Positions 1 to 64,000 of a stretch of 64,000 bases of DNA are shown one piece after another. A program made the translations under genes and the position numbers. The stretch is from Alphaproteobacteria bacterium. GTDB taxonomy: Bacteria > Pseudomonadota > Alphaproteobacteria > Rhodobacterales > Rhodobacteraceae. The stretch is from contig JAUHVR010000009.1 of NCBI GenBank assembly GCA_030424865.1, positions 62,001 to 126,000 on the forward strand, read 5' to 3'. The notes below the pieces were generated by a model. The model was not told where the DNA came from. It did no database searches and was given only the letters and a program-made list of their open reading frames with translations. Each line of letters opens with the position of its first letter. The stretch's first letter is position 1.

Positions 1-1726
1 GCCCCATGCGCAGCGAGCTGTCATAGGTCTCACGTATGATGTCGCGGCACCCCAGAGCCCAAAGCTCATAGACATGATCACGGTCAACCGCGCGGGCCAT
101 GACGTGGACGCCCGGATAATTCTTCACGACGTATTCGACGACCGAGTTGATCTGCTCGCGATTGTCGATGCCGACAACAAGCAAGTCCGCCTCGGCAATG
201 CCCGCCGCCGCCAGAAGATCCGGCCGCGTTGCGTCACCGAAATAGTGGCGACGGCCAAACCGCTCCATGATCTCCAACCGGCGCGAGCTGTAGTCGATCA
301 CCGTGGTTTCATACCCCGCCGCTTCGATGATCCGGTTCACAAGGCCACCGACGCGCCCCGCACCGGCAATAATGATCTTGCGGTCGCCCGGAACATCCAC
401 TTCGCGTTCTTCCTCGGCGCTGCCGGAATAGCGCGGCGCGATCAGGCGGTCATAGGCGATGAACAGCCCCGGCGTCAGCAGCATGGACAGGGCCACGACC
501 AACAGCAGCTGATCCGCGATCCCCTGTGGAATGACCTGGTTCGCGACGGTGAATGACAACAGCACGAACCCGAATTCACCGGCCTGCGCCAGACCCAGGC
601 CGAACAGCCACTTGTCTCCGCCACGCAGGTTGAAGACCCGCGCAAGCACCAGAAGCACCAGCATCTTCAGCACGATCAGGCCGATCGTCAGGGCCAGAAT
701 GCTGACGAGGTTGTCAAAGAGCAGACCAAAGTTGATGCCCGCGCCAACGGTCATGAAGAACAGCCCCAGCAAAAGTCCCCGGAACGGATCGATGTCGCTT
801 TCCAGCTCGTGTCGATAGCTGGAGTTTGCAAGAACAACGCCGGCGATGAAGGTGCCCAAAGCCGGTGACAGGCCGACCAGCGACATCAGCAGCGCGATCC
901 CGATGACCATCATCAGGGCCGCAGCCGTGAACAGTTCGCGCAGGCGCGCCTCGGCGATGAAGCGGAAGATGGGTGTGGTCAGGAAGCTGCCAGCCAGAAC
1001 CACAAAGCCGACCGCCCCCAGCGTGACCAGGGCCGTCTGCCATCCGTTCAGACCGTCGACAAGGCTGATCCCGGATCCATGGCCGTCGCCGTGCCCGTCA
1101 TCATGGCCATCGCCGTGACCGTTCCCATGATCGTTGCCATGCGCGTCGCCATGGGCCGCGGCCTCGGCCCCGTGGCCCGCAGCATCGGCTGCATGGCCCA
1201 CGTCCATCAGTTCGGGCATGGCCAACAGCGGAATGAAGGCCAACATCGGGATGACGGCGATGTCCTGTGTCAGAAGAACGGCAAAGGACGATTGCCCTCC
1301 GTCCGACTTCATCAGCCCCTTTTCGTTCAACGTTTGCAGCACGATCGCGGTGGACGACAGGGCCAGCACCATTCCGATCGCCAGCGCAATCGTCCAGGGT
1401 TGACCCAGCGCCATGGCCACGGCCATGACCAGAAGCGTCGTAATCCCGACCTGCCCCCCTCCGAGGCCCAGCAATCGCGCCCGCATCTGCCAAAGCGTCT
1501 TTGGCTCCAGCTCCAGCCCGACGAGGAACAGCATCATCACCACGCCGAACTCGGCAAAGTGCTGGATCGAGATCACGTCCACGTTCAGCACCGCCAGCGC
1601 CGGGCTGATCACGATCCCGGCGATCAGGTAGCCCAGGACAGAGCCAAGGCCCAGTCGCGACGCGATGGGTACGGCCACCACACCGGCAACGAGAAAAAGA
1701 AAGGCGAGTAGCAGAAAATCGGTCAT
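1..1726 (-). CDS. Kef-type (CPA2) cation:proton antiporter with RCK domain, 3' end cut by window
   Basis: Predicted inner-membrane monovalent cation/H+ antiporter of the KefB/KefC family. The start ATG lies at 1726-1724 behind an AGGGG ribosome-binding site, and the protein begins MTDFLLLAFLFLVAG. A Na_H_exchanger-type membrane domain with many hydrophobic segments fills most of the sequence. It is followed (plus-strand positions about 395 down to 1) by a TrkA-N/RCK nucleotide-binding domain with the Rossmann motif IIIAGAGRVGG. The C terminus is outside the window. Between two membrane segments, at about 1079-1200, there is an insert with nine histidines ending HGDGHDDGHGDGHGSG, which I do not know from the enterobacterial KefB/KefC proteins. 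The transported ion (K+ or Na+) cannot be told from sequence. The gene lies 150 bases downstream of the TRAP operon on the same strand, behind a terminator. Confidence 0.85.
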   Translation of the reverse strand, partial: MTDFLLLAFLFLVAGVVAVPIASRLGLGSVLGYLIAGIVISPALAVLNVDVISIQHFAEFGVVMMLFLVGLELEPKTLWQMRARLLGLGGGQVGITTLLVMAVAMALGQPWTIALAIGMVLALSSTAIVLQTLNEKGLMKSDGGQSSFAVLLTQDIAVIPMLAFIPLLAMPELMDVGHAADAAGHGAEAAAHGDAHGNDHGNGHGDGHDDGHGDGHGSGISLVDGLNGWQTALVTLGAVGFVVLAGSFLTTPIFRFIAEARLRELFTAAALMMVIGIALLMSLVGLSPALGTFIAGVVLANSSYRHELESDIDPFRGLLLGLFFMTVGAGINFGLLFDNLVSILALTIGLIVLKMLVLLVLARVFNLRGGDKWLFGLGLAQAGEFGFVLLSFTVANQVIPQGIADQLLLVVALSMLLTPGLFIAYDRLIAPRYSGSAEEEREVDVPGDRKIIIAGAGRVGGLVNRIIEAAGYETTVIDYSSRRLEIMERFGRRHYFGDATRPDLLAAAGIAEADLLVVGIDNREQINSVVEYVVKNYPGVHVMARAVDRDHVYELWALGCRDIIRETYDSSLRMG

Positions 1727-1824
1727 TGGGGTCCCCTGTCCGTCAGTCCCCGTGTTCGCGCTGGGGCCTGCCCCCATGGGTAACCGGAAACACGCTGAAT
1801 TCAAGCCGTCAGGGCGACAAAGAA

Positions 1825-1854
1825 ATCGGGCCGCCCCGGATGGGACGGCCCGAT
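1825..1854 (-). terminator. Terminator after the TRAP transporter operon
   Basis: A 9-bp perfect inverted repeat (ATCGGGCCG / CGGCCCGAT, arms 1825-1833 and 1846-1854) lies just past the dctM stop. On the minus strand it is followed by TTTCTTTG. It fits an intrinsic terminator separating dctM from the antiporter gene. Confidence 0.65.
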
Positions 1855-1876
1855 AGGCGCAACTCGGAAGGGTGCG

Positions 1877-4231
1877 TTAATTTCCGATCAGCGCCGGTAC
1901 GATGGTCACGATCGAGGGGAAGAACCACAGGATCGACAGACCGACCACCTGGATCAGCACGAAAGGTGCCACGCCGCGGTAGATATGTCCCGTGGTGACC
2001 TCTTTCGGTGCCACCCCGCGCAGATAGAACAGCGCGAAACCAAATGGAGGTGTCAGGAACGAGGTCTGCAGGTTCACCGCCACCATGATGGTCACCCATT
2101 TGGGGTCGAACGACCCGCCATAGATCACCGGCCCCACGATCGGGATCACGATGTAGATGATCTCGAGGAAGTCCAGCACAAAGCCCAGCACAAAGAGCAC
2201 CAGCATCACGATCAGGAAGACCGTCAACTCGTTGTCATAGCTGCGCAGGAACTGCTGGATGTAATGCTCGCCGCCGAACGAGATCACGACCAGGTTCAGC
2301 AGCTGCGATCCGATCAGGATTGTAAAGACCATCGAGGTCACCTTGGCTGTCTCACGCACCACCGGGGTCAGGACCTTGGACCGGAACAGAACCCAGCAGC
2401 TGTAGGCCAGACCGAAGGCGGCATAGAGATAGGCGCCATAGGCGATGAAGAAGGCCACCCAGCTTTCGAAGGTCACGCCGTCCTGGTTGATCCGCAGGTC
2501 GAAGTTGATGCCCACAAGGATCATGATCACAACCGCGAAGGTCGAGAAGATGACCACCTGGCCGGACTTTCCTTCGTCATGCAGCTTTCGATAGGCCGCA
2601 AGCATGATCGCACCCGCCGCACCCAGCGCCGCTGCCGGCGTCGGGTTGGTGATGCCGCCAAGGATCGAGCCAAGCACCGCAACAATCAGCACCAGAGGCG
2701 GGAAGACCACGCGGATCAGCTCGTTCCGCGCGAGGCGGATCACCGCCTCTTTGCAGCCATAGAGCGCAATCACCGTGGGGATCGCCCAGATTACCCAGCT
2801 TGCCCCCATCGAGGTGGTTGGAGACAGCAACAGGATATCTACCAGCAGGAACAGTCCGACGCCCGCCAGTCCGATGGCAATCGGACGCGGATCAGACGAC
2901 GGCGAAACACCCCGTGCGGTGGTCAGGATCAGCGCCAGAATGATGGCAAAGATCGCGGGACCGGTGCCGATGGGCGCTGCCGCTGCAGCTTTCTCGGCGG
3001 TCAGCGTGGCGATCTCTTCGTCCGTCAGGCGACGGCTTTCTGCCACGCCTCCGGCGGCCTCGATCTCGGCCTGCTGCGCTACGGCTGTGTCCCAGGCCTC
3101 TTGCCCGTGCAGTTCGATCATCGAGGCCTGGCATTCCGCCGACACATTGGTCCGCAAGCTGGCTGCCTCGCCGATGTCCGAGAAGCTGTCCACCTGCGTC
3201 GACTGGCTGCCGATCAGCCCCACCTGCCCCAGCAGGATGGCGCCGCCGATCAGGGCAACCGGAACACCCAGGAACCAGGTCAGGCTTTCGCCACGAGTGA
3301 TCGGCTCTCCGCCGCCACTTTCCAGGGTCACGGCAGGTGCCTTGGACGGGTTGTACAGCGCAAAGCCAAAGGCATAGGCCGCGTAAAGCCCAGCAAGCAT
3401 GATCCCCGGCAACAAGGCCGCCTGGAAGAGTGTACCGACCGAAACCACCGCCGGTTTGCCAAGGTATGTCAGCGCATCGGTGCAGCCGGCCTCGATCGCG
3501 CGTGCCTCTTGCGCGCCCGAATAAAGGTCACCGGCCAGCGTGCCCAACAGAACGATCACAATCGACGGCGGGATGATCTGCCCCAGCGTCCCCGATGCCG
3601 CGATCACACCGGTCGACAGCTCGGGGCTGTAGCCGTTGCGCAGCATGGTGGGCAGCGAAAGCAGGCCCATGGTCACAACAGTCGCACCAACGATCCCGGT
3701 CGAGGCGGCCAGGAAGGCGCCAACGACAACAACCGACACGGCCAGACCGCCCGGAAGCGGGCCAAAGACCTTGGCCATGGTGGTCAGCAGGTCGTTTGCG
3801 ATCTTAGACCGCTCCAGCGTGATGCCCATCAGGACGAACATCAGCACCGCCAACAGTGTTTCAATCGACTGACCGGCCAGAACCCGTTCGTTGATCCGGT
3901 TCACGATGAACGAAACGTTGCGGTCCAGCGCATATTCCCAGCCGCGCGGGAACACCGGTTCGTCCATGCGTGGCAGGTCCGGGTATCGGAAGATCGAGAT
4001 GATCTCTTCCTTGACCCCGCTGGCCACAAGGGCCGCATATTCCGACGATCCCGTGTCGATCGCCTGATGGATAAGAAGTCCGGCACTATCGAGTGCCGCG
4101 ATGATACCAAAGGAAATCACCCCCGCGCCGCCGATGGCAAAAGCCACCGGAAAGCCCGACAGGATCCCTCCAAAGAGCGTCAGAAAGACGATGATCAGGC
4201 CGATCTCGACGCCATCAAGTCCGAAAAGCAT
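1877..4231 (-). CDS. dctM: TRAP transporter large permease (DctM), long variant
   Basis: Large membrane subunit of a tripartite ATP-independent periplasmic transporter, which carries solute in with Na+. The 784 residues are almost twice the usual 425-440. The N-terminal part (residues 1 to about 290) and C-terminal part (about 610-784) match DctM, including the typical SGTLGQIIPPSIVIV stretch and NLQTSFLTPPFG near the end. Between them lie about 300 residues containing a hydrophilic Gln/Glu/Ala-rich stretch and several additional hydrophobic segments. There is also an unusual hydrophilic insert near residues 55-110. The start ATG is preceded by AAGGG and lies 17 bases after the dctQ stop. The adjacent binding protein suggests a 2-oxo acid or other small organic acid as substrate. 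Confidence 0.9.
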   Translation of the reverse strand: MLFGLDGVEIGLIIVFLTLFGGILSGFPVAFAIGGAGVISFGIIAALDSAGLLIHQAIDTGSSEYAALVASGVKEEIISIFRYPDLPRMDEPVFPRGWEYALDRNVSFIVNRINERVLAGQSIETLLAVLMFVLMGITLERSKIANDLLTTMAKVFGPLPGGLAVSVVVVGAFLAASTGIVGATVVTMGLLSLPTMLRNGYSPELSTGVIAASGTLGQIIPPSIVIVLLGTLAGDLYSGAQEARAIEAGCTDALTYLGKPAVVSVGTLFQAALLPGIMLAGLYAAYAFGFALYNPSKAPAVTLESGGGEPITRGESLTWFLGVPVALIGGAILLGQVGLIGSQSTQVDSFSDIGEAASLRTNVSAECQASMIELHGQEAWDTAVAQQAEIEAAGGVAESRRLTDEEIATLTAEKAAAAAPIGTGPAIFAIILALILTTARGVSPSSDPRPIAIGLAGVGLFLLVDILLLSPTTSMGASWVIWAIPTVIALYGCKEAVIRLARNELIRVVFPPLVLIVAVLGSILGGITNPTPAAALGAAGAIMLAAYRKLHDEGKSGQVVIFSTFAVVIMILVGINFDLRINQDGVTFESWVAFFIAYGAYLYAAFGLAYSCWVLFRSKVLTPVVRETAKVTSMVFTILIGSQLLNLVVISFGGEHYIQQFLRSYDNELTVFLIVMLVLFVLGFVLDFLEIIYIVIPIVGPVIYGGSFDPKWVTIMVAVNLQTSFLTPPFGFALFYLRGVAPKEVTTGHIYRGVAPFVLIQVVGLSILWFFPSIVTIVPALIGN

Positions 4232-4248
4232 GTGTCCCAGCCCTTAGA

Positions 4249-5184
4249 TTAGTGTGTGCCTTCGTAGGCTTCTTCACCATCGCCCAGCGTGTCGCGGTCG
4301 AGGTATTTTCCTTCGCTCTCTTCGCCTTCGCGCCATTCCAGCATCGAGCGATAGAAGAAAGCGACCGCCTGCAGGAAGACCAGCGCGCAGAAGGCGACCA
4401 GCAGGATCTTGAAGATGAAGTATCCGGTGAACCCGTTCGGGCTGAAGCCGATGGTCTCGACGTTCCAGCGCATCGCGCGCGCTTTCAGCAGCAGACGGTC
4501 CAGCGTGTCGGATGCCGAAGGTTTCGGCACGATCAGGTGACGCCACAGGAAGTACCAGCCGTAAAGCCAGGTCAGAACCGCCATGGGCATCATGAAGAAC
4601 AGCGACCCGAACATGTCGATGACCTTCTTGGTGCGGAATTTCACCGCCGAATATACCAGGTCAACGCGCACATGGCCGCCCTGAACGAATGTGTAGGTCA
4701 CGCAAAGTGCCACAACCAGGGCATTGTAGAGCTTCAGTTCCTCGGCATACCACGAAATGTCGAACTGCAGCGGGATACCAAAGCCGATCGAGATGTCGGG
4801 CCGGGTAAAGATCCGCTGCATGAAGACGATGATAACCTGCTGGATCACCATCAGCAGACCCGCCCAGGCAAAGAAGCGCCCTACAGTGTTCGCGATGCCC
4901 TCCAGCACGCGGACGCAGCCCCACATGAAGGACTTGCGCCAGATGCCGATGGCCGTGAAGACCAGGAAGGTGGTGAAGACCACAAAGAAGAACTCGACCG
5001 ATCCGCCGTAATACACAAACCGCATGATGGCCTGCTTGTCAGACCAGTCCAGCCAGAGCTGCGGATTTGCGACCGCATAGCCGAAGTTCAGAAACGACTG
5101 GCCGATCATCTGGATCACCCAGACAATCCCGCCGCCCAGCGCGCTTAGCGCGTCGCCAAAGGTCACAGCGCCCTCGGTTTCCAT
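4249..5184 (-). CDS. dctQ: TRAP transporter small permease (DctQ)
   Basis: Small membrane subunit of the TRAP transporter, which pairs with DctM in the inner membrane. At 311 residues it is longer than the common 160-200-residue DctQ, in line with the FcbT2/TakQ-like branch. Hydrophobic segments include VEFFFVVFTTFLVFTAIG, LLMVIQQVIIVFMQRIF, LYNALVVALCVTYTFVQGG and a C-terminal FKILLVAFCALVFLQAVAFF. The motif GGHVRVDLVYS is the typical DctQ signature. The start is preceded by a GGGGG ribosome-binding site. It is separated from dctP by an intrinsic-terminator-like hairpin, so its expression is probably lower than that of the binding protein. Confidence 0.88.
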   Translation of the reverse strand: METEGAVTFGDALSALGGGIVWVIQMIGQSFLNFGYAVANPQLWLDWSDKQAIMRFVYYGGSVEFFFVVFTTFLVFTAIGIWRKSFMWGCVRVLEGIANTVGRFFAWAGLLMVIQQVIIVFMQRIFTRPDISIGFGIPLQFDISWYAEELKLYNALVVALCVTYTFVQGGHVRVDLVYSAVKFRTKKVIDMFGSLFFMMPMAVLTWLYGWYFLWRHLIVPKPSASDTLDRLLLKARAMRWNVETIGFSPNGFTGYFIFKILLVAFCALVFLQAVAFFYRSMLEWREGEESEGKYLDRDTLGDGEEAYEGTH

Positions 5185-5246
5185 GTGTCCCCCTTTTTGC
5201 GCCTCCGTCCGCGAAGCGCCCCTTCGAGATCAATGTTCCTTGCGAA

Positions 5247-5273
5247 AAAGGCCCCTGCGTTGCAGGGGCCTTT
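5247..5273 (-). terminator. Intrinsic terminator between dctP and dctQ
   Basis: A perfect 12-bp stem (arms 5247-5258 and 5262-5273, AAAGGCCCCTGC paired with GCAGGGGCCTTT) with a 3-base loop. On the minus strand it continues into a run of five T. It sits in the short gap between dctP and dctQ, where partial termination would give more binding protein than permease. Confidence 0.8.
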
Positions 5274-5293
5274 CGCTATTTCGCATATCGGGC

Positions 5294-6379
5294 TTAGCCG
5301 CCCAGCACGCGCACGCGCTGCTGAACGTAGTAACCGTCCGACTTGTTGATCCACGATGCCGACGAGGCCAGCGATGCTTCGAAGCTTTCGCGGATCGAGG
5401 CAAAGATGTCGTCGCTCATGTTTTCGTCCATGACCTCGGCCGAAGCCGCACCGAAGGCATCCCAGACGTCGTCCGAGAACTGCAGAACCTTGACGCCCTG
5501 CGCCTGCAGACGGGCCAGAGCGGCACCGTTGTTGGCCAGCGTTTCCGACAGCTGCAGGTGGGTGGTTGCCATCGAGGCATTGCGCAGGATCGCCTTGTGC
5601 TGGTCGCTCAGGTCGTTCCAGACGTCCAGGTTGACCGATGCGGCCAGACCCGAGCCCGGCTCGTGGAAGCCCGCTGCGTAGTAGATCTTGGCAACTTCCT
5701 GGAAGCCGGCGCGTTCGTCAGCCATCGGGCCAACCCACTCCAGACCGTCCAGAGCACCCGACGACAGCGCCTGGTACAGTTCGCCGCCCGGGATGTTCTG
5801 AACCGAGGCGCCCAGTTTACCCAGCACCTTGCCGCCCAGACCCGGCATACGGAACTTCAGGCCGTTGAAGTCGTTGGCGGACTGGATTTCCTTGCGGAAC
5901 CAACCACCCGACTGCGAGCCCGAGTTACCGGCCAAGAGGCCCTTCAGGTTGAAGATCTGGCCCAGCTCGTCGTGCAGCTGCTCGCCGCCGCCGTGGTAGT
6001 ACCAGTTGGTCAGTTCCTGCGCGGTGCCGCCAAAGGGCACAGCGGTGAAGTAGGCATAACCCGGGTGCTGACCGATGTAGTAGTAGTCTGCCGAGTGATA
6101 CATGTCGGCCTGACCCGACGACACGGCGTCAAACACTTCCAGCGCGCCAACCAGCTCGCCCGGCGCTTTCTTTTCGATGGTGAGCGATCCGCCCGACATC
6201 TCGCCGACCATCTGCTCCATGTAGCTGGCGGCGTCATCCAGAACCGCAAAGCCACGCGGCCACGAGGTGACCATGGTCAGGGTCCGCTTGCCCTGAGCAT
6301 AGGCCGGTGCCGCCAGAGTGGTGGCCGCTGCGGCCGAGCCGCCTAGTGCAGATGTCTTCAGAAAAGAACGACGATCCAT
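5294..6379 (-). CDS. dctP: TakP-like TRAP transporter substrate-binding protein
   Basis: Periplasmic solute receptor that delivers substrate to DctQ/DctM. It has 361 residues. The start at 6379 is chosen because it follows GGGAGG at good spacing and opens a twin-arginine signal peptide (MDRRSFLKTS, cleavage after AYAQ). This implies export in folded form. The sequence belongs to the TakP/FcbT1 branch: ALSSGALDGLEWVGPMADE and the following YYAAGFHEPGSG stretch match the region that in Rhodobacter TakP binds the carboxylate and Na+ of 2-oxo acids. A 2-oxo acid or similar carboxylate is therefore the best guess, without proof. The gene is first in the operon and divergent from a Cache-domain sensor kinase. 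Confidence 0.88.
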   Translation of the reverse strand: MDRRSFLKTSALGGSAAAATTLAAPAYAQGKRTLTMVTSWPRGFAVLDDAASYMEQMVGEMSGGSLTIEKKAPGELVGALEVFDAVSSGQADMYHSADYYYIGQHPGYAYFTAVPFGGTAQELTNWYYHGGGEQLHDELGQIFNLKGLLAGNSGSQSGGWFRKEIQSANDFNGLKFRMPGLGGKVLGKLGASVQNIPGGELYQALSSGALDGLEWVGPMADERAGFQEVAKIYYAAGFHEPGSGLAASVNLDVWNDLSDQHKAILRNASMATTHLQLSETLANNGAALARLQAQGVKVLQFSDDVWDAFGAASAEVMDENMSDDIFASIRESFEASLASSASWINKSDGYYVQQRVRVLGG

Positions 6380-6489
6380 TCTTTCAATCCTCCCGATAAG
6401 AACACGCCCAGCAATCTTTGGCTGTGACGCGGATCGTTTACAGTGGAGGCAAGGTAACCGCGTGCCGCAGTTTCGGGGAATACCCACTG

Positions 6490-6497
6490 CTACGTAG
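6490..6497. promoter_or_regulatory. CTACGTAG palindrome in the TRAP / sensor-kinase divergent region
   Basis: The region between dctP (minus) and the sensor kinase (plus), 6380-6614, must hold both promoters. The clearest symmetric element is CTACGTAG, flanked by TACCCACTG and GTTTC. It is a candidate site for the adjacent LuxR-type regulator, but an 8-bp palindrome alone is weak evidence. Confidence 0.3.
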
Positions 6498-6614
6498 GTT
6501 TCTTCTTAAAATGCCATTTTTTTGGCCATAAACGCTGGAATTGGGCCGGTTCCCCGACCGGCGCTGACATTTTGGGGCTTTGGTCGCCTGCGATTCTTGC
6601 CTACAACGCAGGAT

Positions 6615-8039
6615 ATGGGAGGCCCGTTCACGTCATTTCGGCTCAGTTACGGACAAAAGCTCTTTGTCCTGGCCACGGTTCCGCTGATCCTGGCGGCATC
6701 GGCCATCGCCTTTGTGGTCGTGCACCAGTCCCGCGAACTGGCCGAGCGTGAAATCCGAAGCCTTGAGACCCAGTTGCTTGAGGCCAAGAAGGCCGAGTTG
6801 CGCAATTACATGACGCAGGCCATCAACGGGTTCTATTTCATATACGGTTCCGCCGCGCCGGATGACGAACAATCCAAGCAGCAGGTCAAGCAGATCCTAT
6901 CGGCGATGATCTACGGAGACGAAGGATTTTTCTTTGTCTATCATTATGATGGCACCAACCTGGTCAACCCGCGCCATACCGAGATGATCAACAAGAACTG
7001 GACCGGTTTGACCGACAGCGAAGGCACGCCGGTCGTGGACGAAATCATCCGCGTCGCGCGTCAGGGCGCAGGGTATCACACCCATCTCTGGACCAAGGCC
7101 TCGACCGGCGAAGAAGCCAAGATGATCACCTATGTGACCTCGTTCCCAAGCTGGCAATGGGCGGTCGGCACCGGTGTCTTCATCGACGATGTCATCAACT
7201 CGGTCGCCACCGCGCGGGCAGACGTGCAAGAGCGGATCCAGCGGACATTTCTCTACATCACCGCGATCACCATTGCTGCCCTGCTGCTGGTGTTCCTGTC
7301 GGGGATCCTTCTCAATATCCGCGAGAGACGCCTGGCCGACGCCAAGCTGAAAGAGCTGACACAGCGGGTCTTTGACGCCCAGGAAGAGGAACGCGGCCGC
7401 GTGGCGCGCGAGTTGCACGATGGGATCAGCCAGATTCTCGTCGGTGTGAAATACGCGCTGGACGTGGCGCGACGGCGCATCCAGCAAGGCGACACACGCG
7501 CCAATTCGACCCTTGAAAAGGGCATTGAACACTTGTCTGGCGCCATCCAGGAAGTGCGCCGCATCAGCCGGGATCTGCGACCGGGCGTTCTGGACGATCT
7601 GGGCCTTGGTCCCGCCATCAAGGCGCTGACCGACGATTTCAGGGCCCGCACCGGTATCGAGGTCGAGTTCGATACCGTCGTCTTTCGCAACCGGTTGGAC
7701 CAGAACAGCAAGATCGCGCTTTACAGGATTGCCCAGGAAGCGCTTACGAATATCGAGCGCCACTCGGGTGCCACCAAGGTTTCGATCGACATCCGTGGTC
7801 ACCGTCGCGGCGCGACCCTGCGCATCAGCGACAACGGCACGGGCATCGACACGGTCGCAAATCGCCAACCGGGCCGCGGGCTGGGTCTGCGCAACATGCA
7901 GGAACGCATCGACCAATTGGGCGGCACGTTGCGCGTGCTCAGCTCGAAAACCGGAACCACAATCGAGGCTCAGGTGCCACTGACGCACCTTTTGCCGCCT
8001 CAGGAAAGCAGCCTGCCACGAAAGGCCAACGTATCATGA
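6615..8039 (+). CDS. Cache-domain sensor histidine kinase (NarX/DegS-like)
   Basis: Membrane sensor kinase of a two-component system, about 474 residues from the ATG at 6615. A TTG at 6522 would add 31 residues with no obvious role, so the start is uncertain. Order: first membrane helix at about residues 14-36, a periplasmic Cache domain of the kind that binds small organic acids (about 40-195, with GEGFFF-like GDEGFFFVYHYDGTNLVNP), a second helix (about 208-228), a HisKA_3 box with the phospho-accepting His268 in RVARELHDGISQ, and an HATPase_c domain with N, G1 and G2 boxes (EALTNIERHSGA, ISDNGTGI, GRGLGLRNMQER). It overlaps the regulator gene by four bases. The divergent TRAP genes for a small carboxylate make it a likely sensor of that substrate. 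Confidence 0.88.
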   Translation: MGGPFTSFRLSYGQKLFVLATVPLILAASAIAFVVVHQSRELAEREIRSLETQLLEAKKAELRNYMTQAINGFYFIYGSAAPDDEQSKQQVKQILSAMIYGDEGFFFVYHYDGTNLVNPRHTEMINKNWTGLTDSEGTPVVDEIIRVARQGAGYHTHLWTKASTGEEAKMITYVTSFPSWQWAVGTGVFIDDVINSVATARADVQERIQRTFLYITAITIAALLLVFLSGILLNIRERRLADAKLKELTQRVFDAQEEERGRVARELHDGISQILVGVKYALDVARRRIQQGDTRANSTLEKGIEHLSGAIQEVRRISRDLRPGVLDDLGLGPAIKALTDDFRARTGIEVEFDTVVFRNRLDQNSKIALYRIAQEALTNIERHSGATKVSIDIRGHRRGATLRISDNGTGIDTVANRQPGRGLGLRNMQERIDQLGGTLRVLSSKTGTTIEAQVPLTHLLPPQESSLPRKANVS

Positions 8040-8680
8040 CCGAACAGATCCGAGTTGTCGTCGTGGACGACCACCCCATGGTCGCCGAAGGGATCGAGGC
8101 GATCCTCGAAGGGTATGACGACATCAAGGTTGTCGCCACGCTGAGCGATGGACAACAGGTGGTGGAGCAGCTGATCCCCCTGGCGCCGGATGTGATCCTG
8201 ATGGATCTGAACATGCCCGGCGTGAACGGCCTGTCGGCCACCGAGATGGTGCTTGAGAAACGCCCGCAGACGCGGGTGCTGGTTCTGTCGATGCACGACA
8301 CGCCGGAATACATCTCGACGGCGCTGAACCACGGCGCCATGGGCTATGTTCTGAAAGACGTGCCGACCGACGAGATCAAGCTGGCCATCGACACCATCAT
8401 GTCTGGTCAGCGCTATCTGTGCACCGGCGCCCAGGGGTCCCTGGAACCGCAGGAAAATGTCGAGAGGGAACAGCTGACCAACCGGGAACAGACGATCCTG
8501 CTGCAACTGGCCCAGGGCAAGTCGAACAAGGAAGTCGCCATTGCACTGGATATCTCGGTGCGAACCGTCGAGACCCACCGCAAGAACATCAAGCGCAAGC
8601 TTGGCATCAGCTCGACCGCGGGCCTGACCCGCTATGCCATGGAACATGGCGTGTTGCAGGGCACCGGCGTCGGGTTCTGA
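8036..8680 (+). CDS. NarL/FixJ-type response regulator
   Basis: Cytoplasmic transcription factor of 214 residues paired with the preceding kinase through an ATGA overlap. The receiver domain (about 1-125) has the acidic pair in VVVDDHP, the phospho-acceptor Asp57 in LMDLNMPG and the conserved Lys in YVLKD. A LuxR-type helix-turn-helix follows (about 145-205) with LTNREQTILLQLAQGKSNKEVA and VRTVETHRKNIKRKL. It most likely activates the divergent dctPQM genes when the sensed solute is present. This is inference from gene order only. Confidence 0.9.
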   Translation: MTEQIRVVVVDDHPMVAEGIEAILEGYDDIKVVATLSDGQQVVEQLIPLAPDVILMDLNMPGVNGLSATEMVLEKRPQTRVLVLSMHDTPEYISTALNHGAMGYVLKDVPTDEIKLAIDTIMSGQRYLCTGAQGSLEPQENVEREQLTNREQTILLQLAQGKSNKEVAIALDISVRTVETHRKNIKRKLGISSTAGLTRYAMEHGVLQGTGVGF

Positions 8681-9021
8681 GTCACATCCAAAGACGGACA
8701 TCACCTGAGTGACCACTTGTGCGCACTTGCGCCTGTGCAGTCGGCATTTGCCAAGGGGACGCATGTCGCCCGACACCGCTTTGTATCGCGCGCCGCGCCC
8801 CGCACCTTTGGCATTCAGACCCTGTGGTCGCAAATCTGTCCCGGCGACACCTCGCGAAAAATACCTCGAACCTGAGGCGTTTCACCGCGCCACAATGCAA
8901 GCGGATTCAAATTTGAGGGAAATTTCGGATCGGAACCCAAATCTTGAAACTATCAAAAAGATCAGCGAGACTCGACGCAACAAAACTTCACAACACAGGT
9001 CAAAAAACCTGATTTTGCCTG
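8681..9021. other. Intergenic region upstream of the ilv promoter
   Basis: About 340 bases without a credible gene. The AT-rich second half (8890-9010) contains TTCAAATTTGA and TTGAAACTATCAA, which could be regulator sites. No tRNA, riboswitch or convincing terminator for the preceding regulator gene is visible. A stretch GAAAAATACCTCG (8857-8869) weakly resembles the conserved intergenic sequence at 25167 and 40996. Confidence 0.5.
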
Positions 9022-9050
9022 TTGACGCCCAATTTCTCCCCGAATAGGTT
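9022..9050 (+). promoter_or_regulatory. Sigma-70-type promoter of the ilv leader
   Basis: TTGACG (9022-9027), a 17-base spacer and TAGGTT (9045-9050) form a good housekeeping promoter. Transcription would begin near 9057, a few bases before the leader-peptide ribosome-binding site. Confidence 0.6.
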
Positions 9051-9079
9051 CCCCGGGCACATCCAAGGGAGCCCGACCA

Positions 9080-9127
9080 GTGAACGCACTAGTCGTCATC
9101 GTAGGAACAAGGCGCATGGGCCGGTAA
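9080..9127 (+). CDS. ilv leader peptide
   Basis: A 15-codon reading frame starting with GTG at 9080 and ending TAA at 9125-9127, reading MNALVVIVGTRRMGR. It is preceded by a strong ribosome-binding site AAGGGAG (9065-9071) at 8 bases. Five successive codons are Leu-Val-Val-Ile-Val, the three branched-chain amino acids whose synthesis starts with the enzyme encoded just downstream. Stalling there when charged Leu, Val or Ile tRNA is scarce would control the attenuator that follows. It was recognised by position, codon content and the matching RNA structures. Confidence 0.8.
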   Translation: MNALVVIVGTRRMGR

Positions 9128-9180
9128 CGGACACCATAATGGAACCCATGCGCCCCCGTCAGATCAGCGGGGGCTTTTTT
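9111..9180 (+). promoter_or_regulatory. ilvI transcription attenuator
   Basis: Two mutually exclusive RNA structures can form. The antiterminator pairs GGCGCATGGG (9111-9120, in the last codons of the leader) with CCCATGCGCC (9145-9154), a perfect 10-bp match. The terminator pairs GCCCCCG (9152-9158) with CGGGGGC (9168-9174), followed by six T (9175-9180). The shared bases 9152-9154 make the two exclusive. A ribosome that reaches the leader stop codon covers the first strand and lets the terminator form. One stalled at the LVVIV codons leaves it free and allows read-through into ilvI. Confidence 0.8.
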
Positions 9181-9220
9181 GTATGTGCACAGTGGAAGAC
9201 GTCGTAAACGGAGCAAAACG

Positions 9221-10975
9221 ATGACACGTCAAATGACCGGAGCGAAAATGGTGGTTCAGGCCCTCAAGGATCAGGGTGTGGACACGGTATTCGGATATCC
9301 CGGGGGCGCTGTCCTACCGATTTATGACGAGATCTTTCAGCAGAACGATATTCGTCACATCCTCGTGCGCCACGAACAGGGCGCGACCCACGCCGCCGAA
9401 GGCTATGCGCGCGCAACCGGCAAGCCGGGTGTTGTGCTTGTGACTTCGGGTCCCGGCGCCACCAACGCGGTGACCGGGCTGACCGACGCGCTGATGGATT
9501 CGATCCCGATTGTTGTGCTGACCGGCCAGGTGCCGACCTTCATGATCGGCTCGGACGCCTTTCAGGAAGCCGACACCGTGGGCATCACCCGCCCCTGCAC
9601 CAAGCACAACTGGCTGGTGAAAGAGACCGACAAGCTGTCGGCCACGATTCACGAGGCCTTTCACGTGGCGACTTCGGGCCGCCCGGGTCCGGTGCTGGTC
9701 GACATCCCCAAGGACGTGCAGTTCGCCAGCGGAGACTACGTGTCCCCGGCCAAGGCGCCGACAGGGCACTACCAGCCGCAGGTCAAGGGCGACATGGAAA
9801 CGATCACCCAGTTGGTCGAAGCCATCGAGACCGCCGAACGCCCGGTGTTCTACACCGGCGGCGGCGTGATCAACTCTGGCCCCGGCGCCAGCCAGTTGCT
9901 GCGCGAACTGGTGGACGCCACCGGCATTCCGATCACCTCGACCCTGATGGGTCTGGGCGCCTACCCGGCCTCGGGCCGAAACTGGCTGGGGATGCTGGGC
10001 ATGCACGGGCTTTACGAGGCAAACCTCGCGATGCATGGTTGCGACCTGATGATCAACATCGGCGCGCGGTTTGACGACCGGATCACCGGGCGTCTGGATG
10101 CCTTCAGCCCGAAGTCGCGCAAGGCGCATATCGACATCGACCCGAGCTCGATCAACAAGGTGATCCACGTGGATATGCCGATCATCGGAGATGTGGGCCA
10201 CGTGCTCGAAGACATTCTGAAGGTCTGGAAATCGCGCGGCCGCAAGGTCAACCGCGAGGCGCTGCAGCACTGGTGGGCGCGGATCGAGGACTGGAAAAAG
10301 GTCGATTGCCTGAAGTTCAAACCCAGCGCCAAGACCATCAAGCCGCAGCACGCGCTTTCCCGTCTTGAAGCGCTGACCAAGGGCATGGACCGCTATGTGA
10401 CCACCGAAGTGGGCCAGCACCAGATGTGGGCGGCGCAATACCTTGGGTTCGAGGACCCGAACCGCTGGATGACCTCGGGTGGTCTGGGCACAATGGGCTA
10501 TGGCTTCCCGGCCTCCATCGGGGTGCAGATGGCCCATCCCGAAGCACTGGTGATCAACGTCGCTGGCGAGGCCAGCTGGTTGATGAACATGCAGGAAATG
10601 GGAACGGCGGTTCAGTATCGCCTGCCCGTGAAGCAGTTCATCCTGAACAACGAACGTCTGGGCATGGTCCGCCAGTGGCAGGAACTGCTGCACGGCGAGC
10701 GGTACTCGCACAGCTGGTCCGAGGCCCTGCCCGATTTCGTGAAACTGGCCGAGGCCTTTGGCGCCAAGGGCATCTATTGCGACAATCCCAATGATCTGGA
10801 TGACGCGATCATGGAGATGATCAACCACGACGGGCCGGTGATCTTTGATTGCCTGGTCGAGAAGCACGAAAACTGCTTCCCGATGATCCCCTCGGGTGAG
10901 CCGCACAACAAGATGCTGCTGGGCGAAGCGTCGACCAAGGATGCCATCGGTGCCTCGGGCGCGGTGATGGTGTAA
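9221..10975 (+). CDS. ilvI: Acetolactate synthase large (catalytic) subunit
   Basis: Thiamine-diphosphate enzyme that condenses pyruvate with pyruvate or 2-oxobutyrate, the first common step to valine, leucine and isoleucine. It has 584 residues, typical of the family. The start at 9221 follows GGAG by 7 bases. Order: ThDP pyrimidine domain with the catalytic glutamate in RHEQGATHAAEGYARA, a central FAD/Rossmann-like domain, and the ThDP pyrophosphate domain. The usual GDG/GDA metal-binding motif here reads GEAS (Glu450), followed by the conserved LNNERLGMVRQWQ. The gene is preceded by a leader-peptide attenuator, and the regulatory subunit gene follows after one intervening gene. Confidence 0.95.
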   Translation: MTRQMTGAKMVVQALKDQGVDTVFGYPGGAVLPIYDEIFQQNDIRHILVRHEQGATHAAEGYARATGKPGVVLVTSGPGATNAVTGLTDALMDSIPIVVLTGQVPTFMIGSDAFQEADTVGITRPCTKHNWLVKETDKLSATIHEAFHVATSGRPGPVLVDIPKDVQFASGDYVSPAKAPTGHYQPQVKGDMETITQLVEAIETAERPVFYTGGGVINSGPGASQLLRELVDATGIPITSTLMGLGAYPASGRNWLGMLGMHGLYEANLAMHGCDLMINIGARFDDRITGRLDAFSPKSRKAHIDIDPSSINKVIHVDMPIIGDVGHVLEDILKVWKSRGRKVNREALQHWWARIEDWKKVDCLKFKPSAKTIKPQHALSRLEALTKGMDRYVTTEVGQHQMWAAQYLGFEDPNRWMTSGGLGTMGYGFPASIGVQMAHPEALVINVAGEASWLMNMQEMGTAVQYRLPVKQFILNNERLGMVRQWQELLHGERYSHSWSEALPDFVKLAEAFGAKGIYCDNPNDLDDAIMEMINHDGPVIFDCLVEKHENCFPMIPSGEPHNKMLLGEASTKDAIGASGAVMV

Positions 10976-10981
10976 GCCACA

Positions 10982-12217
10982 ATGGCTTTGCGTGGTCAGG
11001 ATCAGGATGACGGCGACGCGCGACTGTTGGTTTTCAACAGTCGCCGTGGCTGGCAGCTTGGCGTTCTAACCACGCTGTTCGCGCTGATCTATGTGGTGGG
11101 CAAGATTGCCGACCAGGTGTTGGCGCTGAGCGGCGGCGGCGCGATCTATGAACCCGCCGACTTTCCGGTGTTCTGGAATGCTGCACGCATTGCGGTGGCC
11201 GGCACCCCGCTCGAAGTGTTTGCCCACACCAACCTGATGACCGACACCGGCCCCTGGGCCGATGCCTGGATGCCCTGGTTGTACCCTCCGGGTTACCTGG
11301 TGATGATCACGCCGCTGGGCCTGATGTCCTTGCCCATGGCCTGGGCCGTGATGACGGTGCTGAGTTTCGGTCTCTTCTTGCTGGCGTTGCGCCCCTTTCT
11401 GGGCGGCGTGACGCCCCTTTTGTTGGCCCAGGTGTTTGCGCCGGGTCTGTTGCCTGCAGTGGTGACGGGTCAGAACACGCTGATCTGGTATGCGGGGCTT
11501 TTGGCGGCCTTCGCCTGCCTGCGCTCTGACCGGCCGGTGCTGGCCGGTGTGCTGATCGGTCTGCTGACCGTAAAGCCGCAACTCGGGCTGCTGATCCCCT
11601 TTGCACTGCTAGCCGCGGGTCATTGGAAAACAATCCTGGCCGCAACGGTCACCACAGTGCTGCTGGTTGGCCTGCCGACGGCGCTTTATGGCGTCGAGTA
11701 CTGGTCTGCCTGGCTCGATATGACACGAACCCACGGCGACAAGATCTTTGAACAGGTCGAGACCATCGGCCTGATGGGCAGTGGCTTTGTGTTCTGGATC
11801 GGGATCGGGCTTGAAAAATCCCTGGCCCTGACGCTGCAATGGATCACGATCGCCATGGCTGCGGGCATCGTTGCCCTGGTCTGGTACAACAAGAGCGCGG
11901 GCTTTGACCTCAAGGTTGCCACGCTGCTGGCCGCCATCCCGCTGTCCACGCCATACTTCTGGTTCTACGAAGCCGCCGTTCTGGCCATTGCCGCGCTCTT
12001 CATGCTGCGGGCCGGCGTGCTGGACACCCGCCCGTTGCACCTTGTCTTTCTCGCCCTGCTCTGGTTAGGCGCCGGGCTGACGATGCCGCTGGAAAGCATC
12101 GACCGAGAGGCCCTGAACACCACACGCCTGCTGGTCGCGCCGCTGTCTGTTGCGGCCCTGACCGCCTGTCTGATCACCCTGGCACGTTTGCGCAGCCCGC
12201 AAACCGCCGCCCCGTAA
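10982..12217 (+). CDS. GT87-like polytopic membrane protein (DUF2029)
   Basis: A 411-residue membrane protein with about ten hydrophobic segments (for example LTTLFALIYVVGKIADQV and LLLVGLPTALYG). It has the layout of family GT87 (DUF2029), polyprenyl-phosphate-dependent mannosyl- or other glycosyltransferases. Conserved-looking features are the acidic DFPVFWNAAR after the first helix, PWLYPPG, and the loop GLLTVKPQLGLLIPF. It starts 6 bases after the ilvI stop with only a weak ribosome-binding site and ends 14 bases before ilvH, so it is co-transcribed with the acetolactate synthase genes. Substrate and product are unknown, and a link to branched-chain amino acid synthesis is not evident. 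Confidence 0.65.
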   Translation: MALRGQDQDDGDARLLVFNSRRGWQLGVLTTLFALIYVVGKIADQVLALSGGGAIYEPADFPVFWNAARIAVAGTPLEVFAHTNLMTDTGPWADAWMPWLYPPGYLVMITPLGLMSLPMAWAVMTVLSFGLFLLALRPFLGGVTPLLLAQVFAPGLLPAVVTGQNTLIWYAGLLAAFACLRSDRPVLAGVLIGLLTVKPQLGLLIPFALLAAGHWKTILAATVTTVLLVGLPTALYGVEYWSAWLDMTRTHGDKIFEQVETIGLMGSGFVFWIGIGLEKSLALTLQWITIAMAAGIVALVWYNKSAGFDLKVATLLAAIPLSTPYFWFYEAAVLAIAALFMLRAGVLDTRPLHLVFLALLWLGAGLTMPLESIDREALNTTRLLVAPLSVAALTACLITLARLRSPQTAAP

Positions 12218-12231
12218 AAGGAACCCCTGCG

Positions 12232-12792
12232 ATGTCCGCACTTCACATCAAAAAAGGCTCGACCAAGCATTCGGCTTACAACCTGCGCCCGACATTCTCG
12301 GACGTGCAGGAAACGCACACCATTGCCGTGCTGGTCGATAACGAGGCTGGCGTTCTTGCGCGGGTGATCGGGCTGTTCTCGGGCCGGGGCTACAACATCG
12401 AAAGCCTGACCGTGGCCGAGGTGGATCACGAAGGCAAGCTGAGCCGTATCACCATCGTCACCACCGGCACCCCGCAGGTGATCGAGCAGATCAAGGCGCA
12501 ACTGGGCCGGATCGTGCCGGTTCATGACGTGCATGACCTGACGGTCGAAGGCGGGTCCGTGGAACGGGAACTAGCCCTTCTGAAGGTCGCGGGCACCGGC
12601 GACAAGCGGGTCGAGGCTTTGCGGCTGGCGGATATCTTCCGCGCCAACGTCGTGGACAGCACCTTGGAAAGCTTTGTCTTTCAACTGACGGGCACACCTG
12701 ACAAGATCGACGCATTTGCCGACCTGATGCGCCCGCTGGGCCTGGTCGAGATTGCCCGCACCGGCGTCGCCGCCCTGTCGCGCGGGTCCTGA
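12232..12792 (+). CDS. ilvH: Acetolactate synthase regulatory subunit
   Basis: Small subunit that stimulates IlvI and gives it feedback inhibition by valine. It has 186 residues. The N-terminal ACT domain (about 25-100) begins THTIAVLVDNEAGVLARVIG and contains SGRGYNIESLTVAEVD. The C-terminal ALS_ss_C domain follows. The first 20 residues are a variable extension common in this group. The start ATG follows AAAGGAA. It is the last gene of the attenuated operon and ends 10 bases before a convergent gene, with no clear terminator between. Confidence 0.93.
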   Translation: MSALHIKKGSTKHSAYNLRPTFSDVQETHTIAVLVDNEAGVLARVIGLFSGRGYNIESLTVAEVDHEGKLSRITIVTTGTPQVIEQIKAQLGRIVPVHDVHDLTVEGGSVERELALLKVAGTGDKRVEALRLADIFRANVVDSTLESFVFQLTGTPDKIDAFADLMRPLGLVEIARTGVAALSRGS

Positions 12793-12801
12793 TACCCCGG
12801 T

Positions 12802-13152
12802 CTACGCGACCGCTTTGGGTTTGCGATAATCAGCCATCGAAAGCACCTCGCCCCCCTGGCGCGGTGCTTTTTCTTTTGTGTCGGACGCCGACACAGCCCC
12901 TGCCCCGGCTGTGGCGCGCAGCCGTTCGGCCAAACCTTCCGAAAATTCGCCAGCCACAACCGTCGGGTTGCGGGCGACGCGCATGTTTTCATGCTCGCGT
13001 AGGTCGAACTGAATCAGATCACCGGGATCAAGGTTCAACCCATCCAAGGCGCTGTGCTCTGGCGCCTTATAAAACGCAAGGTTGCCGTGGTCCTCACACC
13101 AGATCACTGCCTTGCTGTCACATTCGTCCGACCACAGTACAACGCCGTACAT
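12802..13152 (-). CDS. Small uncharacterised protein (116 aa)
   Basis: A soluble 116-residue protein beginning MYGVVLWSDECDSKAVIWCE. The start at 13152 follows GAGG at good spacing. Upstream in-frame codons exist but lack a ribosome-binding site and overlap operator-like sequence. The first half is predicted folded and contains the paired Trp/Cys motif VIWCEDHGNLAF; the middle reads PGDLIQFDLRE. The C-terminal third is low-complexity Ala/Lys-rich, ending SMADYRKPKAVA. I do not recognise a family. It resembles small conserved proteins of Rhodobacterales. It is divergent from an XRE-family regulator and shares with it a region with repeated GCGTCACC sites. Confidence 0.65.
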   Translation of the reverse strand: MYGVVLWSDECDSKAVIWCEDHGNLAFYKAPEHSALDGLNLDPGDLIQFDLREHENMRVARNPTVVAGEFSEGLAERLRATAGAGAVSASDTKEKAPRQGGEVLSMADYRKPKAVA

Positions 13153-13248
13153 TGGAACCTCTGTTTGTTCACAATCCCTTACGAAATAATCTTCCGCCAA
13201 AAACCCCGACCGGGACATAACAAAAGCTGAAACGCAGACTTGCTTTTT

Positions 13249-13310
13249 GTGACGCATCCTTGCAGAGTTGTTCCTGAATGGCGTCACCGGTGACGCGAAA
13301 CTGCGTCACC
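13249..13310. promoter_or_regulatory. Clustered GTGACGC/GCGTCAC operator-like sites
   Basis: In the 232-base divergent region, the 16-bp perfect palindrome GCGTCACCGGTGACGC lies at 13281-13296. It is flanked by a single half-site GTGACGC at 13249-13255 and another, GCGTCACC, at 13303-13310. Four copies of one 7-base half-site within 62 bases suggest cooperative binding, probably by the XRE-family protein encoded at 13385. Confidence 0.6.
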
Positions 13311-13355
13311 TTCCGATCTGGGTCTGGCACGGCGCATCCTGAGGAAACGCAGAAA

Positions 13356-13371
13356 CGGTTAAATTCAACCG
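13356..13371. promoter_or_regulatory. Near-palindrome before the XRE regulator
   Basis: CGGTTAAATTCAACCG is symmetric apart from one base pair and ends 13 bases before the regulator start. It could overlap the promoter or act as a second operator. The gene has no evident ribosome-binding site, so the transcript may begin very near the start codon. Confidence 0.35.
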
Positions 13372-13384
13372 AAAATAGAAAAAT

Positions 13385-14203
13385 ATGGCCAAAAACAAGA
13401 CAGTCGCCCCGGAACCCGCAAGCCCCGCCGAGCTTCGAAGCATGCTTGGTGCCAATCTGCGTCACCTGTCCAAAGAGGCTGCATCAATTTCGGCCTTGTG
13501 CCGGGATCTTGGAATCAACCGCACGCAGTTCAACCGCTACTTGTCTGGCGAAAGTTTTCCGCGACCCGACGTGCTGCACAAGATTTGCTCATTTTTCGGC
13601 GTCGATGCGCGTGTTCTGCTGGAACCCGTCGATCAGATCAACATGATCGAACATGACCTGCTTCATCACCCCGAGATTGCCGACTACGTCGGCGCAGGGT
13701 CGACCGAGGTGGATGAAGCCCTGATGCCCGCCGGCTTCTATCGGTTTTCGCGGCTCAGCTTCACCGACAACAACCAGTTCATCCAGGGGCTGGTCTATAT
13801 CTACCGCGAGGACAAATACACCTTCCTGCGCGGGTACGAAGCCAAAGAGGCCATGGCCCGCCAAGGCTTGCCCAGCGACGCAAACACGCGTGAGTTCCGT
13901 GGCTTTCTGCTGCCGCAGGAAGGCGGCGTGTCGGCCTTTGTCAGCCGCAAGAACTCTCTGACCACCTCGTTCAACTTCCTGGCCCGGGTCGAATCCTTCG
14001 AACAGAACTTCTGGGTGGGCTATGCCACCCGCACGGTCCGGGAATCCGTCACCGGCCGGCGCGTGGCGCGGCTGGTCTACGAACACCTGGGTCACGACGT
14101 GGGCAAGGCATTGGACAGCGCGCGGGCAAGCGGTTTCTGCACCGAGGACCAGTTGGTTCCCTATCACCGGATGCAGCTGCGCACCGAGGTTCCGTTTACC
14201 TGA
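13385..14203 (+). CDS. XRE-family transcriptional regulator
   Basis: A 272-residue DNA-binding protein. A Cro/C1-type helix-turn-helix lies at about residues 25-72 (LCRDLGINRTQFNRYLSGES then PRPDVLHKICSFFGV). The remaining 200 residues form a predicted globular domain I do not recognise, with aromatic-rich stretches such as GFYRFSRLSF and NNQFIQGLVYIYREDKYTF, possibly a ligand-sensing or dimerisation domain. The start ATG has no Shine-Dalgarno sequence. Its own promoter region holds palindromic sites, so autoregulation is likely. It precedes a Rieske oxygenase on the same strand by 93 bases, which may be its target. Confidence 0.82.
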   Translation: MAKNKTVAPEPASPAELRSMLGANLRHLSKEAASISALCRDLGINRTQFNRYLSGESFPRPDVLHKICSFFGVDARVLLEPVDQINMIEHDLLHHPEIADYVGAGSTEVDEALMPAGFYRFSRLSFTDNNQFIQGLVYIYREDKYTFLRGYEAKEAMARQGLPSDANTREFRGFLLPQEGGVSAFVSRKNSLTTSFNFLARVESFEQNFWVGYATRTVRESVTGRRVARLVYEHLGHDVGKALDSARASGFCTEDQLVPYHRMQLRTEVPFT

Positions 14204-14296
14204 GGCCCCGCTGCCCTTAGCCTTTTTGCCGTTTACAGAAACGTCCGAACACGCCAACCTGCTGCCTGGACATTCACCGCCGACCAGGAGGGCACC

Positions 14297-15454
14297 ATGA
14301 GCGCGACCACCAGCGACCTTTCCGCAGTCAAACAGCCCGTTGCCACGGCCAATGGCCTGCCGAACGCGCATTACACCGACCCCCAGGTCTTTGAGCTGGA
14401 ATGTGACCGCCTGCTGAAGCAGAAGTGGGCCGGACTGGACGTGGCCGCCTCGGTGCCCGAGGTCGGAGACGCCAAGCCCATCACCTTTCTGGGGGTGCCC
14501 CTGTTGATCGTTCGCGGTCGCGACGACACCGTGCGGGTCTTTCAGAACATCTGCCGCCACCGCGGCATGGTCCTGGTCGATGCCCCTCGCAAGATCGAAG
14601 GCGCCATACGCTGCCCCTATCATTCCTGGTGTTACGGAACCGACGGCCGCCTGGTCGCCACTCCCCATGTGGGCGGCCCGGGTCAGAACACGCACGAGGC
14701 CATCGACCGCAGCACGCTGGGCCTGATCGAGGTGCGCAGCCACATCTGGAACGGCGTGATCTTCGTGAACATCTCGGGCGATGCCGCGCCCTTTGAAGAG
14801 GAATTCGCCGAACTGCTCGAGCGGTGGCGCGAATTTGAGGTGCCGGTCTATCACGGCGGCCAGGACAGCATCATCCGGTTCGACCTGAAATCGAACTGGA
14901 AGCTGGTGATCGAAAACTACTGCGAAAGTTATCACCTGCCCTGGGTACACCCCGGTCTGAACTCCTATTCCCGGCTGGAAGATCACTATCATATCGAGGA
15001 ACCCGGCAAGTTCTCGGGCCAGGGCACCTATGTCTATCGCCAGATCGAAGACGAAGACGGCAGCAAATTCCCCGATTTCCCGGACCTGTCCGAAAAGTGG
15101 GACACCGCGGGCGAATACATCACCTTCCTGCCCAACGTCATGGTCGGCGTTCAGCGCGACCATATGTTCGCGATCATCCTGAAACCCGAAAGCGTGGATC
15201 GCACCATCGAAACCGCGCACCTATTCTATGCCTCGCCCCAGACCTCGGACAGTCTGCGCGCCAAGAACGCCGAACTGTGGTACGTGGTGTTCGAAGAGGA
15301 CATCATGGCCGTCGAAGGCATGCAGATCGGGCGCAATGCGCCCGGATTTGATGGCGGTCGGTTCTCGCCTGCGATGGACGGCCCGACGCACCTTTTCCAC
15401 ACATGGGTCGCCGAGACCTTTGACGCGGGGCAAAAGCTTGCTGCAGCGGAATGA
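14297..15454 (+). CDS. Rieske non-heme iron oxygenase, alpha subunit
   Basis: Catalytic subunit of a Rieske-type oxygenase, 385 residues. The N-terminal Rieske domain carries the [2Fe-2S] ligands Cys86/His88 (CRHRG) and Cys106/His109 (CPYHSW). The catalytic domain has the electron-bridging acid and facial-triad histidines in ENYCESYHLPWVHPGL. The start follows CAGGAGGG. Overall it resembles the alpha subunits acting on quaternary amines or aromatic acids, such as choline, glycine betaine or carnitine oxygenases, but the substrate cannot be named. No reductase or ferredoxin gene is adjacent, so electrons must come from a partner encoded elsewhere. It overlaps a small protein gene by four bases. 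Confidence 0.85.
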   Translation: MSATTSDLSAVKQPVATANGLPNAHYTDPQVFELECDRLLKQKWAGLDVAASVPEVGDAKPITFLGVPLLIVRGRDDTVRVFQNICRHRGMVLVDAPRKIEGAIRCPYHSWCYGTDGRLVATPHVGGPGQNTHEAIDRSTLGLIEVRSHIWNGVIFVNISGDAAPFEEEFAELLERWREFEVPVYHGGQDSIIRFDLKSNWKLVIENYCESYHLPWVHPGLNSYSRLEDHYHIEEPGKFSGQGTYVYRQIEDEDGSKFPDFPDLSEKWDTAGEYITFLPNVMVGVQRDHMFAIILKPESVDRTIETAHLFYASPQTSDSLRAKNAELWYVVFEEDIMAVEGMQIGRNAPGFDGGRFSPAMDGPTHLFHTWVAETFDAGQKLAAAE

Positions 15455-15666
15455 TCGATGATCTGGACGCCCGCCTGCTGCGGGCGCATGAACGACAGGA
15501 CAAGCCTGCGCTTGTGGCGCTATACACCCGGGCGGCAGATGCCGCCCAGACCGAGGACGCGGCGGGGTTCTACCTGACCCACGCCTATGTCTTTGCGCTT
15601 GATTGCGGGCATCCTCAGACCAAGGCACTGCATGCCCGGCTGGTTGCCATGGGAAGAGAGTCCTGA
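15451..15666 (+). CDS. Small uncharacterised helical protein (71 aa)
   Basis: A 71-residue protein starting in the ATGA overlap with the Rieske oxygenase stop, and so translationally coupled to it. The sequence (MIDDLDARLLRAHERQDKPA... ending ARLVAMGRES) is predicted wholly helical, like a short helical-repeat or TPR-like hairpin, with Tyr/His-rich AGFYLTHAYVFALDCGH. I do not know a function. The tight coupling suggests it assists the oxygenase. Confidence 0.65.
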   Translation: MIDDLDARLLRAHERQDKPALVALYTRAADAAQTEDAAGFYLTHAYVFALDCGHPQTKALHARLVAMGRES

Positions 15667-15672
15667 TCTTCG

Positions 15673-15695
15673 CGGGCGGGGCACCGCCCCGCCCG
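15673..15695. terminator. GC-rich hairpin between convergent genes
   Basis: A 10-bp perfect stem CGGGCGGGGC / GCCCCGCCCG with a 3-base loop, between the end of the small helical protein gene and the end of the convergent cytochrome gene. No T-run follows on either strand, so termination may be weak or depend on other factors. Confidence 0.45.
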
Positions 15696-15734
15696 GATAC
15701 GTGCCGGAACATTATGCCCTCCGGCGTCACTCTG

Positions 15735-16139
15735 TCAGTTCTGGATGCTCTCCAGGTAATAGGCCAGCGACAACACCTTGCCACGGGTATACAGAACGCT
15801 GCCATAGGTGTTGCTGTCTTCGAACTCGGCATCAAACAGCGCGCCATAGATTGGCATCGGCCCCCCGTGTGCGCGCATACCCGACCGCCCGTCGATGATA
15901 TGGATCACCTGAAGCATCGGAAACGCTCCATCATTCCGGTCCGTCAGCCCAGTCAAGTCCGGGACACCGGTCGTCATCATCTGAGTCATCGGCCCATCCC
16001 CGGCACCGCTGACCCCATGGCACGTTGCGCAAAACTGCGTATAGGCCTTTTCACCAACATCCGCGTCATCTGCGACCGCGACACTGGCGAATGTGCTGGC
16101 CGCCACTGCGGCCAAAGCAAAGGGTACTACTTTCATCAT
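15735..16139 (-). CDS. Periplasmic c-type cytochrome, single heme
   Basis: A 134-residue exported cytochrome. A Sec signal peptide (MMKVVPFALAAVAASTFASVAVA) is followed by one heme-binding motif CATCH near residue 38. A later methionine (TQMM or GGPMP) would be the sixth ligand. It is a small class I cytochrome of the family with the pattern GDGPMTQMM. Two adjacent ATG codons follow GGGAGGAG, and the second gives better spacing. Possible roles include electron transfer to an oxidase or a periplasmic dehydrogenase. Its convergent neighbour is the Rieske oxygenase pair, and any functional link is unproven. Confidence 0.85.
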   Translation of the reverse strand: MMKVVPFALAAVAASTFASVAVADDADVGEKAYTQFCATCHGVSGAGDGPMTQMMTTGVPDLTGLTDRNDGAFPMLQVIHIIDGRSGMRAHGGPMPIYGALFDAEFEDSNTYGSVLYTRGKVLSLAYYLESIQN

Positions 16140-16244
16140 CTCCTCCCGATGGATGCTTTCGCAAACCCGGAAGCGCCGGAACGCATTCCGGGTTCAACAT
16201 GTATAGAATGCGGAATGCGATCGGGCTTTGATGTAGGTCAAGCC

Positions 16245-17045
16245 TCAGGCGGCCTGGGCCGCCCCCTGCCCCTTTGGACCATAGGCCAGCATGTCGTACA
16301 GATGCCAGGTCGCATGCCCCAGCAAGGGCAGCACGATGAACAATCCCAGGAACGCAGGGACCATTGCGACAAAGGTCAGCACCGCGATGAAGAGCGCCCA
16401 GGCCAACATCGGCACCGGGTGCGCCATGACATAGCCAAAGCTGGTGATCATCGCCGTGACAAAATCGATCTCGCGATCCAGCAAAAGCGGCAGCGCCAGC
16501 ACGGTGATCATGTAGAGAACCAACGCAAAGATCGCACCCACGACGCTGCCGAAGGCCAGCATCATCAACCCGTTAGGGGTCAGATAAACCGAAAGCGAAC
16601 TGGACACGTTGGTCATGGTGCTCAGCCCCAGGAACAGGGCAAAGATCATGTGCGCGAGGAAGAACCAGAACAGGAAGACCATCACGATGATCGCGCAGAT
16701 CGACGGCAACTGCCTCCGCCCCTGGCGCAGGATCACGCTCGAGACCTCGGCGAAATTCAGATCCCGCCCCTGTTCGATCCGGCGGCTGATGTCGTAAAAC
16801 CCCACGGCAAAAAAGGGCGCGATCAACGGGAAGCCGATGGCGGCCAGCACCAGCCAATAGGTCTGACCCGTAGCCGCCGTGACCCAGGCCATCAGGATGC
16901 CGCCCAGCACGTAGACCCCTGCAAAGACAAGGGCAAACCCCGGTGCACGCCGCATGTCGGCCCAACCGCGCCGAAGCGCCTCTTTCATCATGTCGACCGA
17001 GACCTGACCAAAGGCCGGCACCCCCGGTTTCGGTGTATCTGGCAT
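16245..17045 (-). CDS. DUF2189 integral membrane protein
   Basis: A 266-residue inner-membrane protein with six to seven hydrophobic segments (for example [19 protein letters not shown] and [21 protein letters not shown]), matching the DUF2189 family. The start at 17045 was chosen for its GCAGGAGG ribosome-binding site; a longer frame upstream has none. The C-terminal [14 protein letters not shown] is typical of this family. Function is unknown. In other bacteria these genes often lie near cytochrome or respiratory genes, and here a cytochrome c gene follows on the same strand. Confidence 0.75.
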
Positions 17046-17132
17046 GGCCTGTCCTCCTGCAGCGAATGCCAGCGCGTTTCCTCGTCCATCTGAGCCGGGA
17101 ATGGCGGCAATTTCAACCGCCAAGCCCTCTTG

Positions 17133-18998
17133 TCAGAACAGAAAATCCGTTGCGTCCAGATCCAGGGCATTTAAGCCTGTCAACACCACCGCGCCAGACC
17201 CGCCGACCCGCGAAAGATCGATCAACGCGTCGCCGCCCAAATCACGGATCGCACCGGGCACCCCCAGTGCGGCAAAGCCGGAAAGCCCCAGCGCGCTGAG
17301 GTCGATCCGGTCCCGCCCATCCTGGAAATCCAGGATCAGATCAGACCCGTCGTCGGGACCAAAGACAAAGACATCTGCAGCGGCACCGCCACTCAACACA
17401 TCATCTCCTGCCCCGCCGACCAGCGTGTCGCGCCCATGGCCCCCATCCAGCGTGTCTTGCCCGCCACCACCGTCCAGGTGATCATCCCCGGCCTCACCTG
17501 ACAGGCTGTCCTTGCCCGTCCTGCCCTCAAGTCGGTCCTGTCCCGCACCACCCAGAACAGTGTCATCGCCCGCGCCGGCCTTTACCCGATCGTTCCCGCC
17601 CTTCATGATCACCAGGTCATGGCCGTCGCCTGCAAAGACCGTGTCGTCACCCCCGGCCCGGTCATCGGCATCGTCGACAAAGACATCGTCGCCACCGGCA
17701 AGATGCACATCGTCGGCCCCCCCTCCGCCGCGGACGGTATCGTTGCCAGCCCCTGCGCGGATCGTGTCACTGCCATCACCGCCCCAGACCTTGTCCTTGC
17801 CCGCACCCCCTGCGATCAGATCATCACCCTCGCCCCCGATCAGGCTGTCCTTCCCGTCGCGCCCTCGCAAAACGTCGTCATCCGCGCCGCCTGTCAGAAG
17901 ATCCCCGGCGGCGCTGCCGACCAGAGTGTCGTCGCCAGCATCGCCAAAGACACCCTCGGTGACTTGCCCGGGCCCTGTCCCACGGTACCAGTCGTCGCCG
18001 ACGCCCAGCCTGATGGCGCCGCGCACCTCGCCACTGTTCAGAATGAAGTCGGCGTTGCGACGAAAGCCGCTGCCTTCATCCTCGGTCCGGATATCGCCGA
18101 CGATCAGTCCCTTGTTCGTAAGGTCCAGCGTCCCCGGACCGTGAAACAGGATGGCCGCACCCCCTTCGCTTGAACTGGCAATCGCCCCGTCGTTCCGGAT
18201 CGTCAACTGGGTGACCTTGCTCGACAAAATGCCGAAAGATGCTCCCTGTATCTTGCCGTGATTGACGATCTCGTTCGAAGTCGGTTTGTAACTGTCACCG
18301 GTCATGTCGATGCCGTTTCGCCCCTGCAAGGCGCCGCCATAGTCGACTTCGATCGAGATGTTGCGAGCCCTATAGCTGCACAGACCGTCCCATACGCCTG
18401 ACACGACGCCCGAGATATGAACGGTGCTCGATCCGCTGCCGGCCGCCATCAAGATTCCCTTGTCACCGCCGTGAACCTCGCCGCTGACATCGATATTGGC
18501 ATATTTCCTGTCGACCCGAATTCCGCGGCTCTGTCCCACGACCTGCCCGCTGACCAGAATGTCAGTATGTGCGCCGCTTGCCGTGATCCCCGTATGGGCG
18601 GCACTGACCTGGCCATCGACATGGATCCGGTTGCCCTCGCCCTTGACGGTGACGCCGGAATAATTCGACAGGACCTGTCCCCGGACATAGGCAAAATTGC
18701 CTGCGTCACCGAGCCGGATGCCGTGCGCTTGGGCGACCACCTGCCCGGCATCGTCGACAATGATGACGCGCGACCCGAAGGTCTGCGCTGTGGTGCCAGT
18801 AGAGGAAGCCCCATTTGCGGTGTCGATGCCATTCCTGGCCGCAATGGTGCCCAGGATCCGCAGCTCAAAAAACCGCTCAGTCGCGTCAACGCCAACGCCG
18901 CCAGGAACCGCGATCATGCCACCTTCGGCCAGGACAACAAGGTCATTCGGTACCGGACGAATGGTCTGGGACACGAGACCGGACAAGACTGTAGGCAT
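17133..18998 (-). CDS. RTX-type calcium-binding protein, probable type I secretion substrate
   Basis: A 621-residue protein with no N-terminal signal peptide. Residues 1 to about 350 are repetitive beta-rich sequence (for example IHVDGQVSAAHTGITASGAH), like a right-handed beta helix. Residues about 355-560 hold many nonapeptide repeats of the form GGxGxDxLx (GGAGKDKVWGGDGSDTIRAG), which bind Ca2+ after export. The C terminus (VFVFGPDDGSDLILDFQDG) resembles the serralysin-type end recognised by type I ABC exporters. No exporter genes are nearby. A catalytic domain is not evident, so it may be a surface or adhesive protein. A CtrA-like box lies just upstream. Confidence 0.82.
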   Translation of the reverse strand: MPTVLSGLVSQTIRPVPNDLVVLAEGGMIAVPGGVGVDATERFFELRILGTIAARNGIDTANGASSTGTTAQTFGSRVIIVDDAGQVVAQAHGIRLGDAGNFAYVRGQVLSNYSGVTVKGEGNRIHVDGQVSAAHTGITASGAHTDILVSGQVVGQSRGIRVDRKYANIDVSGEVHGGDKGILMAAGSGSSTVHISGVVSGVWDGLCSYRARNISIEVDYGGALQGRNGIDMTGDSYKPTSNEIVNHGKIQGASFGILSSKVTQLTIRNDGAIASSSEGGAAILFHGPGTLDLTNKGLIVGDIRTEDEGSGFRRNADFILNSGEVRGAIRLGVGDDWYRGTGPGQVTEGVFGDAGDDTLVGSAAGDLLTGGADDDVLRGRDGKDSLIGGEGDDLIAGGAGKDKVWGGDGSDTIRAGAGNDTVRGGGGADDVHLAGGDDVFVDDADDRAGGDDTVFAGDGHDLVIMKGGNDRVKAGAGDDTVLGGAGQDRLEGRTGKDSLSGEAGDDHLDGGGGQDTLDGGHGRDTLVGGAGDDVLSGGAAADVFVFGPDDGSDLILDFQDGRDRIDLSALGLSGFAALGVPGAIRDLGGDALIDLSRVGGSGAVVLTGLNALDLDATDFLF

Positions 18999-19052
18999 GC
19001 AGGATCCCCCTTGGCAACACAGAAGCCTGGGGAACCTTATTTGCGGTCTTGG

Positions 19053-19067
19053 TTAGCAAAACATTAA
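19053..19067. promoter_or_regulatory. CtrA-like box upstream of the RTX gene
   Basis: TTAG-CAAAACA-TTAA differs by one base from the alphaproteobacterial CtrA consensus TTAA-N7-TTAA and lies 55-69 bases upstream of the RTX start codon. The remaining 19000-19252 stretch shows no gene. Confidence 0.35.
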
Positions 19068-19252
19068 GGGGCGAAGTCCGTGGCCTGGACATCGATATTC
19101 ATCGCTTTGACCACACCTTGGAGTGAAACGCGCAGGTTATTCGCCGAAGCGAAAACCAGTTTCGCACGCCTCGGAAAACGTATTCCAAGGGTGTTTTTTC
19201 AGCTTAACGGATTCTCAAGAAATCAGCGCGAGGGGGTTATCGCAACCGCCCC

Positions 19253-20377
19253 TTACTCGCCCTGCGCGTCCGCCCGGCTTTTCCCGGCCACGTTCAACGC
19301 CAGCGTGGCTGCCATGAACCCATCCAGATCGCCATCGAGCACTCCCTTGGTGTCCGAGGTTTCGTGGTTCGTGCGCAGGTCCTTGACCATCTGATAGGGC
19401 TGCAGAACGTAAGACCGGATCTGGTTGCCCCAGCCCGCGTCACCCTTGCTTTCATGTGCCTCGTTGATGGCGGCGTTGCGACGGTCCAGCTCTTGCTGGT
19501 AGAGCCGCGATTTCAGCGCCTTCATGGCGATGTCGCGGTTCTGGTGCTGCGATTTCTCGGAACTGGTCACCACGATGCCGGTCGGAATGTGGGTGATCCG
19601 CACCGCCGAGTCCGTCGTGTTCACGTGCTGACCACCCGCGCCCGAGGACCGGTAGGTGTCGATGCGGATATCCGCGGGGTTCACTTCGATCTCGATGTTG
19701 TCGTCGACCACCGGATAGACCCAGACCGAGCTGAACGAGGTATGCCGCTTGGCGGCACTGTCATAGGGCGAGATCCGCACCAGCCGGTGCACTCCGCTTT
19801 CGGACTTGAGCCAGCCATAGGCATTGTGGCCGCTGATCTTGTAGGCCGCCGACTTGATCCCCGCCTCGTCGCCTGCGCTTTCCGACTGCAGCTCGACCTT
19901 GTAGCCCTTTTTCTCGGCCCAGCGGACGTACATCCGCGCCAGCATGCTGGCCCAGTCGCAGCTTTCCGTGCCGCCCGCACCGGCGTTGATTTCAAGGAAG
20001 GTGTCGTTGCTGTCGGCCTCGCCATCCAGCAGCGCCTCCAGCTCTTTCTGCGCGGCTTTCTCGGCCAGCGCATCCAGCGAGGTGACGGCGTCTTCGACGA
20101 CCTCGTCATCCTCTTCCATCTCGCCCAGCTCGATCAGTTCCAGCGTGTCGGACAGATCCTGCTTGATGCCGGTATAGGTGTTCATCGCGTCCAGCAGATT
20201 CTGACGTTCGCGCATCAGTTTCTGCGCGCCTTCGGGGTCGTTCCAAAGGTCCGGATCCTCGACCCGGGCGTTGAATTCCTCCAACCGGTGCTGCGCCGTT
20301 TCCCAATCGAGCCGCTGGCCCAGAAGCTCAAGCGATTTCTCGATTTTCTCGACCGTGTTCGAAACGTCTGCGCGCAT
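19253..20377 (-). CDS. prfB: Peptide chain release factor 2
   Basis: Recognises UGA and UAA stop codons and triggers peptide release on the ribosome. It has 374 residues. The peptidyl-tRNA hydrolysis motif GGQ is in [18 protein letters not shown]. The stop-codon recognition tripeptide, SPF in E. coli RF2, reads SPY here ([17 protein letters not shown]). The programmed +1 frameshift found near codon 25 of many bacterial prfB genes is absent: the frame is continuous through [18 protein letters not shown], so that autoregulation is missing. The start at 20377 was chosen by homology; the frame stays open upstream into the divergent gene. Confidence 0.95.
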
Positions 20378-20452
20378 GGTGGATTCCCAACTGGCTGTCT
20401 GAGATTTGGGTGATATCAAGGCCATGACAAAGGGACAAGCGCGGGAGATGAA

Positions 20453-21295
20453 ATGGCTGAAGAAGGTCAAGTCGCAAGCGAGGTGATCCGCCGCTGGGGC
20501 TTGGCCGAGCTGTGCCCCTTGACCGAAACCGGCGCTGCCTGGCTGTGGCGGGCGACCAGCGCCCGGCACGGGGCGTGCGTCGTGAAACGCTACAAGCGCG
20601 GGGACCCGGGCAACGAGGCCGCCGGACTGGTCTATCTGCGGGGCATCGGGCCGGATCTGGCGGTCGAGGTGCTGGAGCAGACGCGGGACACTTTGCTGAT
20701 GCGCTATCTGCCGGGGCCCCTGCTGGGCGACCTGTCCCGCAGCGGGCGCGACGACGAGGCGACGCAGAAGCTGGCCGATGTGGCGCGCGGTGTGCTGCAG
20801 GTCAATGGCGCCGTCGGGCCCCAACTGACCCCGTTGCAGGACAATTGTGCCGCGCTTTTGTCGCTGAAGATCGCGCCCGAGTGTCCCTCCCCGCTGGCGG
20901 CAGACATGCGTCACGCGGCGCAGATCATGCAGCACTTGCTGTCGACACAATCGACCCTGCGCCCGCTGCATGGTGATCTGCACCATGACAATGTGATCGA
21001 GACGTCAGACGGCCCAAGGGTCATCGATGCCAAGGGGGTGCTCGGGGATCCGGGCTATGAACTGGCCAATGCGATGCGCAATCCCAAGGGGGCCGAACCC
21101 CTGCTCGAAGATCCCCACTTGCTGATGCGCCGCGCCCGCGTTTGGTCGGCCGCCGCAGAGGTCCCTCTGGACCGCTTCCTTCAATGGAGCGCCGCCAAAT
21201 GCGCGCTGTCGATTGCATGGCGCGCCAAGGGTGCGCTGCACAACGACAAAGAAGCGCCGCTTCTGCGGCGCGTTCTTGATCTGCTCGATCAGTAA
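20453..21295 (+). CDS. APH(6)/hur-family small-molecule kinase
   Basis: A 280-residue phosphotransferase of the aminoglycoside/hydroxyurea kinase family (APH_6_hur), which includes streptomycin 6-kinases. The ATP-binding lysine lies in [15 protein letters not shown]. The catalytic loop is HGDLHHDNV, and the metal-binding DxKG motif is [17 protein letters not shown]. The start follows GGGAGAT. It overlaps the convergent PBP1A gene by seven bases. Chromosomal family members in environmental bacteria need not confer antibiotic resistance, and the natural substrate is unknown. Confidence 0.8.
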
Positions 21296-23808
21296 AGCCC
21301 ACCCGAGCTGAGGGTTCCGAAGCTGGCCTTCGGTCCGACAACCGCCTTTTCGCCGGTCACGGTGGTGACCTCTTGCACGATGATCTCTTCGGTCTCGTAC
21401 ATCTCGAAGTTGCTGCCCATGGCAAAGCCGCCGTCAAAGAAGATGCCAAACAGCGGTTCTTCGCCAAAGCGGAAGCATTCGGCAACCACGTTCGGCCCCG
21501 AGGCATCATCGGGCAGACGCGCGCCACTGAAGCGGTCGATCTTGATGAACTCACATTCCTCGGGGACCTTGAAGGGCCCACCACCATAGCGGTCGACGGC
21601 CTTGGTCATGAATTCGTTGAACACCGGGCCACACATGCCGCCACCCGAGGCGCCACGGCCCAGGCTGCGCGGCGTGTCAAAGCCGATATAGCAGCCAGCA
21701 ACGATGTTGTTGGTGAAGCCCACGAACCAGACGTCCTTGGCATCGTTGGTGGTGCCGGTCTTGCCCGCCGCCGGGACCTTGAGGTTGATGGTGCTCGACG
21801 CCGTGCCACGGTCCACGACCCCCCGCATCATCGAGGTCAGCTGATAGGCGGTCACGGCGTCCATGACGCGCTCTCGATCCGCCACGATGCGCGGACCCAA
21901 GCCGGCATCCAGCGAGGCCAGCTGGCAGTCTTCGCAGATGCGCTGGTCATGACGATAGACCGTCTTGCCGTACCGGTCCTGCACCCGGTCCACCAGCGTG
22001 GGCTCGACCCGCTCGCCGCCATTGGCAAACATCGCATAGGCCGCGACCATGTTGTACAGCGTTGTCTCTTCGGACCCCAGGGAGTTCGCAAGAAAGCGCC
22101 CCATGTCGTCATAGACGCCAAAGCGTTCCGCGTAATCAGCGACGATATCCATGCCGACCTCTTGCGCCAGACGAACGGTCATCAGGTTCCGCGAATATTC
22201 GATGCCGGTGCGCAACGGCGCGGGACCATAGAATTTGTGCGAGGCGTTCTTGGGCCGCCAGACCCCCTGCGGGGTGTCGATCTCGATCGGGGCATCGATC
22301 ACGATGGTTGCGGGCGAATAGCCGCTGTCCAGCGCCGAGGCATAGACAAAGGGTTTGAAACTCGACCCCGGCTGACGCCGCGCCTGCGTCGCGCGGTTGA
22401 AGACTGAGTGCTGATAGCTGAAGCCGCCCTGCATGGCGATCACGCGGCCGTTGTTCACGTCCATCGCCATGAACCCGCCTTGCACTTCGGGGATCTGGCG
22501 CAACGACCAGCGCACGAAACTGCCGTCACTGTCGCTGGTCAGGGCGCGTACATGCACAACGTCGCCCAGCGCAAAGTTGTCGTTGAAGTCGCCCTTCATC
22601 CAGGCGATGTCCTTGCGCGGCACCACCGAGGGACGCTCGGCGGTGTCCTCGATCCCCTCGATGCCCAGCCGCATCTGCTGATCGCCGATCTCGCGCACGA
22701 CGGCGGGCAGCCACTTGCCATCCAGCTCGATATCGCGGGCAATGCGCACATCCGCCAGCGCCGCGCGCCAGTCCTCTTCCTCGGCCAGAACCTCGACTGG
22801 AACCTTCAGGTCGGTCTGATGCCAGACCTTCTGATCGCGGTCGTATTTCTCTAGCGCCCGCTGCAGCGCCTGCGCGGCCTCTTTCTGCATGTCCGGGTCG
22901 ATGGTCGCGCGCACGCTGTAGCCACCCGAGAAAAATTCCCCTTCGCCGAAATCGCGGCTCAGCTGGCGGCGGATTTCGTCGGTCGGATAATCGCGCGGCG
23001 GCAGTTGCGCGCGAAAGGGCTCGAAGTCGCCGTTTTGCACCGATCTCAGCGGCTCTTCGATTTCCTTTTCGTAGACGGCTTCGGTGATATAGCCGTTCTC
23101 CATCATCTCTTTCAGAACAAAGTTCCGGCGGGCGGTCACACGCTCCTTGCGGCGCACCGGGTGGAAATCCCCGGGCGCCTTGGGCAAAGACGCCAGAAAG
23201 GCCGCCTCGTGCGGGGCCAGTTCGCCAAGCGATTTGTTGAAATAGGTCTGCGAGGCCGCGGCAACGCCAAACGAGTTCTGACCAAGGAAAATCTCGTTCA
23301 GATAAAGTTCGAGGATCTTGTCCTTGTCCAGCGTATCTTCCAGCCGCGAGGCCAGGATGATTTCCTTGATCTTGCGCTCGGCCCGGCGGTCGCCCGACAA
23401 GAGGAAGTTCTTCATCACCTGCTGCGTGATGGTCGAGGCCCCGCGCAGGTCGCGACCGCGTGACCGCGCGGCCTCAACCGCCGCCGCGGCGATACCACGG
23501 ATGTCATAGCCTTCGTGCTGATAGAAATTCTTGTCTTCGGCCGAGATGAAGGCCTGTTTCACCAGCACCGGGATTTCCTCGGCGGGTGCGAAAAGGCGGC
23601 GTTCCTTCGCAAACTCGTCGACGATCTTGCCTTCGACCGAATAGATACGGCTGATCGTTGGCGGCGTGTAGCGGGCCAGGAACTCGTGGCTGGGCAGATC
23701 GCGGCCATACATCCAGAAGATCGCGCCGATCGTCAGCGCCACCATCATCGCCCCAAGCGTTATAGTACTGAAGATCGCCCCGAAGAACGACAACACGAAT
23801 CTCAACAC
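21289..23808 (-). CDS. mrcA: Penicillin-binding protein 1A (bifunctional)
   Basis: Membrane-anchored peptidoglycan synthase with glycan-polymerising and cross-linking activity, 839 residues. One N-terminal helix (about 8-32) is followed by a GT51 transglycosylase domain with the catalytic Glu in ISAEDKNFYQHEGYD and then an OB-like insert. The transpeptidase domain has the active-site Ser482 in GSSFKP, a YSRN motif and KTGTTND. The apparent start codon is GTG at 23808. It lies 83 bases after the amidase gene on the same strand, an association common in proteobacteria. A glycine-rich GRGASGGGMCGP loop near the C terminus is typical of class A enzymes. Confidence 0.95.
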   Translation of the reverse strand: MLRFVLSFFGAIFSTITLGAMMVALTIGAIFWMYGRDLPSHEFLARYTPPTISRIYSVEGKIVDEFAKERRLFAPAEEIPVLVKQAFISAEDKNFYQHEGYDIRGIAAAAVEAARSRGRDLRGASTITQQVMKNFLLSGDRRAERKIKEIILASRLEDTLDKDKILELYLNEIFLGQNSFGVAAASQTYFNKSLGELAPHEAAFLASLPKAPGDFHPVRRKERVTARRNFVLKEMMENGYITEAVYEKEIEEPLRSVQNGDFEPFRAQLPPRDYPTDEIRRQLSRDFGEGEFFSGGYSVRATIDPDMQKEAAQALQRALEKYDRDQKVWHQTDLKVPVEVLAEEEDWRAALADVRIARDIELDGKWLPAVVREIGDQQMRLGIEGIEDTAERPSVVPRKDIAWMKGDFNDNFALGDVVHVRALTSDSDGSFVRWSLRQIPEVQGGFMAMDVNNGRVIAMQGGFSYQHSVFNRATQARRQPGSSFKPFVYASALDSGYSPATIVIDAPIEIDTPQGVWRPKNASHKFYGPAPLRTGIEYSRNLMTVRLAQEVGMDIVADYAERFGVYDDMGRFLANSLGSEETTLYNMVAAYAMFANGGERVEPTLVDRVQDRYGKTVYRHDQRICEDCQLASLDAGLGPRIVADRERVMDAVTAYQLTSMMRGVVDRGTASSTINLKVPAAGKTGTTNDAKDVWFVGFTNNIVAGCYIGFDTPRSLGRGASGGGMCGPVFNEFMTKAVDRYGGGPFKVPEECEFIKIDRFSGARLPDDASGPNVVAECFRFGEEPLFGIFFDGGFAMGSNFEMYETEEIIVQEVTTVTGEKAVVGPKASFGTLSSGGLY

Positions 23809-23891
23809 AGGCTATTGCCCCCGGTCTGCTCTTTAGAGTTTGGAATATAACGCATGCGCGCGCGGGTCAAAACACGTATCCGGCAACAGGC

Positions 23892-25115
23892 TCATTGCCT
23901 GCGCAAATCCGCCAGCGCCGCATCTTCCAGCGCCCAGGCCTGAATGCCATCACGAATACCCGCCGCCATGCCCGCCCGCCACAGCGGATCGCGCAGGTTC
24001 TCCAGATCCTTGGCCGAGGACATGAAGCCCAGTTCGATCAGAACCGACGGGATATCGGCGGCCTTCAGCACCGAAAATCCGGCTTCGCGCTGCGGTTTCT
24101 TGTGCATCCGGCCCACGGCATTCTGGATGCCCTGCACCAGATGCCCGCCCAGGGCCCGGCTGCGCGGCGTGTTGTCCAGCCGCGCAAGATCCATCAGCAC
24201 GGTGGCCACCCGGTCATCCGCCCCGGTCAGATCCACACCAGCCAGGATATCATCCCTATCATGCCGCTCGGCCAGTGCCGCGCTGGCCGCGTCCGAGGCA
24301 TCCTCGGCCAGCGTATAGACCGTCGCCCCATGCGCCACCCCCTCGCCCAGGGCATCGGCATGCAAGGACACAAACAGGTCCGCCCCCGCCGCATGGGCCA
24401 TCGCCACACGTCCCTCAAGCGAAACAAAGACATCCGCGTCGCGCGTCAGCCGTGCATCCATGCCCCCGGCGCGCCGCAGCACCTCTTGCAACTCACGCGC
24501 AAAGGTCAGCATCAGCTGCGATTCCGTCAACCCGCCCCCCTGCGCACCGGGATCGATCCCGCCATGGCCGGGGTCGATCATGACAACCAGCGCGCGCCCC
24601 ACATCACTGCGCCGCCGCACCGGTCGCACCTCCAGCGCCGGCGGCAGATCCCAGCGCGTGTCCGAGGGCGCACCGGCTGTCGCGTCAAAAGCCTCTTGCC
24701 CCGACCGCCCCAACCGCACCGTCAGCTCCGCCGTGCCCGTACTGTCGTCGGTCACCAACCCCGCATTCAGGACCTGCATCGGCCCCGCCAACACGGCAAC
24801 CATCCGCGACCAGCCGGGCCGGTAGACCCCGACCCGCAGGTCCGAGATGTTTTCGCCCTGCAATAGCTCGGCCCCGCTGCGCCCCTGCCAGTCCACCTCG
24901 TTGAAATCGATCACCAGCCGGTTCGGCGCGCTCAGCGTGAAGACCCGGTACGGCACCCCCTGGCTCAGCTTCAGCTGCACTTCGGCGCCGCCAAAGCGCA
25001 GATCCCGGACCGAGCCCTCTTCAAGCCGCGCCAAAGCGCCCAGCTGTTGCGCCCCCGCGGCCCCGGCCAGAACCCCGAACATGACCAAAGCCATCACCCA
25101 AAGATGCCTGCTCAT
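23892..25115 (-). CDS. amiC: N-acetylmuramoyl-L-alanine amidase (AmiC-type)
   Basis: Periplasmic zinc enzyme that removes stem peptides from peptidoglycan, mainly at cell separation. It has 407 residues from MSRHLWVMALVMFG, whose hydrophobic stretch ending in AGAQQ is a Sec signal. An AMIN domain (about 30-135) gives septal or peptidoglycan targeting. An Amidase_3 catalytic domain (about 180-395) follows with zinc ligands in MIDPGHGGIDPGAQGG and LFVSLHADA and the catalytic glutamate in SVLIELGFMSS. It is followed directly by mrcA on the same strand. Confidence 0.92.
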   Translation of the reverse strand: MSRHLWVMALVMFGVLAGAAGAQQLGALARLEEGSVRDLRFGGAEVQLKLSQGVPYRVFTLSAPNRLVIDFNEVDWQGRSGAELLQGENISDLRVGVYRPGWSRMVAVLAGPMQVLNAGLVTDDSTGTAELTVRLGRSGQEAFDATAGAPSDTRWDLPPALEVRPVRRRSDVGRALVVMIDPGHGGIDPGAQGGGLTESQLMLTFARELQEVLRRAGGMDARLTRDADVFVSLEGRVAMAHAAGADLFVSLHADALGEGVAHGATVYTLAEDASDAASAALAERHDRDDILAGVDLTGADDRVATVLMDLARLDNTPRSRALGGHLVQGIQNAVGRMHKKPQREAGFSVLKAADIPSVLIELGFMSSAKDLENLRDPLWRAGMAAGIRDGIQAWALEDAALADLRRQ

Positions 25116-25166
25116 ACCACCCTCAACCTCACATTGCCGCGCCCGAACCAAGCGCGCCCCCTGCCC

Positions 25167-25188
25167 CTTCATCTTTCCAAAAATACTC
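25167..25188. repeat. Conserved intergenic motif, copy 1
   Basis: CTTCATCTTTCCAAAAATACTC (as two parts: CTTCATCTTTCC then AAAAATACTC) lies between the aminotransferase end and the amidase start. A copy matching in 19 or 20 of 22 bases lies at 40996-41017 after moeA. The two lie outside coding sequence and read in the same direction. Function unknown. Confidence 0.5.
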
Positions 25189-25226
25189 AAAAATGAACAC
25201 ACTTGAATTCACCGGGCACCGGGCTC

Positions 25227-26372
25227 TCAGCCCCGGGCGCTCATGAACGCCTTCAAACGCGCCAGTCCCTCCTCGATATCTTTGGTGCTGCGCGCATAGG
25301 AAAACCGCAAGGTCCCGCCGCCGCGGTCGGGATCGAAATCCAGACCCGGTGTCACCGCCACCCCCGCCTCATCCAGGATCTCGCGCGCAAAGGCGCGGCT
25401 GTCGTCGGTCAGATGCGAGACATCCGCGTAAACATAAAACGCCCCGTCCGGCGGCGCGATGCGGTCAAATCCGGCCTCGGGCAAACCCGCCATCATCAGG
25501 GCGCGGTTCCTTGCGTAAACCGCCATGTTGGCCTCCAGCTCGTCGGTGCACTCCATCGCCGCCAAGGCCGCCACCTGGCTGGCATGAGGCGCGCAGATGA
25601 ACATGTTCTGCGCCAGACGCTCGACCTGACGGACCGAGCTCTCGGGCACCACCATCCAGCCGACGCGCCAGCCGGTCATGCTGAAATACTTGGAAAACGA
25701 GTTGATCACACAGACATCGTCGCTGATCTCCAGCGCGGTCACGGCCTTTCGTTCATATTCGATGCCGTGATAAATCTCGTCCGACAGGAACAGCGCGCCC
25801 CGATCGTCACAAAGCCCGATCAAATCCTTCAACGCCGTGTGGTCCAGCATCGTCCCCGTCGGATTCGCGGGCGAGGCGACCATCAGCCCCTCGAACTGGT
25901 GCTTTTCCAGCTCGGACACCACAGGCTGAAGGCGGTTTTCCGCCTGTGTCTGCACCTCGACCGGCGTGAGGCTCATGGCCTTCATGATCTGCCGGTAGGA
26001 CGGATAGCCCGGAGCCCCCATGGCAATCCGGTCACCGGCATCAAAGAAGGCGCTGAAGGCCAGAAGGAAGGCGCCCGACGATCCGGGCGTCACCACCACG
26101 CGCTCGGGGTTCAGATCAACATTGTACCAATCGCCATAAAGCCTTGCGATCCGCGCTCTCAGCGCGGGGATGCCAAGGGCCACGGTGTATCCCAGCGCAT
26201 CGTCCTGCATCGCCTTGGCCAGCGCGTCGCGCGCGCCTGCGGGCGCAGGCGTTCCCGGCTGGCCAACCTCCATGTGGATGATGTGCCGCCCCTCGGCCTC
26301 GGCCTGGCGCGCCGCCTCCATCACGTCCATCACAATAAAGGGATCAACGGCCCCACGGGTTGAGTTTCTCAT
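25227..26372 (-). CDS. PLP-dependent class I/II aminotransferase
   Basis: A fold-type I aminotransferase of 381 residues. The pyridoxal-phosphate lysine lies in INSFSKYFSMTGWRVGW. Other landmarks are SPANPTGTML, the substrate-carboxylate arginine in GTLRFSYARS, and LSDEIYHGIEYE. It resembles the aspartate/aromatic aminotransferase-like proteins annotated only generally in Rhodobacterales, so the amino donor and keto acceptor are not known. It is divergent from the M48 protease gene with 58 bases between the start codons, so the promoters overlap. Confidence 0.88.
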   Translation of the reverse strand: MRNSTRGAVDPFIVMDVMEAARQAEAEGRHIIHMEVGQPGTPAPAGARDALAKAMQDDALGYTVALGIPALRARIARLYGDWYNVDLNPERVVVTPGSSGAFLLAFSAFFDAGDRIAMGAPGYPSYRQIMKAMSLTPVEVQTQAENRLQPVVSELEKHQFEGLMVASPANPTGTMLDHTALKDLIGLCDDRGALFLSDEIYHGIEYERKAVTALEISDDVCVINSFSKYFSMTGWRVGWMVVPESSVRQVERLAQNMFICAPHASQVAALAAMECTDELEANMAVYARNRALMMAGLPEAGFDRIAPPDGAFYVYADVSHLTDDSRAFAREILDEAGVAVTPGLDFDPDRGGGTLRFSYARSTKDIEEGLARLKAFMSARG

Positions 26373-26430
26373 GTCTTAATCCCTATGCTCGCAGCGAGAC
26401 CGAGGTAGGGGCAAACAAGGCACCGCGTCA

Positions 26431-27753
26431 ATGATACTGGTTCGAGTTTTGATCCTGGCCCTCGGGCTTTTGTCGATCGCGACGGCCCCGGCACGGGCCG
26501 TCGGGCTGATCCGTGACGCGGATATCGAATATGGACTGGCCCAGTTGGCCGAACCCATTTTGCGCGCAGCGAGCCTCAGCCCCAGCCAGGTCAGGGTCCT
26601 GCTGGTCAATGACCCGTCTCTGAACGCTTTTGTCGTCGACAATCGTCACATCTTCATCCATTCGGGCCTGCTGCTGAAGCTCGACAGCGCCCGCGCCTTG
26701 CAGGCGGTGATCGCCCACGAAGCGGCCCATATCGCGCATGGGCATATCAACCGGCGCGCCGGGAATGCCGCCAGCGCACGCACCGCTGCCGGTCTGGGAC
26801 TGGCGCTTGCCGCCGCCGCGGCCGCGGCCGGAGGTGGCGACGCAGCCGCCGGGATCGCGCTGGGAACGCAGCGCTCGGCCCTGCGTCGCTTCCTGGCGCA
26901 CACGCGGGCCGAGGAAAGCTCGGCCGACATTAGCTCGATCCGGTACATGGCCCGCGCGGGCATCGATCCGCAGGGCGCACTGGATGTGCAGGAGTTGTTC
27001 AACGGCCAGGATGTGCTGTCCGAGGCCCGTCAGGATCCTTACATGCGTAGCCACCCAAGCAGCCGCGACCGCGTCCGCGCGCTCAAGGGACAGGTGGCCG
27101 CCGTGCAAAAGACCTTTTCGGAGCGGCCCGGCGATGATTACTGGTTTGCCCGCAGCCGTGGCAAGTTGTCCGCGTTTTTGCGCGCCCCCAAATGGTCGCT
27201 TCGGCGCGCGGATTCGAGTGCGACAAAGGACATCGCAATGATGCGCAAGGCCGTGGCCTATCACCGGCAAAGCGACCTGTCCAAGGCACTCAAGCAGATT
27301 GATGCGGCCATCGCCCAACGCGGCAACAAGGACCCCTTCTACCTAGAACTCAAGGGACAAATCCTGCTTGAAAGCCGCAAGTTCCGGGAAGCCGCTGCCG
27401 TCTACAAGGCCGCCGCGGCGCAGGCCCCCAAGAACGCCCAGATTCTGGGTGGCTACGGGCGTGCTGTTCTGGCAACCGGCAACCCCAAGGCGGCACTGCC
27501 GATCCTCGAAGCGGCGCGCGCGCGGGACGTTGGCGATGCCCGTGTCCTGCGGGACCTGGCCGTGGCCCATGCCAAGACAGGAAACAACGGCATGGCCTCG
27601 CTGGTCACCGCCGAACGCTACGCCCTGCAAGGACGTCTGAAAGACGCCGGAATTCACGCGGCACGGGCCGAGGCCCTGCTGCCGCGTGGATCTGGACCGT
27701 GGCGACGGGCGCAAGATGTGCTAAGTGCTTCAAAAAGAGCGGCAAGCCGCTGA
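26431..27753 (+). CDS. M48 metalloprotease with TPR repeats (BepA-like)
   Basis: A 440-residue exported zinc peptidase. A signal peptide (MILVRVLILALGLLSIATAPARA) precedes the peptidase domain with HEAAH (His96, His100) and a third ligand in AEESSADISS. An Ala/Gly-rich segment follows the motif. The C-terminal half (about 265-435) consists of tetratricopeptide repeats such as KALKQIDAAIAQRGNKDPF. This is the architecture of BepA/YfgC, the periplasmic chaperone-protease that monitors outer-membrane protein assembly. It is followed 23 bases later by a DsbA-like thiol oxidoreductase, which suggests a joint role in envelope protein quality control. Confidence 0.88.
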   Translation: MILVRVLILALGLLSIATAPARAVGLIRDADIEYGLAQLAEPILRAASLSPSQVRVLLVNDPSLNAFVVDNRHIFIHSGLLLKLDSARALQAVIAHEAAHIAHGHINRRAGNAASARTAAGLGLALAAAAAAAGGGDAAAGIALGTQRSALRRFLAHTRAEESSADISSIRYMARAGIDPQGALDVQELFNGQDVLSEARQDPYMRSHPSSRDRVRALKGQVAAVQKTFSERPGDDYWFARSRGKLSAFLRAPKWSLRRADSSATKDIAMMRKAVAYHRQSDLSKALKQIDAAIAQRGNKDPFYLELKGQILLESRKFREAAAVYKAAAAQAPKNAQILGGYGRAVLATGNPKAALPILEAARARDVGDARVLRDLAVAHAKTGNNGMASLVTAERYALQGRLKDAGIHAARAEALLPRGSGPWRRAQDVLSASKRAASR

Positions 27754-27776
27754 AAATATCCAACAGGAGAAACCCG

Positions 27777-28526
27777 ATGATCCGAACGCTGACAGCCGCC
27801 GCCCTGAGCCTGGGCCTTGCCCTGCCCGCCGCGGCATTTGACATCGACGCCATGACCGAGGCCGAGCGCGAGGCGTTCCGCGCCGAAATCCGCGCCTATC
27901 TGCTCGACAACCCCGAAGTGATCTTCGAGGCCGTCGACGTCTATGAAGCCCGCAAGGCGGAAATCGAGGCCGCAGGCGACCTGGAGCTGGTTGCCGCCTA
28001 TCGCGACGAAATCTTCAACGACACACACTCCTGGGTCGGCGGGAACCCCGAAGGCGACGTGACCATGGTCGAGTTTGTCGATTACCGTTGCGGCTACTGC
28101 CGCCGCGCCCATGACGAAGTCCAGGCGCTGGTCAACGGCGACGGCAACATCCGCCTTGTGGTCAAGGAATTTCCGATCCTGGGCGAAAACTCGATGATCT
28201 CGTCGCGCTTTGCCGTCGCCACAAAGCTGGTGGCCGGAGATGACGCCTACAAGGCCGTCCACGACGCGCTGATCAGCTTCAACGGGGACATGTCCGACCC
28301 GGCCATGCGGCGTCTGGCAAACGGCCTGGGCCTGGATGCGGATGCCATTCTCGGGAAAATGGAGAGTGAAGAGGTGACGGCGGTGCTGGTCGCCAACCGC
28401 GAGCTGGCCCAGAAGATGAGCATCAATGGCACGCCGACATTCATTGTCGAAGATCAGATGCTGCGTGGCTACGTGCCCCTGCCGGGCATGATGCAGCTGG
28501 TCGAACAGATCCGCGCTGACGGGTAA
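27777..28526 (+). CDS. DsbA-family periplasmic thiol oxidoreductase
   Basis: A 249-residue exported thioredoxin-fold protein. The start at 27777 follows AGGAG, and the signal peptide reads MIRTLTAAALSLGLALPAAA. A helical N-terminal extension (about 25-80) precedes the thioredoxin domain, whose active site is C105-G-Y-C108 in FVDYRCGYCRRAHDE. The cis-proline loop is NGTPTFIVED. The extension and the CGYC motif match the Com1/ScsC-like DsbA group that often forms oligomers and isomerises or reduces disulfides. Probably co-transcribed with the M48 protease gene. Confidence 0.88.
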   Translation: MIRTLTAAALSLGLALPAAAFDIDAMTEAEREAFRAEIRAYLLDNPEVIFEAVDVYEARKAEIEAAGDLELVAAYRDEIFNDTHSWVGGNPEGDVTMVEFVDYRCGYCRRAHDEVQALVNGDGNIRLVVKEFPILGENSMISSRFAVATKLVAGDDAYKAVHDALISFNGDMSDPAMRRLANGLGLDADAILGKMESEEVTAVLVANRELAQKMSINGTPTFIVEDQMLRGYVPLPGMMQLVEQIRADG

Positions 28527-28550
28527 CCACTGCGCCAGCGGCGGCCGGGG

Positions 28551-29681
28551 TTACTCGGCCGCCTCTGCGTTGGATTCGGCGGCCTCGATCTGGGCTGCCT
28601 TCTTCTCGACTTCTTCGACGATGTGATCGACCATCTGGTCGTTCGACATCTTGTGGCTGGCCTTGCCTGCCAGATAGACCATGCCACTGCCCGCGCCGCC
28701 GCCGGTAAAGCCGACATCGGTCATCAGCGCCTCGCCCGGTCCGTTCACCACACAGCCGATAATCGACAGGCTCATGGGCGTCTTGATGTGTTCAAGCCGC
28801 TTTTCCAGCGTCTCGACGGTCTTGATCACGTCAAACCCCTGCCGCGCGCAGGACGGGCACGAGATGATGTTGACCCCGCGATGCCGCAGACCCAGCGATT
28901 TCAGGATCTCGTAGCCGACTTTGACCTCTTCGACCGGATCGGCACTCAGCGACACGCGGATCGTGTCTCCGATGCCCATCCACAGCAGGTTGCCCAGCCC
29001 GATGGCAGACTTGATGGTGCCCGAGGTCAGCCCCCCCGCCTCGGTGATGCCAAGGTGGATCGGCGCGTCGGTGACCTCGGCCAGCGCCTGATAGGCGGCG
29101 GCGGACATAAAGACGTCGGATGCCTTGCAGCTGATCTTGAACTCGTGAAAGTCGTTGTCCTGCAACAGCTTGATGTGATCCAGCCCGCTTTCCACCATCG
29201 CGTCGGGGCACGGCTCTCCATATTTCTCAAGCAGGTGCTTTTCGAGCGACCCGGCATTCACCCCGATCCGGATCGAGCAATTGTGGTCCCGCGCGGCCTT
29301 GATCACCTCGCGCACACGCTCTTGGCTGCCGATGTTGCCCGGGTTGATGCGAAGGCAGGCGGCGCCTGCTTCAGCCGCCTCGATCCCGCGGCGGTAGTGA
29401 AAGTGGATGTCGGCGACAATCGGCACAGGGCTTTCGCGCACGATCTCTTTCAAGGCCTTGGCGCTGTCCTCGTCCGGGACGCTGACGCGCACGATGTCGG
29501 CCCCCGCCTCGGCCGCGGCCTGCACCTGCGCGATGGTGCCGGGAATGTCCGTTGTGACCGTGTTGGTCATCGTCTGCACACTGATCGGCGCGTCCCCGCC
29601 CACGGGGACGTTGCCCACCATGATCTGCCGTGACGTACGGCGATAGATGTTGCGCCAGGGGCGGACGTGATTGAGGCTCAT
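28551..29681 (-). CDS. ispG: 4-hydroxy-3-methylbut-2-enyl diphosphate synthase
   Basis: Iron-sulfur enzyme of the MEP isoprenoid pathway, which converts 2-C-methyl-erythritol 2,4-cyclodiphosphate to HMBPP. It has 376 residues from the ATG at 29681. The N-terminal TIM-barrel is seen in [15 protein letters not shown] and VADIHFHY. The C-terminal [4Fe-4S] domain has ligand cysteines in [12 protein letters not shown] and [10 protein letters not shown]. The last 25 residues are an acidic Ala/Glu-rich tail. It follows the rodZ gene on the same strand, the pairing also seen in enterobacteria. Confidence 0.96.
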
Positions 29682-29780
29682 GGCCAAAGCTCCGATCGGG
29701 TCATTGCAGCTTGCTTCAGACCTAATACTGCGCCTGCCGAAAAGCTAGGCACCTTTGGTCACTCATCATCGAAGAACGGG

Positions 29781-31049
29781 TTATTGATCGCCGTTTTGCA
29801 GCAGTTCAGCGTTCAACTCGACGATCACACGCTCAAGATCGCTGTCGGCCGCAATATCGGCCACCTGATAGGTGCTTGTCAGGTTATCGACCGAAAGCGC
29901 CAAGTTTCGCGTGACCGCGCCACTTGGACCCGCAGGGCCATAGGTCTCGCCGTTGACCGCAAAATAGATCGCGCCGCTTTCGCCAACGCGGATCCGTGGG
30001 GCAACCTCAAGCTGGGGCACTTCGTAGGCATCGCCAGGTTGCATGATCGCCTCGAAGATCGTTGCTCCGCTGGCATCCTGCACGCGGACCCAGGACTGTC
30101 GTGCGGCCACGACCATCACGCCCGGCCCCAGGGGTTCAAGCACCTGCGGCAATTGCGGACCGCCCAGAACCTCGGCCAGGGCCGCCTCGATCGGGTCGAT
30201 GATCTCGGGTTCGACCTCTGCCTCGACAAATTCAAAGCTTTCGGTTTCGACCTGCGGAAGTTCTTTTTCCGCCAGCCGGGCAAAGGCGCCCACAGCAGTC
30301 GGATCAAGGGTCGAAATCGGTGCATCCCGCGCGATCAGAACAGGGACGTCCAGCGCTTCGGGACGGTAGAGACGATCAAATCCTTCACCAACCGGCGGGT
30401 CGAAAACGCCTGTCGCGTTGGCCACGCCAACCTCTGCCGCGTCGACATTGCTGAGCGGGTCAAGGTCGGACAGCACCACCGGGGTCTGATCGACCGGGGC
30501 CATCTGGACCTGCTGGATCTCTTGCAGCACCGAATAGCCGCCATAGCCCACACCGCCAATCAACGCGACCAGCACCAGGACCGATCCAATGGCGCCGGGT
30601 TCCACCCGCGACCAGATCGAATCGCGCGCCGGTGCAAAAGGCATGGCCGGTTCGGTAAAGGGATCACGTCCACCGGGCTTTACGGCCCCGGCAGTCAATC
30701 CCTGCTTGGGGCTCGAGGCGCGCTCGGACATGCCGTGGGCCGTCGAGAACCCACTTTCGGCGCAGAACGCCGCAAAGGTGTCATCCGGGTCCATGCCAAG
30801 ATAGCGCGCATAGGACCTGACGTAGCCTGCAATGAAGCCAGGAGTGTCAAAGGCGGAAGGGTCGCAGTTTTCGATTGCGGCCACATAGGCCGCCTTGATC
30901 CGCAACTCACGCTGAACGTCGAGAAGCGACTTGCCCAGGGTGGCCCGTTCGCCGCGCATGATGTCGCCCAAACGCAATTCGAAAGAGTCAAAGCCCTGTT
31001 GAGGCTCCTCTTCCACTTCCACATTGCGTTGGGTAATCCGCCCGATCAC
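29781..31049 (-). CDS. rodZ: RodZ-like membrane helix-turn-helix protein
   Basis: A 422-residue protein with the RodZ layout: a cytoplasmic HTH_25 domain (about 22-95, GERATLGKSLLDVQRELRIK), a linker, one membrane helix near residues 180-200 (GSVLVLVALIGGVGYGGYSV), a long acidic Pro/Glu-rich periplasmic linker and a C-terminal DUF4115 domain (AARQSWVRVQDASGATIFE). RodZ links MreB filaments to the wall-elongation machinery and sets rod shape. The start appears to be GTG, but nearby alternatives make it uncertain by some residues. It lies between hemA and ispG on one strand. Confidence 0.85.
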   Translation of the reverse strand: MIGRITQRNVEVEEEPQQGFDSFELRLGDIMRGERATLGKSLLDVQRELRIKAAYVAAIENCDPSAFDTPGFIAGYVRSYARYLGMDPDDTFAAFCAESGFSTAHGMSERASSPKQGLTAGAVKPGGRDPFTEPAMPFAPARDSIWSRVEPGAIGSVLVLVALIGGVGYGGYSVLQEIQQVQMAPVDQTPVVLSDLDPLSNVDAAEVGVANATGVFDPPVGEGFDRLYRPEALDVPVLIARDAPISTLDPTAVGAFARLAEKELPQVETESFEFVEAEVEPEIIDPIEAALAEVLGGPQLPQVLEPLGPGVMVVAARQSWVRVQDASGATIFEAIMQPGDAYEVPQLEVAPRIRVGESGAIYFAVNGETYGPAGPSGAVTRNLALSVDNLTSTYQVADIAADSDLERVIVELNAELLQNGDQ

Positions 31050-31174
31050 AGCAGCCGCCCATCCCCAGTTTTTGCCCGTACACGCCCGTCATCGCAGCAC
31101 TTTTGCGATTCGTGCCGCGTCGTTTATTGGAGTTAGCGTACCACAGCGCAAGGGTGATTGCACCCGCCTGGGGG

Positions 31175-32398
31175 TTAACCCGCCAATTCGGCGCGATTCA
31201 GCGCACAATGCGACCAGAGATCGTCCATCGCGCGAACAAGCTTGTCCATTTCATCCGGGCCGTGCACCGGCGAGGGCGTGAACCGCAGACGTTCGGTGCC
31301 ACGCGGAACCGTGGGGAAGTTGATCGGCTGGACGTAGATGCCATACCCATCCAGCAGCATGTCGCTCAGCGTCTTGGTGTGGACGGGGTTGCCGACGATC
31401 ACCGGAACGATGTGGCTGCCGTGATCGATGATCGGCAGGCCCATGCCCTTGAGTCGGGTTTTCAGGATCTTGGCCCGCTCCTGGTGCAGATCGCGAAGCC
31501 CCTGATCACGCTTGAGATGCGCAACGCTGGCGGCCGCACCTGCGGCCACGGCCGGCGGCAGAGATGTCGTAAAGATGAAGCCCGGCGCATAAGACCTGAT
31601 GGCATCACACATTTTCGCGCTGGCGGCGATGTACCCGCCCATCACGCCATAGGCTTTGGCAAGCGTGCCGTTGATGATGTCCAGACGGTGCATCAGACGA
31701 TCGCGTTCGCAGACACCCGCGCCACGGGGACCGTACATGCCCACGGCATGGACCTCGTCGATGTAGGTCAGCGCGCCGAATTCATCCGCCAGATCACAGA
31801 TTGCCTCGATCGGGCCAAAGTCACCGTCCATCGAGTAGACGGATTCAAAGGCGATTACCTTGGGGGCGTTGGGATCATCGGCTTCCATCAGCTCGCGCAG
31901 GTGCGCCACGTCGTTATGGCGGAAGATGCGCTTGGCGCCGCCATTGCGGCGCACGCCTTCGATCATCGAGGCGTGGTTCAACTCGTCCGAATAGATGATC
32001 AGGCCGGGGAACAGTTTGGGCAGTGTGCTGAGCGTCGCATCGTTGGCAATGTAGGCACTGGTGAACAGCAGTGCCGCTTCCTTGCCATGCAGATCCGCCA
32101 GCTCGGCCTCAAGGCGCTTGTGATAGACCGTAGTGCCCGAGATGTTCCGCGTCCCGCCCGAGCCAGCGCCCGTGGCTTCGATGGCTTCGTGCATGGCTTC
32201 CAGGACAACCGGGTGTTGGCCCATGCCCAGATAGTCATTGCCGCACCAAACGGTGATGGGGGCTTCGGTTCCATCGGGCTTGCGCCAGGTGGCGTGTGGG
32301 AACTGACCGTTTTTCCGCTCGATATCAATGAATGTCCGGTACCGGCCCTCTTCGTGAAGGCGATTTAGGGCAGTGTCGAGCTGGGCAGTGTAGTCCAA
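31175..32398 (-). CDS. hemA: 5-aminolevulinate synthase
   Basis: PLP enzyme that joins glycine and succinyl-CoA to 5-aminolevulinate, the first step of heme and related tetrapyrroles in alphaproteobacteria. The start is an unusual TTG at 32398-32396. It lies 7 bases after AGGAG, gives [21 protein letters not shown], exactly aligned with Rhodobacter HemA, and yields 407 residues with the PLP lysine at position 248 ([12 protein letters not shown]), as in that enzyme. Upstream ATG codons lack a ribosome-binding site. Other motifs are [25 protein letters not shown] and [11 protein letters not shown]. An FNR-like box lies upstream, as is known for hemA in Rhodobacter. Confidence 0.96.
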
Positions 32399-32535
32399 CG
32401 GTCGTCTCCTAGTCGTGCTGAGCGCATTCATTCCGCGCCAGTCTTTAGCAGTAGTGCAAAACGTGTGTCACGTCTTCACAAAATCATATGTATCATCTCA
32501 GAAACACGTTTAGTCCCGGACGAACCGTCGCATCT

Positions 32536-32549
32536 TTGATCTATGTCAT
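32536..32549. promoter_or_regulatory. FnrL/FNR-like box between hemA and the M20 peptidase gene
   Basis: TTGAT-CTAT-GTCAT matches the FnrL consensus TTGAT-N4-RTCAA at nine of ten fixed positions. It lies 138 bases upstream of hemA and 66 bases upstream of the divergent peptidase gene. Oxygen control of hemA by FnrL is established in Rhodobacter. Confidence 0.45.
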
Positions 32550-32614
32550 CATGGTCTGGACAGTCCGGCCACCGATGATACGGTTTGGAAACACTTTCGC
32601 ACATAGGAAACCCA

Positions 32615-33991
32615 ATGTCTCTGGATGAAATCCTGACCCGAATCGATTCGCAGATGCCGGACGCAACGGAACGGCTGATGGAATTGCTTCGCATTCCCTC
32701 GATCTCGACCGACCCGGCCTTCAAGGCGCAATGTGACCATGCCGCCGATTGGCTGGTGGCGGATCTGCAGTCGATCGGGGCCACCGTTTCCAAACGCCCG
32801 ACACCCGGTCATCCGATGGTTCTGGGCCACATCGACGGCGACGGCCCGCACGTACTGTTCTACGGCCACTATGATGTCCAGCCGGTCGACCCGTTGGAGC
32901 TGTGGGACCGCGACCCCTTTGATCCGCAGATCGAAGACACCGACAAAGGCCCGGTGATCCGGGGCCGTGGCAGCTCGGACGACAAGGGCCAGCTGATGAC
33001 CTTTGTCGAGGCCTGCCGCGCCTGGAAGGCGGTCAAGGGCAGCCTGCCCTGCAAGATCACCTTCTTCTTCGAAGGCGAAGAAGAAAGCGGATCACCCTCG
33101 CTGGTGCCCTTCATGCGCGAAAATGCCGAGGAGTTGCGGGCAGACATCGCCCTGATCTGCGACACGGGGCTGTTCGAAAGCCGCACGCCTGCGATCGTGA
33201 CCATGCTGCGTGGTCTCTTGGGCGAGGAACTGACGATCACCGGCCCCGACAAGGACCTGCATTCGGGCATGTATGGTGGCGCGGCCATCAACCCGATCCG
33301 CGTTCTGGGGCGCATCATCGCCGGATTGCACGACGAAACCGGCCGGATCACCGTTCCGGGCTTCTACGACGGCGTGCCTGAGCTGCCCGCTGATATTGCC
33401 GAACAGTGGAAAGGTCTGAATTTCGACCACGGAACCTTTCTGGGGGATGTGGGTCTGAGCGCCCCCGCGGGCGAACAGGACCGCACCCCACTGGAAATGA
33501 TCTGGTCGCGCCCCACCTGCGAGGTCAACGGCATCACCGGGGGATACACGGGCGATGGGTTCAAGACGGTTCTGCCATCGCAGGCCTCGGCCAAGATCAG
33601 CTTCCGCCTGGTCGGACAGCAGGACCCGCATGCGATCCGCGAAAGCTTCCGCGCGTATGTCCGCAGCCAACTGCCCGAAGATTGCAAGGTGACCTTCACC
33701 GGCCACGGCGCATCACCCGCCTCGACCATGGTCACCACGCACCCGGCTTTCGAAGCCGCCCGGGGCGCGCTCAGCGACGAATGGCCCGACGCGGCAGCCT
33801 TTGTCGGCTGTGGCGGGTCGATCCCGATTGCCGGCTACTTCAAGAACATTCTCGATCTTGATGCCATGCTGATCGGGTTCGGCAAGGATGACGACCAGAT
33901 CCATTCGCCCAACGAAAAATATGACGTCGAAAGCTTTCACAAGGGAATTCGCAGCTGGGCCCGCGTGCTGGACGCCATGACCCGCACCTGA
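32615..33991 (+). CDS. M20-family metallodipeptidase
   Basis: A 458-residue cytoplasmic zinc peptidase of the M20/ArgE/DapE superfamily. The catalytic domain has metal ligands and the general base in LFYGHYDVQPV, GRGSSDDKGQ, FEGEEESGSPSL and the C-terminal QIHSPNEKYD. The dimerisation domain insert begins around GPDKDLHSGMYGGAAINP. This pattern matches the M20 dipeptidases annotated generally as carnosinase-like, and the natural dipeptide is unknown. The start at 32615 follows AGGAA. The gene is divergent from hemA and monocistronic, ending before a 12-bp hairpin. Confidence 0.9.
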   Translation: MSLDEILTRIDSQMPDATERLMELLRIPSISTDPAFKAQCDHAADWLVADLQSIGATVSKRPTPGHPMVLGHIDGDGPHVLFYGHYDVQPVDPLELWDRDPFDPQIEDTDKGPVIRGRGSSDDKGQLMTFVEACRAWKAVKGSLPCKITFFFEGEEESGSPSLVPFMRENAEELRADIALICDTGLFESRTPAIVTMLRGLLGEELTITGPDKDLHSGMYGGAAINPIRVLGRIIAGLHDETGRITVPGFYDGVPELPADIAEQWKGLNFDHGTFLGDVGLSAPAGEQDRTPLEMIWSRPTCEVNGITGGYTGDGFKTVLPSQASAKISFRLVGQQDPHAIRESFRAYVRSQLPEDCKVTFTGHGASPASTMVTTHPAFEAARGALSDEWPDAAAFVGCGGSIPIAGYFKNILDLDAMLIGFGKDDDQIHSPNEKYDVESFHKGIRSWARVLDAMTRT

Positions 33992-34043
33992 CGGGGCGGC
34001 AAAACGACACATAAAGGGAAGAAGGCCAGTTTGCCTCAAACGT

Positions 34044-34075
34044 AAATGTGCGGGAGCGTCAGTTCCCGCACATTT
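34044..34075. terminator. Hairpin after the M20 peptidase gene
   Basis: A perfect 12-bp inverted repeat AAATGTGCGGGA / TCCCGCACATTT (arms 34044-34055 and 34064-34075) with an 8-base loop, located 53 bases past the stop. The A-rich and T-rich ends would allow weak termination in both directions. Confidence 0.55.
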
Positions 34076-34185
34076 CTCGCCAAATGCGCCGATTTCTTGC
34101 AAATCCGGGCAGAATCACGCTGTTTGCCCCGCTTCGGACAATAAAGTTTCCGAAACATGCCACATTTCAGGCGCATGTTTGCACG

Positions 34186-34701
34186 ATGGCTCGCACGTTT
34201 CGAAAACAGACGCACGATGACTACCTCGCTCGGGTGAGCCGCGTGAATGCTTCGTTTTTGGCGACCCACCGCGACCGCAGCCACGAACACCCCATCGCCT
34301 TTGGACTTCTTGGGTTTCTCTGGTTCTACCTGGTGCTTTCGATCGCCACGCGCAAAAGCGACATTCTGAGCAGCCTGCAATCCGGAGCCCTGCCCGAAGA
34401 CATGCACAACCTCGTTTTGTCGGTCATCGCCGTGATGCTGGGCACCTCTCTTGTCGTGCTGATCTACCACCTCGCCCGTTTCGTGATCCGCCAACATGAT
34501 CGGCGCAACAGCGGAGGGCTGGTCTTTGGCGCTATCGCCGCACTGGGATTGACGCTGACACCGCCTGCGGTTCTCGAGGCCGGCTACGGGCTGCTGGACG
34601 ACAACACCCGGACCCTGGTGGCCACCACGCAGAACAAGATGCGCAACATCGACTGGAACGAGGTCGTCATGGTCTCGTCCCAGATGATCACGTCGGAATA
34701 A
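34186..34701 (+). CDS. Uncharacterised membrane protein (171 aa)
   Basis: A 171-residue protein from MARTFRKQTHDDYLARVSRV with three hydrophobic segments: HPIAFGLLGFLWFYLVLSIA, LVLSVIAVMLGTSLVVLIYH and LVFGAIAALGLTLTPPAVLE. A basic N-terminal region precedes them and a hydrophilic tail follows. The start is uncertain: no good ribosome-binding site is visible, and the open frame continues upstream across the hairpin at 34044, which is why I prefer the internal ATG. I do not recognise a family. Its end meets the convergent deacetylase gene with one base between. Confidence 0.55.
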   Translation: MARTFRKQTHDDYLARVSRVNASFLATHRDRSHEHPIAFGLLGFLWFYLVLSIATRKSDILSSLQSGALPEDMHNLVLSVIAVMLGTSLVVLIYHLARFVIRQHDRRNSGGLVFGAIAALGLTLTPPAVLEAGYGLLDDNTRTLVATTQNKMRNIDWNEVVMVSSQMITSE

Positions 34702-34702
34702 C

Positions 34703-36139
34703 CTACTCCGGCTCCGGTGCCAGCAAGATGGCTGAAACCGGCACTAATGCGACCGAACTTGCCCGGTCCTGCAATCCCCAAAGCAACAAGGCCGAGATCG
34801 TATCGGCCGACATCCGCCCCAGCATCACAACCTGCCCATCCTGCCGCGCCTTGAACGCTGCCTGATCCAGGAACCGGCGCTTGACCCGGTTGTCCTGCCC
34901 TTCGCCGTCAAAGTCCCGAAACACCGTGACCGAGGGCACACCTTCGCGCGCGGCGAGGGCCTGGGCCGTGTTCAGCCCGTTGGGCAGCATCACCAACCCG
35001 TGGCCACTGGCCAGAAGCGCCTGCGCGACCTGCGCCGAGACATCACGAGAGCCCTGCAACCCCGTGGCAATGCCCTCGATCAGGCCAATCACGTCCGGAA
35101 CAGCGCCAAGCGCCGCCGAGACCGCCACTTCCGTGTCAGCCGCCGTGGCCCCCTGCGGCACGTCCAGCATGGCCAGAACCTCAAAGCCTCGGGACCGGTA
35201 CCTGGTGGCCCGTTCGGCGGCATCCGGGGCATCCGCCTGAACGGCGAGGCTGACAGGGAACGGGAAGGCCTCGATCGCTTCGGCACCCAAGGGGCCCTGC
35301 CCGTCGTCAATCAGGATGATCGCCATCTGCGGCTTGTCCTGCGCCACCGCGACGGGCGCTGCGAACTTTTCCAGCGGACGCGCGGCCCCCTGGACGACCT
35401 CGCGCGGCGTTGACGGCTCGGCCTCGCCCTCTGCCTCCGCGTCCCGATCAACCAGCGAGACCGCCGGTTTTCCGATGGCAGGCCGCAAGTCTTCGCCCTC
35501 GTCCGTCGCGTCGTCCTGCCCCACCTGCGGCAGTCTGGGCGCCTGGTCTTCCTCGGGCTCGCGCTGCGCGAATCCGCTGTCGTCTGCAGGCACATCCGGT
35601 ACGCGCGGCTGAACGGGGTCAGTCGAGATCGAGATCTCGTCCGCCACCTGCGGTACCTGAAGCTGTGGGCTGTCCACGGCGTCGACCTGTGGCGCGCCTT
35701 CCAACGCCTGCGGTTTCTCGATCGTTTGCTCGGCGGGGGGATCAACCAGAGCAACCTCTTCGGTTTCGGCATCCGGTCGCGGCGCGGTGCTCAGTTCCCC
35801 GGCTTCTTGCGGATCCACCTCGGCATCGTCGGACACCTCGACGCGGGGTGCATCAGCCGGCACGACCGGCTCTTCAACGGCAGGTCTGCGGGCGACATCA
35901 GCAACGGCGGGTGCCTCGTCTGGCTCGGCGGCTTCATCCTCTGGCTCGGCCTGCGGGTCCTGTGCGTCTTGGGGATCCTGACCGGGCTGCGCAACGGTCT
36001 CCGCCTCTTGTGGCACAACCGGAACGGTCAAAGCGCCGCGCCGTTCTTGGGGCAAGGGGATCAGGACCGAGGCAACACCGGCCACAACGCCGGACACCAC
36101 GACCCCCCACAAAGCGCCTGCCAGAAATCCGCGTGCCAT
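34703..36139 (-). CDS. Divergent polysaccharide deacetylase-like protein (DUF610)
   Basis: A 478-residue protein starting MARGFLAGALWGVVVSGVVAG. The N-terminal hydrophobic helix (about 4-28) is an uncleaved anchor or signal. Residues about 45-260 are a disordered acidic linker rich in Glu, Asp, Pro, Ala and Val. The C-terminal domain (about 265-478) matches the divergent polysaccharide deacetylase family (YibQ-like): MAIILIDDGQGPLGAEAIEAFPFP and GLVMLPNGLNTAQALAAREG. The classical NodB metal-binding His pair is not evident. In other proteobacteria such genes lie beside murein hydrolases. The start follows GAGAGGG. Confidence 0.78.
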   Translation of the reverse strand: MARGFLAGALWGVVVSGVVAGVASVLIPLPQERRGALTVPVVPQEAETVAQPGQDPQDAQDPQAEPEDEAAEPDEAPAVADVARRPAVEEPVVPADAPRVEVSDDAEVDPQEAGELSTAPRPDAETEEVALVDPPAEQTIEKPQALEGAPQVDAVDSPQLQVPQVADEISISTDPVQPRVPDVPADDSGFAQREPEEDQAPRLPQVGQDDATDEGEDLRPAIGKPAVSLVDRDAEAEGEAEPSTPREVVQGAARPLEKFAAPVAVAQDKPQMAIILIDDGQGPLGAEAIEAFPFPVSLAVQADAPDAAERATRYRSRGFEVLAMLDVPQGATAADTEVAVSAALGAVPDVIGLIEGIATGLQGSRDVSAQVAQALLASGHGLVMLPNGLNTAQALAAREGVPSVTVFRDFDGEGQDNRVKRRFLDQAAFKARQDGQVVMLGRMSADTISALLLWGLQDRASSVALVPVSAILLAPEPE

Positions 36140-36288
36140 GCCTTGCCCTCTCTTGCCTGTCCTCGCCCCGATCTCGTCCATGGACCGGGTGCGCAGGGGT
36201 CAGCCACTTGACGTTCTGTTACCCGCCTGCGCATGTATACCGCGACCACCCCCACGGCGACCAGCCCCCGAAACGCGACTGTCTGAAA

Positions 36289-36870
36289 ATGCTGCTGCTC
36301 ATCGATAATTACGACAGTTTCACCTATAATCTGGTGCACTATCTGAGCGAGCTGGGTGCCGATGTTCAGGTCCGCCAGAACGACGCACTGACAGTACAAC
36401 AGGCGATGGACATGAACCCTTCGGGCATCCTGCTGTCGCCTGGCCCCTGCACACCGAATGAGGCGGGCATTTGCCTGGACCTGACACAGGCCGCCGCGCG
36501 GAACGGAACGCCGCTTCTGGGCGTGTGCCTGGGGCATCAGACCATCGGCCAGGCCTTTGGTGGCCGTGTCGGACGCCACAGCGATATCGTGCACGGCAAG
36601 ATGGGCGCGATGCACCACGGCGGCACTGGGCTTTTCGCCGGTCTGCCCTCGCCGTTCGAGGCGACGCGCTACCATTCGCTGGTCGTCGATCGCGACGGCC
36701 TGCCCGGCTGCCTGCAGATCACCGCTGAATTGGACGACGGCACGATCATGGGCCTGCAGCACCGCGACCTGCCGATCCACGGCGTGCAATTTCACCCCGA
36801 ATCCATCGCATCACAGCACGGCCACGCGCTGTTGCAAAACTTCCTGAACGAGATGAAGGTGCCTGCATGA
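36289..36870 (+). CDS. trpG: Anthranilate synthase component II (glutamine amidotransferase)
   Basis: Supplies ammonia from glutamine to TrpE for anthranilate synthesis. It has 193 residues. Class I GATase motifs: [12 protein letters not shown], the nucleophile Cys in [11 protein letters not shown], and the His/Glu pair in [10 protein letters not shown]. The N-terminal [15 protein letters not shown] fixes the start, although the ribosome-binding site is weak. TrpE is not in the window. First gene of a tightly packed operon with trpD, ung, trpC, moaC and moeA. A clear promoter or trp leader was not seen in 36140-36288. Confidence 0.95.
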
Positions 36871-37886
36871 GCGACACCCTGAAGCCCCTGATCGGGGCCG
36901 CCGCCGACCGCGCGCTGACGCGCGACGAAGCCGAAGCCGCCTTTGGCATCCTATTCAATGGCGAGGCCACGCCCGCCCAGATGGGCGGTCTGCTGATGGC
37001 CCTGCGCACCCGGGGCGAAGTGGTCGAGGAATACGCCGCAGCCGCCGCCGTGATGCGCGCCAAGTGCAACAAGGTTGCCGCGCCTGCAGGCGCGATGGAC
37101 ATCGTCGGCACCGGCGGTGATGGCAAGGGCACGCTGAACATCTCGACCGCCACCGCCTTTGTCGTGGCTGGCGCGGGCGTCACTGTCGCCAAGCACGGCA
37201 ACCGCAATCTCAGCTCGAAATCGGGCGCGGCGGATGCTTTGGGCCAGCTGGGCATCAACGTGATGATCGGCGCGGACGTCGTTGAAAAGGCACTGGAAAG
37301 CGTCGGCATCTGCTTCATGATGGCGCCCATGCACCACCCGGCGATGGCCCATGTCGGCCCGGTCCGCGCCGAACTTGGCACGCGGACAATCTTTAACATC
37401 CTAGGCCCCCTGACCAACCCCGCAGGCGTGAAACGCCAGCTGACCGGCGCATTCTCTCGCGAGTTGATCCGCCCGATGGCCGAGACCCTTGGCCAGCTGG
37501 GCAGCGAACACGCCTGGCTGGTGCACGGCTCTGACGGCACCGACGAGCTGAGCATCGCGGGCGTCAGCTGGGTGGCGGCACTGGAAACCGACGGCTCGAT
37601 CCGCGAGACCGAGCTGCACCCCGAGGACGCGGGCCTGCCCGTGCACCCCTTCGAGGAGCTGCTGGGCGGCGCGCCCGAGGAAAACGCCAAGGCCTTCCGC
37701 GCCCTGCTGGATGGGCAGCATTCGGCCTATCGCGATGCCGTGCTGCTGAACGCGGCCGCCGCGCTGGTGGTGGCCGACAATGCAAGCGACCTGCGCCAGG
37801 GCGTCGACATGGCGCGCGAAAGCATCGACAGCGGGGCGGCCAAGGGCAAGGTCGAAGCGCTGGCAGCCGCCACGCAGACGGCCTGA
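36867..37886 (+). CDS. trpD: Anthranilate phosphoribosyltransferase
   Basis: Transfers phosphoribose from PRPP to anthranilate, the second step of tryptophan synthesis. It has 339 residues, the usual size. The PRPP- and magnesium-binding motifs are [18 protein letters not shown] and [26 protein letters not shown] lines the anthranilate site. Its ATG overlaps the trpG stop codon (ATGA), indicating coupled translation. It ends seven bases before the ung start. Confidence 0.96.
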
Positions 37887-37893
37887 CCGACGC

Positions 37894-38559
37894 ATGATCC
37901 TGCCGCCCCCGCCACCCGCCTGGGCGCATCTGCCGTTCTTTGACGGCCCCTTTGACGCGCTGGCGGCCAAGCTCGCGGCCGAGACACGGGACATCCTGCC
38001 CCCACGGCATCAGATCTTTGCCGCGCTCGAGGCCTTGGCTCCGGACGACGTGAGGGTCGTGATACTGGGCCAGGACCCTTATCCAACGCCCGGCCATGCC
38101 CATGGACTGGCCTTTTCCGTCGAACCTGATGTGCGCCCCCTTCCCCGCTCTTTGAACAACATTTTCAAAGAGTTGCAGGACGACGTTGGCCCAATCCCGC
38201 CAAATGGCGACCTGCGTTTCTGGGCCCGTCAGGGCGTGCTGCTCTTGAATACGGCGCTCACCGTCGCCGCAGGCGACGCAGGCGCCCACGCCAAGCTGGG
38301 CTGGTCGCACCTGACCCGCAACGTTCTAGCCGAGCTTTCAGACACCCCGCGCGCCTTCTGGCTTTGGGGCAACCACGCGCAGGGGTTTGCCGATGCCATC
38401 ACCGGCCCAAATTCCGGACCCGACCACCTGATCCTGAAAACCGCGCACCCCTCGCCGCTTTCGGCCAGACGTGGTTTTTTCGGCTCGCGCCCCTTTTCCA
38501 CAACCAACAGCTGGCTTAAGGACTTGGGCCACGCACAGATCAACTGGACAGCCCCATGA
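37894..38559 (+). CDS. ung: Uracil-DNA glycosylase (family 1-like)
   Basis: DNA repair enzyme that excises uracil. It has 221 residues from [16 protein letters not shown]. The water-activating loop [17 protein letters not shown] and the DNA-intercalating loop [11 protein letters not shown] are present, as is [17 protein letters not shown]. It starts 7 bases after trpD and overlaps trpC by four bases, so it is embedded in the tryptophan-molybdopterin operon. Its function has no metabolic link to the neighbours. Confidence 0.95.
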
Positions 38560-39359
38560 CCGACACCGTTCTTGACCGCATCAAGGCCTACAAGCTCGAA
38601 GAAGTCGCCGCCGACAAGGCGCAGGTCTCGCTTGCGGATGTCGAGGCCAAGGCCAAAGCCGCCGACCCCGTGCGCCCCTTTGGCGCCGCGCTGAAAACCG
38701 CGCAATCCACCGGCTATGGCCTGATCGCCGAGGTGAAAAAGGCCTCGCCCTCCAAGGGTCTGATCCGCGCCGACTTTCACCCCGCCACGCTGGCCAAGGC
38801 CTACGAGGACGGCGGCGCGACCTGCCTGTCGGTCCTGACCGACACGCCCAGCTTTCAGGGCGCCAAGGCCTTTCTGACCGAGGCGCGCGCCGCAACCACG
38901 CTGCCCGCCCTGCGCAAGGACTTCATGTACGACACCTATCAGGTGGCCGAGGCCCGCGCCTTGGGTGCCGACTGCATCCTGATCATCATGGCCAGCGTCT
39001 CGGACGCGCAGGCCGCCGAACTGGAAGAGGCCGCCTTCAGCTGGGGCATGGACGCCCTGATCGAAGTGCACGACAAGCCCGAGCTGGACCGCGCGCTGAC
39101 CCTGAAATCCCCGCTGATCGGCGTGAACAACCGCAATCTCAAGACCTTTGAGACGACGCTGGACACCACCCGCGATCTGGCCCCGCATATCCCCAACGAC
39201 CGCATGCTGGTCTGCGAAAGCGGGCTGTTCACGCAGCAGGATCTGGCCTCGATGGCCGAGGTCGGCGCGCGCAGCTTCCTGATCGGCGAAAGCCTGATGC
39301 GACAAGAGGATGTGGCCACCGCGACCCGGACCCTTCTCAGCGATCCGGTGGCGGCATGA
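38556..39359 (+). CDS. trpC: Indole-3-glycerol-phosphate synthase
   Basis: Closes the indole ring in tryptophan synthesis. It has 267 residues and a single (beta/alpha)8 barrel, not fused to TrpF. Active-site landmarks are [38 protein letters not shown] and [12 protein letters not shown]. The gene starts in the stop of ung (ATGA) and is itself overlapped by moaC, so the four cistrons are translated as a coupled unit. Confidence 0.96.
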
Positions 39360-39832
39360 GCGGGCTCACACATTTCGACGCCAAGGGCGACGCCCATATG
39401 GTTGATGTCTCGGACAAGGCCGTAACGGAACGCATCGCGGTCGCCGCCGGCTACGTCAAGATGCAGCGCGAGACCTTTGATATCATTACCGAAGGCCGCG
39501 CCAAAAAGGGCGATGTCATTGGCATCGCACGCATCGCGGGAATCATGGGGGCCAAGAAAACGCCTGACCTGATCCCGCTGTGCCATCCGCTGCCGGTGAC
39601 CAAGGTCGCGGTCGAGCTGACCCCCGACCCCGATCTGCCCGGTTTGCGGATCGAGGCCACGGTCAAGACCACCGGCCAGACCGGTGTCGAGATGGAGGCG
39701 CTGACGGCCGTCTCGACCGCAGCGCTGACGGTCTATGACATGGCCAAGGCCGTCGACAAGGGCATGCAGATCGGCGGCATCCATGTCGTTCTGAAAGACG
39801 GCGGAAAATCAGGCCGTTACGAGGCGACATGA
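39356..39832 (+). CDS. moaC: Cyclic pyranopterin monophosphate synthase
   Basis: Second enzyme of molybdenum cofactor synthesis, which works with MoaA. It has 158 residues, the standard length. Recognised by [36 protein letters not shown] and the C-terminal [12 protein letters not shown]-like end. It overlaps trpC and moeA by four bases each. MoaA is not in the window. Confidence 0.96.
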
Positions 39833-40992
39833 TCCCGGTTTCCGAGGCGCTCGACCACCTCTTTGCCCTGGCCCCGGTGCTGCCCACCGAATGGGTGCCA
39901 CTGGCCCGGGCCAATGGGCGTGTCCTGTCACAATCCGTCTCGGCCTCCCGCGACCAGCCGCCCTTTCCGGCCTCGGCGATGGACGGCTATGCCGTTACCG
40001 ATTTGGCCCAAAGCTACGACGTGATCGGCGAAAGCGCCGCTGGACATGGCTTTACCGGTTCCGTCGCGGCGGGTCAGGCCGTCCGCATCTTCACCGGCGC
40101 GCCGGTGCCGCAGGGCGCAACACGGATCATCCTGCAAGAGGACGTCACCCGCACCGGCACCCGGATCGACGTCACCGGAACGCCCGAAGACAGCAGCTTC
40201 ATCCGCCCCGCGGGCAACGATTTTCGCGCCGGTGCAGAGCTGCCCGCGCCCAAGCGCCTGACCCCCAATGACATCGCCCTGCTGGCAGCGATGAACATCG
40301 ACAGCGTCCCGGTGACGCGCAAACCCAGTGTTGCCCTGATCTCGACCGGGGACGAGCTGGTCATGCCGGGCGAAACGCCGGGCCCCGATCAGATCATCGC
40401 ATCAAACACCTTCGGCCTGCGCGCCCTGCTGGACGATCTGGGCGCCAAGCCCCGCCTACTGCCTTTGGCCAAGGACACCAGATCCTCGCTCACCACAGCC
40501 TTCGGGCTGGCGCAGGGGGCGGACCTGATCGTCACCATCGGCGGGGCCTCGGTTGGCGATCACGATCTGGTGGCAGGTGTCGCGCAAGAGCTCGGCATGA
40601 CGCAGGCCTTCCACAAGGTGGCGATGCGCCCGGGCAAACCGCTGATGTCGGGCCAGATGGGCACTGCGATGATGCTTGGACTGCCGGGCAACCCGGTCTC
40701 GGCCATGGTCTGCGGCCATGTCTTCCTGGCCCCGGTGATCCGCGCCATGCAGGGCCTGGGCAGGTCCCCGGCCCCGCGCACATCCGCAACGTTGACCCAT
40801 GCGCTGTCAAAAAACGGCCCGCGGGAACATTACATGCGCGCCACGACGGACGAGGCAGGCCGCCTCACCGTCTTTGACCGCCAGGACAGCGCCTTGCTCA
40901 GCGTGCTGGGTCAGGCCAATGCCCTGGCTATCCGCCCACCACACGACCCCGCGCGGCAAGCAGGCGACAGGCTTGAGATCCTCAAGATCTAA
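39829..40992 (+). CDS. moeA: Molybdopterin molybdotransferase
   Basis: Inserts molybdate into adenylated molybdopterin. It has 387 residues with the usual four-domain order: [15 protein letters not shown] at the start of domain I, then GAVPPG-like [16 protein letters not shown]. The MPT-binding domain has [30 protein letters not shown] and [13 protein letters not shown]. Last gene of the trp-moa operon. Two short hairpins and a conserved intergenic motif lie just after the stop. Confidence 0.95.
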
Positions 40993-40995
40993 GCC

Positions 40996-41062
40996 CTTCA
41001 TCTTTCCGACAAATACCGCCGGGGTGAATGCGCCCCAAAGGGCGCAGAGGGGCAGCGCCCCT
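40996..41062. repeat. Conserved intergenic motif, copy 2, with tandem hairpins
   Basis: The motif CTTCATCTTTCC-GACAAATAC (40996-41016) begins four bases after the moeA stop. It is followed by a GCGCCC/GGGCGC hairpin (41030-41045) and an AGGGGC/GCCCCT hairpin (41048-41062). The whole may be the termination region for the operon. The first part repeats the sequence at 25167. Confidence 0.5.
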
Positions 41063-41106
41063 TAAACCCGCAGGCCCGCAGGGCCGAGATAAACCTGCGC
41101 GCGCCG

Positions 41107-42009
41107 TCAGGCGCGCCCCGCGTCCTCAAGGGTGTCCAGCGGCACGACGTCGACCGTATGTCCGCTCATCTGCCGCCCCGAGGCCCGCACCGCCCCGCGC
41201 ACCGGGGCCACGTCCGAATAATCACGCCCATAGCCCACCACCAGGTGATCCGACCCGGCAATCACGTCATTGGTCGGATCAAACTCGATCCATCCGCCTT
41301 CGCCCCCACACCAGGCCCGCACCCAGGCGTGCATGGCGTCGGCCCCTTCCAGCCGGGGCTGACCCTCGGGCGGCTCGGTCCGCAAAAAGCCCGAGACATA
41401 GCCCGCGGGAATGCCCAGCCCCCGCAGACAGGCGATCATCACGTGGCTGAAGTCCTGACAGACCCCGTGCCTGTTGCGAAAGGCCGTCAACGGATCGGTG
41501 TCCACATCCGTCACACCGGCATCAAACCGCATCTCCTGGTGCAAGGCCGCGCCGATGCGCAACACCGCCTCGCGCACCGTGCCCCCTTCACGCAGGTGGC
41601 CACGCGCCCAGGCGGTCATCTCGTCCCGGGGATGGACCCGAGGCGAGGCGCCCAGAAAATGATGCGGTGCAAAGGACCCCAGGCTGCGCGCGGCCCGCAG
41701 GTCCGCAGGCAGGGCGCGCAGCGGCGGCGACAGGTCCAAAGCCGGGTCCGCTGCCAGGATCTCGGCCCGTGCGCGCATGGTGATGGCCAGCCGCTGCACC
41801 GGCGCATGAAACGCGATATGCGTCGTCGCGTTGCCAAAGAAATCCTGCCCGTCCCGGCGTTCATAAGGCAGCGGATCAATCGTCAGGATATGCGACGACA
41901 GGATCTGCCGCCCCGGCAGATCCAGCGGCACCAGGCGCAGCAGATTGCGGGCGTGGTCTGCCAAACCGCCATAATCGTAACTCATCCGAAGCGTGATGTC
42001 GTAGCGCAT
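41107..42009 (-). CDS. Transglutaminase-like protein of the ATP-grasp/alpha-E cluster
   Basis: A 300-residue cytoplasmic protein with an N-terminal bacterial transglutaminase beta domain (MRYDITLRMSYDYGGLADHA) and a papain-like transglutaminase core. The catalytic triad is intact: Cys184 (RHGVCQDFSH), His227 (ADAMHAWVRAW) and Asp244 (EFDPTND). Relatives are conserved companions of circularly permuted ATP-grasp and alpha-E proteins. Their predicted role is to cut or transfer an amide or peptide linkage made by the ATP-grasp partner; no substrate is known. It lies 6 bases downstream of the ATP-grasp gene and is last in the operon. Confidence 0.85.
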   Translation of the reverse strand: MRYDITLRMSYDYGGLADHARNLLRLVPLDLPGRQILSSHILTIDPLPYERRDGQDFFGNATTHIAFHAPVQRLAITMRARAEILAADPALDLSPPLRALPADLRAARSLGSFAPHHFLGASPRVHPRDEMTAWARGHLREGGTVREAVLRIGAALHQEMRFDAGVTDVDTDPLTAFRNRHGVCQDFSHVMIACLRGLGIPAGYVSGFLRTEPPEGQPRLEGADAMHAWVRAWCGGEGGWIEFDPTNDVIAGSDHLVVGYGRDYSDVAPVRGAVRASGRQMSGHTVDVVPLDTLEDAGRA

Positions 42010-42015
42010 GGGGCC

Positions 42016-44418
42016 TCAGATCAGATAGGTCGCGGAAATTTCGCGCGAAAGCGTCGCCAGCTGACCGCGCAGGGCAATCAGGCGCGCCGTGGTCATTTCA
42101 TCAGGATGCGCCACCGCCAGTTCAGTCTTCAGCGGCAACAGCTTGCGCAACACGGGCGAGACCTGACCGCCGCTCTCTGCCCCCGGCAGGGCCTCGGCGA
42201 TGTCACACATGGCGTTCAGCTGAAACAGGATTGCGCGCGGATTGTCATCGTCCAGGGCCAGCAGATCGATCACCGTCTGGCGGCTGGTCTCGATCCGATA
42301 GCGCCGCTGGTGGGTCATGACGCTGTCGCCGTATTCCACCAGCAGATCCAGCGCTCCGATCGAGGCGCCCTTGTCGGCAAACTGCGCCAGGGCCGAGACC
42401 ATGGCATCGCTGCGTTCCAGCGCCCGGCCCAGCGACAGGAACCGCCAGCCCGAGAAACGGTACATGTTTTCATGCACCAGACCCGAAAAGCCGGTGATCT
42501 TGCGCAAGAGAACCCGCATGGCGCGGGCCGCTTCGTCCCCGGCCTCGGTCCGGCCCGCCATCGAAGGGGTGGTCACCGACAGATCCTGCAGCGCCGCCCA
42601 GCCGTCGGTCGAAAACCGGTCGCGCACGCGCCCGGCGCAGGTCTGGGCGGCCTTCAGCAGGTCGTTCAGCGACTGCGGCACCGGCTTGCTGACATCCGTG
42701 CCATAGCCGCGCAGATAGTTCTGCAGGTCCAGCAAAAGCGGTTCATCTGGATTGTCGGCCTCGGCCAAGCGCTGGTGATAGGCGCGCACCAGGCGGATCG
42801 TGCTTTCGGTGCGTTCGACATAGCGCCCCAGCCAGAACAGGTTGTCGGCGGCGCGGCTGGGCAGGATACCGGGCTCTTCACGCAGGAACTGGTCGGCCCC
42901 CAGCAACGTGTCGCGCGGCGCGCGCGCCTCGCTCATGATCCAGACGTCCGCGACCGAGCCGCCGTCCTGCATCGCCAGCGTCGTGGCATCGCCCTGCCCG
43001 ATCCGCGCATAGCCGCCGGGCATGAAGGTCCAGCCCTCGGGCGTGCGTGCGCCAAAGACCCGCACGGTCATTGGGCGCGGCACCAGCCGCCCTTCGGACC
43101 AGGCCGGCGTGGTCGATAGGGTCACCGCCTCTTGCCCCACAAGCGCGGCACCTTCTGCATCCAGCCAATCCTCGACCGAGCCACGCGCCGTGTCGCGGAA
43201 CGACCCGCCCAGGGCCATTGTGTCGGCGATGTTGAAAGGCAGCGCGCAGGATTGCGCGTCACTGATCATCATCCGGTCGATGTTCTTTTTCACATAGTCC
43301 CGCTCGGCCTGCTGCCCGCACCACCATGTGGCGATGTTGGGAAGCTGCAGCGGCCCGCCGGTCAGGACCTCGCTGATCTTGGGCAGAAAGGCCATCATCG
43401 CGCGGGTTTCCAGTACCCCAGCGCCCAGGGCATTGATCATGTGCGGGTGCCCGCCGCGCAGGGCCTCGACCAGCCCCGGCGTGCCGATCTTGCTGTATTC
43501 GTTCAGCTCCATCGGATCGGCAAAATCCGCATCCAGCCGCCGCCACAACACGCCGATGGGTTTCAGCCCTTCGACCGTGCGGACCTTGACCTGGCCATCG
43601 TCGACCAGCAGGTCGTCGCCTTCCAGCAACATCAGGCCCAGATAGCGGGCGATGTACATGTGTTCGAAATAGGTGTCGGTCGAGGGCCCCGGCGTCAGGA
43701 TAGCGGATCGCCGCCCCTCCATCCCCGGCAGTTGCGCCATGGCATCGCGGAAGGCACGAAAAAAGCCCGCCAGCCGATACACATTCGCACGCGGATAAGG
43801 CGGCGGAAAAATCCGTGCGGTCGCCATACGGTTTTCCAGCGCAAAGCCCGCGCCCGAGGGCGCCTGGGTTCGGTCGCTCAGGACAAACCAGGCCCCGTCC
43901 GGACCGCGCCCAAGCTCGAAAGCCATGAAGTGCAGGTAATGACCCGAGGCCGGGGGAACGCCAACCATGGGCCGAAGCCACTGTGCGTTTCCGGCGATCA
44001 GACTGGCTGGCAGATGCCCGTCCGCGACCAACCTGCCCGGGCCGTACAGATCGGCAACCACCTGTTCAAGAAGTTCGGCGCGCTGTGACAACCCTGCGCA
44101 GATGCCCTGCCATTCCTCTTCCCCCAGGATCACCGGAATATGGCTTAGCGGCCAGTCGCGTTCCTGCCCTTCGCTGCTGTAGTGGCGAAAGAAAACGCCG
44201 GCGTCCCGCAAATACTGGTCCGCGCGCGCAAAGCTGCGATCGACTTCAGCCGCGTTCTGGCGCGCCAGTTCCTGCAGGAACGGCGTCCAGACCGCGCGGC
44301 GTTTGCCATCTGCGTCAAAGAGTTCGTCCGCCACACCCGGCTGCCGCGCGTAGTCGCGCAGCAGTGTCTCGATCGGATCCGTCCCCTGGCTCTGTGTCTG
44401 AACCTGTTGTTGCGTCAT
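42016..44418 (-). CDS. Circularly permuted ATP-grasp / alpha-E fusion protein
   Basis: An 800-residue fusion of two families usually encoded separately. Residues about 1-500 are a circularly permuted type 2 ATP-grasp ligase (DUF404/DUF407): [49 protein letters not shown] and [19 protein letters not shown]. Residues about 515-800 form an alpha-E domain (DUF403), beginning [21 protein letters not shown], an all-helical fold with conserved glutamates. ATP-grasp enzymes join a carboxylate to an amine using ATP, so a peptide-like product or protein modification is predicted. It overlaps the upstream DUF2126 gene by four bases and is followed by the smaller transglutaminase. Confidence 0.88.
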
Positions 44419-47400
44419 CCCAATCCGGGCGCACGCCGCAGATCCAGCGTATGCGGGAACTCGGGGTGCGGGTGTTCTGGCTCGGGCCGATACTGGCCCG
44501 AGGCGTGGCCGTAGTTTTCAAACCGCGACAGCCGGCGGGCCTCTGCTTCGTTCCCGTTCACCGGGAAGGTGTCGTAGTTCCGGCCCCCCGGATGCGCGAC
44601 GTGGTAGATACAACCGCCAATCGCGCGGCCTGTCCAGTCGTCATAGATGTCAAACGTAAGCGGTGCGTTGACGGGCAAGACCGGATGCAGCGCCTCGGGC
44701 GGCTGCCAGGCCTTGTAACGCACTGCCCCAACGGACGTACCCGAGGTCTGGGTCTTGGTCATCGGCACCGGGCGGCGGTTCGCCATGACGCGATAGCGGT
44801 CCTGATGCAGCGTTGTCAGCTTGAGCTGCAGACGTTCGACCGAGCTGTCGGTGTAGCGCACGGTGCCGCCGATTGCACCGGTTTCCCCCAGCACATGCCA
44901 GGGCTCCAGCGCCTGCCGGATTTCCAGGTGCACGCCCTCGACCTCGATCTCTCCGCAGAAGGGGAAGCGGAACTCGGCCTGGGCCTCGTACCAGACCGGG
45001 TCGATGTCAAAGCCGTGCGCGCGCAGGTCGGCGAGCAGTTCCAGGAAATCTTCCCACAGGTAGTGGGGCATCATGAACCGGTCGTGCAGCACCGTGCCCC
45101 AGCGCACGGGCTTGCCTGTGACGGGCGCGTTCCAGCACCGGGCGATGATGGCGCGCAGCAGCAGTTGCTGCGCCAGGTTCATGCGCGGATGCGGCGGCAT
45201 CTCGAACCCGCGGAACTCGACCAGGCCCAGGCGGCCCGTGGGGCCGTCTGGGGAGTAAAGTTTGTCAATGCAGATCTCGGCCCGGTGGGTGTTGCCGGTG
45301 ACATCCGTCAGCATGTTGCGCAACAGGCGGTCCACCAGCCAGGGCGGCGGGGTCGGCCCATCCGTGGGCGCGTTGATCTGCGCCAGCGCCATCTCAAGCT
45401 CGTAAAGCGTGTCGTGGCGCGCCTCGTCGATGCGCGGGGCCTGCGAGGTCGGCCCGATGAAAAGCCCCGAGAAGAGGTAACTGAGCGAGGGATGCCGCTG
45501 CCAGATCAGGATCAGCGACTTCAGCAGATCGGGACGGCGCAGGAAGGGGCTGTCTTGCGGGGTCGCTCCGCCGACAACCACGTGGTTGCCGCCTCCGGTG
45601 CCGGTGTGGCGCCCGTCGATCATGAACTTGTCGGCCCCCATGCGGCACTGGCGGGCCTCTTCATAGATCGCCTCGGTGGTGGCGACGCAGTCGTCCCAGC
45701 TGTGCGCCGGGTGGATGTTCACTTCGATCACGCCCGGGTCGGGGGCCACGCGGATCACGTTCAGGCGCGGGTCGCCGGGGGGCGTGTAGCCCTCGATATG
45801 GACGGGCAGTTCCATCTCTTCGGCCTGCGCCTCGATGGCGGCGACAAGCTCCAGGTAGTCCTCAGCCGCCTCGACCGGCGGCATGAAGACACACAGCCGC
45901 CCGTCTCGCGGCTCCACTGCAATCGCGGTACGCACGGCAACGCCATAGGGGTCGCCGGGTTCCTGCGTGACGCGGTCCTGCGCCTCGTCCTCGGTCGCGA
46001 CGGTTTCCTTGCGCTGCCGGTGGTCTTTCGAGACCTTGGGAACCGCGAGGCCCGGTTTGCCCTCGCCCTCTTTTTCCTCGTGGAAGTCAGGCAGGTCGTC
46101 TTTGGGCAGCGACGGATCAGCGGGATAGGTATAGGGATACTCGACCGCCGGAATGTGCGGCAGCGTCCCCAGCGGCAGGCGGAAGCCCACGGGGCTGTCA
46201 CCCGGGATCAGGAAGAGATGCCCGCGCTTGGGCTTCCAGAGTTCCGAGCGCCAGCGGTTGCGCGCCGCCTTACCCTGCCAGCGCTGCACCGGCAGCACGT
46301 AGCCCGCAGGTTTCGTCAGCCCGCGCGAGAACACCCGCGCGATCCGGGCGCGTTCCTCGGGGTCTTTCAGCTTGGAGTTTTCGGGCGTGACGTTGGCGGG
46401 CAGATTGCCTTCTTTCAGGATCCACTCGGCGGGGTCTTCATAGGCTGGCTGCACCATCTGCGGCTTGATCCGCAAACGTTCGGCAAAGCCGGTCATGAAG
46501 CGTTCGGCCTCTTCCGGGCCCGCCTTGGTATCGGTGCTTTCCTCGGCCACCAGATCGACATCGCGCCAGATCGGCTTGCCATCACCACGCCAGTAAAGCG
46601 AATAGGTCCAACGCGGCAGCGTCTCGCCCGGGTACCACTTGCCCTGCCCGTAATGCAGGAACCCGCCCGGCGCAAAACGGTCGCGCAGCCGGCGGATCAT
46701 CTTGTCGGCCAGGTCACGCTTCATCGGTCCAACGGCCGTAGTGTTCCACTCGGCGCTTTCGAAATCGTCGATCGACACGAACGTCGGCTCGCCGCCCATG
46801 GTCAGGCGCACGTCGCCCTTGGTCAGTTCCTCGTCGACCTTCTGCCCCAAAGCGTTCAGCCGCGCCCAGGCCTCGTCCGAAAACGGCTTGGTAATGCGCG
46901 GGTGTTCGGCCACGCGGTTGACCTTCATGTCAAAGGCGAACTCGGTCTCCAGCTCATCATCCGCCGTGAACCCGCCCGAGATCGGGGCCGCGTTGCGGTA
47001 ATGCGGCGTGGCGGCCAGCGGGATATGGCTTTCGCCCGTCAAAAGCCCGCTGGTCGGATCCAGACCGATCCAGCCCGCGCCGGGGATATAGACCTCGACC
47101 CAGGCGTGCAGGTCGGTGAAATCCACCTCGGTGCCCGAGGGGCCATCCAGCGCCTTCAGATCCGGTGTCAGCTGGATCAGGTAGCCTGAGACAAAGCGCG
47201 CCGCGAGGCCCAGATGCCGCAGCACCTGCACCAGAAGCCAGCTGCTGTCCCGGCAGGATCCGCTTTTCTTGGTCAGCGTTTCCTCGGGCGTTTGCACGCC
47301 GGGTTCCATGCGGATGGTGTAGTCGACCTCTTCCGAAACACGGCTGTTGAGCCCCACAAGGAAGTCCACGATCCGCGTCTTCTTGCGGGGGATCGAGGCG

Positions 47401-47792
47401 ACAAAGCGGTCAAAGAGCTTTCCGTGCGCCTCGGGCGTGCGATAGATCACAAGGTCTTCGTGCAGGTCCTTCGGGTACTTGAAGGGGTAATACTCGGCAT
47501 CCTCTTCGACAAAGAAATCAAAGGGGTTGTAGACCGACATGTCGGCGACCAGATCGACCTCGATCTTGAACTCGCGCACCGGTTCGGGGAACACAAACCG
47601 CGCCAGCCAGTTGCCGTAGGGGTCCTGCTGGTGGTTCACGAAATGCTCGACCGGCGAGACCTTGAGCGAGTGCGAAATGACCCGCGTCCGGCTGTGCGGC
47701 GCAGGGCGCAGGCGGATGACCTGCGGGCCAAGGATCACCGGGCGATCATAGGTGTAATGTGTCTTGTGATAGATGCTGGCGTAGATCGACAT
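44415..47792 (-). CDS. Transglutaminase-DUF2126 fusion protein
   Basis: A large cytoplasmic protein of 1125 residues. The N-terminal transglutaminase unit (about 1-290) has its triad intact: Cys180 ([12 protein letters not shown]), His229 (DLHAWVEVY) and Asp245 (GLDPTSGLL). The remaining 800 residues match DUF2126, starting near [20 protein letters not shown]. They include the strongly conserved [20 protein letters not shown], which resembles a nucleotide- or metal-binding site of the carboxylate-amine ligase type. It heads a three-gene operon with the ATP-grasp/alpha-E fusion and a second transglutaminase. The predicted job is formation and trimming of an unknown amide-linked compound. Confidence 0.85.
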
Positions 47793-47940
47793 GAAAATCG
47801 GGACCCTTTGCGGGGAAGTTTGGGTGGTGTGTGCTGCGCCAAAGGTTCAGCAGACGGGTGCAAAGCGCAATGGTCAAAGCACAGAAATTACGCCCACACC
47901 ACGTGCAGGCGCTTGGTTTTTAAGCAACGAGTTTGTGCAA

Positions 47941-48294
47941 TCAGACGGGCAGCAAGGCCAGCGCGACACGACGGCCTTCGCTCAGCAAAACGTTGTAGGT
48001 TCGGCAAGCGGAGGGAGAGTTCATCACCTCGACGCCGACGCCGGCGGCGTCAAGCTTGCTTTGCAGGTCCTTGGGCAGATGTGCGATTTCCGACCCGGTT
48101 CCGACAAACAGAACATCGGTGTCATCTGCAAGTTTCAAAAGCGTGTCAGCATCTTCAAGCCCACCCCAATCAGAGGTGCCCTTGGCACTCAGACACAGCG
48201 GCGCGGACAAAGCCTTGCCGCCGACACGAAAAAAGCCGGGGCCGTAGCCTTCAACCGGCTGAGCATCGGTGAAATCGATCTCATTCAGACGCAT
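47941..48294 (-). CDS. Mth938-like domain protein (DUF498)
   Basis: A 117-residue soluble protein of the Mth938/DUF498 family, related to the mammalian AAMDC and NDUFAF3 proteins. It begins MRLNEIDFTDAQPVEGYGPG and contains the family pattern VLFVGTGSEIAHLPKDL followed by VEVMNSPSACRTYNVLLSEGR. The start at 48294 follows AGGAG. In alphaproteobacteria it usually follows secF directly; here a TauE-like gene lies between. Biochemical function is unknown, but mitochondrial homologues assist complex I assembly. Confidence 0.88.
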   Translation of the reverse strand: MRLNEIDFTDAQPVEGYGPGFFRVGGKALSAPLCLSAKGTSDWGGLEDADTLLKLADDTDVLFVGTGSEIAHLPKDLQSKLDAAGVGVEVMNSPSACRTYNVLLSEGRRVALALLPV

Positions 48295-48310
48295 GGAGTC
48301 ACTCCTTGCC

Positions 48311-49066
48311 TCAAACATCCCACAGTGGCAGCCCTGAAATCGCGGAGGCAGCGATCAGGCAATAGGCAACAACACGGTAAACCCGTTCGTAACCTGGTCG
48401 GAACATAGCACTTCCGACGAAATTTCCCAGCACAACGGGAAAGGCCGCGACGATACCAAGCAGCACGGTGTTTGCGTCCAACCGTCCTGTCAGCCAGAAA
48501 CTGGCCAGGATCAGCAGATCGAACGAGTAGAGAAAAATTGTGGCATTTGCACGTATAACGCGTACAGGCGCAGAGCTGGCCATATAAATAAGGATGACCG
48601 GAGGGCCGGGCACACCGGCAAACCCTCCAGTGAATCCGGCCAATGCACCAATTCCGTAAAGTAAGGATGAACGAAGCTCACCTTTATAGCGAAATCCAAA
48701 GATGAGGCATAAAAGCAACATTAAAGCGATAACAGAGACGGCATATCGAAAGAATTCCGGCTGAATAATGAACAATAAAGCCAATCCAAAGGGCAAGGTG
48801 ATCATCATACCGACCACCAAACGTCGGATGTCCAACAAACGCGAATCACGCAGGGCCTGCGGCATCATCGGCAACGGCCCAAACGCGTCCATCACGACGA
48901 TCAGGACGATGGCCGCGACGGGGTCCAGAAACTGTGTGACAACGGGCAGAACGACAAGCGCGGTGCCGAAGCCCGAAAAGCCCCGCACGATGCCGCCAAC
49001 CATGCAAATAGCAAGGATCCAGCCCAGCCCCGGCGTCGCCAGGACCTGGGCCAGGGCATCAGGCAT
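48311..49066 (-). CDS. TauE/SafE-family sulfite exporter-like permease
   Basis: An inner-membrane protein of about 251 residues with about eight hydrophobic segments, from MPDALAQVLATPGLGWILA. The TauE/SafE pattern appears in GIVRGFSGFGTALVVLPV, and in GALAGFTGGFAGVPGPPVIL as the second half of the internal repeat. Family members export sulfite, sulfoacetate or similar anions; the substrate here is unknown. The start ATG overlaps the last 8 bases of secF, which suggests coupled expression and makes this an insertion into the sec operon. Base composition around 48500-48800 is visibly more AT-rich than the neighbours. Confidence 0.8.
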   Translation of the reverse strand: MPDALAQVLATPGLGWILAICMVGGIVRGFSGFGTALVVLPVVTQFLDPVAAIVLIVVMDAFGPLPMMPQALRDSRLLDIRRLVVGMMITLPFGLALLFIIQPEFFRYAVSVIALMLLLCLIFGFRYKGELRSSLLYGIGALAGFTGGFAGVPGPPVILIYMASSAPVRVIRANATIFLYSFDLLILASFWLTGRLDANTVLLGIVAAFPVVLGNFVGSAMFRPGYERVYRVVAYCLIAASAISGLPLWDV

Positions 49067-50027
49067 CCACGTTCGAGAATTGCGTGCCTGCGGTATTGTC
49101 CGGCTTGGACCAGTCGCGCTTGACCCCCAGACGCAGCAGCATGGCGCTGGCGACAAAGATCGACGAATAGGTGCCCACGATGACGCCCCAGATCATCGCA
49201 AAGACAAAGCCGCGGATCACGTCTCCGCCCAGAACATAAAGCGAAATCAACGCCAAAAGGGTGGTGACCGAGGTCATGACCGTCCGGCTGAGCGTCTCGT
49301 TGATCGAGATGTTCAGCACCTCCTTCAGGTCCTTCTGCTTGTACTTGCGCAGGTTCTCGCGCACGCGGTCAAAGACAACCACGGTGTCGTTCAGCGAATA
49401 GCCGACGATGGTCAGAAGCGCTGCGATGATGGCCAGGTCAAAGCGGATCTGCAGCTCGGAAAAGATGCCGATGGTCAGGAACACGTCGTGGACCAGCGCC
49501 GCAACAGCGCCCAGGGCAAACTGCCACTCGAACCGCAGCCAGATGTAGACAAGCACCGCGCCAATGGCGAGCAGCACCGCGATGGCCGCGGTCTGGATCA
49601 ATTCGCCCGACACCTTGGGACCCACGCTTTCGACAGAGACAAACTTGATGTCCGAGGCAACCGCCTGCAGGGCGACCTGAACCGAGTTCACGACATCCGA
49701 GGTCACCGATTCCTGCCCTTCCTGGGCCTGAATGCGGATCATTGCCACGTTCTGTTCGGGGCCAAAGGTCGGATCGAACACCTCAGAGATGGTCACATCC
49801 CCCAACTCAAGCGTCGCAATCGCGTCACGATAGGCGCCGACATCGATGGTCTGCGCGCTTTCCGTCCGGATCGTGGTTCCGCCCCGGAAGTCGATGCCGA
49901 AGTTCAACCCCTGAATGAAGAAGCTGACAACGGCCAGCACGATCAGCAAGCCGGAAATCCCCAGCCAAAGCGTCGAGCGCGAGAAGAAATCCCAGTTGGT
50001 TTCTTTCGGAACAAGTCTCAGGCGCAT
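49059..50027 (-). CDS. secF: Protein translocase subunit SecF
   Basis: Membrane partner of SecD that uses the proton gradient to help pull proteins through SecYEG. It has 322 residues and six predicted helices. The first periplasmic domain begins GLNFGIDFRGGTTIRTE, and the C-terminal half has the SecF signature YSLNDTVVVFDRVRENLR and SRTVMTSVTTLLALISLY. It lies 1 base after the secD stop. Confidence 0.96.
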   Translation of the reverse strand: MRLRLVPKETNWDFFSRSTLWLGISGLLIVLAVVSFFIQGLNFGIDFRGGTTIRTESAQTIDVGAYRDAIATLELGDVTISEVFDPTFGPEQNVAMIRIQAQEGQESVTSDVVNSVQVALQAVASDIKFVSVESVGPKVSGELIQTAAIAVLLAIGAVLVYIWLRFEWQFALGAVAALVHDVFLTIGIFSELQIRFDLAIIAALLTIVGYSLNDTVVVFDRVRENLRKYKQKDLKEVLNISINETLSRTVMTSVTTLLALISLYVLGGDVIRGFVFAMIWGVIVGTYSSIFVASAMLLRLGVKRDWSKPDNTAGTQFSNVDA

Positions 50028-50028
50028 C

Positions 50029-51690
50029 TCAGACCTCGATTGTCTTGGGGCGACGACGTTCGAACCACATCACGATCAGAAGACGCGTGAGGTAGATCGC
50101 GGTGAAGACCGAGGTCAGAATGCCCAGTCCAAGCGTGATCGCGAAGCCGCGCACCGGGCCAGAGCCCATCGCGAACAGAATCACTGCGGTGATGAAAGTG
50201 GTGATGTTGGCGTCGACAATGGCGCTGAGCGCCTTTTCATAGCCAAGCTCGATGGCGCGGCTGGGACCCTTGGCGGTCTTCAGTTCCTCGCGGATGCGTT
50301 CAAAGACCAGCACATTGGCGTCGACCGCCATACCGATCGTCAGCACGATCCCGGCGATCCCAGGCAGGGTCAGCGTTGCGCCGATCAGGCTGAGCAGACC
50401 AAAGATCAGGCCGACGTTGATGATCAGCGCGATGTTGGCGAACAGACCGAACAGACCGTAGCTGAGGCCCATGAAGACCAGCACCGCGGCAAAGGCCACC
50501 AGGCAGGCGATCCGCCCGGCCTCGATGCTGTCTTGCCCCAGTTCCGGACCGATGGTCCGCTCTTCCAGGAACTCCAGCCCCGCAGGCAGGGCACCGGCGC
50601 GCAGCAGGACGGCCAGGTTGGTGCTTTCCTCGACAGTGAAGTTGCCGGTGATGATGCCGGACCCACCCGGGATGTGGCTTTGGATCACCGGCGCGCTGAT
50701 GACCTCATCATCCAGCACGATGGCAAAGGGGTTGCCGATGTTCTGCGCCGTGTAATCGCCGAACTTGCGCGCGCCCGAGGGGTTGAAGCGGAAGTTCACG
50801 GCAGGACGGCCATTCTGGTCAAAGGCCGGTTGCGCATCGACCAGCTCTTCGCCGGTGACAACCGGGGCCTGTTCAAGCGTGTAGTAGACACCCTCTTGAT
50901 CCAGTGAGGGCAAGACCTCGTTCCCCGCACCTGCAACCGCGTCGGCATTGGTGCCCGAGCCGATCACAGGCTGGAACGTCAGTTGGGCCGTTGTGCCGAT
51001 GATGGCCTTCAGCTCGGCCGCGGACCCGATGCCAGGCACCTGGATCAGGATCCGGTCACGACCTTGCCGCTGGATCGTCGGCTCGCGCGTGCCGACTTCG
51101 TCGATCCGGCGGCGGATGATTTCAAGGCTCTGCAGGACGGTGCGTTCGTCCGTGGCCTGCTGTTCGGCCTCTGACAGGGTGACAATGACCAGATCATTCT
51201 CGCCACGCACCTCCAGGTCGGTGGCCCCAGCCCCGGTCAGCGAGACCACGGGCCGCGCCAGCCCGCGCACGACTTCAAGCGCACGCGCCATGCCCTCGGG
51301 CTGCGAGATTTTCACCCGCAGCTCCAGCGGGCCCGAGGGCTGCAGGCGGATCGTCCCGACCGTGGCCCGTTCGGGCCGCAGAACGTCGCGCACGTCGGGC
51401 CAAAGCGCCTCCATCCGGGCGGCATAGACGTCGGCGACCTGCACCTCGGCCAGCAAATGCGCACCACCGCGCAGATCGAGGCCCAGGTTCACAAGCGAGG
51501 ACGGCAGGAACGAGGGCCAGCCATCGGCCATGGCCCTCAACTCGTCGGTTTCACCAGAGACGGCAATGGTGGCCTCGGCGTCGTTGGACTGCTCTACCCG
51601 GGTGTAGAACCCGTTGGGCATCGCCAGCAAAAGCCCCGCGGCCACCATCAGCCAGATAAGGACGCGCTTCCAGAGATCGAACTGCAGCAT
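50029..51690 (-). CDS. secD: Protein translocase subunit SecD
   Basis: Accessory subunit of the Sec translocon, 553 residues, six helices and a large periplasmic head. Landmarks are LGLDLRGGAHLLAEV near the N terminus, DRILIQVPGI in the periplasmic P1 domain, and LTLPGIAGIVLTIGMAVDAN with VLVFERIREEL in the membrane domain. The start follows AAAGG. The operon order is yajC-secD-secF on the minus strand. Confidence 0.96.
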   Translation of the reverse strand: MLQFDLWKRVLIWLMVAAGLLLAMPNGFYTRVEQSNDAEATIAVSGETDELRAMADGWPSFLPSSLVNLGLDLRGGAHLLAEVQVADVYAARMEALWPDVRDVLRPERATVGTIRLQPSGPLELRVKISQPEGMARALEVVRGLARPVVSLTGAGATDLEVRGENDLVIVTLSEAEQQATDERTVLQSLEIIRRRIDEVGTREPTIQRQGRDRILIQVPGIGSAAELKAIIGTTAQLTFQPVIGSGTNADAVAGAGNEVLPSLDQEGVYYTLEQAPVVTGEELVDAQPAFDQNGRPAVNFRFNPSGARKFGDYTAQNIGNPFAIVLDDEVISAPVIQSHIPGGSGIITGNFTVEESTNLAVLLRAGALPAGLEFLEERTIGPELGQDSIEAGRIACLVAFAAVLVFMGLSYGLFGLFANIALIINVGLIFGLLSLIGATLTLPGIAGIVLTIGMAVDANVLVFERIREELKTAKGPSRAIELGYEKALSAIVDANITTFITAVILFAMGSGPVRGFAITLGLGILTSVFTAIYLTRLLIVMWFERRRPKTIEV

Positions 51691-51714
51691 GTGCGGGCCT
51701 TTCGCGGCGCGGAA

Positions 51715-51996
51715 TTACGAGTTTGCGGGCTCGGTCTTGGACAGAACCTGAGCGATGGTCGACTGCACGACGCGCACCTTGACGCCTTCGGCCAGTTCGA
51801 CTTCCAGTTCGTTCTCTTCCTTGACCTTGGTCACCTTGCCGATCAGGCCGCCCTGGGTCACCACCTGGTCACCGCGGCGCAGCGCGTTCACCATGTTCTG
51901 GTGATCTTTCATCTTCTTCTGCTGAGGGCGGATCAGCAGGAAATACATGATCGCGAAGATCAGGATCAGCGGCACAAACTGGGCAATGCCTTCCAT
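51715..51996 (-). CDS. yajC: Preprotein translocase subunit YajC
   Basis: Small single-helix subunit of the SecDF-YajC complex, 93 residues. The membrane helix is VPLILIFAIMYFLLIRPQQK, followed by the family motif NMVNALRRGDQVVTQGGLIG. The start follows AGGAG in the overlap AGGAGCCCCCGATG. First gene of the sec operon. Confidence 0.95.
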   Translation of the reverse strand: MEGIAQFVPLILIFAIMYFLLIRPQQKKMKDHQNMVNALRRGDQVVTQGGLIGKVTKVKEENELEVELAEGVKVRVVQSTIAQVLSKTEPANS

Positions 51997-52146
51997 CGGG
52001 GGCTCCTATCGTTGAATGGCGAGACACCCCCGCCCAAGATTTGCGCGGAACCTATGGAGTCTTAAGGGGGTTTGCAAGGCAGGCCGGGCCGTGTCGTGAA
52101 GGGAATCGAGCTTTTCTCGGCAGGTCCCCGCGCGGTTTGCGGGCAT

Positions 52147-52178
52147 GGCACGGCCGGTCCCACCGAACCGGCCGTGCC
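52147..52178. repeat. 12-bp inverted repeat between yajC and the RTX gene
   Basis: GGCACGGCCGGT and ACCGGCCGTGCC (52147-52158 and 52167-52178) form a perfect hairpin with an 8-base loop. It lies downstream of the RTX gene and upstream of yajC. Without a T-run it is not a classical terminator. The rest of 51997-52240 holds no gene. Confidence 0.5.
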
Positions 52179-52240
52179 TGCCGCCATCACACCGGCAATC
52201 GCGGAACCGTCAAGTTGACATTGAGGTCTGGGGTCCGAGC

Positions 52241-52969
52241 CTAGCGGAAATCGAGAACCGCAAAGTTCTGATCGGTCAAAAAGCTTGCGGGCACACCCGG
52301 AAGTCGCGCCAGCAAAACACCGTTCACTGTGACCTCGGCGCCGTCAGAGCCGTCTTCGACCAGTACGGAATCGCTGCCGTCCCCGGCAAAGAAATCCTCG
52401 CGGTAGATTTCAATCTGCAGAACCTCATCACGTTCGAAATCGGTGATGGTCACAGGCTCGACCGGATCGAACTCGCCCAGACCAACGGCGAACAGATCGG
52501 TGCCTTCACCGCCTGCGAGCACGTCACCGTCATCGCCTGCCAGGGTGTCATCGCCGTAGCCGCCGCTCAGGGTGTCTGCTTCGCCGGGTTCCAGATCCGT
52601 GGCAACCAACAGGTCATTGCGCGTGCCGCCAAAGAGCGAATCCGATCCGCCGAACGAGACCACCTGGTCATCGCCGCCGTCACCGTACAGCGTGTCGTCC
52701 CCTTGCTCCTGCGCGTTGGCCACGCCATCCACGACAATGTCATCGCCCCCAAGCGCGCGCACGAAATCGTCACCCGGCCCCGGCAGGATCACCTCGCCCT
52801 GCCCCGTGCCCTGGATCACGTCGTCGCCATCCGTTCCGGAAATTTGATCGCCTTCTTCGCCACCACCCCTTTCGCCGCTGTCCCCGTCAGACCCGGAACC
52901 ACTGTCGAGAATAAGCCCCAAAGCCAATCCACCCAACAAAAGAGCCAACAATCCCACCATGTCTTGCAC
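52241..52969 (-). CDS. Membrane-anchored RTX-repeat calcium-binding protein
   Basis: A protein of about 242 residues with an N-terminal hydrophobic helix (MVGLLALLLGGLALGLILDS), then a Gly/Ser/Asp/Glu-rich spacer and RTX-type repeats (GDDVIQGTGQGE, GGDDTLYGDGGDDQVVSFGG-like stretches). The C-terminal domain includes VTITDFERDEVLQIEIY. RTX proteins exported by type I systems normally have no N-terminal signal, so this one is more likely anchored in the inner membrane with Ca2+-binding repeats in the periplasm. The start could be the second Met. Function unknown. An FNR-like box lies upstream. Confidence 0.72.
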   Translation of the reverse strand: MQDMVGLLALLLGGLALGLILDSGSGSDGDSGERGGGEEGDQISGTDGDDVIQGTGQGEVILPGPGDDFVRALGGDDIVVDGVANAQEQGDDTLYGDGGDDQVVSFGGSDSLFGGTRNDLLVATDLEPGEADTLSGGYGDDTLAGDDGDVLAGGEGTDLFAVGLGEFDPVEPVTITDFERDEVLQIEIYREDFFAGDGSDSVLVEDGSDGAEVTVNGVLLARLPGVPASFLTDQNFAVLDFR

Positions 52970-53010
52970 ACCTAAAAATTACATCAACCTCAAACACTTA
53001 TAGGGAACGG

Positions 53011-53024
53011 TTGAGTTAGTTCAA
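53011..53024. promoter_or_regulatory. FNR/CRP-type box upstream of the RTX gene
   Basis: TTGA-GTTAGT-TCAA is a perfect TTGA-N6-TCAA core, 42-55 bases upstream of the RTX gene start and about 180 bases before serS. It could serve an FnrL- or Dnr-type regulator. Confidence 0.35.
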
Positions 53025-53201
53025 TTTTGTTGTCGGAAAATTCGGGAAACGCATCGTTTCCACTTGTTCACCAAAGTTCGAAGTCGAAAATGGCCCTGCG
53101 ATCGGCCAGGTGCTGCGCCGCGACACCGCTCCCCTACACCCTGCCTGCAAACTGGTGCATAACGCCTCTACGACTCACACATGCGTAAAGAGGACAGACC
53201 G

Positions 53202-54494
53202 ATGCATGACATCCGCACCATCCGCGACAATCCCGCTGCCTGGGACGCGGCGCTTTCGCGCCGGGGGGTGGAGCCCATGTCGTCGTCGGTCCTGACCATC
53301 GACGAAGCGCGCCGCGCTGCGATTCATGCCGCTGAAACCGCGCAGGCGGAACAGAACAAGGCCTCCAAAAGCGTTGGCGCCGCCAAGGCCAAGGGCGACG
53401 AGGACGAATTCCAGCGCCTGCGCGCCCTTGTGGGCGAGAAAAAGGCCGAGGTCGCCGAGATGCAGGCCAAGGCCAAGGAGTTGGATGCGCAGCTGAGCGA
53501 CCTGTTGATGGGCGTGCCGAACCTGCCGCATGACGACGTGCCCGAAGGCGCCGACGAAGAGGACAACGTCGAGATCCACCGCTGGGGCAACCCGCGCAAC
53601 TTCGACTTCACCCCGGTCGAGCATTTCGAGATCCCCGGCGTCAAACCCGGCATGGATTTTGAAAGCGCCGCCAAGCTCTCGGGCACGCGGTTCATGGTGC
53701 TGTCCGGCGCCGTGACGCGCATTCACCGGGCGCTGGCGCAGTTCATGCTGGACACCCACGTCGAGGAACACGGGCTGACCGAGACCTGGGCGCCGGTGCT
53801 GGTGCGTCCCGAGATGATGTATGGCACCGGGCAGCTGCCGAAGTTTGGCGAGGACAGCTATGAAACCACCAATGGCTGGTGGCTGATCCCGACCTCGGAA
53901 GTGACGCTGACCAATATGGTGCATGGCGAAACCGTCGAAGAATCCAGCCTGCCCCGCCGCATGACCGCGCATTCGCAGTGCTTCCGGTCCGAGGCGGGCA
54001 GCGCGGGCCGCGACACGGCGGGCATCCTGCGGCAGCACCAGTTTGAAAAGGTCGAGATGGTCTCGATCACTCATCCCGACAACTCGCGGGCCGAGTTGGA
54101 CCGGATGACCGAGTGCGCGCAGGCGATCCTGGAAAAGTTGGGCCTGCCATATCGCACCGTGGTGCTGTGCACCGGCGACATGGGCTTTGGCGCGCGGCGG
54201 ACGCATGACATCGAGGTCTGGCTGCCCGGGCAGAACATGTACCGCGAGATCAGCTCGTGCTCGGTCTGCGGGGATTTCCAAGCGCGTCGGATGAACGCGA
54301 GGTTCAAGCCCTCGGCCGGCGGCAAGCCCGAGTTCGTGCATACGCTGAACGGCTCGGGCCTGGCGGTCGGGCGCTGCCTGATTGCGGTGCTGGAAAACGG
54401 ACAGCAGGCCGATGGCTCGGTCGAACTGCCCGAGGCGCTGCACCCCTGGCTGCGTGGCAAGACGCGGTTGACCGCGGACGGCGTGTTGGAGTGA
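53202..54494 (+). CDS. serS: Seryl-tRNA synthetase
   Basis: Charges tRNA-Ser and tRNA-Sec with serine. It has 430 residues, the typical length. The N-terminal antiparallel coiled coil (about 30-105, Ala/Glu/Lys-rich) contacts the tRNA long arm. Class II motifs follow: motif 2 as [25 protein letters not shown], here split by the class-typical GAGRDTAG-like loop, and motif 3 as [17 protein letters not shown]. The start at 53202 follows AAAGAGGA; an ATG 21 bases upstream is less well placed. Confidence 0.96.
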
Positions 54495-54518
54495 CGACCG
54501 TGCGTCATATCCCGACGT

Positions 54519-54540
54519 CAGCGCCTCGCAGGAGGCGCTG
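54519..54540 (+). promoter_or_regulatory. Hairpin that encloses the ribosome-binding site of the TspO-like gene
   Basis: CAGCGCCTC (54519-54527) pairs perfectly with GAGGCGCTG (54532-54540), loop GCAG. The Shine-Dalgarno AGGAGG (54530-54535) is partly in the 3' arm, which ends exactly at the start codon 54541. Translation would need the hairpin to open. It could also end serS transcription weakly. Confidence 0.55.
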
Positions 54541-55242
54541 ATGCGGCGTGTCTGGGCATTTGTGGTGCTCTGCGCGGCGGTGGGCTTTGTCGCATCACCG
54601 ATCCTTACGCCGGGGTTCGCAGGGTTTTCGCCCGACCAGTTCCCGGTGCCGCAGGACAATCCACCGGTCCAACCTTCGGGATACGCCTTTTCCATATGGG
54701 GCCTGATCTACGCCTGGTTGCTTGCGGGCAGCGGCTTTGGCCTGCTGCGCCGGAGCGACGACGTGGATTGGGCGGACATGCGCCCCCCCTTGTTCGCAAG
54801 CCTGGTGATCGGGGCCTTCTGGCTTCCGGTTGCCAACATCAGCCCGATCTGGGCAACCGTCCTGATCTGGATGATGCTTGGAACCTCTCTTGTCAGCCTG
54901 TTCCGAGTGGGCGACACGGATCGCTATCTGCAACAGGCGCCGATTGCCGTCTACGCGGGCTGGCTGACTGCGGCGGGATCGGTATCCATCGGTCTGCTGC
55001 TGGGCGGTTATGGCCTGCTGGACGAAACCTTTGCGGCGCTGATCGCCCTGATCCTGGCCCTGGCCGTCACGCTGACCATGCAGTACCGGCTGCACCGGGC
55101 GCCAGAGTATGGCGTGACGGTCATCTGGGCGCTGATCGCCATCATCGTCGCCAATCGTCAGCCCTTTAACGTGGCGGTGACCGGCGTGGCGGTCATCGGC
55201 ATCGTGGCCATTCTGGCTCTGCGCGGCACCGACACCGAGTAG
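54541..55242 (+). CDS. TspO/MBR-related tryptophan-rich membrane protein
   Basis: A 233-residue inner-membrane protein with about seven hydrophobic segments. The stretch PSGYAFSIWGLIYAWLLAGS and the later NISPIWATVLIWM resemble the tryptophan-rich sensory (TspO-related) family. TspO binds tetrapyrroles and other ligands in Rhodobacter, but this longer paralogue group has no assigned role. It follows serS by 46 bases with a hairpin between. The alternative is an unrelated polytopic protein, so the family call is moderate. Confidence 0.55.
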   Translation: MRRVWAFVVLCAAVGFVASPILTPGFAGFSPDQFPVPQDNPPVQPSGYAFSIWGLIYAWLLAGSGFGLLRRSDDVDWADMRPPLFASLVIGAFWLPVANISPIWATVLIWMMLGTSLVSLFRVGDTDRYLQQAPIAVYAGWLTAAGSVSIGLLLGGYGLLDETFAALIALILALAVTLTMQYRLHRAPEYGVTVIWALIAIIVANRQPFNVAVTGVAVIGIVAILALRGTDTE

Positions 55243-55245
55243 ACG

Positions 55246-55269
55246 CCCGGGGGACCGAAGCCCCCCGGG
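55246..55269. terminator. Hairpin between convergent TspO-like and EF-hand genes
   Basis: An 8-bp GC stem CCCGGGGG / CCCCCGGG (55246-55253 and 55262-55269), three bases after the TspO-like stop. No T-run on either strand. Confidence 0.45.
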
Positions 55270-55282
55270 ATCACGACGTTCC

Positions 55283-55513
55283 TTAGCCCGGAAGAACGCC
55301 GGCCCCCCGTGCCGTGTTGAGCTCGTCCTGATCGATCTGGCCATCGGCGTTCAGATCCATTTGCAGAAACAAGCTTTCTTCGAGATCCGGATAGGCGGCG
55401 ACCAATTCGTCAAAGGAATAGACGCCGTCTTCGTTGAGATCCGTGATCTCGGTTTCCGCCTGAGCGACACTGGCTGCCATGATCAGGGTCGTCAGAGTGA
55501 AAATGCGGGTCAT
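55283..55513 (-). CDS. Small exported EF-hand protein
   Basis: A 76-residue periplasmic protein. Signal peptide MTRIFTLTTLIMAASVAQA, then two EF-hand loops, DLNEDGVYSFDEL and DLNADGQIDQDEL, each with the expected Asp/Asn/Glu calcium ligands. The start at 55513 follows GGAG; a frame 7 codons longer has no ribosome-binding site. A Ca2+ buffer or sensor role is likely, with no known partner. It ends convergently against the TspO-like gene. Confidence 0.82.
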   Translation of the reverse strand: MTRIFTLTTLIMAASVAQAETEITDLNEDGVYSFDELVAAYPDLEESLFLQMDLNADGQIDQDELNTARGAGVLPG

Positions 55514-55828
55514 GGGTTTTGTGCTCCGTTTCATGAGTGGTGCGGCGCTGTGGTTGCGCCGTCATCAAGAATGGAGAGGCCAAGGCATCGAACAACCCAA
55601 TGTGGTGCCGATCGGCCTGCAGCACCCGTTTTGGGCGTGCCGCCGCTTGGCAGCGGCGGCAGATGGCGCATCCCGTCAGCGGAAACGCGTAAATGGCACA
55701 GGCGCGAAATCGCGCATGAGACAGCTATGGCCGAATGGCGGGGCCCTGCGAGCAGACAAAGGCCGATCCGCCTTTCTTGCGCCATTTGCGCAAGAGAACG
55801 CGCATCGCGATTCGCGCTGCTTGTGGCC
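55514..55828. other. Intergenic region between the EF-hand gene and der
   Basis: A 315-base stretch without a convincing gene. Short open frames on both strands have no ribosome-binding site or recognisable product. A GCCGCCGC/GCGGCGGC-type inverted repeat lies near 55638-55665 (GCCGCCGCTTGGCAGCGGCGGC). The promoter for the EF-hand gene must be near 55540. Confidence 0.5.
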
Positions 55829-57280
55829 CTAGTCTTTCTTCTTTGGCAGCTTGCCCAGGTGCTTTTTCAGCGCCCCGGCATTCTTCTTGCGCCGCCCCTT
55901 GTAGGGGTTTGCATCCCCCTGCCCGCGCATGGTCAGGCGGATCGGCGTGCCGGGCATGTCAAAGTCTTCGCGCAGCCCGTTGACCAGATAGCGCGTATAG
56001 CTTTCGGGCAGCTTGTCCGGATGGGAACACATCACCACAAAACCTGGCGGCCGGGTTTTGGCCTGGGTCATGTAACGCAGCTTGATCCGCTTGCCCTGCG
56101 GTGCGGGCGGCGGATGCTGTTCCAGCATGCCGGTCAGCCAGCGGTTCAGCTGCGCCGTGGTCACGCGGCGGTTCCAGACGTCATGCGCCTTGAGGATTGC
56201 GGCGTGCAGGCGATCCAGCCCGCGCCCGGTGCGGGCCGAGACCGTGACCAGCGGCGCGCCCCGCAGCTGCGGCAGCAGGCGTTCAAAGGCCTCGCGCAGC
56301 TCGCGGATCTTGGCGTTCTTGTCGGGCTCGATATCCCACTTGTTCACAGCAACCACAACGGCGCGGCCTTCGCGTTCGGCCAGATCGGCGATCCGCAGGT
56401 CCTGTTGTTCAAACGGGATCGCGGCGTCGAGCAGGACCACCACAACCTCGGCGAACTTTACGGCGCGCAACCCGTCCGAGACCGAGAGCTTTTCAAGCTT
56501 CTCCTGCACCTTGGCCTTTTTGCGCATGCCCGCCGTGTCGAAGATACGCATCGGGGTGCCGTCCCAGTCTACGCTGACCGAGATCGCATCGCGGGTGATC
56601 CCGGCCTCGGGGCCGGTCAGCAGACGGTCTTCGCCCAGGATCTGGTTGATCAGCGTCGACTTCCCGGCGTTCGGGCGGCCCACGACGGCCAGTTGCAACG
56701 GCTTGGCTGGCGTCGGAGCGACCTCGCCCTCTTCGTCGACGTCCAGATCGGTCTCGGGTGTGTCCGCGACAGCGCGTTTGGCAAACGCGTCAGCAATGGG
56801 CATCAGGGCCGAATACAGCTCGTTCATGCCCTCGCCATGTTCAGCCGACAGGCGCAGCGGTTCGCCAAGACCAAGCGCGTAGGCTTCGATCACGCCGGCA
56901 TCGGCGGCCGCGCCTTCGCCCTTGTTGGCCGCCAAGATCACATGGGCCGAGCGTTTGCGCAGGATCTCGGCAAACATCTCGTCCACCGGGGTCACGCCAA
57001 CGCGCGCGTCGATCATGAAAAGGCAGACGTCGGCCATGTCGACCGCCCGTTCGGTCAGGCGGCGCATACGCCCCTGCAGGCTGTCATCGGTGGCATCTTC
57101 CAGACCTGCGGTGTCGATTACCGTGAACCGCAGGTCACCCAGCCGCGCCTCACCTTCGCGCAGGTCGCGGGTTACACCCGGCTGGTCATCGACCAACGCA
57201 AGCCGCTTGCCCACCAGACGGTTGAACAGCGTCGATTTACCCACATTGGGTCGGCCCACAATGGCGAGCGAGAAAGACAT
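55829..57280 (-). CDS. der: Ribosome-assembly GTPase Der (EngA)
   Basis: Essential GTPase with two tandem G domains, which matures the 50S subunit. It has 483 residues. The first domain has [22 protein letters not shown] and NKGEG. The second has [35 protein letters not shown] and NKWD. A KH-like domain follows (about 375-460), and the tail is Lys/Arg-rich, ending [18 protein letters not shown]. The first N/TKxD in domain 1 reads NKGE, so its guanine-specificity motif is atypical. The start ATG follows CGGAG. Downstream of bamB on the same strand, as in enterobacteria. Confidence 0.95.
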
Positions 57281-57348
57281 CACAGACTCCGGAAAGGATC
57301 AGAGCGCGCTGATAGCCTATTGTGCCGCGATGGGAAAGAGGGCTCGTG

Positions 57349-58674
57349 TCACCGATAGGCGTGCAAGACGCCGCGGGTCGAGACGACGTACAGGGTTTCC
57401 CCAGCCACAACCGGATTGGCGGTTGAACCATGCGGCAGTTTCACGGTGCCCGTTTCGGTGCCATCGGCGGGATCGAACTCGCGGATCAGCCCGTCGGACG
57501 AGGCCACGATCAGGCGCCCTCCGGCCAGGATCGGCCCGTGATGTGCGTGACGTGACGTGCGGCTTCGGATCCGGTTCGGCTTTTCAAAGATGGGCAGTTG
57601 CGTCGACCAGACCACCGCACCCGAGTCTGCGTCCAGCCGCAAGAGCTCGCTTTGGTCCGAGACCATGAAGACCGAGTTGCCGGCCACCCAAAGCGGGCCA
57701 AGCGCACCGGTCTGGGCCGACCAGATCTGCCCGCCGCTGCCCAGCGACATGGCCGTTGTCCGACCCGACGAGTTGGCCGCGTAGACGCGATCCCCGACGA
57801 TGACCGGATCGCCGGTCACGTCATCAATGGTGCCAAGGGCCGATCCCAGTCGCTGGCCGACCAGTCCCGAGGTCCAGATCCGCAATCCACCCTGTCGGAA
57901 CGTCGCCTGCAGCTCGCCTGATCCAAAGGCGAAGATCGCCCGCTGATCCGTCAGCGCCGGGGCCGCGCCGCCCGTCACGTTGTTCGCATCGGCCAGCGCA
58001 TCGATCTGCCAGCGCACACGACCATTGTCGGTTTCGATGGCCCAGGCCGTCGTGTCGCCCGCCACAAGATAAACCACGCCATCATAGACAGTCGGCGTTC
58101 CGGTTCCCGAGGCGCGCAGCTTCTGCGTCCAGATCACCTCGCCCGTCGTGCCGTCCAGGGCCGTCAGGTGACCGAAGCCCGAGGACACGTAAAGCCGACC
58201 GTCGTCATAGGCCAGTCCGCCGCCATCGGCGTCCTTGTCGCCATCCCGCTCGGGCGTCAGATTTCGCTGCCAGACGGTCTGGCCACCGGTCGATGTGGCC
58301 ATGACCGTGGCGCCACTGTCCAGCGTATAGATCCTGCCATCGGCAACAACCGGCGCCGCGGTGATGCGGGTCCGGCGGCCATCGCCACGCCCGATCGATG
58401 TCGACCATGCCAGGGACAGATCAGCCGCCAGTGCGGGATGCTCGGTCCGATACCGCGGCGACCCGACGCCCTGTGCCCAGGACGCGTTGACCACCGGGGC
58501 GGGAACCGACAGCGCGCGCGCAACCTGCCCGCCCGACACGGGCTCAAGCGGTTGCTCGGATGGCAGTGCACTGCGGATGCCAAGCCGTTCACCTGGCAGG
58601 ATGGGCTCATCCTGTTCACAGGCCACGAGCGTGACCAGGCTAGCCAATGCTATGATCGGTACCGAAATACGCAC
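57349..58674 (-). CDS. bamB: Outer-membrane assembly lipoprotein BamB
   Basis: Lipoprotein of the BAM complex that inserts beta-barrel proteins into the outer membrane. It has 441 residues from a GTG start at 58674, placed by the GAGGG ribosome-binding site and because it opens a lipoprotein signal: VRISVPIIALASLVTLVAC, with the lipidated Cys at about residue 19. The rest is an eight-bladed PQQ-type beta propeller with repeated tryptophan-docking motifs (LDGTTGEVIWTQKL, IETDNGRVRWQID, LDADSGAVVWSTQLP). Lies between yfgM and der. Confidence 0.92.
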   Translation of the reverse strand: MRISVPIIALASLVTLVACEQDEPILPGERLGIRSALPSEQPLEPVSGGQVARALSVPAPVVNASWAQGVGSPRYRTEHPALAADLSLAWSTSIGRGDGRRTRITAAPVVADGRIYTLDSGATVMATSTGGQTVWQRNLTPERDGDKDADGGGLAYDDGRLYVSSGFGHLTALDGTTGEVIWTQKLRASGTGTPTVYDGVVYLVAGDTTAWAIETDNGRVRWQIDALADANNVTGGAAPALTDQRAIFAFGSGELQATFRQGGLRIWTSGLVGQRLGSALGTIDDVTGDPVIVGDRVYAANSSGRTTAMSLGSGGQIWSAQTGALGPLWVAGNSVFMVSDQSELLRLDADSGAVVWSTQLPIFEKPNRIRSRTSRHAHHGPILAGGRLIVASSDGLIREFDPADGTETGTVKLPHGSTANPVVAGETLYVVSTRGVLHAYR

Positions 58675-58723
58675 GTGTTCCGCCCTCTTCTCGTCTGTTC
58701 CGCCTGCCGAAGATCGCCCTGGA

Positions 58724-59380
58724 TCAGGCAGGCGCAAGCTCTCCGCCCAAGGCCACAATCAACTGCGAAGCGCGGCGGCGCAAGCCCGGTGTGACTTCGC
58801 TGTCGGCAATCAGCCGCTGAAGCCGGGTCAAGGCAGCCTCGGTATCCCCGCCTTCGACGTCCAGCAGCGCCAGTTGTTCCTCGGCCAAAAGCCGCAGTGG
58901 CGACCCCGGTGTGGCCAGCACTTCGAACTGCAGGCGGCGTTCGTCCAGACCCATGGTTTCAGACGACCGCAGCAGCGACTTGAAGGTCGCGATCTGGCGG
59001 TAGATCTCGGGCAGGTCCGGGTTTGCGGCGATGGCGCTCAGCGTCTGCGAGGCGGCGGCCTCGTCTTCGGCCGAGGCCTGTTCAGCGGCCATCAGCATCG
59101 CAACAACGGCCTGACCACCGGGCGAATCCGTTTCGACCTTGGCCAGTTCCGCAATCCGCGCGTCGGGTTCGTCCCCTTCGAGCGCGGCCAGGATCGACGA
59201 TCCAAGCGCCTGCGCCGCTGCACGGTCCTGGGCGATCGAATACTCGCGATATCCAGCGCCGGCGACGATGAGGATCACCGCCAGAACCGGGATCCAGCCC
59301 CACTTGCGCATCAGCGCAAACAGGCGGTCGCGGCGGACCTCTTCGGTCACCTCTTCAATGAAACTGTCACTATCGCTCAC
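58724..59380 (-). CDS. yfgM: YfgM-like membrane TPR protein
   Basis: A 218-residue protein with an N-terminal cytoplasmic tail, one membrane helix (WGWIPVLAVILIVAGAGYREY) and a periplasmic tetratricopeptide domain. In E. coli YfgM is an ancillary subunit of the Sec translocon that passes clients to periplasmic chaperones. The start codon is GTG at 59380, 8 bases after AGGAG. First gene of the yfgM-bamB-der operon, the same order as in enterobacteria. Confidence 0.88.
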   Translation of the reverse strand: MSDSDSFIEEVTEEVRRDRLFALMRKWGWIPVLAVILIVAGAGYREYSIAQDRAAAQALGSSILAALEGDEPDARIAELAKVETDSPGGQAVVAMLMAAEQASAEDEAAASQTLSAIAANPDLPEIYRQIATFKSLLRSSETMGLDERRLQFEVLATPGSPLRLLAEEQLALLDVEGGDTEAALTRLQRLIADSEVTPGLRRRASQLIVALGGELAPA

Positions 59381-59489
59381 GAATTGTGCTCCTGGCCCAT
59401 GTTTTCGGCTTCTTTATAGGGTGTTGCGCCGCCTGCCAAGGCATTCGACGCTGCCATGCAAGAATGCAGATGTCCTATGCGCGGCAAAA

Positions 59490-59557
59490 TGAACTAAACG
59501 GGTGAGTTCACCTTGAAAGCGGTATCTCTTGTCTATATTTTGAACCGGACAGTTTAG
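59490..59557 (+). promoter_or_regulatory. Promoter and paired operator-like sites of the RND efflux operon
   Basis: A promoter TTGAAA (59513-59518), 17 bases, TATTTT (59536-59541) is framed by two copies of CTAAAC-N6-GTTCA. The first runs forward at 59494-59510 and the second is inverted at 59541-59557 (TGAAC-N6-GTTTAG). The first is also part of TGAACT-N9-AGTTCA. This arrangement fits repression, probably by a TetR-type regulator. No regulator gene lies upstream; it may lie to the right of the window. Confidence 0.6.
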
Positions 59558-59658
59558 ACAGATCCAAAATCCAAAGGCCCCCGTATGTTAGGCCAGACAC
59601 GATCTTTGAATTCCTCAAGACATGCCGCATCGCGGCAAAGCACCGGAAAGAGTGACCC

Positions 59659-60993
59659 ATGCGACTGATCCCTGTAATTACAGCTATTTTGGTGGCGGCT
59701 GTGCTTTACGGCGTGGTGATTGAACGGGACAGGCTATTGTCCTTTGCGCGTGAAACGGATCTGGCGGCGCTGGTGCAGGGCGGCGGCGACGGCGCTGACC
59801 CGGTCGAAGAGCCTGCCGCACCGGTGGAAGAGGTGGCCGTTGAAGCGCCCGCGCCCGAGGTTGACGAAAACGCGGTCAAGGTGATTGCCGTGCACTCGGT
59901 CGCGCAATTGGTCGACAGTGCCGTGATCCTGCGCGGCGAGACCGAGGCCGAACGCACCGTCGATGTGCTGGCGGAAACCGGCGGCAAGGTGATCTCGACC
60001 CCGCTGCGGCGCGGGTCCTTTGTCGAAGCGGGCCAGATGTTGTGCGAGATCGAGCCGGGCACCCGGTTGGCGACACTGAAAGAGGCGCAGGCGCGCCTGG
60101 CCGACGCGAAAGCCCAGATGGCCGGTGCCGAGGCACGCATTCCAGAGGCCGAGGCCCGCGTGCAGGAAGCCCAGGCCCGGTTGGACGAGGCGCTGATCAA
60201 CGCAAATGCGGCCTCGAAGCTGAAAGAGGATGGATTTGCCTCGGAAACCCGAGTCGCCGCCACCGAAGCGGCCGTGCGCAGCGCCGAAGCCGCAGTCAGC
60301 AGCGCCGAGGCGGGCGTCAAGGCCGCCAAGGCCGGTCTGGACAGCGTGCGCGCCAACATCGAAAGCGCCGAAGCCGCCGTTGTGCGCGCCCAGACTGACA
60401 TTGATCGCCTCAAGATCAACGCGCCTTTCGCGGGCGTGCTGGAAACCGACACCGCCGAATTGGGCAGCCTGATGCAGACGCAGGGCGGCAACGCCCATTG
60501 CGCCACGATTCTGCAACTCGATCCGATCAAGCTGGTGGCCTATGTGCCTGAAACCGAGGTCAACCGCGTCGAGGTCGGCGCCCGTGCCGGGGGCCGTCTG
60601 ATCGATGGCACCGAGGTACTGGGCGAGGTCAGCTTTCTGTCGCGGTCGTCGGATCCCACAACCCGCACCTTCCGCGTTGAAATCTCGATCGCCAACCCTG
60701 GCCTGAAAATCCGCGACGGCCAGACAGCCGAGATCGGCATCGAGGCCGAGGGCGCTCCGGCGCACCTGCTGCCGCAATCGGCGCTGACGCTGAACGACGA
60801 AGGCGCGCTTGGCGTGCGCACCGTGGCTGCGGACAACTCGGCCCTCTTCGTGCCCGTCTCGCTGCTGCGCGATACCCGCGAAGGTGTCTGGCTGGCGGGT
60901 CTGCCGCAGGAGGCGGACGTGATTGTCGTCGGCCAGGAATACGTCCGCGACGGCGTCCTGGTCGCCCCGTCCTTTGAGGAGCTCACCCAATGA
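59659..60993 (+). CDS. RND efflux periplasmic adaptor (HlyD/MFP family)
   Basis: Adaptor that links an RND inner-membrane pump to an outer-membrane channel. It has 444 residues. An N-terminal hydrophobic helix (MRLIPVITAILVAAVLYGVV) is followed by an acidic linker, a lipoyl half-motif (GGKVISTPLRRGSFVEAGQ), an Ala/Glu-rich coiled-coil hairpin (about 145-245, repeats of AEARV/AEAAV), the second lipoyl half (LKINAPFAGVL) and beta-barrel domains. No lipobox is present, so it is an uncleaved or signal-anchored form. It overlaps the pump gene by four bases. Confidence 0.92.
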   Translation: MRLIPVITAILVAAVLYGVVIERDRLLSFARETDLAALVQGGGDGADPVEEPAAPVEEVAVEAPAPEVDENAVKVIAVHSVAQLVDSAVILRGETEAERTVDVLAETGGKVISTPLRRGSFVEAGQMLCEIEPGTRLATLKEAQARLADAKAQMAGAEARIPEAEARVQEAQARLDEALINANAASKLKEDGFASETRVAATEAAVRSAEAAVSSAEAGVKAAKAGLDSVRANIESAEAAVVRAQTDIDRLKINAPFAGVLETDTAELGSLMQTQGGNAHCATILQLDPIKLVAYVPETEVNRVEVGARAGGRLIDGTEVLGEVSFLSRSSDPTTRTFRVEISIANPGLKIRDGQTAEIGIEAEGAPAHLLPQSALTLNDEGALGVRTVAADNSALFVPVSLLRDTREGVWLAGLPQEADVIVVGQEYVRDGVLVAPSFEELTQ

Positions 60994-63900
60994 CCGGCAT
61001 CGTCGACTGGGCCGCAGAACGCGCCCGAATGGTCATCGCCTTTATCGTGCTCTCGCTGGTCGTGGGCGGATACAGCTATGCCGTTCTTCCAAAAGAGGGT
61101 GAGCCGGATATCGACATTCCGGCTCTTTTTGTATCGGTCCCCTTCCCCGGCATCTCGGCTTCGGACAGTGAGAAACTGCTGGTCAAACCGATGGAGACAG
61201 AGCTGTCGGACCTCGACGGCCTGAAGGAAATCAGCGCTACGGCGGCCGAAGGATATGCCGGTGTGGCTCTTGAGTTCGAATTCGGCTGGAACAAGGCCGA
61301 GGTCATCGCCGAAGTGCGCGATGCCATGAACAGCGCCGAGGCCTCGTTTCCGGACGGGGCCGAGCAGTATTCGATCAACGAAATCAACTTTTCGGAATTC
61401 CCGATCATCATCGTGAACCTGACGGGCCCGGTGCCCGAACGCACGATGGCGCAGGTCGCGAAGGCGTTGCAGGACAAGCTGGAAGCGCTGGATGCCGTTC
61501 TGGAGGCCGGGATTGCCGGCAACCGCGACGAGATGCTCGAGGTGCTGATCGATCCGCTGCGGCTTGAGGCCTACAACGTCACCGCGGGCGAGCTGATCAA
61601 CGTGGTGCGCAACAACAACCAGCTGATCGCCGCGGGCGAGGTCGAAACCGATCAGGGGGCCTTTGCCGTCAAGATCCCGTCAAGCTTTGACGAGGCGCGC
61701 GACATCTACAATCTGCCGGTCAAGACCAACGGCGAACGTGTGGTCACGCTGGGCGATCTGGCCACCATCAGCCTGACCTTCGAAGACCGCGTCGGCACCG
61801 CCCGCTTCAACGGCGAAAACACCGTTGCCCTGCAGGTGGTCAAGCGCAAGGGCTTTAACCTGATCGACACGGCGGCCCTGATCCGTGCAACCGTGGAAGA
61901 GGCCAAGGCGGATTGGCCGCCAGAGCTTCAGGCGGCGGTCGAGGTCGGCACCTCGAACGACCAATCGCGCACCGTGGGCAGCATGGTCAGCCAGCTCGAA
62001 GGCTCGGTCCTGACGGCGATTGCGCTGGTGATGATCGTGGTCCTCGCCTCGCTCGGCACCCGGCCCGCGCTGCTGGTGGGTTTTGCGATCCCAACCTCGT
62101 TCCTGCTGTGCTTTGCATTCCTGGCGGTCATGGGTGTGTCGGTCAGCAACATCGTGATGTTCGGCCTGATCCTGGCCGTGGGCATGCTGGTCGATGGTGC
62201 CATCGTTGTCGTCGAATACGCAGACAAGCGCATCAAGGACGGCGTCGGCCCCATGCACGCCTATGTCGAGGCCGCAAAGCGGATGTTCTGGCCCGTCGTC
62301 AGCTCGACCGCCACGACGCTTTGTGCCTTTTTGCCAATGCTCTTCTGGCCCGGCGTTCCGGGTGAATTCATGGGCATGCTGCCCGTGACGCTGATCTTTG
62401 TCCTTTCGGCCTCGCTGATCGTGGCACTGGTCTATCTGCCGGTCATGGGCGGTGTCACCGGACGCTTCTCTCGCTCGCTGGGTCGTATCAGCGACGGCCT
62501 GCGCCGTGGCCTGCCCTGGGTCGTGCGCGCCGCACTGGTGCCGGTTGTGCTGTTCAGCCTTTTTGTGGGCGCAATGATGGTGCTGAACCCGGCCTATCTG
62601 TTCCCGCCGATTGGCGAGGGCTTTGTGGCGCTGGTCCCCGGCATCGTGGTCTTCCTGCTGTCGGCCGTCGCAGCCTCGATCGTGCTGGAAGCGTCCAAGA
62701 TCCAGCGCAAGGCCAAACGTGTCGAGGGCAAGCGCCGCCGCACCCTGTTTGGCTGGTTCATCACACTGATCGCGGGCAACCCGATCATGCCGCTGGTCAC
62801 CGTGGGCGGTGTCATCGGATTTGTGATGTTCACCTTTGGCTACTTCGGCGAGAACAACAACGGCGTTGAATTCTTCGTGGAATCCGAGCCCGAACAGGCC
62901 ATCGTCTATGTCCGCGCGCGCGGCAACCTGAGCCTTTCCGAAAAGGACGCCCTGCTGAAACGGGCCGAGGCGATCACGCTGACGCATCCGGGCATCTGGA
63001 CGGTCTTTGCCTTTGCGGGCGAAGGCGGTCTGGGGTCGAACACCGGCGGCGCGCAGGCGCCCGAGGACACCATCGGCCAGATCCAGCTGGAAACCATCCC
63101 CTGGGACGACCGCAAGGGTATTGCTGAACTCGACGGCGACGTTGTCCTGGCCGAGCTGACCAGGAAGCTGGACCAGCTGCCCGGCGTGCAGACCGAGATC
63201 CTGAACCTGGCCCAGGGCCCTGCGAGCGGCAAGCCCGTGCACCTGCGCCTGAAAGGCGACAGCCTTGCCGTGCTGGAAGAGGCCGCCCTGCTGGCCCGCG
63301 CCGAGTTCGACAAGACCCCAGGCCTGACCCTGATCGAGGACACCCTGCCCCTGCCCGGTATCGACTGGCAGATCGACGTCGACGTCGAAAAAGCCGGCCG
63401 CTATGGCGCGGATGTGGCCACCGTGGGGGCCATGGTGCAGCTGGTGACACGCGGTATCCTGCTGGACACCATGCGGGTCGACACCTCGGACGAAGAGATC
63501 GATATCCGCGTCCGCCTGCCCGAAGAAGACCGCGTGCTGTCCACGCTGGACACGCTCAAGGTGCGCACTGCGGACGGACTGGTGCCGCTGTCGAACTTCA
63601 TCACCCGCAAGCCGGTCGAGAAGCTGGCGCAGATCAACCGTGTCGATCAGAAACGCTATTTCGACGTCAAGGCGGATGTCGAAAGCGATCTGGTGAAGCT
63701 GATGAAGGGCGACGGCGACGATCAGGTGCTCCGCGCCACGGTTCACAAGCTGGACGACGATGCGGACCCCAAGTTCGGCGGGCGCGTTCTGACCGACCCG
63801 ACAGGTGCGCGGCTGGAGATTTTCGATCTGCCAGAGGGCGTGACGCTGTCTGCGCTAGAGGCCGAACTGGCCGCCGAAGAGCTGTCACAGATCGCGGTGA

Positions 63901-64000
63901 ACCCGAACGAGCGGATCCAGGAAATCACCAAGTGGCTCGACACCAACCCCTTCCCCAACGGGATCGAGTTCGAATGGACCGGCGATCAGGAAGAGCAGGA
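60990..64000 (+). CDS. RND efflux pump inner-membrane subunit, 3' end cut by window
   Basis: Proton-driven drug or solute exporter of the RND superfamily; about 1003 residues are in the window and the C terminus is missing. It starts in the ATGA overlap with the adaptor gene (MTGIVDWAAERARMVIAFIV). The first periplasmic loop (PKEGEPDIDIPALFVSVPFP), the TM4 motif GMLVDGAIVVVEYADKR with its proton-relay Asp, and the TM5-6 region VVSSTATTLCAFLPMLFWPG match the family. Between the usual sixth and seventh helices there are two additional hydrophobic segments (around residues 510-565). The branch resembles HAE-type pumps of marine bacteria with unknown substrates. Confidence 0.92.
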   Translation, partial: MTGIVDWAAERARMVIAFIVLSLVVGGYSYAVLPKEGEPDIDIPALFVSVPFPGISASDSEKLLVKPMETELSDLDGLKEISATAAEGYAGVALEFEFGWNKAEVIAEVRDAMNSAEASFPDGAEQYSINEINFSEFPIIIVNLTGPVPERTMAQVAKALQDKLEALDAVLEAGIAGNRDEMLEVLIDPLRLEAYNVTAGELINVVRNNNQLIAAGEVETDQGAFAVKIPSSFDEARDIYNLPVKTNGERVVTLGDLATISLTFEDRVGTARFNGENTVALQVVKRKGFNLIDTAALIRATVEEAKADWPPELQAAVEVGTSNDQSRTVGSMVSQLEGSVLTAIALVMIVVLASLGTRPALLVGFAIPTSFLLCFAFLAVMGVSVSNIVMFGLILAVGMLVDGAIVVVEYADKRIKDGVGPMHAYVEAAKRMFWPVVSSTATTLCAFLPMLFWPGVPGEFMGMLPVTLIFVLSASLIVALVYLPVMGGVTGRFSRSLGRISDGLRRGLPWVVRAALVPVVLFSLFVGAMMVLNPAYLFPPIGEGFVALVPGIVVFLLSAVAASIVLEASKIQRKAKRVEGKRRRTLFGWFITLIAGNPIMPLVTVGGVIGFVMFTFGYFGENNNGVEFFVESEPEQAIVYVRARGNLSLSEKDALLKRAEAITLTHPGIWTVFAFAGEGGLGSNTGGAQAPEDTIGQIQLETIPWDDRKGIAELDGDVVLAELTRKLDQLPGVQTEILNLAQGPASGKPVHLRLKGDSLAVLEEAALLARAEFDKTPGLTLIEDTLPLPGIDWQIDVDVEKAGRYGADVATVGAMVQLVTRGILLDTMRVDTSDEEIDIRVRLPEEDRVLSTLDTLKVRTADGLVPLSNFITRKPVEKLAQINRVDQKRYFDVKADVESDLVKLMKGDGDDQVLRATVHKLDDDADPKFGGRVLTDPTGARLEIFDLPEGVTLSALEAELAAEELSQIAVNPNERIQEITKWLDTNPFPNGIEFEWTGDQEEQ

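Follow-up and report, generated by a model that had tools for sequence, protein, structure and literature searches.

The leader region upstream of ilvI

The window analyzed here is a 64,000-nucleotide stretch of a Rhodobacteraceae contig (GenBank assembly GCA_030424865.1, contig JAUHVR010000009.1), in which the acetolactate synthase gene ilvI is preceded by a very short open reading frame and by hairpin-forming sequences. This arrangement raises the question of whether expression of ilvI is adjusted by translation of a leader peptide. The original prediction placed here a promoter, a Shine-Dalgarno sequence, a GTG-initiated leader, a 10-bp antiterminator pairing (P1), and a terminator with six T, and all of them were found at those positions. 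The features are as follows:

9022..9050, + strand: sigma-70-type promoter TTGACG-17-TAGGTT, read from sequence (-35 box TTGACG at 9022-9027, 17-nt spacer, -10 box TAGGTT at 9045-9050); its place is conserved upstream of homologous leaders
9065..9071, + strand: Shine-Dalgarno sequence AAGGGAG, read from sequence; the consensus of relatives (n = 29) is AAAGG.G
9080..9127, + strand: leader open reading frame VNALVVIVGTRRMGR of 15 residues, GTG start at 9080, TAA stop at 9125-9127
9089..9103, + strand: control codons CTA GTC GTC ATC GTA, leader codons 4-8
9111..9120, + strand: 5' strand of P1 (antiterminator), GGCGCATGGG, inside leader codons 11-14, a perfect complement of 9145-9154
9121..9130, + strand: P2 hairpin CCG-GUAA-CGG, whose GNRA-type tetraloop contains the leader stop codon
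9134..9142, + strand: P3, a small CCA/TGG hairpin within P1, weakly conserved (44% of cells paired in 29 relatives)
9145..9154, + strand: 3' strand of P1, CCCATGCGCC; the last 3 nt double as the terminator base
9152..9180, + strand: intrinsic terminator, stem 9152-9158/9168-9174 followed by T6 at 9175-9180
9221..10975, + strand: ilvI (ilvB-type), acetolactate synthase large subunit, ATG at 9221, the gene proposed to be under control
12232..12792, + strand: ilvH, acetolactate synthase small subunit, with Pfam domains ALS_ss_C and ACT_AHAS_ss

By its sequence and by comparison with relatives, the region shows the marks of a leader-peptide attenuator, i.e., a Shine-Dalgarno sequence and a short translatable leader between the promoter and the first gene, selected end-product codons, and a terminator before ilvI. 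The terminator was also detected at 9152-9180 by a terminator scan, which gave 8 stem pairs. The ilvI product scored 1131.6 bits with the NCBIfam model NF006581 (cut-off 974) and 780 with TIGR00118 (cut-off 538), and its closest named relative among plasmid records, with 80% identity, was found in Pseudorhodobacter turbinis (Rhodobacterales), where the attenuator motif is also present. A GT87-family membrane glycosyltransferase gene (Pfam PF09594, 10982-12217) separates ilvI from ilvH, and ilvH is probably on the same transcript as ilvI. An inverted repeat, CAGGTCAAAAAACCTG, lies at 8996-9011, immediately upstream of the -35 box, and is a possible operator.

We consider it highly likely that this element is a ribosome-mediated transcription attenuator for ilvI(H), which would sense the supply of Leu, Val, and Ile and set acetolactate synthase output. 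RNA polymerase would start near 9057, the position predicted by the conserved promoter and well upstream of 9127, the point beyond which a start was named in the original prediction as contradicting it. The nascent stop-codon hairpin P2 may then slow the polymerase until the ribosome arrives, like hairpin 1:2 of the trp leader. When charged Leu, Val, and Ile tRNAs are scarce, the ribosome would stall at codons 4-7, leaving 9111-9120 free; P1 would form once 9145-9154 has been transcribed and would hold the terminator base at 9152-9154, resulting in readthrough into ilvI. When these tRNAs are plentiful, a ribosome at the stop codon would cover 9111-9120 and P2, and the terminator would form at 9152-9180. 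If the leader is not translated at all, readthrough would be favored, because no hairpin shields 9111-9120.

Conservation of the element in Rhodobacterales

Searching 61 related genomes at the DNA level identified 31 places. Among the 30 loci retrieved, 28 were directly upstream of ilvI, one (L019) preceded a gene for a transporter of the MFS family, and one (L028) was spurious and was rejected as an attenuator, being a chance match. A covariance model built from 29 sequences was applied to 244 Rhodobacterales genomes and matched 223 of them, covering 97 of the 101 genera of the order. When 13 model-negative genomes were inspected, a diverged branched-chain amino acid (BCAA) leader was observed before ilvI in six (L217, L219, L223, L225, L226, and L229), and no BCAA leader was found upstream of ilvI in the remaining seven, six of genus g24 and L218. 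Genus g24 (L220-L222, L224, L227, and L228) has lost the ilvI attenuator, the promoter TTGACC...TAGTTT being still in place, and a different mode of ilvI control is expected there. The promoter is kept before the 78 distinct homologous leaders, with TTGACG or TTGACC and a 17-nt spacer in 67 of them, and TAATGT is the commonest -10 box. One genome (G025) carries two ilvI-like genes, each with its own attenuator, and the leader at its locus L030 is MGPILVVPKRMRMGR. Weak second matches of the model (L240-L243, E > 5e-5) were rejected as attenuators.

The distribution beyond Rhodobacterales was sampled only crudely. A simple scan of 100 class-wide genomes for a BCAA leader plus terminator upstream of ilvI yielded 12 hits versus 5 on the antisense strand, which is too noisy to describe distribution, and a stricter version gave 7 versus 2. 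A search for the exact P1 pattern across the class returned only the same family, Nisaea, and a few apparent chance sites. Judged by this sequence conservation, the ilvI attenuator is an ancient and strongly conserved switch, and these data give a clean, order-wide definition of it in Rhodobacterales.

The leader peptide and its control codons

The homologous leaders have exactly 15 codons in 57 of the 78 distinct cases. They start with ATG in 71 and with GTG in 7, indicating that the GTG start, singled out in the original prediction and indeed present in the window, is a minor variant of the family. Of the 285 codons at positions 4-8 of the 57 distinct 15-codon leaders, 270 encode Leu, Val, or Ile and none encodes Phe or Met, indicating that selection acts on the amino acids and not merely on T at the middle position. 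The second base of the control codons is (nearly) always T, and the first and third bases vary. Codon choice is also unusual: CTA accounts for 37% of Leu codons in the leaders versus 1.2% in the window genes, and GTA for 49% of Val codons versus 4.6%. Rare control codons raise the sensitivity of a leader to tRNA charging, as established for E. coli leuL.

The location of the antiterminator strand in the last leader codons, also singled out in the original prediction, was confirmed; however, it is the norm across the family. In genus g315 (L207, L208, L213, L217, and L219), the leader ends just before P1 and the antiterminator strand follows the stop codon, a layout that resembles that of E. 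coli trp.

Covariation of the RNA structure

In the 29 relatives, 98.5% of the terminator cells are paired, and the compensatory changes of this stem were matched by none of 500 shuffles. P1 is nearly frozen in close relatives, with 5 of its 10 pairs never varying among the 29, and this near-invariance exceeds what pairing requires. In 86 sequences, the P1 pairs are kept with compensatory changes, and P1, P2, and the terminator together showed 32 doubly changed paired cells versus 2.8 in shuffles, a count biased towards the model's pairs because the 86-sequence alignment was fitted to the covariance model. Across the three pairs of P2, 19 cells carried changes in both partners.

A hairpin encloses the stop codon in 66 of the 78 leaders of the order versus 24 of 78 with shuffled flanks, and in 9 of 10 strongly diverged leaders it does so with a probability of 1.0 and with different stem sequences; hairpins of this type are retained even in distant alphaproteobacteria despite wholly different stems. 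In L025 and L029, the last leader codon is altered (MGL and MGW) and the bases after the stop codon are altered to match, so that P2 is preserved. Since this hairpin is kept through changes outside the open reading frame, it is the RNA structure, rather than the peptide, that is conserved at this site. In the E. coli trp leader, the loop of hairpin 1:2 holds the leader stop codon and the hairpin pauses the polymerase; by analogy, P2 may be a polymerase-pausing hairpin.

The original prediction had offered an alignment with other Rhodobacterales ilvI upstream regions as its test, a lack of conservation counting against it. The Leu, Val, and Ile codons are conserved, and compensatory changes are present in the stems; the opposite outcome clearly failed to appear. 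Collectively, the conserved leader codons, the conserved pairing, and the compensatory changes in relatives strongly support the reading as a BCAA attenuator.

Overlap of P1 and the terminator

The terminator had been described as exclusive with P1. The two do overlap at 9152-9154; however, these 3 nt are the only ones in common, and the term is too strong. Upon folding of the free RNA, a 7-bp P1 was compatible with the full terminator, and only 16 of the 29 relatives have the outermost P1 pair, so that the overlap in relatives is often just 2 nt.

Folding of truncated RNA, cut before the 3' arm of the terminator, was used to count the bases of the 5' arm held by upstream sequence for each ribosome position. 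In the window, a ribosome stalled at codons 4-7 left 3-4 bases held, versus 1.4 for one positioned at the stop codon, and a stall at codon 8 was predicted not to protect. Six E. coli controls gave about 5-9 bases at the main control codons and near 0 at the stop codon; thrL, trpL, leuL, ilvL, and ivbL agreed in direction with the window, and hisL, the exception at the stop codon, did not. The effect in the window is therefore of the same direction as in the controls and of smaller size, and such a small overlap implies that antitermination must depend on kinetics and could be leaky. Full-leader equilibrium folding with ribosome masks had initially suggested that P1 is unable to block the terminator. 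That approach was abandoned as uninformative, because it yielded the same outcome for six known E. coli attenuators, so equilibrium folding cannot decide. Pairing of the Shine-Dalgarno sequence with the terminator 3' arm and U-tract, suggested by the window fold, was dropped, as it is not common to the relatives tested.

In relatives outside Rhodobacterales, the homologous P1 does not reach into the terminator. For the copies of S. meliloti Ak57, Nisaea, L063, L071, L080, and L207, P1 ends before the terminator with no common nucleotide. In these six copies, a stalled ribosome does not reliably increase the number of arm bases held, and classical strand competition is not evident. How a stalled ribosome would prevent termination there presents a mechanistic gap, since in many alphaproteobacteria P1 and the terminator have few or no nucleotides in common. 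One way to fill it is that the ribosome senses as described above and the P1/P2 unit, instead of sequestering the arm, influences RNA polymerase or termination through its proximity, a ribosome at the stop codon removing the unit. All six non-overlapping copies keep a BCAA leader and a close terminator, the stop-codon hairpin is kept in them except in the L207 group, and the P1 sequence is frozen across the order; these points favor such an action. Nonetheless, an overlap of 2-3 nt is retained in Rhodobacterales, several of the most diverged leaders have preserved chiefly the basal GGCGC/GCGCC pairs, those overlapping the terminator, and no known polymerase-binding element in Rfam matches the window element. 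We regard this action by proximity as unlikely for the window and keep arm sequestration by P1 as the preferred reading.

Related leaders upstream of MFS genes

In Rhodobacterales genomes with more than one match, the strong second copies of the motif were directly upstream of an MFS gene of a single family in 10 of 10 cases (L230-L239), and the copy at L019 likewise precedes an MFS transporter gene of that family. The MFS proteins of L019 and L031, the two tested, passed the Bcr/CflA efflux model, so that relatives of the ilvI element unexpectedly precede pumps of a drug-export type. The MFS-linked attenuator copies also include L031, L247, L248, and L254-L256. Plasmid-borne copies are carried by Roseobacter denitrificans, Phaeobacter piscinae, and Leisingera caerulea; the leaders of MFS-linked copies include MKQIVIVVGRMRMGR and MTPNNIVVVSERCMVR. 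A more distant MFS homologue is encoded in the window genome, and no attenuator leader was found upstream of it. Within a partial coverage of the literature, we found no publication linking the BCAA leader family to an MFS gene.

The Rhizobiales sRNA Atu_C8 (Rfam RF02502) is homologous in layout, with a BCAA leader, GCGCAUGGG stem, stop-codon hairpin, and terminator, and its full-score matches in Nisaea and Paramesorhizobium are directly upstream of an MFS gene. The window element is not a member of this family, as it scored 25.2 bits versus a gathering score of 50, and the downstream gene differs. From these sequences, Atu_C8, so far an orphan sRNA, may instead represent a terminated leader.

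The strong conservation of RMGR and of the P1 sequence, the related copies preceding MFS efflux-type genes and matching an Rfam sRNA family, and the precedent of Sinorhizobium rnTrpL/peTrpL (S. meliloti; PMC10117765) would also suit a terminated leader RNA, or its peptide, as the main product acting in trans, with cis attenuation being secondary. We find this improbable for the window: the changes that preserve P2 when the last codons vary point to the RNA and not the peptide as the conserved part, and the position upstream of ilvI is constant.

A broader proposal can be put forward tentatively, and as a whole it is more doubtful than not. A single alphaproteobacterial family, with a BCAA leader and a stop codon in a hairpin loop by the terminator, would govern acetolactate synthase as well as a clade of Bcr/CflA-type MFS transporters; in several lineages, P1/P2 would prevent termination with no strand sharing of the classical kind, Atu_C8 would be the terminated leader of such an MFS gene, and the pump would depend on BCAA supply or ribosome stalling. 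Should it hold, the same switch is tied to a family of export pumps and an Rfam orphan sRNA is recast.

A metabolite riboswitch or T-box in place of a translated leader would also account for a conserved structure ahead of a biosynthetic gene; it is very improbable, as no Rfam family reached its threshold, with only a weak match to Atu_C8, and the triplet pattern with its (nearly) invariant middle T is present in the control codons. Chance assembly of a small open reading frame and hairpins was refuted, both by the order-wide conservation and by 5000 dinucleotide shuffles of 9000-9220, among which the leader was reproduced in 0, the terminator in 1, a 10-bp stem in 39, and all combined in 0.

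Comparison with known attenuators

BCAA attenuation is textbook knowledge in enteric bacteria (PMC6123439). In Caulobacter, attenuation of ilvBN was shown by Tarleton (1994), as cited in PMC4117421, and the ilvL leader is translated according to ribosome profiling (PMC4117421); alphaproteobacterial ilvIH attenuators were predicted by Vitreschak (2004), as cited in PMC2573895 and PMC1273637. Given this demonstration and this prediction, the window element belongs to an already known type of attenuator, and the parts of specialist interest are the connection to MFS genes, the hairpin around the stop codon, and the short overlap. As far as these citing papers describe them, the predicted ilvIH attenuators share gene and regulation class with the window, and the Caulobacter crescentus ilvBN/ilvIH leader, compared by description and not by alignment, likewise has an acetolactate synthase operon in an alphaproteobacterium, a short translated Ile/Val leader, and an intrinsic terminator.

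The S. meliloti copy L251, with the leader MKNFAVILVVGRRMGRMV, has the GCGCAUGGG/CCCAUGCGC stem as in the window and differs in that its P1 does not overlap the terminator; unlike in the window, ilvI and ilvH are adjacent there. The E. coli ilvGMEDA, ilvBN, leu, thr, and trp attenuators have in common with the window a control-codon leader and, for the window as a prediction, an antiterminator/terminator strand exchange, and E. coli ilvL, like the window, has no default shield. The window leader, however, has 15 codons versus 28-32 in the E. coli BCAA leaders, only 3 nt are shared between P1 and the terminator versus 5-9 in E. coli, the antiterminator strand lies inside the leader, and the P1 sequence is frozen.
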